In this document: positions 1 to 32,353 of the stretch, piece after piece
Numbering within the stretch: the first letter of the stretch is position 1
Layout: each line of letters opens with the position of its first letter
Origin: Flavobacteriaceae bacterium
GTDB lineage: Bacteria > Bacteroidota > Bacteroidia > Flavobacteriales > Flavobacteriaceae
Direction of reading: 5' to 3'
Assembly: GCA_030828745.1 (NCBI GenBank)
Contig: JAURBX010000006.1
Location: 1 to 32,353, forward strand
Length of the DNA: 32,353 bases
The notes under the pieces: model-generated
Databases searched by the model: none
Seen by the model: only the letters and a program-made list of their open reading frames with translations
What the model was told of the DNA's origin: nothing
Made by a program: the position numbers and the translations under genes

Positions 1-774
1 AAATCCGGAGCGAAGAATATCGTGCACCTCAAGATTGGTGTGTGTAATATGGCAACTCATCTGACGCTTGAGTGGTATTGTTTTATCTGAAAATGAAAAC
101 TTGGAGGGCTCTAGATCACCAGGTTGTACTTGCATTTTTGAATAATCTAAAGAGCGACCGTCTACTCGTGGAGGAGTACCCGTCTTCATTCGACCGGAAT
201 CAAATCCTAAATCTTCTAGGGCAGCAGTAAGACCCACCGAAGCTTTTTCTCCAGCACGACCTCCTCCAAAATTTTTCTCCCCTATGTGGATCAAACCATT
301 CAAGAAAGTTCCGTTTGTTAGAACAACCGTTTTTGCGTGTATTTTTAATCCCAAAGAAGTAACAACACCTTTAATTTGATCTTGGTCTACAATAAGGTCA
401 ACAATCATTTCTTGATAAAAATCAAGATTAGGTGTCTGTTCTAACATATTTCTCCACTCTAAACTAAACAAACTTCGGTCTGATTGTGCGCGGGGGCTCC
501 ACATGGCTGGGCCTTTCGATTGGTTTAGCATTTTAAATTGAATCGCTGTTCTATCGGTTACAATTCCGCTGTACCCTCCAAGGGCATCAATCTCACGAAC
601 GATTTGACCCTTTGCGATACCCCCCATGGCAGGATTGCAAGACATCTGACCTGTGGTTTGCAGGTTCATCGTTATTAGAATTGTTTTGGACCCCAGGTTG
701 GCCGCTGCAGCTGCAGCCTCGCAACCGGCATGTCCAGCGCCAACAACTATTACGTCATAAGAAGTATCAAACAT
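1..774 (-). CDS. mnmG: tRNA uridine-5-carboxymethylaminomethyl(34) synthesis enzyme MnmG (GidA), partial, runs off the left edge
   Basis: Minus-strand translation from ATG at 774: MFDTSYDVIVVGAGHAGCEAAAAAANLGSKTILITMNLQTTGQMSCNPAMGGIAKGQIVREIDALGG; FAD-binding GxGxxG and the MnmG signature. Absent from the ORF track because it is truncated. Confidence 0.97.
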   Translation of the reverse strand, partial: MFDTSYDVIVVGAGHAGCEAAAAAANLGSKTILITMNLQTTGQMSCNPAMGGIAKGQIVREIDALGGYSGIVTDRTAIQFKMLNQSKGPAMWSPRAQSDRSLFSLEWRNMLEQTPNLDFYQEMIVDLIVDQDQIKGVVTSLGLKIHAKTVVLTNGTFLNGLIHIGEKNFGGGRAGEKASVGLTAALEDLGFDSGRMKTGTPPRVDGRSLDYSKMQVQPGDLEPSKFSFSDKTIPLKRQMSCHITHTNLEVHDILRSGF

Positions 775-1243
775 AAGTCTTTTGTTTCACGTGGAACATT
801 TTGATAAAATTACCCTCAAGCTTTCGCATTTCACTTTTTTCATCCGAATTCCTGTCATTATAACCCATACAATGCAAAACACCATGAGCTAAAACTCTAA
901 GGCACTCATTTTCAGTGGTTTGTGACTCTTCTTCTGCTGAGCGCTCCACAGCCCATAGCGAAATAAAAAATTCTGCTCTGAGCGATTCTCCTGAGGTATA
1001 ATTAAAGCTAATAATATCAGTATCGGTAGTGTGATCTAGATAGTTAACATTCATTTCAAATAATTCCTCTTGTGAAACGAAATTATAAACCAATCGATCT
1101 ACACAAAAATGCTGTTGGGAAATATACTCAAGAATCACCTCTACTGTAAATCTTTCGTCTAAAAAAGCAGGTATGTTGTTAAACTGTATGATGCGTAACT
1201 CTTTTTTGCAAATATACAGGTTTTGACTGGGTCGGTAATGCAT
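767..1243 (-). CDS. ybeY: rRNA maturation endoribonuclease YbeY (start codon uncertain)
   Basis: VLAHGVLHCMGYNDRNSDEKSEM matches the YbeY HGxLHxxGyDH-type zinc motif; stop overlaps the mnmG start. Confidence 0.9.
   Translation of the reverse strand: MHYRPSQNLYICKKELRIIQFNNIPAFLDERFTVEVILEYISQQHFCVDRLVYNFVSQEELFEMNVNYLDHTTDTDIISFNYTSGESLRAEFFISLWAVERSAEEESQTTENECLRVLAHGVLHCMGYNDRNSDEKSEMRKLEGNFIKMFHVKQKTYV
1209..1216 (-). promoter_or_regulatory. Putative Bacteroidetes -7 element TATATTTG for ybeY-mnmG
   Basis: CAAATATA on + is TATATTTG on -; matches TAnnTTTG. It lies inside the longest ybeY ORF, so the true start may be downstream. Confidence 0.4.
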
Positions 1244-1259
1244 ATCAAAGAGAAGCCAT

Positions 1260-1267
1260 TATCTTTG
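1260..1267 (+). promoter_or_regulatory. Putative -7 element TATCTTTG for gltX
   Basis: Perfect TAnnTTTG 12 nt before the gltX ATG. Confidence 0.55.
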
Positions 1268-1278
1268 CAAAAAAAAGA

Positions 1279-2760
1279 ATGAAAACACGCGTTCGTTTTG
1301 CACCTAGCCCAACAGGCCCTCTTCACATAGGTGGGTTACGTACAGCTCTATTTAATTACCTATATACAAAAAAAGAAAAAGGAACTTTTATTCTTAGAGT
1401 AGAAGATACAGATCAAAATCGTTATGTCGCGGATAGTGAAGAATATATACAAGAAGCACTAGAATGGTGTGGGATGGTCCCTGATGAGGGCCCTAAGAAT
1501 GGAGGAGCATTTGGACCTTATCGTCAAAGTGAGCGAAAAGCTATTTATAAAGACCACATCGAACAACTCATCCAGAAGGGACGAGCTTACTATGCCTTTG
1601 ATTCAAATGAGGCGCTCACCGAAGCACGGACAAAAACGGAAAAGGAAGGGCAAACGTTCAAATATGGAGCTCACAATAGAATGACATTTAGAAACAGTTT
1701 ATCCCTCAATGAAGAAGAAACGGCCAAGGCGTTAAGGGGAGATTATGTGGTTCGTCTAAAAGTTAAATCTGGGGAAACGGTAGTTATTCAGGATGAAATT
1801 CGAGGTACAGTTCGCGTGGAAACAAGTGAATTAGATGATAAGATCTTGATGAAAAGCGATGGTATGCCTACCTACCATTTTGCAAATGTTGTTGATGATT
1901 ACCTAATGCAAATTAGTTGTGTAATTAGAGGAGAAGAATGGCTTCCTTCATTACCACTACATAAATTAATCTATAGTGCCTTTGGGTGGGACACGCCTAA
2001 ATTTATGCACCTTCCCTTAATTTTGAAACCCAATGGTAAAGGAAAATTATCGAAACGAGATGGTGATAAAGACGGATATCCTGTCTTTCCGTTGAATTGG
2101 GGAAAAGACACTCCTGGGTTTCGCGAAATGGGATTTTTACCACAGGCTATGATCAATTATCTTGCCCTTTTGGGTTGGAATGATGGTACTGAAAATGAAT
2201 TGTTTACGCTTAAAGAATTAGAATCTAAATTTTCTGTTGAAGGGGTTCAAAAGGGAGGGGCTCGTTTTGATTATGAAAAAGCAAAGTGGGTAAACCATCA
2301 GAAAATTACACAAGCCGATACGCAAGAGTTATTGGAGTTCAAAAGCGTAAAAGAAAACCTCACGGATCATCCTTCTGAAAAACATGCTTTACTCGTCGAT
2401 TTAGTTAAGGAACGATTGTACACTATGAATGATTTAAAGAGTGAATTGACCTTTATCCATCATCCCTTTCCCTATGATGAAAAAGTTTTAGAAAAACTAA
2501 AAGGGAAGGATCCAATAAGAATTTTATCTAAAATAAAAGAAGAGCTAGAAGAAAGCCCTAGACTGTCAAAAGAAAATTTAATGACTTGGGCGAAAGAAAA
2601 TGATGTTCCTGTTGGCGCAGTTATGCAAAGCTTTCGTTTGGCATTGGTAGGTAAGCTTACAGGACCTGATTTATTTCAAATTTGTAATCTTCTTGGGAAA
2701 GAACTATCTTTAAAGAGAATCGAAACTTTAATACAATTTATTAACCTAAAACTTACTTAA
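1279..2760 (+). CDS. gltX: Glutamate--tRNA ligase
   Basis: RVRFAPSPTGPLHIGGLRTALFNYL (HIGH motif) and KGKLSKRDGD (KMSKS motif). Confidence 0.97.
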   Translation: MKTRVRFAPSPTGPLHIGGLRTALFNYLYTKKEKGTFILRVEDTDQNRYVADSEEYIQEALEWCGMVPDEGPKNGGAFGPYRQSERKAIYKDHIEQLIQKGRAYYAFDSNEALTEARTKTEKEGQTFKYGAHNRMTFRNSLSLNEEETAKALRGDYVVRLKVKSGETVVIQDEIRGTVRVETSELDDKILMKSDGMPTYHFANVVDDYLMQISCVIRGEEWLPSLPLHKLIYSAFGWDTPKFMHLPLILKPNGKGKLSKRDGDKDGYPVFPLNWGKDTPGFREMGFLPQAMINYLALLGWNDGTENELFTLKELESKFSVEGVQKGGARFDYEKAKWVNHQKITQADTQELLEFKSVKENLTDHPSEKHALLVDLVKERLYTMNDLKSELTFIHHPFPYDEKVLEKLKGKDPIRILSKIKEELEESPRLSKENLMTWAKENDVPVGAVMQSFRLALVGKLTGPDLFQICNLLGKELSLKRIETLIQFINLKLT

Positions 2761-2762
2761 AA

Positions 2763-3698
2763 ATGGATACAATACCTCTATTTATTATCATTGCAATAAT
2801 CGTACTGATTATCTTTTCTGGTCTTTTTGTTGTCAAACAACAGACTGCTGCTGTAGTAGAGCGTTTTGGCCGTTTTTTATCAATTCGTCAGTCAGGGCTT
2901 CACTTTAAAATTCCTCTTATTGATCGTATCTCTGGAAGAATAAGTCTTCGGATTTTACAGCTGGATGTTATTGTCGAAACCAAAACCAAAGATGATGTAT
3001 TTGTCAAACTGAAGGTTTCTGTTCAATATAAAGTGGTACAACAAAAAGTCTACGATGCCTTCTATAAACTAGATTATCCTCAGGATCAAATTACTTCTTA
3101 TGTGTTTGATGTTGTTCGAGCTGTGGTTCCTAAAATGAAACTGGATGATGTTTTTGAAAAAAAGAATGAAATCGCTAATGCTGTAAAAGGAGAGTTGAAC
3201 GATGCGATGATCAATTATGGGTATGATATCATCAAAGCACTCGTAACCGATATTGACCCTGATGCGGAAGTAAAGGCTGCGATGAACCGAATTAATGCTG
3301 CGGAACGTAAAAAAGTCGCTGCTCAATATGATGGCGATGCTGAACGCATTTTGATCGTTGAAAAAGCAAAAGCAGAAGCAGAAAGCAAACGCTTACAAGG
3401 CCAGGGTATTGCGGATCAACGCCGTGAGATTGCTCGAGGTTTGGAAGAGTCTGTAGATGTTTTGAATAAGGTAGGGATCAACTCTCAAGAAGCCTCAGCA
3501 CTTATTGTGGTTACACAACATTATGATACGCTTCAGGCCATCGGTGGGGAAACGAATACTAACCTTATTCTATTGCCTAATTCACCACAAGCTGGAAGTG
3601 AAATGCTTAATAATATGGTCGCTTCCTTTACTGCAAGTAATCAAATTGGTGAAGCCATGAAAAAACAGCAACTAGATCAAAATAAAGAGAAAAAATAA
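2763..3698 (+). CDS. SPFH/Band 7 (stomatin/QmcA-like) membrane protein
   Basis: N-terminal TM helix then QQTAAVVERFGRFLSIRQSGLHFKIPLIDR; AERKKVAAQYDGDAERILIVEKAKAEAESKRLQGQG typical of SPFH proteins. Confidence 0.92.
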   Translation: MDTIPLFIIIAIIVLIIFSGLFVVKQQTAAVVERFGRFLSIRQSGLHFKIPLIDRISGRISLRILQLDVIVETKTKDDVFVKLKVSVQYKVVQQKVYDAFYKLDYPQDQITSYVFDVVRAVVPKMKLDDVFEKKNEIANAVKGELNDAMINYGYDIIKALVTDIDPDAEVKAAMNRINAAERKKVAAQYDGDAERILIVEKAKAEAESKRLQGQGIADQRREIARGLEESVDVLNKVGINSQEASALIVVTQHYDTLQAIGGETNTNLILLPNSPQAGSEMLNNMVASFTASNQIGEAMKKQQLDQNKEKK

Positions 3699-3710
3699 TC
3701 TAATTATTTT
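3692..3710. terminator. 19-nt perfect palindrome spanning the two convergent stop codons; possible bidirectional terminator
   Basis: AAAATAAT-CTA-ATTATTTT; contains the SPFH stop (3696-3698) and the glnS stop (3700-3702). Confidence 0.4.
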
Positions 3711-5370
3711 GTTTTGCCCAAGTATCTCTGAGACCCACAGTCTTATTAAAAACTAATTGTTTCTCTGTCGAATCAGGATCGACAACAAAGTAGCCCAAAC
3801 GTTGAAACTGTAAGTTGTCAAAAGGCTTTGCTGTCTTTAAACTGGGCTCAACAAAGGCTTTAATTACAGTAAGAGATTCTGGGTTTACATGAGATTTGAA
3901 GTCTACATCTTTATCTTGATCCGGGGCAGGTACGTTAAATAAACGATCATAAAGCCTCACCTCTGCATTCAAGGCATGTGCTTCTGAAACCCAATGAAGC
4001 GTTCCTTTGACCTTACGCATACTTGCCTCACTCCCGCTGCCGCTTTTGCTCTCAGGATCATAAGTACAGATGATTTCTATAATCTTTCCATAAGCATCTT
4101 TTACAACCGATTCTCCTTTAATAATATATCCGTTTTTTAAGCGTACTTCTTTATCAATTGTTAATCTAAAAAACTTGCGGTTTGCTTCCTCTTTAAAGTC
4201 TTCCCGTTCAATCAAAAGGTGTTTTGAAAAGGGAACTTTACGAAACCCTAATTCCGGCTGCTCTGGATTAATTTCTCCATCTAAGTACTCTTCTTTTCCT
4301 TCTGGATAATTAGAGATTGTTAGCTTAACTGGATCTAAAACAGCCATTACCCTGGGCGCTTTCAAGTTTAAATCTTCACGTACAGAATATTCCAATAAAG
4401 ACATGTCGATTACATTGTCTCTTTTAGCGACTCCGGCAGCATCTACAAAATTTCTTAATGAGGTAGGCGTATAGCCTCGTCTGCGTAAACCTGCAATGGT
4501 TGGCATTCTGGGATCGTCCCAGTCTTGAACAACGCCTTCTTGTATCAATTCCATAAGCTTACGCTTACTGGTAACGGTATAAGATAAGTTCATGCGTGCA
4601 AACTCTCGTTGTTTGGGTGCTATTTTATCCAAGGGTGCTAGTGCTCCTAAAAACCATTCATAAAGATCTCTATGAGGCTTAAATTCTAAGGAGCATAAAG
4701 AATGAGACACCTGCTCAATATAGTCTGACTCCCCGTGCGTCCAATCATATAATGGATAAATACACCACTGATCTCCTGTTCTGTGATGTGTTTTATAAAG
4801 AATGCGATACATCACGGGATCACGAAGCAACATGTTGGATGCGGCCATATCTATTTTGGCACGAAGCACATGAGAACCCTCTGGGTGCTTCCCGGCTTTC
4901 ATCTCTTCAAAAAGAGTTTGGTTTTCGGAAATTGATCGGTCTCTAAAAGGACTATGGGTTCCTTGTAATGTGGGTGTCCCCTTTTGTGAAGCAATGGTTT
5001 CTGAATTTTGAGAATCTACATACGCCAAACCCTTAGAAATCAAGTCCTGGGCCCAAACATATAATTGATCGAAATAGTCTGAAGCATAACATTCTAAGTC
5101 CCACTGATACCCCAACCACGAAATATTTTCCTTAATGGCATCTACAAATTGTTGTTCTTCCTTCGCTGGATTGGTATCATCAAAACGCAAGTTTACAGGG
5201 GCATTATAACGCTCTCCTAAATTAAAATTTAAACAAATGGCCTTAACATGACCAATGTGTAAATATCCGTTGGGTTCTGGAGGGAAGCGAAAGCGAAGGT
5301 TTTCTTTTGAAAACCCGGATGTTAAATCTTCCTCGATGATGTGCTCTATAAAATGTAAGGGACGTTCCAT
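3700..5370 (-). CDS. glnS: Glutamine--tRNA ligase
   Basis: RFPPEPNGYLHIGHVKAICLNFNLGERYNAPVNLRFDDTNPAKEEQQFVDAIKENI; VTSKRKLMELIQEGVVQDWDDPRMPTIAGLRRRGYTP. Confidence 0.97.
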   Translation of the reverse strand: MERPLHFIEHIIEEDLTSGFSKENLRFRFPPEPNGYLHIGHVKAICLNFNLGERYNAPVNLRFDDTNPAKEEQQFVDAIKENISWLGYQWDLECYASDYFDQLYVWAQDLISKGLAYVDSQNSETIASQKGTPTLQGTHSPFRDRSISENQTLFEEMKAGKHPEGSHVLRAKIDMAASNMLLRDPVMYRILYKTHHRTGDQWCIYPLYDWTHGESDYIEQVSHSLCSLEFKPHRDLYEWFLGALAPLDKIAPKQREFARMNLSYTVTSKRKLMELIQEGVVQDWDDPRMPTIAGLRRRGYTPTSLRNFVDAAGVAKRDNVIDMSLLEYSVREDLNLKAPRVMAVLDPVKLTISNYPEGKEEYLDGEINPEQPELGFRKVPFSKHLLIEREDFKEEANRKFFRLTIDKEVRLKNGYIIKGESVVKDAYGKIIEIICTYDPESKSGSGSEASMRKVKGTLHWVSEAHALNAEVRLYDRLFNVPAPDQDKDVDFKSHVNPESLTVIKAFVEPSLKTAKPFDNLQFQRLGYFVVDPDSTEKQLVFNKTVGLRDTWAKQNN

Positions 5371-5387
5371 TCCTTTATTTGTTTTTG

Positions 5388-5395
5388 CAAAGATA
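5388..5395 (-). promoter_or_regulatory. Putative -7 element TATCTTTG for glnS
   Basis: CAAAGATA on +; 18 nt upstream of the glnS ATG at 5370. Confidence 0.5.
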
Positions 5396-5434
5396 ATGAA
5401 TGGATGCTTTGCAGGGTATGAAGAAAACTGTGTT

Positions 5435-5442
5435 TATATTTG
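5435..5442 (+). promoter_or_regulatory. Putative -7 element TATATTTG for folB
   Basis: Perfect TAnnTTTG ending 10 nt before the ATG at 5453; indicates the 5255 ORF start is not the real one. Confidence 0.5.
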
Positions 5443-5452
5443 CTTCAATATT

Positions 5453-5827
5453 ATGGGAAAGATTTATTTAAAAAACATTCGCTTATACGCTTTTCATGGC
5501 TGTATGGATGAAGAAGAAAAAATAGGGAGCGATTATGTTGTAAATGTCGTTGTTGATACTAACTTGGACCAATCTTCAAAAAGCGACCAACTCAAAGACA
5601 CCGTTGATTATGTCGCCTTACATTCGATTGTAAAAAGTGAGATGGAACAACGCGCTAAATTACTAGAACACGTTGCTGATCGGATACTAATACGAATTAT
5701 AAAGGAACACCCAAGCGTTGAAAAAGCAACGGTAAAAGTGGCAAAAAAGAACCCACCCATAGGTGGAAATGTAGAAGAAGTAGCCGTAAAAAGAGAACTA
5801 CGGAGATCAGCTTTAAAATTCAATTAA
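5453..5827 (+). CDS. folB: Dihydroneopterin aldolase
   Basis: MGKIYLKNIRLYAFHGCMDEEEKIGSDYVVNVVVD...TVDYVALHSIVKSEME...VEKATVKVAKKNPPIGGNVEEVAV; start chosen at the internal ATG. Confidence 0.93.
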   Translation: MGKIYLKNIRLYAFHGCMDEEEKIGSDYVVNVVVDTNLDQSSKSDQLKDTVDYVALHSIVKSEMEQRAKLLEHVADRILIRIIKEHPSVEKATVKVAKKNPPIGGNVEEVAVKRELRRSALKFN

Positions 5828-5834
5828 ATATTAG

Positions 5835-5842
5835 TACTTTTG
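5835..5842 (+). promoter_or_regulatory. Putative -7 element TACTTTTG for tRNA-Cys
   Basis: Perfect TAnnTTTG ending 6 nt before the mature tRNA 5' end. Confidence 0.5.
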
Positions 5843-5848
5843 CCGCAT

Positions 5849-5919
5849 GGCATCGTGGCCGAGTGGCTAGGCAGAGCTCTGCAAAAGCTTGTACAGCGGT
5901 TCGAATCCGCTCGATGCCT
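5849..5919 (+). tRNA. tRNA-Cys (GCA)
   Basis: Acceptor GGCATCG/CGATGCC, D arm GCCGAGTGGCTAGGC, anticodon loop CTGCAAA, T arm AGCGGTTCGAATCCGCT, discriminator T. Confidence 0.95.
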
Positions 5920-5921
5920 CT

Positions 5922-6608
5922 TTATTCTTCTATTATAATCTTTCCCAACAAATTGGCCTGTGTTATTTGCTTTATTGGTTTTCCATAAACCCGCAAAACA
6001 CCACCGCCAACAACTTTGGCTTCAAGCAGATTTGTCACCTTAATGTGAGCATAACCCCCTAGGAAACTATTAATTTTACTTTGTTGTGTTGTTAGTTTTT
6101 CTGCATCGCAGCTTCCACTTGAATTTAAGGATAAATTAAAATTTGTTGCTTTACCATTCAAATGCATTCTTCCAGCTGTATTAGTAACAGCATCCAAACG
6201 ATCTACATCTACTTTTAATGTTACTACCGCTCCACTTTTTACTTCGACTTTTATACTTGTTTGCTTTATTGGTTCACCCGATAGAGTAACACCTTGGTGC
6301 GCAACTATTCGGTCTAATGGTTCACTGTGGTATAATTCTATATAAGTGTAGCCTGGGTTTAAAACGCTTTTTGCAGTTAATTTTATTTTGATGATTTTAT
6401 TTTTAATAGATATTACCACATCGTCTTTGTGATCACCATAGACCACCGCTTTATTCACTTCCGATGGAATTAATTTAATATCTAAAGCAGAATACACTTT
6501 AACGCCATGAAAAGGGCTCATTGTGAGGGTTCTTCTATCAAGATCCTGAGAGAAAAGTGATAAAAAATTAAAAATAAGTACAAAAAATGAAATGCTTTTT
6601 TTTAACAT
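5922..6608 (-). CDS. Secreted head GIN domain (DUF2807-like) protein
   Basis: Signal peptide MLKKSISFFVLIFNFLSLFSQ then FHGVKVYSALDIKLIPSEVNKAVVYG and beta-solenoid pattern LNLNGKATNFNLSLNSSGSCDAEKL. Confidence 0.8.
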   Translation of the reverse strand: MLKKSISFFVLIFNFLSLFSQDLDRRTLTMSPFHGVKVYSALDIKLIPSEVNKAVVYGDHKDDVVISIKNKIIKIKLTAKSVLNPGYTYIELYHSEPLDRIVAHQGVTLSGEPIKQTSIKVEVKSGAVVTLKVDVDRLDAVTNTAGRMHLNGKATNFNLSLNSSGSCDAEKLTTQQSKINSFLGGYAHIKVTNLLEAKVVGGGVLRVYGKPIKQITQANLLGKIIIEE

Positions 6609-6619
6609 AAAACGAAAAA

Positions 6620-8773
6620 TTAAACCGGTATAAAATCAAGAAAACGGCGGAGAATATTTACTTTTTTAACTTTAATAGTAATCGTATCACCCAACTGAAA
6701 TACTTTTTTTGTTCGCTCACCAATAAATGCATGCTGACGGTCGTCGTAGTGATAAAAGTCTCCTTTTATATCAATTATGCGGATCATTCCTTCGCATTTA
6801 TTTTCAGTTAATTCAACATATAAACCACGTTCTGTTACCCCTGAAATTACCCCTTCAAAATGTTGCCCAACCTTGTCTTCCATAAAAACCATTTGCATAT
6901 ATTTTATAGAATCACGCTCTGCTCGGGTTGCCAGTTGTTCTCTCTGTGATGCGTGTTGACATGCTTCTTCAATGGTTTGTTTTGAAGGATATGGTTTTTT
7001 ATCTAAATAGGTTTGTAAAAGACGGTGTACCATTACATCGGGATACCTTCTTATGGGAGAAGTAAAATGAGTATAATGCGAAAAAGCTAAACCATAATGT
7101 CCAATATTTTCAGTTGAATACTCCGCTTTAGACATACATCTAAGGGTTAAAGTATCAATTAAGTTTTGTTCTCTCTTTCCGTTACAGGCAAGTAATAATC
7201 CATTGATTTCACTACTCACATTTTTTTTGTTGGGGTTGAAAGAATATCCAAAAGGAGAAATTGTTTGCTTTAAATTGAATAATTTTTGTTCATCGGGATC
7301 ATCGTGAATTCGATAAACAAAAGGCGGTATGGGCTGTAGGGTGTTAATAAATGCCGCTACTTTTTTATTAGCTAAAAGCATAAATTCTTCAATTAATTTA
7401 TGCGCGTCTTTAGAGGTTTTAAAATAAACAGAGTCAGGGTTGTTTTCTTCATCTAAATGAAAATTAACTTCAACACGATCAAAGGAAATTGCTCCATTTT
7501 TCATCCGCTTATTGCGCAATTTTTTAGCTTGATAATCTAAAATATTTATGGCTTCAAAGACAGGATTTGATATTAAATAGGTTTCTCCTGTAAGAGAAAC
7601 CTCTGCATCAACTTGTTTCGCTTGTTTCTCAATTACATTTTGTACTTCTTCATAAGCAAAACGATAGTCGGAATTGATAACCGTTCTTCCATACCATTCA
7701 TCTTGTACCTGTCCTTCCTTATTTAAGGTAAAAACAGCAGAAAAAGTGAATTTATCCTCTTTGGGTCTTAATGAACATAAACCATTAGATAAAACTTCAG
7801 GTAACATGGGCACTACGCGATCGACCAAATAAACAGATGTTGCACGATCATAAGCTTCTTGATCCAAAAGGGTGTTTGGTTCTACATAGTATGAAACGTC
7901 TGCTATGTGAATTCCTACTTCGTATACTCCATTGGATAATACTTTAAAAGACAGTGCATCATCAAAATCTTTGGCCGTTATAGGATCTATTGTAAAAGTC
8001 AAAACATCTCTAAAATCTCTCCTTTTTTTTATTTCTTTTGTGTCTAAGTCTTTATTAATTTTATCGGCAGCATCTTCAATTTCTTTTGGAAACTCATACG
8101 GCAACCCATAATCATGAAGTATTGCATGAATTTCAGTTTCTTTTTCGCCTGGTAAACCTAGACTCTTGATAATTGTAGCTGAGGGTGAATCTCTTTTTTC
8201 TTCCCATTCTTTAAAGACAGCAACTACTTTTTCACCGTCCTTGTAATCTTTTAATTCATTTCTTTCTATGAAGAGATCTGTATACATTCTCCCGTTTCTA
8301 CATAAAACAAATCCAAAATCTTTATGCCGTTCAAAAACACCTACATATTCCTTATTCGCACGTGCTAAGATTGTTTCAACATGAGCTTGAGCAATTTTAT
8401 TCTTCCGTTGTATACTTATTTCAACAGTATCTCCGTGTAGTCCTTTATTTAAAAACTTTCTTGGAACGACAAGTTCATCGTCAAATCCTTCAATACGAAC
8501 AACACCTTTGCCGGAGGGTATTATGGTTAATTGGGTTGTAAAAAGTTCTAATGATGCTGCGTTAAACTGATATTGCCCTTTCTTTGATGATTTTATCTTA
8601 TCCTGACTATGGAGAGTATTTAGACTTTTTATTATATTGTTTCTTCCCTTGGTGTCTTTAATATCTATAGCTGATGCAATTTGCTTATAATTAAGAAGTA
8701 CCTTAGGACGGCTTTTAAAAAGAGACAAAATTTTAGACTCTAAATGGTATCGCTCTTTTTTCTTTTTAGACAT
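6620..8773 (-). CDS. rnr: Ribonuclease R
   Basis: ITAKDFDDALSF, ADVSYYVEPNTLLDQEAYDRATSVYLVDRVVPMLPEVLSNGLCSL, YGLAFSHYTHFTSPIRRYPDVMVHRLL; C-terminal S1 domain. Confidence 0.97.
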   Translation of the reverse strand: MSKKKKERYHLESKILSLFKSRPKVLLNYKQIASAIDIKDTKGRNNIIKSLNTLHSQDKIKSSKKGQYQFNAASLELFTTQLTIIPSGKGVVRIEGFDDELVVPRKFLNKGLHGDTVEISIQRKNKIAQAHVETILARANKEYVGVFERHKDFGFVLCRNGRMYTDLFIERNELKDYKDGEKVVAVFKEWEEKRDSPSATIIKSLGLPGEKETEIHAILHDYGLPYEFPKEIEDAADKINKDLDTKEIKKRRDFRDVLTFTIDPITAKDFDDALSFKVLSNGVYEVGIHIADVSYYVEPNTLLDQEAYDRATSVYLVDRVVPMLPEVLSNGLCSLRPKEDKFTFSAVFTLNKEGQVQDEWYGRTVINSDYRFAYEEVQNVIEKQAKQVDAEVSLTGETYLISNPVFEAINILDYQAKKLRNKRMKNGAISFDRVEVNFHLDEENNPDSVYFKTSKDAHKLIEEFMLLANKKVAAFINTLQPIPPFVYRIHDDPDEQKLFNLKQTISPFGYSFNPNKKNVSSEINGLLLACNGKREQNLIDTLTLRCMSKAEYSTENIGHYGLAFSHYTHFTSPIRRYPDVMVHRLLQTYLDKKPYPSKQTIEEACQHASQREQLATRAERDSIKYMQMVFMEDKVGQHFEGVISGVTERGLYVELTENKCEGMIRIIDIKGDFYHYDDRQHAFIGERTKKVFQLGDTITIKVKKVNILRRFLDFIPV

Positions 8774-9279
8774 TATTATTTATAAATTCAAACAAAGATA
8801 CGATATTCGTTTTCGTCACTTTATGAACACTACTAACATAATAATCTTTTTTTTTCTTTTTTAATTTAAAATAATGATGATGTATATAGTGTGTTAATAG
8901 TGATCATAAAAAATTACGCCCTCATAGTATTATATCAAAAGAAAGTAAAAATAAACATTTTATATACCTCTATTAACAGTATAATTTATTTAAAATGAGT
9001 TTTTTACATCAATATAAACAAGTTGTTCATAACACTAAATATTAATAATAATAAGTATAAAAAGGATTTAATTTGGTTTATAATTGACCTCTTTTTTGTG
9101 AATTGGCACGCGATAAGATTATAAAGTTTATTTTGTTTTTAAAAGAATTATTTTCAATATGCAATGTCTACAAACACACAAGGGATTACTTATATTAATT
9201 GTCAACAAATAATGAATAAACTAATAAACACGATTTGAACAGTTGGAAGGTCTTTTTTTAATTTAGTAAAAAAATAGTT
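8774..9279. other. Extremely AT-rich (about 21% GC by hand count) divergent intergenic region with DnaA-box-like words; candidate oriC or large regulatory spacer
   Basis: Empty of ORFs in both directions; TTATGAACA at 8821 (+) and 9024-9032 (-); TTATGCACA at 9278-9286. Confidence 0.3.
8793..8800 (-). promoter_or_regulatory. Putative -7 element TATCTTTG for rnr
   Basis: CAAAGATA on +; 20 nt upstream of the rnr ATG at 8773. Confidence 0.5.
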
Positions 9280-9711
9280 ATGCACATAAGTATAGGAAAT
9301 GATCACGCAGGGCCAGAGTACAAAGAAGCTATAAGTATCCTTTTAAAAGAATTAGGACATGAAATTACGAATTATGGTACTGATTCGTTAGCAAGTGTTG
9401 ATTACCCAGATTTTATCCATCCAGTGGCGAAGGATGTGTCAGAAGGGAAAGTCGATTTTGGGATTATTATTTGCGGAAGTGGGAATGGGGCCAATATGAC
9501 AGCAAATAAATATCAAAAAATACGTTCTGCACTTTGCTGGAATCAAGAGATTGTTGCTTTAGCTAGAGCGCATAATGATGCTAATATTTTAAGTCTTCCT
9601 GCTCGATTTATTTCTATACCACAAGCAATTGAAATGGTGAAGGTTTTTATACATACTGAATTTGAAGGGGGAAGACATCAAAATAGAATAGACAAAATAC
9701 CCTATAAATAA
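9280..9711 (+). CDS. rpiB: Ribose-5-phosphate isomerase B (RpiB/LacA/LacB family)
   Basis: ISIGNDHAGPEYKEAI...GTDSLASVDYPDFIHPVAKDV...GIIICGSGNGANMTANKYQKIRSALCWN...ARAHNDANILSLPARF. Confidence 0.95.
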   Translation: MHISIGNDHAGPEYKEAISILLKELGHEITNYGTDSLASVDYPDFIHPVAKDVSEGKVDFGIIICGSGNGANMTANKYQKIRSALCWNQEIVALARAHNDANILSLPARFISIPQAIEMVKVFIHTEFEGGRHQNRIDKIPYK

Positions 9712-10160
9712 TGCTTGTTTTTGAATGTAAAAAGTTCGATTTACTTTCATTAAAAGAAGTTCACGATATATATGCTTTACGTGCAGCTGTTTTTGTTGTC
9801 GAACAGGATTGTGTATATCAGGATGTTGATGGAAATGATTTTTCGGCCTATCATATTTTAGGAAAAAAAGAAGATAAGATTGTGGCTTACGCTAGATTAT
9901 TAGCCCCAGGCGTGTCTTACGAAGACTATGCTTCTATTGGTAGGGTTGTTACGTCTAAGAAAATACGAGGAAAAAAGCAAGGACACCTCTTAATGGAATA
10001 TTGTATAGAAAAGATCAAATTACATTTCCCAACAGAAAAAATTAAAATCTCTGCACAGTTACATCTTGAAAAATTCTACAATAAACACGCTTTTGTGGGT
10101 ACAGGAGAAGCTTATCTTGAAGACGGGATCCCTCACATAGGAATGGTATTAAAAAACTAA
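9711..10160 (+). CDS. GNAT family N-acetyltransferase (ElaA-like)
   Basis: LKEVHDIYALRAAVFVVEQDCVYQDVDGND...AYHILGKKEDKIVAYARLLAPG...IGRVVTSKKIRGKKQGHLLMEYCIEKI. Confidence 0.9.
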   Translation: MLVFECKKFDLLSLKEVHDIYALRAAVFVVEQDCVYQDVDGNDFSAYHILGKKEDKIVAYARLLAPGVSYEDYASIGRVVTSKKIRGKKQGHLLMEYCIEKIKLHFPTEKIKISAQLHLEKFYNKHAFVGTGEAYLEDGIPHIGMVLKN

Positions 10161-10522
10161 AGAGATTGCTTTTTAGCCAATAAAAGACTAATTTCTTTGA
10201 TTAACATCGAAGTGTCGATTTGTTTTTTACTAGTAAAAATTAACATGCAATTTCCTGCAAAGTAATGCTGAGGCTCGGTTTGTTTAAGACCTTCACGTAG
10301 TTGTCTTTTAATGCGGTTTCGATCGACGGCCATCTTAAAATTTCTTTTTGAAACAGAGACTCCTGCGCAAAAAGAAGAATTTGTTCCTAAGGTTTGGTAT
10401 TTTAACATCATATGTTTGGAACGAAGAATTTCCCCCTTCTCAAACAAGAGATCAATTGCGGCTTTACTTTTCAGCCGCTCGAGTTTTAAATCACTTTTCG
10501 GGAGCGACATAATAATTGTCAT
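10157..10522 (-). CDS. rnpA: Ribonuclease P protein component (start at 10510 or 10522)
   Basis: LERLKSKAAIDLLFEKGEILRSKHMMLKY...AGVSVSKRNFKMAVDRNRIKRQLREGLKQ; RNR motif. Confidence 0.93.
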   Translation of the reverse strand: MTIIMSLPKSDLKLERLKSKAAIDLLFEKGEILRSKHMMLKYQTLGTNSSFCAGVSVSKRNFKMAVDRNRIKRQLREGLKQTEPQHYFAGNCMLIFTSKKQIDTSMLIKEISLLLAKKQSL

Positions 10523-12314
10523 TCTTGTCTATATCGGCCATTAGATTACTTGGATCAATTACAATGACTTGAATTTCTTCTTTAGGTTTATCAACAACGA
10601 AAGAATATTCAAGATTAGCCCAATTCCAATCCTTTTGAACGATCCAATCTATTGTATAAGGGTTTTCTTTTTCCCCACGAAGTAAAGAAATTGGGATATA
10701 ATGGAGTTCGGTCTCTCCATTTTTATATTGAATTAAAACCTCCAAGGGCATTGGCATTAATTCTTTTCGTTTGAGTAGAATTTGCGTCCCTTTTTCAACC
10801 GTATTTACTGCTGAAACGGCATAATCAATTTTGTTTGTGGTTTGGGTCCAGTCTGTTAAAAACCATTGAAGTTGGAGCCCAGAAACACGCTCAGCAATCT
10901 GTCGTAAATCATTAGGAAGCGGATGTTTGAATTTCCATTCGTCGTAATAGGTTTGTAAAATTTTATAAAGATTATCTTTCCCAACAATATATCCCAATTG
11001 CCCCAGGAAAACAGCTCCTTTATTGTAGGCTGTACTTTCATAAGCATAATTGTGTTCATAGCGATTAGCATTGGTGCTTTGAGGCATTTCCATGCCCGAA
11101 CCAGCTAAATTAAAATATCCTCTATAAGACCCCTCTAAAGGGAAATCTTTATTTTCTTCTAAAATTTCATCTTCAGCAAGAGTAGAAATAAAGGTAGTAA
11201 AACCTTCATCCATCCATTCGTGTTTTGTTTCGTTTGTCGCTAGTATGTGTTGAAACCAGGAATGAGCAAGTTCATGGGCCGTAACACCAAAAAGCGATCC
11301 GTATTTGCGCCCTCCTGTGATAAGCGTAAGCATGGCATATTCCATACCGCCGTCCCCACCTTGTACAACAGAATATTGTTTATAGGGATAAACACCAATT
11401 TTTTCATTGTAAAACTCCATTAGTTTTGCGGTATGAGGCTGGAGCTTTTTCCAATTATCAATGATATCGGGATTGTTTTTATAGAAAAAATGTAGTGTTA
11501 CATCGTTGGGGCCAGGGTAGGTATCATGAACATAGTCTGGATCTGCTGCCCAAGTAAAATCATGCACCTGAGGAGCAATAAAATGCCAAGTAACATTTCC
11601 TTTTTTTGATTTTGGTTTTTTACGGTCAGAATACCCCATGCCGATGTCTTCAGCATTTTGTAAGTAGCCACTAGCAGCGACAACAAATTTTTTGTTTAAT
11701 GTAATTTTAACATCAAAATCACCCCAAACACCGTGAAATTCTCTACCCGTGTAAGGATCGGCATTCCACCCTTCTCGATCGTATTCTGCCATTTTAGGAT
11801 ACCATTGCGCCATGGAGAAAGCAACTCCTTCGCTAGAATTTTTTCCTGCCCTGCGGATAACATCAGGGACATGACCTTCAAAAGACAATTCAAAGGTTGA
11901 ACTTCCTCCAGGGGGAATCGGTTGATTTAGCGGTACTTCTAAAATGGTTTCTGAATCCACAGGGGACAATAAAACACCATCTTGAGTCAGACCTTTTACT
12001 TTTAAATAACCTTGTTGATCTAGGGTTAAAGAATCTACATCTATTTTGAAACGCCTGTTTTTGTCAGCAGCGTTTTTTAAACGAACTGCCATTTCGCTCC
12101 CCGGCTTAAACGCATTAAAGTACAGATGGTAAAAAACCTTGTGTAAGGTTTCTGGGGAGTTATTGGTATATACTATTTTTTGAGTACCGTTATAAAGGGC
12201 TGTGTCCGTGTCTAATGAGACTTCCATGGTGTAATCTACCGCTTGCTGCCAGTATTGAGCGGATCCAATTTGAAAGATCAGTAGGCTAATTAAAAAAGAA
12301 AAGTTGCGTTTCAT
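10491..12314 (-). CDS. M1 family metallopeptidase
   Basis: GVTAHELAHSWFQHILATNETKHEWMDEGFTTFIS: HExxH plus the downstream E of the M1 family; signal peptide. Confidence 0.93.
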   Translation of the reverse strand: MKRNFSFLISLLIFQIGSAQYWQQAVDYTMEVSLDTDTALYNGTQKIVYTNNSPETLHKVFYHLYFNAFKPGSEMAVRLKNAADKNRRFKIDVDSLTLDQQGYLKVKGLTQDGVLLSPVDSETILEVPLNQPIPPGGSSTFELSFEGHVPDVIRRAGKNSSEGVAFSMAQWYPKMAEYDREGWNADPYTGREFHGVWGDFDVKITLNKKFVVAASGYLQNAEDIGMGYSDRKKPKSKKGNVTWHFIAPQVHDFTWAADPDYVHDTYPGPNDVTLHFFYKNNPDIIDNWKKLQPHTAKLMEFYNEKIGVYPYKQYSVVQGGDGGMEYAMLTLITGGRKYGSLFGVTAHELAHSWFQHILATNETKHEWMDEGFTTFISTLAEDEILEENKDFPLEGSYRGYFNLAGSGMEMPQSTNANRYEHNYAYESTAYNKGAVFLGQLGYIVGKDNLYKILQTYYDEWKFKHPLPNDLRQIAERVSGLQLQWFLTDWTQTTNKIDYAVSAVNTVEKGTQILLKRKELMPMPLEVLIQYKNGETELHYIPISLLRGEKENPYTIDWIVQKDWNWANLEYSFVVDKPKEEIQVIVIDPSNLMADIDKNDNYYVAPEK

Positions 12315-12348
12315 AATTATGTTTTTGGAGCGTTAAAGATAAGCTTAC

Positions 12349-13206
12349 TTAGGAATTAAAATAGGAATCAAAGCTAAAATGCGCATGCATACGCACACCT
12401 TTTTGGGTTTCTTTCAAAGAAACTAATTGATGCCTGGGGTCGTGTTCTAAAAAAAGAAAAGCATCTTCGGCAAGGGCAAGGTCTAAAAACGTTTCTTTTT
12501 CTTTTAAAGTCAATAAGGGGCGCGTATCATATCCCATAATATATGGTATAGGGAGATGTCCTACAGTTGGAATAAGGTCTGCGGCATAAAAAATCTTTTT
12601 GCCCTTGTAGTTTAGTAAGGGTAGCATTTGTTTTTCGGTATGCCCATCAATTAAGAGGATGGAGAAAGGAAACGGAGTTTGTTCAAGCAGGGGTCCTTTT
12701 CCTTGAATAAAATTCAACTGTCCGCTCTCAAGAAGGGGTAAAATATTTTCTGTTAAAAAAGAGGCTTTTTCTCTTGGGTTCGGATTTATTGCCCAATCCC
12801 AGTGGGACTCATGGACCCAAAATTTTGCGTTTTTGAAGGCTGGCTCTAAGAGCCCACTTTTAGATTTTTGAACGGCACCACCACAATGATCAAAGTGTAA
12901 ATGAGTAAAAAAAACATCGGTAATGTCATCCATACAAAACCCCACCTTTTGCAGTGAGTTTTCTAAAGAATAATGACCCCACAGGCCATAATGGCTAAAG
13001 AACTTATCCTCCTGCTTATTGCCCATCCCTGTATCGATCAAGATTAAACGGTTTCCATCCTCAATGAGTAAAGAGCGAGTGGCCATTTCAATTCGATTTT
13101 TTTCATCTGCAGGATTGGTTCGTTCCCAAAGTGGTTTTGGAACCACACCAAACATGGCACCCCCATCGAGTTTAAAATTCCCTGCTTCAATGACGTACAG
13201 CTGCAT
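12349..13206 (-). CDS. MBL fold metallo-hydrolase
   Basis: LILIDTGMGN, DVFFTHLHFDHCGGAV, LLIDGHTEKQMLPLLNYKGKKIFYAADLIPT. Confidence 0.9.
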   Translation of the reverse strand: MQLYVIEAGNFKLDGGAMFGVVPKPLWERTNPADEKNRIEMATRSLLIEDGNRLILIDTGMGNKQEDKFFSHYGLWGHYSLENSLQKVGFCMDDITDVFFTHLHFDHCGGAVQKSKSGLLEPAFKNAKFWVHESHWDWAINPNPREKASFLTENILPLLESGQLNFIQGKGPLLEQTPFPFSILLIDGHTEKQMLPLLNYKGKKIFYAADLIPTVGHLPIPYIMGYDTRPLLTLKEKETFLDLALAEDAFLFLEHDPRHQLVSLKETQKGVRMHAHFSFDSYFNS

Positions 13207-14187
13207 TTACTTTAATTTTATGCGCATTAACATATCGGATGCGGTCAGATAGAGATAGTTTTCATCGGCATCAAAACCACAATTGGCAGTAGCCTTTCCT
13301 GGGCGAAGGGTTCCCAGATGTTTTCCATTGGAATCAATGACCAAAACACCACCAGGTCCGGTAGCAAAAACAACTCCAGAGGAATGAACTTTTAGTCCAT
13401 CAAAAAGACCAGACCCTTTTCTTGTCACGTTTTTAGCGTCAAAAAAGACCTGTCTGTTCGTTAGTTTACCATTTACTAAATCAAAAGCGGCGATGATTGA
13501 ATTAGTGACATCAGAATTACCAACATATACTGTTTTTTCATCGGTAGAAAAGGCGATTCCATTTGGACGAGAAAGGGTCTTATCTAAAAGAGTTAGTCCT
13601 GATGTTTGAGACCATTTATAAATTCCATTAAAAGAAAGTTCTTTAAGCGAGTCTCGGTCTTGTTTTTTGAGTCCATAAGGAGGATCAGTAAAAAATAAAT
13701 CGCCGTTGGTAGTAAAAACTAAATCATTGGGACTGTTTAACCACTTGCCCTTATAATGGTCTACTAAAGTTTCAAATTCAGCTTGTTCAAAATCCCATTT
13801 TTTTAAGCGTGCAATACGGCGATCCCCATGTTGACAAAGAATTAGGTCTCCTTGAGCATTAAGTGCCAAACCATTCGCTCCCTGATTTGCACTATGAGGT
13901 GCATGATTGGTCATTCCGCTGGGCTTTAAAAAAACACTCAGCCCATCTTTTTCGGTCCATAAATAAGCCGTGTTTTGGGGGACGTCCGTAAAAATGACGC
14001 CATTTAAATGAGGAACCCAAACAGGTCCTTCTGCCCAACTAAAGCCAGACGCTAATATTTCTAGGGAAGCATTTTTAGGGATAAGCAGATCTAATTTAGG
14101 GTCTAAGCGCTCTATTTCGCCAAGGGAGTCTTGACTATATAGTGTCAAAAAAGAGAAAAGAAAAAGGGTTAATATACTTTTAGCCAT
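13207..14187 (-). CDS. SMP-30/gluconolactonase/LRE family protein
   Basis: LASGFSWAEGPVWVPHLNGVIFTDVPQN...KWLNSPNDLVFTTNGDLFFTDPPYGLK...LSRPNGIAFSTDEKTVYVGNSD. Confidence 0.92.
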   Translation of the reverse strand: MAKSILTLFLFSFLTLYSQDSLGEIERLDPKLDLLIPKNASLEILASGFSWAEGPVWVPHLNGVIFTDVPQNTAYLWTEKDGLSVFLKPSGMTNHAPHSANQGANGLALNAQGDLILCQHGDRRIARLKKWDFEQAEFETLVDHYKGKWLNSPNDLVFTTNGDLFFTDPPYGLKKQDRDSLKELSFNGIYKWSQTSGLTLLDKTLSRPNGIAFSTDEKTVYVGNSDVTNSIIAAFDLVNGKLTNRQVFFDAKNVTRKGSGLFDGLKVHSSGVVFATGPGGVLVIDSNGKHLGTLRPGKATANCGFDADENYLYLTASDMLMRIKLK

Positions 14188-14231
14188 AATTTTTTATTCA
14201 AATTACAAAATCTAAAACACTTAGGAGAAAA

Positions 14232-16436
14232 TTAAATTTTCGGGGTACTCTTCAGTAAAACAAGCAAGTCTTTTGCAAAGGTCAGCATAATTTTAATTTC
14301 ATGAAGACTTGAGAGGCGATCTTTACCTTTAATTAACAAATGTGTTCCGTTGGATTCGATATGAAAAATAGGGTGACTTTCAAAAAAGTAAATTAATTCA
14401 GAATGAAAAAGAGCTCTAATTGCGGTTCTGTCATTACCACTCAAATGGAACCGTTTTGAAAAGTCGGGGTGTTTTTTGAAGTTGATATCGTCAAACCCCG
14501 CCCATTGATAAAGTGTGGATTTAAAATCTTCTTTGTCCAAGACAAAAACGGGGAGTGTAGTAGGACTTTTAAAAAGCAAGAAAGTAGCTTTTAAATCCTC
14601 TTTCGTAATGAACGCTCCTTCAGAAAATGAGAGATCAAAGAGGGTAAAAGTTTTATTATAAAGTGAATTGACGCTATAGTTGACAACCTTTGATTCGAAA
14701 AAAAGAAAACTTTCGATTCCTTTGGGTTCGCTATTAATTTTGGGGGAATAATTCCATTTTAATTGTTGCGCCAATTGTTCAATATTTTTTTGCCGATTGG
14801 ATAAAGCGCTTTGAACCCCTATTAACACATTAATGGGTAGGCTTTTTCGAACGGCGAAAGGATGCTGTGTTTCGGAAGCATGAATATCAAGACCAATCGT
14901 TTCAAAAACGCCATTCTTACGTGCAAAAGAGCGCTGATAATCATGAAGGCCCTCCATAACGGTATGATCCACAAAATCACATAAAGAGAAGTCTACAATG
15001 GCGTGTTCACTTTCAGGAATTTGATCTAACTTCATTTTTAAGCGATAAAAATTTAAAAAGCTGCAGAAATTTTTTACACTTACATAATAGTTTCCACTTT
15101 GTTCTTCGCGATACATGAGTACATTGGGTTTGAAGATATTAAGAGAAAAAAGGAATAAACTTTTTCGGAGAAAAAGATGAACAATAAAGGTAAACACGAT
15201 CCCTACAGCAATTCCAACAATGAGACTTGTAAACAAGGTTGTGATGAGCGTAATTAAAAAGATGGTTGCTTGCTCAGGACCAATTTTATAGATACGAATT
15301 AAGTTTTCGGGTGAAGCCAACTTGTATCCTGTAAAAACTAGAATTGCAGCGAGAGCAGTAAGGGGTATACGTTGAATCTGATCTCCTAAAAGGACAACAA
15401 AAAGAACTAAAAAAGCAGCATGAAAAAAGTTTGCAGATCGATTAGTACCTCCGTTATTAGCATTCACGGAACTTCTTGCAATAACCGTCACGACATTCAA
15501 ACCGCCTAAAAAACCACTGACAATACTTGCCAAGCCAAGTGCACGAAGGTCTTTATTGACATTGGAACGTCTTTTTTTAGGATCTAATTTATCTACTGCC
15601 TTGATGCTGAGTAAGGATTCAATAACCGCGATTAAAGTGATGGAAAATACGACTCCGATAAAGTTTAAATCTAAAAGTTTTTCAAAGTTAGGACGAGGAA
15701 GGTTAGAGAACAGTTGGTCTGGAATTTTAATTAATAACTCAGGATCAATTGGCACGGCTTTATTCAAGACTAAAGTATAGTAATACCCGATTCCTATAGA
15801 GCCCACCACAACCCACATGGGTGCTGGAATCAAATGAAAATAAGGGTTTCGTATTCTGCTGTACAGAAAAAGAAAAATTAAGCTACCCATACCTAAAGCC
15901 CCCGCAAAAGGATGTAATCCTAAAAAGAGCAAAAATGAATCGGGAATGCGCATAAGCTGTTCAACCGTTCCCCCAGGTATGGAGGTAAGTCCCAGCATAA
16001 CATGAAATTGTTTGGCTAAAATTCCGATTCCTATCGCGGCGAGCATTCCTTGTAAAGCTGAGGCTGGAAAAAATTCACTCATGGCTCCCAAACGCAAAAC
16101 CCCAAAAAGAAACAACAAGCCCCCAGATAGAATTATAGCCGCTAGGGTAAATAAATAACCTTGATAAAGATCTCCATCCCCCAAAGTTGTAATAGCCGCT
16201 AAAAGAACGATGACTAAACCATTTCCAGGCCCTGCAATGGTGACATGAGAGCCTCCAAAGAGAGCGACTACAAGTCCTCCAGCAACGGCGGCAATAATAC
16301 CAGAGAGCGGAGGAGCATCGGAGGCAATGGCAAGCCCTAAGCCCAAGGGCAAAGCAATGAGTGAAACAACAAATCCCGCAAAAATATTCTGAGGTAATTC
16401 TTTTGCAAATGCTAAGACAGGACTTTTTTTAGCCAT
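14232..16436 (-). CDS. SulP family inorganic anion transporter with STAS domain and an additional C-terminal domain
   Basis: FVVSLIALPLGLGLAIASDAPPLSGIIAAVAGGLVVALFGGSHVTIAGPGNGL; VNANNGGTNRSANFFHA; STAS-like HAIVDFSLCDFVDHTVMEGLHDYQ; then about 170 aa of non-transporter sequence. Confidence 0.93.
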   Translation of the reverse strand: MAKKSPVLAFAKELPQNIFAGFVVSLIALPLGLGLAIASDAPPLSGIIAAVAGGLVVALFGGSHVTIAGPGNGLVIVLLAAITTLGDGDLYQGYLFTLAAIILSGGLLFLFGVLRLGAMSEFFPASALQGMLAAIGIGILAKQFHVMLGLTSIPGGTVEQLMRIPDSFLLFLGLHPFAGALGMGSLIFLFLYSRIRNPYFHLIPAPMWVVVGSIGIGYYYTLVLNKAVPIDPELLIKIPDQLFSNLPRPNFEKLLDLNFIGVVFSITLIAVIESLLSIKAVDKLDPKKRRSNVNKDLRALGLASIVSGFLGGLNVVTVIARSSVNANNGGTNRSANFFHAAFLVLFVVLLGDQIQRIPLTALAAILVFTGYKLASPENLIRIYKIGPEQATIFLITLITTLFTSLIVGIAVGIVFTFIVHLFLRKSLFLFSLNIFKPNVLMYREEQSGNYYVSVKNFCSFLNFYRLKMKLDQIPESEHAIVDFSLCDFVDHTVMEGLHDYQRSFARKNGVFETIGLDIHASETQHPFAVRKSLPINVLIGVQSALSNRQKNIEQLAQQLKWNYSPKINSEPKGIESFLFFESKVVNYSVNSLYNKTFTLFDLSFSEGAFITKEDLKATFLLFKSPTTLPVFVLDKEDFKSTLYQWAGFDDINFKKHPDFSKRFHLSGNDRTAIRALFHSELIYFFESHPIFHIESNGTHLLIKGKDRLSSLHEIKIMLTFAKDLLVLLKSTPKI

Positions 16437-17307
16437 GGGTTTTGGAATGAATAATTAACACATCTGTTGGGAGTTCGGCTAAAATATGCTCTAAATCTCG
16501 AGGAAAAAAACGATGGTAAAAGCGCTGCTCCTCTTGTGCATTCATTACTAATAAATCGGCTCTTACTACTCGAGCATAATGACCAATGGAATATCCTCTT
16601 CTTCCAAAAATACTTTGGGTTTCATATTTTAGGCCTTGGGTAATCTGAGAGGGTATTTTTTTTATGATGTCTGTAACACGTATTTTTTCTTCACGATCTA
16701 TTTTCTGTTTTCGTAAGGTTGCTTTTCTTAAACTACGGTCATCATTTACCGCAATAGCTACTCGAGATTCGCTTATTTCTTCTACAAGTGTAATTTTTTC
16801 AGAAGTTAAGGCATTTGCAACATGAAAAGCAGCTTCGACAGTTTCTTGGGTCTGAGGACTGTCAAAACCATTAACGACCACGTGTTTACAGGGGCTTCTT
16901 TCAATAGACGGGTTTAACATTAACAATACAGAACATGGCGCTTGACGGGTTAGTTTTCGCGCAATGGAGCCTAAATAGTACTTAACAACATTTTCTCTTT
17001 TAAGGGCACCTAAAAGTAAAAGATCGATGTCAAATTCTTCACAGGCATTGGCTAATGTTGCTACGGGATCACCTTCTTTCCAGTAGGTTTGAATTTGGTC
17101 CGATTGGGTGGGACATTCCTCTAATAGTTGTTGAAATACCTTCTCTTTCTTTGGAGTTTTCTTACCGACATGGACAAAAATCAACGAAGCCTTAAAATAC
17201 ATCGCTAGCCGGCTGGCCTCATAGACATTTGCCTTGAGGGATGGAGAAAAAGCAAAACCAAACAAAAGTGTCTTAAAAGGTTGGAAAGCCATATATAATG
17301 TAGTCAA
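16429..17307 (-). CDS. Universal stress protein, two tandem USP domains
   Basis: ASLIFVHVGKK...EFDIDLLLLGALKRENVVKYYLGSIARKLTRQAPCSVLLM; second unit ending RADLLVMNAQEEQRFYHRFFPRDLEHILAELPTDVLIIH. Confidence 0.88.
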   Translation of the reverse strand: MTTLYMAFQPFKTLLFGFAFSPSLKANVYEASRLAMYFKASLIFVHVGKKTPKKEKVFQQLLEECPTQSDQIQTYWKEGDPVATLANACEEFDIDLLLLGALKRENVVKYYLGSIARKLTRQAPCSVLLMLNPSIERSPCKHVVVNGFDSPQTQETVEAAFHVANALTSEKITLVEEISESRVAIAVNDDRSLRKATLRKQKIDREEKIRVTDIIKKIPSQITQGLKYETQSIFGRRGYSIGHYARVVRADLLVMNAQEEQRFYHRFFPRDLEHILAELPTDVLIIHSKTHG

Positions 17308-17526
17308 TTACATTTTTTGAACAAACTCTGTTCGCAAAACAATACTTGTTTTCTTGATTTTACAATCAATTTCTTCTGAACTGTCGGTAACACGAATGTT
17401 TTTGACAACTGTACCTCTTTTTAATGTAATTCCCGCTCCTTTAACCTTCAAGTCTTTGGTGAGTTTAACGGAATCACCATCATGAAGCGTATTTCCATTG
17501 ACGTCGGTTACATTCATACCGTTCAT
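17308..17526 (-). CDS. PhnA/YjdM-like zinc ribbon-type alkylphosphonate utilization protein, short form (start at 17526 or 17517)
   Basis: VTDVNGNTLHDGDSVKLTKDLKVKGAGITLKRGTVVKNIRVTDSSEEIDCKIKKTSIVLRTEFVQKM; -7 box lies between this start and the ORF-track start. Confidence 0.8.
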   Translation of the reverse strand: MNGMNVTDVNGNTLHDGDSVKLTKDLKVKGAGITLKRGTVVKNIRVTDSSEEIDCKIKKTSIVLRTEFVQKM

Positions 17527-17531
17527 TTTCT

Positions 17532-17539
17532 CAAATATA
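17532..17539 (-). promoter_or_regulatory. Putative -7 element TATATTTG for the phnA-like gene
   Basis: CAAATATA on +; perfect TAnnTTTG directly upstream of the start at 17526/17517. Confidence 0.45.
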
Positions 17540-17630
17540 CATTGAAAAAAGGGAAAGTACAAAGATGTTAGAACACTAACTTTTTAGAATTTCTTTTATT
17601 TGATGCGATTGAATAACCGCTCCTATTTTT

Positions 17631-18566
17631 TTAAAATTGCTTTATTTTAGTTTCACCTTGAAGTAGTTTCGCCAGTGTAAAAGCGGAGGTCCCAATTATT
17701 AGGTTCATGTTTTCCAAATGTAATTTTTCTGCTTCATCTCCTGCTTTATGATAAAAATCAAAGTTTTTAAAGTCAAAAGAAGAAAGGGTTTGTGCAGGAA
17801 TTTCAAAAGTCTCATAAAAAGCATAATTATCGGAACGTTTAAATAAATTTAATTCTCTGGCCTGAGGCAGAAATTGCACAAAGCCAGCTGAAATTGTATT
17901 CATTTCCTCTGCCATATTGGAGCGTTTGTATCCTGTTAGATAAACCTGATTTTCACCTGTACTTAGCGTTGTACCGATCATTTCAAAGTTGACCATATAG
18001 TCCAAGCGCACCCTTTCTTTTTTCATTCGCTTTGCTAAATGATAGGCTCCTTTTAATCCTTTTTCTTCATCTGTAAAGAGTGCTACAATAATATTTTGTT
18101 TCCAATTGTGTTTTGCTAAAAAGCGGGCAATCTGCATAACAGCTGTTGATCCTGCAGCATTATCATTGGCTCCGTTGAAGATGCTATCGCCTTCGATTTT
18201 TTGGATACCGATGTGATCTAAATGAGCTCCAATTAATACCGTTTTTTGATTTGGATCATAATTACCTATGCGCCCAACAATATTGTAGGATAAAACACCT
18301 TCGGTAGTCAAAGAATCTCGATAGGCAGGGTAGAACGGCTCCACACCGTGTTCTTTAAAATAGTTCGTGACAAAATCCGCGGCTTTAAAGTACCCTCCCG
18401 AATTGGAATCACGCCCCTTCATGTCATCACTAGCCAGAGTATATAAAATGGACTGGGTTTCTTCTAAGCTAATTTGGGCTCTAATTTGTTGTTGGTCAAA
18501 AACTGGAAGATCAGTACAGTTAGTTATACACAGTATTCCTAAAGAGAGAAGAGTTAATTTTTTCAT
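17631..18566 (-). CDS. M28 family metallopeptidase, lipoprotein
   Basis: LGILCITNC lipobox; TVLIGAHLDHIG, NGANDNAAGSTAVMQIARFL, NIIVALFTDEEKGLKGAYHLA, MVNFEMIG. Confidence 0.93.
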   Translation of the reverse strand: MKKLTLLSLGILCITNCTDLPVFDQQQIRAQISLEETQSILYTLASDDMKGRDSNSGGYFKAADFVTNYFKEHGVEPFYPAYRDSLTTEGVLSYNIVGRIGNYDPNQKTVLIGAHLDHIGIQKIEGDSIFNGANDNAAGSTAVMQIARFLAKHNWKQNIIVALFTDEEKGLKGAYHLAKRMKKERVRLDYMVNFEMIGTTLSTGENQVYLTGYKRSNMAEEMNTISAGFVQFLPQARELNLFKRSDNYAFYETFEIPAQTLSSFDFKNFDFYHKAGDEAEKLHLENMNLIIGTSAFTLAKLLQGETKIKQF

Positions 18567-18606
18567 TTGTTTTAAGTTAAGGATTATTAAGCGTGTTTAT
18601 CAATTT

Positions 18607-18939
18607 CTATGTATTCAGAAGTTCCCTTTTCTTTTCGCCATTGAGCCATTGCCAGTTTAGAGACAGTTTGAGTTTTCCTGTGGAGGTGGTTGAAACGTGT
18701 GCAATAGCTTCACCCGCTTTCAATTGTTGAGTGTTGGTAAGGCATTGATAGAGTAGGCTTAGTTCAGCACCTTTTAGATGTCCTATGATGGTCCCATAAG
18801 AGATAGATCCTCCAGAGTATATAGCAGTGACCCTACTGTTTATCTGTTTATATTCAAATAGAGTTTCGGAGTCTACTTGTCCCTTTTCAGAATTTTGTAC
18901 TAAGACGAAGGTTTTTTGGTTGAGATTGAATGAGGACAT
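18607..18939 (-). CDS. Small conserved Bacteroidetes protein (often annotated n-acetylglutamate synthase)
   Basis: FVLVQNSEKGQVDSETLFEYKQINSRVTAIYSGGSISYGTIIGHL...GKLKLSLNWQWLNGEK family pattern. Confidence 0.6.
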   Translation of the reverse strand: MSSFNLNQKTFVLVQNSEKGQVDSETLFEYKQINSRVTAIYSGGSISYGTIIGHLKGAELSLLYQCLTNTQQLKAGEAIAHVSTTSTGKLKLSLNWQWLNGEKKRELLNT

Positions 18940-18955
18940 GGAGAACGTGTAAGGG

Positions 18956-19636
18956 TTAAAAAATAAGTTGTTCTTTTATTTCAGGTAAGATGAGGTTTAT
19001 ATTTTTCTCAGAAAAATGAGCCTTTACTTGTTCACGATCAATTGCTATGGGAGGAAACGTATCAAAATGACAGCCTACAATCGTATTACAAGCAATAAAA
19101 TTAGCGGCTAGCGCGGCTTCTTCCATACCCATGGTAAAGTTGTCTCCAATAGGTAAAATGGCAACAGTAAGAGGCGGACAAAGTTCAGGAATGAGTTTCA
19201 TGTCATAGGTTAAGGCGGTGTCGCCAGCAACATAAAAACAATTTTTTTTATTCCAAATGACAAAGCCACCAGGATTCCCACCATAGGTTCCGTCGGGTAA
19301 GACGGAAGAATGTATCGCAGAAACGTATTTAACCGTTCCAAATTCAAAAGTATATTTTCCGCCATGGTTCATTGGGTGTCCCTCCACACCTTTGTTTTGG
19401 TACCAGCTTACAATTTCAAAGTTTGAAATGAGGGTTGCCCCAGTGTTTTTGGCAATCTCTTCTGCGTCTAATACATGATCTTGGTGCCCATGAGTGAGGA
19501 AGATATAATCGGCCTCTATTTGATTGATCATAACTTCTTTTGCCAAGGGGTTTCCAGAAATAAAAGGATCAAATAAGAGCTTTTTTCCTTGTGTTTCGAT
19601 TAAAAAGCAGGCATGTCCATAATAGGTAATTTTCAT
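18956..19636 (-). CDS. UPF0173-type metal-dependent hydrolase (MBL fold)
   Basis: MKITYYGHACFLIETQGKKLLFDPFISGNPLA; YIFLTHGHQDHVLDAEEIA; FYVAGDTALTYDM; GCHFDTFPPI. Confidence 0.94.
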   Translation of the reverse strand: MKITYYGHACFLIETQGKKLLFDPFISGNPLAKEVMINQIEADYIFLTHGHQDHVLDAEEIAKNTGATLISNFEIVSWYQNKGVEGHPMNHGGKYTFEFGTVKYVSAIHSSVLPDGTYGGNPGGFVIWNKKNCFYVAGDTALTYDMKLIPELCPPLTVAILPIGDNFTMGMEEAALAANFIACNTIVGCHFDTFPPIAIDREQVKAHFSEKNINLILPEIKEQLIF

Positions 19637-19728
19637 GGTGTTAGATTTTGTTTATTAAAAATAAACAAAATAATGGCTTAAGGCGATTCTTTTGATTGCA
19701 CTTACTCAGAAGAGGGAGAGTAAATGAA

Positions 19729-20193
19729 TTATAATCTCATTTTTAGTAAATCGGGTTTGAAACCAACTTTTTTGTAGGCTTCCAATGCGCTTTTGTTTTC
19801 GGCATAGACATCCAGTTGAATTTCATGGATATCTTTGTCTTTTGCCCATGCAACAAGCTTTTTGATTAACCTTCCATTAATTCCTTTTCCTCGGTGCTCG
19901 GGATGAACATACATAAACCCTAAATAGACAAATTGTTTGGGTTTTTTATATGCAACAGAATTTTGAATTTGTGCATATCCAGTGCCCACAACCGTTCCTT
20001 TAAATTCTGCGACATACAATAAAACATCTGGATTTTCAATGAAACTTTGAATATCGTAGTAGGAAATGGGGTCTGCTCTTAAATTGGATGCAAAAGGGCG
20101 TTCATAGCGAATGAGGGCTTGTTCAAATTCTTTCAAAACAGGGAGGTCGTTGAGAACCGCTTCTCGAAGAATCAGATCCTTACTTTGTGACAT
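19729..20193 (-). CDS. GNAT family N-acetyltransferase
   Basis: VGTGYAQIQNSVAYKKPKQFVYLGFMYVHPEHRGKGINGRLIKKLVAWAKDKDIHEIQLDVYAENKSALEAYKKVGF. Confidence 0.92.
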   Translation of the reverse strand: MSQSKDLILREAVLNDLPVLKEFEQALIRYERPFASNLRADPISYYDIQSFIENPDVLLYVAEFKGTVVGTGYAQIQNSVAYKKPKQFVYLGFMYVHPEHRGKGINGRLIKKLVAWAKDKDIHEIQLDVYAENKSALEAYKKVGFKPDLLKMRL

Positions 20194-20260
20194 ATAGATA
20201 AGATTTAAACTTTAATGTTTTTTAATAAACTATTAAAGTCTAAAAATAAGGAATAGAAAC

Positions 20261-22057
20261 TTAATCGTTTAACTTTAAAACAGCCATAAATGCTTGTTGA
20301 GGAATTTCTACATTTCCAATTTGTCGCATTTTCTTTTTCCCTTTTTTCTGTTTTTCAAGAAGTTTTCTTTTTCGTGAAATATCTCCACCATAACATTTGG
20401 CGGTGACATCTTTACGTAAGGCTTTTATGGTCTCTCTAGAGATAATTTTTGCGCCAATTGCTGCTTGAATGGGAATATCAAACTGTTGCCTTGGAATGAG
20501 TTGGCGTAATTTTTCACACATTTTTTTTCCAATGTTGTATGCATTGTCTGTATGAATTAATGCCGATAAAGCATCGACAGGGCTTGCATTGAGGAGGATA
20601 TCTACCTTGACTAATTTTGAGGGACGCAAACCAATAGGTGCATAATCAAAAGAAGCATAGCCTTTAGAAACCGTTTTTAGACGATCATAAAAATCAAATA
20701 CAATTTCTGCGAGAGGCATGTCAAAACTCAATTCAACCCGCTCTGGAGTCAAATAGGTTTGATTGGTTATTTGTCCTCTTTTTTCAATACAAAGCGACAT
20801 TACATTTCCTACAAATTCAGATTTAGTAATAATGGTTGCTTTAATGTAAGGTTCTTCCACCCGATCCAAAAAGGAGGGGTCCGGTAAATCAGAAGGATTA
20901 TTTACTAATAAAATTTCCTCAGGATTTTTTTTGGTAAATGCATGATAGGAAACGTTGGGAACGGTAGTAATAACCGTCATATCAAATTCTCGTTCTAAAC
21001 GTTCTTGAATAATTTCCAAATGGAGCATTCCCAAAAAGCCACAACGAAATCCAAAACCTAAAGCGGCAGAACTTTCTGGAGTAAAAACCAAGGAGGCATC
21101 ATTAAGCTGCAACTTTTCCATGGAAGCCCTGAGCTCTTCATATTCTTCAGTATCCACAGGGTAAATTCCTGCAAAAACCATAGGCTTTACCTCTTCAAAC
21201 CCTGAAATAGCCTCAGTGGTCGGGTATTCGGGATCCGTAATAGTATCTCCTACTTTAATTTCTTTTGCCTCTTTTATTCCAGTAATGAGGTAACCCACAT
21301 CCCCAGCATTGATTTTTTGCTTGGGTTCCTGAGTTAATTTTAAGGTTCCAATTTCATCCGCATTATAGGTTTTTCCCGTTGCCATGAATTGGATTTTTTG
21401 TCCTTTCCGAATAGAGCCATTTAAGATCCTAAAGTAGGTTTCAACGCCACGGAAGGGGTTGTAAACAGAATCAAAAATTAAGGCTTGTAAAGGTTGATCT
21501 ACACTTCCTTCAGGGGAAGGTACGCGTGATATTATAGCGTTTAATATATCTTGAATTCCCAAGCCTGTTTTTGCTGAAGCAGGGATAATTTCGTCAGGGT
21601 TGCAGCCCAATAAATCGACGATATCATCGGTCACCTCTTCAACATTTGCAGAGGGAAGATCCACTTTGTTGAGTACCGGAATGATTTCCAAATCATTTTC
21701 TAAAGCGAGGTATAAATTAGAAATGGTTTGTGCTTGGATACTTTGAGCGGCATCAACGACCAAAAGGGCACCCTCACAAGCAGCAATAGATCGAGAAACT
21801 TCATAGGAAAAATCAACATGGCCAGGAGTATCAATCAGGTTGAGGATATAGGTTTCCCCTTCATGGATATATTCCATTTGAATGGCGTGGGATTTTATGG
21901 TAATTCCACGTTCGCGTTCCAAATCCATATTATCCAAAAGCTGGTTTTGCTTTTCACGCTCGGTTACTGCTCCAGTAAAGTCCAACAGGCGATCGGCTAA
22001 GGTGCTTTTCCCATGGTCAATATGGGCAATAATACAGAAGTTTCGAATGTTTTTCAT
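20261..22057 (-). CDS. lepA: Translation elongation factor 4 (LepA)
   Basis: [45 protein letters not shown]; full LepA including the C-terminal domain. Start placed at 22057, not the 22177 ORF start. Confidence 0.97.
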
Positions 22058-22080
22058 TTCGGCAATTTCTTTGCTGGGCG

Positions 22081-22088
22081 CAAATATA
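22081..22088 (-). promoter_or_regulatory. Putative -7 element TATATTTG for lepA
   Basis: CAAATATA on +; 24 nt upstream of the lepA ATG. Confidence 0.5.
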
Positions 22089-22157
22089 CGGCTTTGGAAG
22101 GAGTGTTTTTGGGATATTTTTGAAGTTTTGTACTTTTCTGCCCAAAAAAACAACAGA

Positions 22158-23012
22158 ATGTCTCTTAAAACTTCCATTTTGCGTATTTTTTTCGCACTCA
22201 GTTTTCTTTTTTCAGCCTATACCAAGTTTGTTGCTCCTGGTTTTTTTGAAATAACTCTTATGGATCAGGGAATAGCAAGTAGCAGAGTATGGGCAGCTCA
22301 TTTGACACGCTTTTTTATTGGCTTGGAATTTGGCTTGGGACTGCTATTACTTTTTCCAATTTATACTAAAAAAATCACGGGCTTAGCTTTACTACTCCTT
22401 TCGGGCTTTACAGTCCACCTTCTTTATCTCTGGGGCATAGGAGATACTGAAAATTGTGGTTGTTTTGGAGAAATGATCTCCATGACTCCGGCAGAGTCGA
22501 TTCTTAAAAATAGCATTCTCATCAGTATTGGAATTCTCTTGTATCTAAAAGCTCCAAAAAGAAAAAAGGGATTCTTGTTTTTAGGGACTGTTTTTCTAGT
22601 TGTCATTTTAAGTCAATGGTTTCTACTTCCCATACCCAAGCATAGCGAGATGTCTTTTTCTGATTATACTCATTTTGAAAACGAAGGTCGTGTAGACCTT
22701 TCTAAAGGGGAAAAATGGATTGTCGTTATTAACTTAGCATGTGAACATTGCCAGCAAGCAGCAATTGAAATAGGGAGTTTGCAAAGGGAATTAGGGACTT
22801 CTTTTCCAGAAATATATGCCCTTTATTATAAGGAGGGAGATTTTTCAGTAGAAGATTTTGAAGCGCTGACAAAGGCAAAGTTTCCCTATCACATGATTGA
22901 CGTAAATGCCTTTTTTGATTTGATAGGAGAGAGCCCCCCACGTTTATATAAACTAATGGACGGTAAGGTTTCAGAATTTTGGGATCACGGCTTAGGCGAT
23001 GCCTTGAAATAA
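22158..23012 (+). CDS. BT_3928-like protein: MauE/DoxX-type membrane domain fused to a thioredoxin-like domain
   Basis: [65 protein letters not shown]-terminal [18 protein letters not shown] with CxxC. Confidence 0.8.
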
Positions 23013-23065
23013 AGTAATTAGCTCAAAACCCACTACTTTTCTTTATTTTTACCAAAAAAACAGCT

Positions 23066-24058
23066 TTGATTAAAATTGGCGACATAGAATTAAGTGATTT
23101 TCCGCTTTTACTAGCCCCTATGGAGGACGTTAGTGATCCTCCTTTTAGAGCGCTTTGTAAGGAGCTAGGAGCAGACGTCGTTTACACCGAATTTATTTCG
23201 TCAGAAGGCTTGATTAGAGACGCCGCCAAAAGTGTTCAGAAACTTGATATATATGAAAAAGAACGTCCTGTAGGCATCCAAATTTTCGGAGCAAATTTAG
23301 AGTCCATGATACGTTCCGTTGAAATTGTAGAGGCTTCTAAGCCAGATATTATCGACATCAACTTTGGATGTCCAGTAAAAAAAGTAGTGAGTAAAGGAGC
23401 AGGTGCGGGAATTTTAAAAGACATTCCTTTAATGGTGAAACTCACTGAAGCGATGGCCAAGCACACACATTTACCCATTACAGTTAAAACACGTTTGGGG
23501 TGGGACGATGATTCCATTAAAATTGTTGAAGTCGCTGAACGCCTTCAAGATGCTGGAGCAAAAGCGATTTCCATTCATGGAAGAACCCGGGCTCAAATGT
23601 ATAAGGGAGAGGCCAATTGGCACCCCATTGCTGAGGTTAAAAACAATCAACGAATGCAGATCCCTATTTTTGGGAACGGTGATGTGGATTCTCCCGAAAA
23701 GGCAAAATTGATGCGAGACGCGTTTGGTTTGGATGGTGCGATGATCGGTCGAGCAAGTATAGGAAACCCCTGGTTTTTTAATCAAGTCAAGCATTATTTT
23801 GAAACGGGAACACATGCAGCACCTCCTTCTATTGAAGATCGAGTGGCCGTGGCAAGAAGGCATTTAGAGATGGCGATTGATTGGAAAGGAGAAATCCAAG
23901 GTGTTCTTGAAACACGCCGTCATTATACGAATTATTTTAAAGGGATTCCCAATTTTAAACCCTTGCGAACTCGGATGGTGACTTCGAATGAATCAGCAGG
24001 AGTCTTTGAGGTCTTTGACGAAATCATCGAGCACTTTTCGGCTCAAGAAATAGCATAA
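23066..24058 (+). CDS. dusB: tRNA-dihydrouridine synthase (DusB family), TTG start
   Basis: FPLLLAPMEDVSDPPFRALCKELGADVVYTEFISSEGLIR; DINFGCPVKKVVSKGAGAGIL; PITVKTRLGWD; AISIHGRTRAQMYKGEANW. Confidence 0.95.
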   Translation: MIKIGDIELSDFPLLLAPMEDVSDPPFRALCKELGADVVYTEFISSEGLIRDAAKSVQKLDIYEKERPVGIQIFGANLESMIRSVEIVEASKPDIIDINFGCPVKKVVSKGAGAGILKDIPLMVKLTEAMAKHTHLPITVKTRLGWDDDSIKIVEVAERLQDAGAKAISIHGRTRAQMYKGEANWHPIAEVKNNQRMQIPIFGNGDVDSPEKAKLMRDAFGLDGAMIGRASIGNPWFFNQVKHYFETGTHAAPPSIEDRVAVARRHLEMAIDWKGEIQGVLETRRHYTNYFKGIPNFKPLRTRMVTSNESAGVFEVFDEIIEHFSAQEIA

Positions 24059-25254
24059 GTTTTACTCTTTTTTCCAAGCCCTCTTGTCGCCCAAGCCGTG
24101 CTAATGGTTCCTAAAACAAATAGCGTTCCTAGAACAATTGCAATGTTTTTTAACTCAAATAATACGGGGTATGCCAAGGAGGTTCCGGGAACATAGATAA
24201 AAGGAAATTGTGCTTGAATCAGGACAAGAAGCATTCCGATAAACAAACCGATAATTCCACCCACCCCACAAATTAATAAGCCAATAGTAAAAAATATTTT
24301 ATGAATTCCATGGGGTTGAGCCCCCATAGCCAATAAGATTTTTAGTTGTCCTCGTTTATCTAAAATCATCATAATTAAGGCCCCTACTACATTAAACAAA
24401 GCAATCATCATCACTAGGGTAAAAATAAAATAAATGGCAAGGTGTTCTACATTTAGCATTTTGTAGAGTGCTGCATTTTGTTCTGAACGAGAAACCAAAC
24501 GAATGGGTTGGTCAAAAAGAGGAGACAAGAAAGGGAGTAATTCCGTTTTAGAGGCTTTTGGTTTTGTTTTTAATACAATGGAAGAAAATTGATTGGGGTT
24601 CAATTCGAGAAGATCTTGACCAAATTCAAGATTTGAAAAAACATATTTTTTGTCCAAATCTTCACTGATTTGATATAAGCCAACCACAACACTGGGTTTT
24701 GTATGAAAAGGATCTTGCCCTAAAAGGGTGTTTTTATTTTTTTTAGGAACGGTAATGTTGAGAAAGGTATTGTAGTCAAAAACGCCTACACTTAAGCTCC
24801 CCGCAATACCAAACCCTAAAACTGCTTCTGAGCCTGAAAAGGAAAGCCAATCACCTAATGCGATAAGTTGATCAACAGACACCACATCGGTATAGTTTGG
24901 CCCTACAGCTTTGAGGTAGGCAACCTGATTTTTTTCTTTAAAAGAAAGAAAGACTTTTTCTTCAATTTCGGGAGCGGCTAGATCAATTTGTTCAAGAGCT
25001 TCGATTTGAAGTAAGGTATTGTCTTCAAGGGTAAGATATTTTCCTTGTTCTGCCTGGATTTCAAAATCAGGATCAAAGGCGTTTGTAAACGAAAGACCAA
25101 AATCTTTTAAGCCAGCAAAGGCACTTAGAACGATAAACAATGCGGCGGTTGCGATGATGACCATAAAGAGGGCAAAGGCATTGATTCGGTTGATGACCGT
25201 TTGCTGACTTTTAGCAAAAAAATAGCGCAATGCGATTTTAAGGGAATACGTCAT
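24043..25254 (-). CDS. FtsX/LolE-like ABC transporter permease (lipoprotein-releasing type)
   Basis: LKIALRYFFAKSQQTVINRINAFALFMVIIATAALFIVLSAFAGLKDF; C-terminal three TM helices IYFIFTLVMMIALFNVVGALIMMILDKRGQLKILLAMGA. Confidence 0.9.
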   Translation of the reverse strand: MTYSLKIALRYFFAKSQQTVINRINAFALFMVIIATAALFIVLSAFAGLKDFGLSFTNAFDPDFEIQAEQGKYLTLEDNTLLQIEALEQIDLAAPEIEEKVFLSFKEKNQVAYLKAVGPNYTDVVSVDQLIALGDWLSFSGSEAVLGFGIAGSLSVGVFDYNTFLNITVPKKNKNTLLGQDPFHTKPSVVVGLYQISEDLDKKYVFSNLEFGQDLLELNPNQFSSIVLKTKPKASKTELLPFLSPLFDQPIRLVSRSEQNAALYKMLNVEHLAIYFIFTLVMMIALFNVVGALIMMILDKRGQLKILLAMGAQPHGIHKIFFTIGLLICGVGGIIGLFIGMLLVLIQAQFPFIYVPGTSLAYPVLFELKNIAIVLGTLFVLGTISTAWATRGLGKKSKTYAIS

Positions 25255-25281
25255 GCTTAATTTTTAGTGTACAAAAGCAAC

Positions 25282-25683
25282 TTATTTTTTTTGTCGCGGT
25301 TCTAGTGCTTCGGGGTTTTTAATGGGATTTTCTCCTAATTTTAATTCGTGATCAATTGATTCGATATAATCCAATGAATCGTCTAAAAAGAAGAGGAGGT
25401 CTGGAATTCTTCTCAGTTGGTTTTTCATACGTTGCGATAAATCATGACGCAGCTGAAAACGATTTTCTTTTAGGACTTCAAAATGACGAAGGGCATCTTG
25501 TGTAGGAAAAATACTGAGGTAAATTTTAGCGGAGGTAAGATCGGCGGTAACATGAACCTTAGTCACTGAAATCATTAAGTTACTTACATTCTCTTGACGG
25601 ATTGCACCTTGCAGTAGTGTAGCAACCTCTTGTTGTAAAACTTTATTTATTTTTTTTTGTCTAGGCGTTTCTTGTTTGTCCAT
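25282..25683 (-). CDS. rbfA: 30S ribosome-binding factor A
   Basis: RQKKINKVLQQEVATLLQGAIRQ...MISVTKVHVTADLTSAKIYLSIFP...LRHDLSQRMKNQLRRIPDLLFFLDDSLDYIESID. Confidence 0.95.
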   Translation of the reverse strand: MDKQETPRQKKINKVLQQEVATLLQGAIRQENVSNLMISVTKVHVTADLTSAKIYLSIFPTQDALRHFEVLKENRFQLRHDLSQRMKNQLRRIPDLLFFLDDSLDYIESIDHELKLGENPIKNPEALEPRQKK

Positions 25684-25687
25684 GGCA

Positions 25688-25695
25688 CAAAAATA
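25688..25695 (-). promoter_or_regulatory. Putative -7 element TATTTTTG for rbfA
   Basis: CAAAAATA on +; only 5 nt separate it from the ATG, implying a leaderless or near-leaderless mRNA. Confidence 0.4.
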
Positions 25696-25710
25696 CGTAT
25701 AAAATTAAGC

Positions 25711-26106
25711 TTATAAACGTTCCCACTTATAATCCCCATTTAATCGGAAGGTGCCTAAATGTTCTTTGCTCCATTGTTCAGGGGGAATTAAAGAGAGAAA
25801 AGCTTCTTTTTTCCCTTGGTAAAGGTGGTAGATTTCTCCAACGATGGGTTCAAATTTGAAGTGTGCGGAATAGACCTGTTGCGTATCTGAAGCCAGTGAC
25901 ACAAAAGATTTGATTTTCTCTTGTAAATCATCTAACTCAGCCTGAAACTGTTTGGAAACTTTGTCTACCCCTTTCTTTTTAAAAGCATCTACATTAGGAA
26001 CTTCAATAATAGGTCCACTAAGACTGCTTGCATAAGGGAGTAGTTTTGCAATATAGCTTTCCTGGGTTTCATCCCAAACGACAGCATCTGGTTTTTTTTT
26101 CTTCAA
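25711..26106 (-). CDS. DUF2452 family protein
   Basis: KPDAVVWDETQESYIAKLLPYASSLSGPIIEVPNVDAFKKKG...VYSAHFKFEPIVGEIYHLYQGK. Confidence 0.75.
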   Translation of the reverse strand: MKKKKPDAVVWDETQESYIAKLLPYASSLSGPIIEVPNVDAFKKKGVDKVSKQFQAELDDLQEKIKSFVSLASDTQQVYSAHFKFEPIVGEIYHLYQGKKEAFLSLIPPEQWSKEHLGTFRLNGDYKWERL

Positions 26107-26122
26107 AGAATTCTTTTTTTTT

Positions 26123-26130
26123 CAAAGATA
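26123..26130 (-). promoter_or_regulatory. Putative -7 element TATCTTTG for the DUF2452 gene
   Basis: CAAAGATA on +; 17 nt upstream of the ATG at 26106. Confidence 0.5.
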
Positions 26131-26182
26131 ACCAAATTGGCTGTTAGTACTCTTTTTCGAGGATTGCAAAAAGAAGCAAACA

Positions 26183-26308
26183 CTATTTTCCTCGTCCAGT
26201 TTTTCTTACAGCAGTGGTTTTTTTTGTAGCTCTAGGGGCGGCTACTTTTTTATTTTTTTCGCCTTGAGTTGATTTAACCTTACTGTTACCAAAGAATTTG
26301 CTGCTCAT
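26183..26308 (-). CDS. 41-aa highly basic small protein
   Basis: MSSKFFGNSKVKSTQGEKNKKVAAPRATKKTTAVRKTGRGK; start at the internal ATG at 26308 (the ORF-track start would extend back into the RNA terminator region). Confidence 0.6.
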   Translation of the reverse strand: MSSKFFGNSKVKSTQGEKNKKVAAPRATKKTTAVRKTGRGK

Positions 26309-26358
26309 GATGTTTGTTTTTATAAAGATAGGGTATTTGACGGTGATCTGAAAAGGTG

Positions 26359-26432
26359 AAAAAATAAAAGGGCAGGTCCAGCCAACCATAGCCTTACTAC
26401 CCTTTTACAAAAATAGGGTGTGAAGCCCTACG
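26359..26432 (-). ncRNA. Candidate structured small RNA or transcribed leader/attenuator upstream of the 41-aa basic protein
   Basis: -7 box TACCTTTG at 26436-26443, then GUAGGGCUUCACACCCUAUUUUUGUAAAAGGGUAGUAAGGCUAUGGUUGGCUGGACCUGCCCUUUUAUUUUUU: 5' hairpin UAGGG/CCCUA, 11-bp stem UAAAAGGGUAG/CUGCCCUUUUA (one G-U), U-rich tail. Confidence 0.5.
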
Positions 26433-26435
26433 GGT

Positions 26436-26443
26436 CAAAGGTA
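26436..26443 (-). promoter_or_regulatory. Putative -7 element TACCTTTG for the candidate RNA
   Basis: CAAAGGTA on +; perfect TAnnTTTG. Confidence 0.5.
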
Positions 26444-26538
26444 GTTAATATACGCATACGAAGTTTGAATAGAGGCTTTTTGTTAAGAGCTAAATTTTTT
26501 AAGTGAGGATTACAGAAGCTTATTTTTTTCATAAAAAT

Positions 26539-27036
26539 TTAATTTTTCAAGTACTCTTCCCATTCTTTTTTATCAAAAGTTTTCCCAAAGAGCTCGTAGA
26601 TACCGATTGCTTTTATGAAAAAATATTTAGTAAGACCAGCGACTTCATAAACAAAATAGACCTCTTCATTAAAGGCAGACGGTTTTATTATTACGGTTTT
26701 ATCTTCTAATCTAAATTCTTTTAATTCCTTTGTTTTGATAACCCTTTTAAATGTTTCAAACAAAGTGTCTATTTCCTCAGAAGTTGATTGGAACCTGAGT
26801 GTAGTTTTTTCCTCCTTTTTGTCATACTCTGAATTAGACCAAACGAATGCATAATATTCTTTTCCATTAACATTAGGGAGTTTATTCAAACTTACGCCTC
26901 CTGTAATTCTACCGTGGTAGTATATAAAATGTAAACCAATTTGTTTTCCTAAAACGTCATTAGTGACTTTTATTGTCTGTCCAAAGAACGGGGATGGCAG
27001 TGTTAAAAAGAAAACAATCAAAAGCAGTTTCTTCAT
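26539..27036 (-). CDS. Secreted hypothetical protein
   Basis: 165-aa ORF with signal peptide MKKLLLIVFFLTLPSPFFGQ. Confidence 0.6.
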   Translation of the reverse strand: MKKLLLIVFFLTLPSPFFGQTIKVTNDVLGKQIGLHFIYYHGRITGGVSLNKLPNVNGKEYYAFVWSNSEYDKKEEKTTLRFQSTSEEIDTLFETFKRVIKTKELKEFRLEDKTVIIKPSAFNEEVYFVYEVAGLTKYFFIKAIGIYELFGKTFDKKEWEEYLKN

Positions 27037-27146
27037 TTTAATGGATTTATAGTTATACGATTCAAACAGTTAAAGCTTTATATAAAGCAACAAATACCAA
27101 GGTAATTGAATAAGACATTTGGTACAGAGGATGTTACGTTTAGGTT

Positions 27147-27380
27147 TTATTCTGAACAATAAGTATCTCCAACTTGATACTGATTGTAAACCTCTTCAGT
27201 TACAGCTCCCGACGGGATTGCTCCATATTTATTAGGAACGTTGTTATTGCTGTAATTTTGATTTTGCCAAAAGAACAGAAAGTTACTTCCGCTTTTCTCT
27301 TTTCTTGTGATTTCAACACATCCCGTTTCTTTAGAACATGAAGAAGCAAGAAATAAAAATAAATAGATTAACCTTTTCAT
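27147..27380 (-). CDS. Small putative lipoprotein
   Basis: MKRLIYLFLFLASSCSKETG lipobox; 77 aa. Confidence 0.55.
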   Translation of the reverse strand: MKRLIYLFLFLASSCSKETGCVEITRKEKSGSNFLFFWQNQNYSNNNVPNKYGAIPSGAVTEEVYNQYQVGDTYCSE

Positions 27381-27695
27381 TGATTTATAGTCTCTACGAA
27401 TTTACTAATTCTATCTTTAAAAATAAGCGTCTAAATAAAAGGCACATAAAACGCCTTTGAATCAAAAGGAATACTACTTAAACGGAGTCGTGCGGCAAGT
27501 ATTTTAATGAAAAACGATTTTATAAAGGAAGTGTCTGAAGATATATAAATAGAGATTTAAGTAAAGCATTATTGAAAATGAGAGGAGCTAAAACCCCCAT
27601 CCTATGGCGGTAGAATTAGAAAGTGTCAATTAAAGATGAATTATTTCACAAGATGTATTAATTTTACAGCCTAATTAACGGAATGTTTTTAGTAA

Positions 27696-27769
27696 GGTCC
27701 TATAGCTCAGTTGGTTAGAGTAGCTGACTCATAATCAGTTGGTCCCTGGTTCGAGCCCAGGTGGGACCA
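27696..27769 (+). tRNA. tRNA with CAT anticodon (elongator Met most likely; Ile2 not excluded)
   Basis: Acceptor GGTCCTA/TGGGACC, D arm TAGCTCAGTTGGTTAGAGTA, anticodon arm CTGACTCATAATCAG, T arm CCTGGTTCGAGCCCAGG. Confidence 0.93.
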
Positions 27770-27801
27770 CATTCAAGAAAGAGCACAAGCTCAATCAGAA
27801 C

Positions 27802-27832
27802 AAGCCCTTCAAGCAATTGAGGGCTTTTTTTT
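27802..27832 (+). terminator. Rho-independent terminator downstream of the CAT tRNA
   Basis: AAGCCC-T-TCAA GCAA TTGA-GGGCTT followed by TTTTTT. Confidence 0.7.
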
Positions 27833-27996
27833 ACCTAGTATCTAGACACTCAAATATACCCAAAATCGTGTCAACTGGCTCATTACTGCCAGTAAATAGA
27901 CAGTTAAATCCCCAAAAAATTCCAACCTAAAACTCTGAAATAAGACCCCCATCCCTAAAATTAAATCTACTTTTCTTTTGAGACTAGAGCACATAT

Positions 27997-28106
27997 AATG
28001 ATGTATAACCTAAATCATTGGCATATCTTCTTCATTAAGCTCAGGAGGAAACACGGAGCAGATAGATTTTCTATATTAGCAGCTTACTAATCATAAATCA
28101 ATTAAA
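27997..28106. repeat. Repeat copy A: intergenic repeat/leader ending at the ATG of the 28107 gene
   Basis: AATGATGTATAACCTAAATCATTGGCATATCTTCTTCATTAAGCTCAGGAGGAAACACGGAGCAG...TATATTAGCAGCTTACTAATCATAAATCAATTAAA; closely matches 31754-31872. Minus strand encodes SVFPPELNEEDMPMI-stop. Confidence 0.85.
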
Positions 28107-28910
28107 ATGAAAAAAATTCTTCTAATCTTATTTACAGGTCTAATGATATCGGCATGTAATAATCCTCAAAAAACATCATCTAAGTTTTCAGCGCCAGGAA
28201 CAGGTAAATACATTGAATGGTTTGGTGATAATGAAATGGCAAATGAATTTGCTATGATTGGAATGAGACACTTTATGAATGCTGAACAAGAAAAAGCTTA
28301 TGCTTTTTTCGAAACAGCTCTTTCTTACGATTCCTCAATGTTTGCTCCACATGTTTGCCTAGCGGAAATGTCTTTAGACGGTTCTGAAAAACAAGAATAC
28401 CACATATCGCAAGCGAAAAAGAATGTTGAAGAAAATAATGAGACATCAAAGGTTTTTGTTTCAATTTTAGACCAGAAGCCTGATGGTTACTGGGGCTATT
28501 TTGATTCTTCAAATGCGCATGAACTTTGGAAAAAAATGCATGAGCTTGAACCAAAAGGAAACTTCATAAAACAATTCTATGCCTGGACTATGAAAGATAA
28601 AGAACAAAGTATCGCAACTATTAACAAGTTTATAGCTAACGCAAAAACAAATAATGAGTCTTATGAAAATCTACTTAACCTTTTGGGGTATAAATTGATG
28701 TCAAAAGGTGATATGGAAGGTGCTGAAAAAGTATTTTTAGACTATATTAAAGCCTACCCTGACGGATATAATGCATATGACTCAATGGGAGAATACTATT
28801 TAAAAAATGAAATGAATAAACCTGCAAAAGAGATGTACATGAAAGCTCTTGAAAAATATCAGTTTGCAAATAATGCGCGTAAAGTAATTTCAAAAATGAG
28901 GGAACAATAA
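28107..28910 (+). CDS. TPR-like lipoprotein
   Basis: MKKILLILFTGLMISACNN lipobox; helical repeats AYAFFETALSYDSSMFAPHVCLAEM, AEKVFLDYIKAYPDGYNAYDSMGEYYLKNEMNKPAKEMYMKALEKY. Confidence 0.75.
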   Translation: MKKILLILFTGLMISACNNPQKTSSKFSAPGTGKYIEWFGDNEMANEFAMIGMRHFMNAEQEKAYAFFETALSYDSSMFAPHVCLAEMSLDGSEKQEYHISQAKKNVEENNETSKVFVSILDQKPDGYWGYFDSSNAHELWKKMHELEPKGNFIKQFYAWTMKDKEQSIATINKFIANAKTNNESYENLLNLLGYKLMSKGDMEGAEKVFLDYIKAYPDGYNAYDSMGEYYLKNEMNKPAKEMYMKALEKYQFANNARKVISKMREQ

Positions 28911-28927
28911 GAACAAATGATTATAAA

Positions 28928-28952
28928 AACCCTCCAAGTGGAGGGTTTTTAT
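28928..28952 (+). terminator. Rho-independent terminator after the 28107 gene
   Basis: AAAACCCTCC AAGT GGAGGGTTTTTAT. Confidence 0.75.
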
Positions 28953-29030
28953 ATCATCGGCATATCCTCTTCAGTAAGTTCTACAATACACTTTACCAAG
29001 AATGAAACAAGCTACTAATGAAGACGTTTT
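28953..29030. repeat. Repeat copy C
   Basis: ATCATCGGCATATCCTCTTCAGTAAGTTCTAC...CTACTAATGAAGACGTTTT; minus strand encodes VELTEEDMPMI-stop and, in another frame, KTSSLVACFIL. Confidence 0.75.
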
Positions 29031-29124
29031 AGGGGTTTAACATTTGGATAAGCGATGGGATAAAATATAGTTGCATTATAATGTGACTATTTCTATTTAG
29101 TCTGTAATTTAATATATTGGTCTT

Positions 29125-30444
29125 ATGAAAAAACTTATATACCCAATAGCATTAATCCTAACAGCATTTCTAATCCTATACAGCTGTTCACCAGAAGAAG
29201 AAACACAAGCACCAACTAGTACTGTTCAAAGTACAACTCCAGAGCCTGAACCTGAAACTCCCGCACCAGTAGTTGTTCAATATACTTTAACAGTAACAGC
29301 TGGTGAAGGCGGAACAGTTTCAAGTGAAGGTGGAGAATTTGAAGAGGGAACAGAAGTAGAACTAACTGCAACGCCTAATGAAGGGTATAGATTTGATGGC
29401 TGGGAAGGAATTGAATCAAATGAAAGCACAATTACACTTTCTGTAACTTCAGACACTGAACTAAGTCCAATTTTTAATTTAATGATTCAATCACCAGCTA
29501 GCTATGGTGTAGATGAATACTGGGGTCAAATTGTTGATTTTGAGCCTGAAATATTTTTTGCATCCGATTTATCTAACACTTTAAGAGAAAAATTTATGAT
29601 TGATTTAAATCTTGCAATATCTCAATTTGGAAACTATGGTCCTCTTGAATGTTATGTCCTTGGAAATAGCACTAATGCGGCTAATGAATTAGCTATTGAA
29701 TATTGCAATAGAAGGGTTGAAAGAGGTCAAGAAGGAGATTTAAATGGTTGTATAGATAACCAAATGAATGATAATGGCTATGGTATGGAATATTATAGAA
29801 AAGATAGCGATGGTAATGGTATTTGGGCATCGTTAAATGGGTCTAGACGTCATGGTTATCATTTATTGCAATTTTCAAAACCTTATCATTATGAGGAAGA
29901 CCCTTCAAGTATAGAATATACGATTGTAGTTTTTCACGAGTATTTTCATGTTGTCAATGCAGCAAATGTATTTAGTGACGAAAGTATTTATATTGAAGGA
30001 ATTGGTCAACAAATTCCTGAGAGGGGTCCCCCAGCAATGGTAGAAGGGTCTGCTAATTACCTTAGTCATTATCTTGCAAGAAAACTATTTGATTATCCAA
30101 ATTCTTATTTGAATTTAAGACTATATATGGTGACTCAGATGGATAACATAAAAAGAGCTAGGAACGAATTTCCCAATTGTAATAATGTTAATTTATCAGA
30201 GATAAATTATGGAGATTCATGTGATATGTATAGCCTTGGAACATGGGGAATAGCTTACTTGATGGATAGAGCTGATAATATTAATGCATACCAAGAAGTG
30301 CTATTTCCATTAATAAATGATATTGGCTATTACGCGGCTTTTGAACAAACCTTTGGAATTACATTTGATGAATTCGAAATGGAATTTAGAACTTTTCTTG
30401 AATTACCTATATCGCAGCAATTAGAAATCATCCCTGATATTTAA
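29125..30444 (+). CDS. Lipoprotein with InlB B-repeat-like domain and a gluzincin-like (HExxH...E) metallopeptidase domain
   Basis: LILYSCSPEEE lipobox; YTLTVTAGEGGTVSSEGGEFEEGTEVELTATPNEGYRFDGWEG; IVVFHEYFHVVNA...PPAMVEGSANYLSHYLA. Confidence 0.75.
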   Translation: MKKLIYPIALILTAFLILYSCSPEEETQAPTSTVQSTTPEPEPETPAPVVVQYTLTVTAGEGGTVSSEGGEFEEGTEVELTATPNEGYRFDGWEGIESNESTITLSVTSDTELSPIFNLMIQSPASYGVDEYWGQIVDFEPEIFFASDLSNTLREKFMIDLNLAISQFGNYGPLECYVLGNSTNAANELAIEYCNRRVERGQEGDLNGCIDNQMNDNGYGMEYYRKDSDGNGIWASLNGSRRHGYHLLQFSKPYHYEEDPSSIEYTIVVFHEYFHVVNAANVFSDESIYIEGIGQQIPERGPPAMVEGSANYLSHYLARKLFDYPNSYLNLRLYMVTQMDNIKRARNEFPNCNNVNLSEINYGDSCDMYSLGTWGIAYLMDRADNINAYQEVLFPLINDIGYYAAFEQTFGITFDEFEMEFRTFLELPISQQLEIIPDI

Positions 30445-30450
30445 ACCCTA

Positions 30451-30559
30451 GGCATATCTTCAGTAAGTTGAATGAAAAAAACTACTAATGAAGTAAGTGA
30501 AGACTTGCCTTTGTTTACAGTGTAAGTTCAGGAAGAAAAACATGGCGTAGAGACGTTTT
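30451..30559. repeat. Repeat copy D: composite of two diverged units (D1 30451-30504, D2 30523-30559)
   Basis: D1 GGCATATCTTCAGTAAGTT...CTACTAATGAAG matches copy C; D2 GTAAGTTCAGGAAGAAAAACATGGCGTAGAGACGTTTT matches copies A/B and the right edge of C. Minus strand: TSLVVFFIQLTEDMPRV-stop and KTSLRHVFLPELTL-stop. Confidence 0.7.
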
Positions 30560-31052
30560 ATTTATCTAATATAAGAAATGAAATAATAAGTATTAAAAAA
30601 GTTATTGCTGAAGAAATACAGCGAATTATGTTAAAATTATTCCATTTAACTTCTATACTTTTTCTAAGAGTTTTTATTTCTTCTGACGTAATGGATTCTA
30701 AATTTGTTTTGTCTAAAATTTCATTCAAAGGTATGTTTCCTGATACGGTTACACCAAATACACCAATCCAATAAATAACAAGAGTAAATACAAACAACCA
30801 GAAAATATTCTTGGGATACAAATTAAAATAGAATACAGGGACCAATGCTACAGCTATTATTGCCCCAAGAAATATAATTTTAAATGCATTATTTAATATG
30901 ACACGATTCATAGATTGTAATGCTGTTAGGTATTCAATATCACTTAATTTTCCAATACCAGGTTTCACAGCATTAGACCATGTAAAAAAAATCCCAGCCA
31001 TTAATCCTGTTAATAATATGGCAAGGGCTAATATGATTGTTTCAGATTTCAA
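30558..31052 (-). CDS. DUF1772 (anthrone oxygenase-like) membrane protein
   Basis: LLTGLMAGIFFTWSNAVKPGIGKLSDIEYLTALQSMNRVILN; NIPLNEIL; four TM helices. Confidence 0.8.
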   Translation of the reverse strand: MKSETIILALAILLTGLMAGIFFTWSNAVKPGIGKLSDIEYLTALQSMNRVILNNAFKIIFLGAIIAVALVPVFYFNLYPKNIFWLFVFTLVIYWIGVFGVTVSGNIPLNEILDKTNLESITSEEIKTLRKSIEVKWNNFNIIRCISSAITFLILIISFLILDK

Positions 31053-31056
31053 TAAT

Positions 31057-31146
31057 TTATTTTTTCTTTAAAAGTAAATAGCCACCTCCCCCAAGACAAC
31101 AAATTAAAGCGATAAGTAATCCCGTATCCACAGGACAAATATATGC
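31057..31146 (-). pseudogene. Orphan C-terminal membrane tail, possible vestigial gene or microprotein
   Basis: Reading AYICPVDTGLLIALICCLGGGGYLLLKKK-stop, bounded upstream by an in-frame stop, no ATG. Confidence 0.3.
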
Positions 31147-31220
31147 TTAATGATTTTGTATTAACTATTAATCAATTAAAGTTAAAATCTAAAAGCAAAT
31201 ATTTTTATTTTTACGGTGTA

Positions 31221-31628
31221 ATGAAGAATATCGTTAGCTTTAACCGAGCAGTTCAATTAAGCGTAATCATTTTTAGTTTACTTTCCTTGTTTCATTTAAC
31301 AGTTATCATAGGGATTATATTCTTTGACTTGGCCCCAATTAAATTACTTTGGGGTGGAAAATTAAAGAAAACCGATGAGCTGATAAAATTTGAAATTATA
31401 TCATTAGTAGTTTTAATTTTTTGCTTGATTATTGTTCTTTTAAGGTCCCAATCATTGATTTCAATATTTATTAATTTTTCAAGAGTTACATTATGGCTTC
31501 TCTTTTTTCTTTTTATACTCAATACTATTGGAAATTTAATTGCTGAGTCTATATTTGAGAAATTCTTTGCTCTAATTACATTAATATTATCAATATTATG
31601 TTTAAGAATGGCATTGGAACCAACATAG
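31221..31628 (+). CDS. Hypothetical multi-pass membrane protein
   Basis: MKNIVSFNRAVQLSVIIFSLLSLFHLTVIIGIIFFDLAPIKLLWGG; about 4 TM helices; start at internal ATG at 31221 rather than 31143. Confidence 0.6.
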   Translation: MKNIVSFNRAVQLSVIIFSLLSLFHLTVIIGIIFFDLAPIKLLWGGKLKKTDELIKFEIISLVVLIFCLIIVLLRSQSLISIFINFSRVTLWLLFFLFILNTIGNLIAESIFEKFFALITLILSILCLRMALEPT

Positions 31629-31753
31629 TAAATGAATTAAATCTATAGTAAGCCTTTACGCTTCTATTTATTTGAGAAAAAAGAATCTATTTTGGAAAAA
31701 CAGATAAGGCTGCATAATAAAATTCACATTTCTTTTAAGATTACGGCTGGAAA

Positions 31754-31872
31754 AATGATATGTAGCTCAAATCATCGGCATATCCTCTTCATTAAGTTTA
31801 GGAAGAAAAACACGGAGTAGAGATATTATAAAAATTTTATATTAGTAACTTATTAATCATAAATCAATTAAA
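31754..31872. repeat. Repeat copy B: intergenic repeat/leader ending at the ATG of the 31873 gene
   Basis: AATGATATGTAGCTCAAATCATCGGCATATCCTCTTCATTAAGTTTAGGAAGAAAAACACGGAGTAGAGA...TATATTAGTAACTTATTAATCATAAATCAATTAAA. Minus strand: ISLLRVFLPKLNEEDMPMI-stop. Confidence 0.85.
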
Positions 31873-32289
31873 ATGAGAAAATTTATTTTACCATTAATAG
31901 CTGGATATGTATCTGTTGCTGCAATTGCAGGGATTGTGGTCGTCCCTTTTTATTTTAATCCAACAACAGCCGAGCTGCATAAAGCTTTCCCAGCTGCTTA
32001 TTATGCTGAACCTGTTCTTTGGGCTGGATTTGCTGCAGGACTACTACAAACACTATTACAGGTAATTATTTGGGATAAAATGAACTTTAGAAGCATCAAA
32101 GATGGAGCACTAAATGGAATTTGGTTAGGAGCTATTTTAGCAGGTATACAAAGCTTAAATGAAGCTTCCCAATATTCTGTATTTAATGCTACCGGTCAAG
32201 CATTGACTACTGTTATAATCTATATAGTATTTACAGCCATCTCTGGAGGGGCAATTGCTTGGGCTTTTGCAAGAGGAGAGAAAAACTAA
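31873..32289 (+). CDS. Hypothetical membrane protein (about 4 TM helices)
   Basis: MRKFILPLIAGYVSVAAIAGIVVVPFYFNP...ALTTVIIYIVFTAISGGAIAWAFARGEKN. Confidence 0.65.
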   Translation: MRKFILPLIAGYVSVAAIAGIVVVPFYFNPTTAELHKAFPAAYYAEPVLWAGFAAGLLQTLLQVIIWDKMNFRSIKDGALNGIWLGAILAGIQSLNEASQYSVFNATGQALTTVIIYIVFTAISGGAIAWAFARGEKN

Positions 32290-32353
32290 ACCATTATTTG
32301 ATATTTACAATACTTAGAAGAATTTATCAAATCACGAGTTGTATAATTTTTTG

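Follow-up and report, generated by a model that had tools for sequence, protein, structure and literature searches.

At the end of the window, by which we mean the whole 32,353-nucleotide stretch analysed here, a short repeat alternates with accessory genes and, on the opposite strand, encodes one recurring C-terminal peptide. What is this repeat, and why does it lie between genes? The original prediction, made from the DNA letters, put forward three candidates: relics of the 3' ends of a gene family, a non-autonomous element keeping the tail of a mobility gene, and recombination sites bounding gene cassettes. On our analysis these turn out to be one and the same thing. We read the region, with a probability of roughly three in four, as the beginning of an array of mobile gene cassettes whose boundaries are integrase-tail sites; such an array is functionally integron-like although it is not a member of the integrons.

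The repeat and the gene end it resembles

All four repeat loci that had been proposed to share one core exist in the window (Table 1). The 38-bp core, TTAAATCATCGGCATATCCTCTTCATTAAGTTCAGGGA, recurs throughout the genus. Its 20-bp pattern matches the window exactly three times (at 28020, 28959 and 31777, all on the plus strand), and the fourth core, copy C, lacks 3 bp; this is the one-codon loss that had been noticed earlier under the label 'D1'. On the minus strand, copies A, B, C and D read CSVFPPELNEEDMPMI, VSFLVKCIVELTEEDMPMI, SSLTSLVVFFIQLTEDMPRV and ISLLRVFLPKLNEEDMPMI, respectively. The recurring peptides with three different stop codons were thus real on re-reading the copies, but the labels of the loci had been shifted ('B' is copy D, 'C' is copy B and 'D1' is copy C), and 'D2', which had been listed as a separate reading, belongs to composite copy C, where it forms the right half of a second core. 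With up to three mismatches allowed in the 20-bp pattern, none of 100 dinucleotide-preserving shuffles matched. Other contigs of the window genome hold two further cores, one exact (C145:1244) and one with a single mismatch (C36:2032), and 34 of the 57 genomes examined contain the core, with reversed-pattern controls that came out clean.

Table 1. Coordinates of the array features within the window.
Feature	Position	Strand	Remarks
tRNA-Met(CAT), array anchor	27696..27770	+	ARAGORN
Array head (leader), from tRNA terminator to first core	27825..28009	+	AGACAGTTAAA motif, as in integrase 5' flanks
Core site A	28010..28050	+	HMM 41 bits; minus strand PELNEEDMPMI*
Cassette A payload: 267-aa lipoprotein, TPR-like repeats	28107..28910	+	
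Core site B, directly past cassette A transcription terminator	28949..28986	+	HMM 41 bits
Partial ~75-bp mini-element inserted in core B	28981..29022	+	
Cassette B payload: 439-aa lipoprotein, divergent InlB repeat	29125..30444	+	Pfam PF18998
Core site C, 3-bp (one-codon) deletion	30441..30472	+	HMM 20 bits
Mini-element within core C	30473..30522	+	
Right half of second core at mini-element junction	30523..30553	+	
Cassette C: 164-aa membrane protein, anthrone-oxygenase family	30558..31052	-	PF08592
Cassette C: 161-aa membrane protein	31143..31628	+	
Second copy of head leader's end, upstream of core D	31720..31767	+	81% identical to G027 leader
Core site D	31768..31807	+	HMM 47 bits
Cassette D payload: 138-aa membrane protein, family unknown; contig ends after	31873..32289	+	

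Relatives have intact tyrosine recombinases of 347-348 residues whose C-terminus is exactly the peptide (N/T)EEDMPMI*; these proteins end ..HSSINVSLTYLRGLE(I/V)PELNEEDMPMI*. On comparison of the sequences, the site corresponds to the exact 3' end of these genes, namely the last ~10 codons and the stop, read on the opposite strand. The peptide is therefore the tail of a mobility gene, as had been suspected, but of a tyrosine recombinase rather than a transposase. The enzymes carry an integrase domain (PF00589, E 4e-9 to 7e-13); R, K, R, H and Y are invariant among ten of them (R..K..YxxR..H..Y), Tyr stands in place of the first His of HxxR, and their dN/dS is 0.13-0.20. The genes abut partial or complete tRNA copies at their 5' end and a core at their 3' end, and tRNA sequence is present in 18 of 19 integrase 5' flanks versus 14 of 1000 random windows. 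The sites repeated in other families track the local integrase-tail variants (KEEDMPMV, TEDDMPMV). The window genome has only a decayed integrase remnant; elsewhere in the genus an integrase at E<=1e-20 occurs in eight of 35 genomes, whose assemblies are incomplete, none was detected in many array-bearing genomes, and decayed integrases of graded length occur. Against phage and plasmid records, tblastn of the integrase gave only matches below 28% identity. The prediction had been staked on the existence of more than these copies and of an intact protein, and on the repeat not being some unrelated non-coding element: intact proteins and hundreds of copies do exist, and no known non-coding family matches, the site having no match in Rfam.

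When 190 distinct core copies were aligned, the information dropped to near zero at -11, and no conserved sequence was present to the left of -10. A search for inverted arms in the core consensus gave nothing above shuffles, which counts against a simple tyrosine-recombinase site, where arms are expected. Identity at third versus other codon positions was 0.80 versus 0.91 in integrase-attached copies and 0.80 versus 0.85 in the remaining copies. The third-position pattern that had been taken as a sign of descent from a gene end thus stands in that respect, but its signal is weak in an alignment of many copies; this argues for descent from the integrase gene together with constraint on the site, and not for translation of each copy. 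Among 276 non-integrase copies, the core provides the stop codon of the payload in 44, as for the cassette B payload, which ends LEIIPDI and takes its TAA from core C.

Arrays, their anchors and the movement of cassettes

Cores were counted in 987 kb of fetched loci, giving 326 copies at a median spacing of 863 bp, usually with one gene after each. Adjacent cores share the same orientation in 218 cases versus 18 with opposite orientation. In 149 of the 216 cassettes that we delimited there is a single ORF of 80 aa or more; 220 cassette ORFs run along the core direction and 46 against it. Cassettes usually have a promoter-like leader and often their own terminator. A promoter-like leader, TTAATCATAAATCAATTAAAATG, is scattered in the genome independently of the core. 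The ~75-bp mini-element, of which the fetched loci hold 48 copies, divides cores at A(G/T)TAAGTTC, and the crossover probably falls in the right part of the core, at A(T/G)TAAGTTC.

The arrays lie behind tRNA genes, which elsewhere are tRNA-Ala, tRNA-Asn and tRNA-His; at the orthologous tRNA-Met in relatives, the distance to the same flank is variable. The head leader is 81-89% conserved behind tRNA-His (G027) and tRNA-Met (G006), ending exactly at the first core; in G018 it is 84% conserved behind tRNA-Asn, with no core after it. A boundary tRNA and an integrase adjoining tRNA sequence, as in tRNA-anchored additive islands, are both found; tRNA 3'-end repeats are not present between cassettes, and tRNA-Met 3' fragments are confined to the distal end of some islands.

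The layout had been called cassette-like, and the repeats indeed bound single-gene units present in different arrays and species. About 15 pairs of units are 86-99% identical from core to core within unrelated flanks. One cassette is 99% identical between G030 and G001, whose lepA genes are only 76.3% identical, and another is 97% identical between G031 and G010 (lepA 87.8%). Cassette A of the window (28086-28950) recurs at 97.6% identity in another species (G027), where the tRNA in front of it is a different one, and the match stops at the core edge. Homologues of the cassette B payload adjoin cores in many other arrays, and the 164-aa gene of cassette C with its following gene has a paralogue on contig C36 (85.5% identical DNA over 1353 bp). 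Orthologous tRNA-Ala loci of G018, G028 and G031 have different contents, and units are duplicated inside one array. These alignments establish unit duplication, reordering and interspecies sharing with breaks at the sites. In near-identical cassette pairs the mismatches are scattered over the core with no single fixed switch point, and linkage within the core shows no break at one point.

Proposed mechanism and rival explanations

We infer that this tyrosine recombinase catalyses cassette movement. The recombinase would integrate its own island at a tRNA gene and would recombine one core with another, in cis or in trans, so that cassettes could leave and enter as one-core circles; the other cores would be non-autonomous derivatives retaining 30-75 bp of the integrase tail as their site. 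Since the core is integrase coding sequence, exchange at the integrase's own copy would preserve the frame. Owing to the decayed integrase in the window genome and the few in the genus, action in trans or in the past must be assumed. Homologous recombination between the 38-bp repeats could account for part of the shuffling.

Ordinary tRNA-targeted islands might instead have accreted in tandem, every unit having started as a full element with its own integrase, and then decayed, leaving the tails as relics that have no role as sites now. Additive flexible genomic islands at tRNA genes, whose units are separated by copies of tRNA 3' ends, are common among marine bacteria (PMC4119200, PMC10872708), and both the integrases adjoining tRNA genes and the decayed integrases of graded length fit such a history. 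Nevertheless, it predicts tRNA-end repeats between units, whereas the left flank of the core lacks conserved sequence, and compact single-gene units, duplicated within one array and shared by distant species at 97-99% identity exactly from one core to the next, also speak against it; we consider it unlikely. The scattered core mismatches and the many array-bearing genomes in which an integrase was not detected would suit RecA-mediated homologous recombination after natural transformation, with the 38-bp repeat as a mere homology patch. Such a patch has no reason to be the 3' end of an integrase gene or, in other families, to track the local integrase tail, and the splitting of cores by the mini-element at one place is left unexplained; this reading appears very unlikely.

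A true integron, either a CALIN or one with a distant IntI, whose attC sites were missed would account for the oriented single-gene cassettes, the arrays partly devoid of integrase and the GTT near the likely crossover. However, the integrases score 20-25 bits against TIGR02249 (cutoff 265) and match only PF00589, R''/R' motifs (RYYYAAC..GTTRRRY) occur in none of the 190 sites, hairpin folding of eight sites gave z-scores of -0.75 to 0.91, none above shuffles, and the site is conserved in sequence. Integron membership is refuted by these integrase-score, motif and hairpin tests, and we give this explanation almost no weight. Chance, or a generic 5'-leader or promoter repeat, is equally implausible: the dispersal of the promoter-like leader would favour it, but the core is separable from that leader, on which ground the promoter-repeat explanation was rejected, and neither the shuffles, from which no core is expected, nor the occurrence in 34 of 57 genomes with clean controls agrees with it.

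Relation to known systems

Integrons are the standard example of single-gene stockpiling and shuffling. The array of integrase-tail cassettes resembles integrons and CALINs in its co-oriented single-gene cassettes that move between arrays, the breaks falling at the sites, in the position of the site at the 3' side of the gene, in its tyrosine recombinase, in its conserved head and in the existence of arrays that have no integrase. It differs from the IntI, attI and attC system in that the recombinase is far from IntI; the site is a sequence-conserved 38 bp devoid of attC motifs and hairpin, occupies the 3' end of the integrase gene and codes for the integrase tail; the cassettes usually have promoter-like leaders; and the arrays are anchored at tRNA genes. 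MITE-like non-autonomous elements keep short transposase ends after the enzyme is lost, and units here likewise retain a mobility-gene end, but they form co-oriented arrays with only one kind of site, and the enzyme is a tyrosine recombinase instead of a DDE transposase. In SSV-type integrases attP lies inside the integrase gene; the overlap of site and coding sequence is shared, whereas the site here comprises the last codons, is reused in arrays and allows exchange that need not split the gene.

Additive flexible genomic islands share the tRNA anchor, variable cassette content and tyrosine recombinase, but the repeats here are integrase 3' ends and the units single genes. Tycheposons, compared through a second-hand description, have a similar architecture, with a tyrosine recombinase beside a tRNA copy, cargo and marine streamlined hosts, and integrase-tail-bounded single-gene arrays are absent from that description (PMC10872708). 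Our search of the open-access literature gave no description of integrase-tail cassette arrays, and a paper on the isolate Ca. Arcticimaribacter forsetii mentions neither integrases nor integrons.

Whether these arrays are both a non-integron cassette system, with the integrase's own 3' coding end as site and non-autonomous genes fused to that tail as cassettes, and a main route by which abundant marine Flavobacteriales exchange single genes seems to us evenly balanced. If so, there would be two cassette systems with unrelated integrase families and different types of site, which would mean that this strategy arose more than once, and the cassettes would be a single-gene transfer route in abundant, streamlined ocean bacteria. 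The core could serve as a sequence tag for reading the cassette pool directly from metagenomes, and the way in which the end of an integrase's own gene turns into a recombination site is now testable.

Core copies and the integrase gene end they match

The window is the entire contig C79 of a genome of 1.83 Mb in 173 contigs. The exact core, GGCATATC(C/T)TCTTCA(G/T)TAAG, occurs three times in it, always on the + strand, and no match is expected in shuffled window sequence; a fourth, composite copy is one codon short and includes an additional right half. Two further copies lie elsewhere in the same genome, on contigs C145 and C36. Exact matches were found in 93 stretches by a scan of GTDB, nearly all from marine Flavobacteriaceae, of which MS024-2A and Ca. 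Arcticimaribacter correspond to the NS5 marine group (PMC9122927). In many of the 93 stretches, the minus-strand frame is uninterrupted and encodes a whole tyrosine recombinase (347-348 residues) with the end ...YSFRHSGAIEIFKRTGSITKLQKAMGHSSINVSLTYLRGLEIPELNEEDMPMI*, and by sequence the core peptide is the tail of this integrase. The full-length recombinases match Phage_integrase (Pfam). Across ten integrases R, K, YxxR, H and Y are invariant, with Tyr in place of the first His of HxxR, and dN/dS of 0.13-0.20 indicates purifying selection. The window's genome holds the integrase only as a broken copy adjoining tRNA-Val.

The original prediction that the repeat descends from the 3' end of a gene is borne out by these intact recombinases, which finish with the repeat peptide. 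Its repeat peptides were right in sequence but assigned to the wrong loci, and the one-codon loss that it described in one copy is seen in the composite core.

Among 190 distinct core copies, the conserved stretch is TTAAATCATC-GGCATATCCTCTTCATTAAG-TTCAGGGA; information is near zero one base beyond its left edge, at the integrase stop codon, and on the right conservation fades from +26. In 44 of 276 non-integrase copies, the TAA at the left end of the core also terminates the payload gene before it. A promoter-like leader, TTATTAA(T/C)CATAAATCAATTAAAATG, is present in the window and on many contigs, and precedes many genes, including some without a core.

Features of the window (+ strand coordinates)
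Position	Feature	Observation
26539-27380	Two small genes upstream of tRNA-Met	Absent at the same place in G007
28020	Exact core	+ strand
28085-28106	Promoter-like leader	
28086-28950	Cassette A	97.6% identical in G027, behind a different tRNA; match stops at the core's left edge
28959	Exact core	+ strand
28981-29022	Mini-element in core B	
29125-30444	InlB-repeat lipoprotein	
30441-30553	Composite core	
30458-31797	Duplicated segment	85.5% identical copy on C36
30473-30522	Mini-element in core C	
30558-31052	Anthrone-oxygenase-like protein	Paralogue on C36; closest NCBIfam model chryseobasin maturation helper ChrI, 134 bits, below the cutoff of 275
31777	Exact core	+ strand
31851-31872	Promoter-like leader	

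tRNA anchoring and cassette arrays

Partial or complete tRNA sequence, in either orientation, was found in 18 of 19 integrase 5' flanks (200 bp each) compared with 14 of 1000 random windows. The head of the window's array, between the anchoring tRNA and the first core, is 81-89% conserved behind tRNA-His in genome G027 and tRNA-Met in G006, where conservation stops at the first core; behind tRNA-Asn in G018 it is 84% conserved, with no core after it. In relatives, the distance between tRNA-Met and the upstream flank seen in the window ranges from 0.2 to 8 kb, and the closest of them, G007 (92% at the flank), has different DNA after this tRNA; the window's tRNA-Met locus is a hotspot. Islands at the same tRNA-Met in L207 (G024:C34), G028:C1:161187-168497 and G011:C13 lie between the tRNA itself and a second copy of the tRNA 3' end; they are ordinary tRNA-targeted insertions at this hotspot. 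One of the two small genes upstream of tRNA-Met encodes 77 aa; its homologues adjoin cores elsewhere, lying between two cores in locus L228, and since the genes are also missing at this position in G007 the island may extend leftward past tRNA-Met. In some tRNA genes adjoining the integrase (L078, L098, L281, L138, L293), the D-arm is rewritten or hairpin-like insertions are present; it looks as though element DNA had been used to rebuild the 5' half of the tRNA.

Searching 97 loci (987 kb) with an HMM built on the core gave 326 sites. Of neighbouring cores no more than 4 kb apart, 218 pairs point the same way and 18 are opposed, and the median core spacing is 863 bp. Counting ORFs of 80 aa or more, 149 of 216 units contain exactly one, and the orientation matches that of the core in 220 ORFs and is opposite in 46; these co-oriented, mostly single-ORF units uphold the earlier proposal that the repeats are cassette boundaries. 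G018 has 13 core-bounded units behind tRNA-Ala, a locus shared with G028 and G031 with differing contents and rearranged order, and G022 and G001 have clear arrays at tRNA-Asn. Payload genes encode lipoproteins, SnoaL-like, cyclase, metallo-beta-lactamase-fold, rhodanese, esterase and PLP-enzyme proteins, and many are of unknown family. InlB-repeat lipoproteins, often ending ..LEIIPDI, recur as payload in many arrays (L200, L211, L215, L227 and L248, besides the window).

In about 15 pairs of units, identity is 86-99% across the core-to-core span, with both flanks unrelated (~0.3 identity). The unit common to G030 and G001 is 99% identical compared with 76.3% for lepA, that of G031 and G010 97% compared with 87.8%, and that of G030 and G021 98%; in G001 one unit is duplicated within the array.

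Relation to known systems and proposed mechanism

The system works like an integron, yet fails on three tested defining features, which rule out membership: the integron-integrase models give only 20-25 bits (cutoff 265), no attC motifs occur in the 190 copies, and there is no hairpin, as the core folds no better than shuffles. Inverted arms in the core were none above chance, and it matched no Rfam family. It also resembles tRNA-anchored additive islands and tycheposons overall, but the repeat here derives from the integrase end and not from the tRNA end. No description of such a system was found in the open-access literature (subscription papers being outside this scope). We place it with the gene-cassette systems, at about even odds that it merits rank as its own kind.

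On the most economical interpretation, the gene end of a tRNA-targeting integrase would double as the recombination site, and non-autonomous genes would become cassettes by fusion to this site. The integrase would presumably catalyze the exchange in trans, through circular intermediates. A non-coding mini-element of ~75 bp, inserted at cores, is present 48 times in the loci analysed; in 23 cases its far junction has the right half core A(G/T)TAAGTTC, pointing tentatively to crossover at this motif. Two results speak against a firm placement: core differences between near-identical unit pairs are scattered, and linkage within the core shows no break at one place. In some cases the mini-element forms part of a longer element that contains a decayed integrase.

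Sites and integrases in other families

Among 342 other genomes of the order, 16 have homologous integrases; these genomes belong to four other families. Repeated sites in their arrays carry the tail variant of their own lineage (KEEDMPMV, TEDDMPMV) and retain as much as ~75 bp from the end of the integrase gene; genomes there that lack the integrase have no repeated sites. The family with the EDLPEL tail shows little besides the integrase copies themselves. In G070 (C22, C25; L308, L315, L320, L325), which is assigned to another family, cores and integrase tail are identical to those of the window's genus, which may reflect recent transfer or a mis-binned contig.
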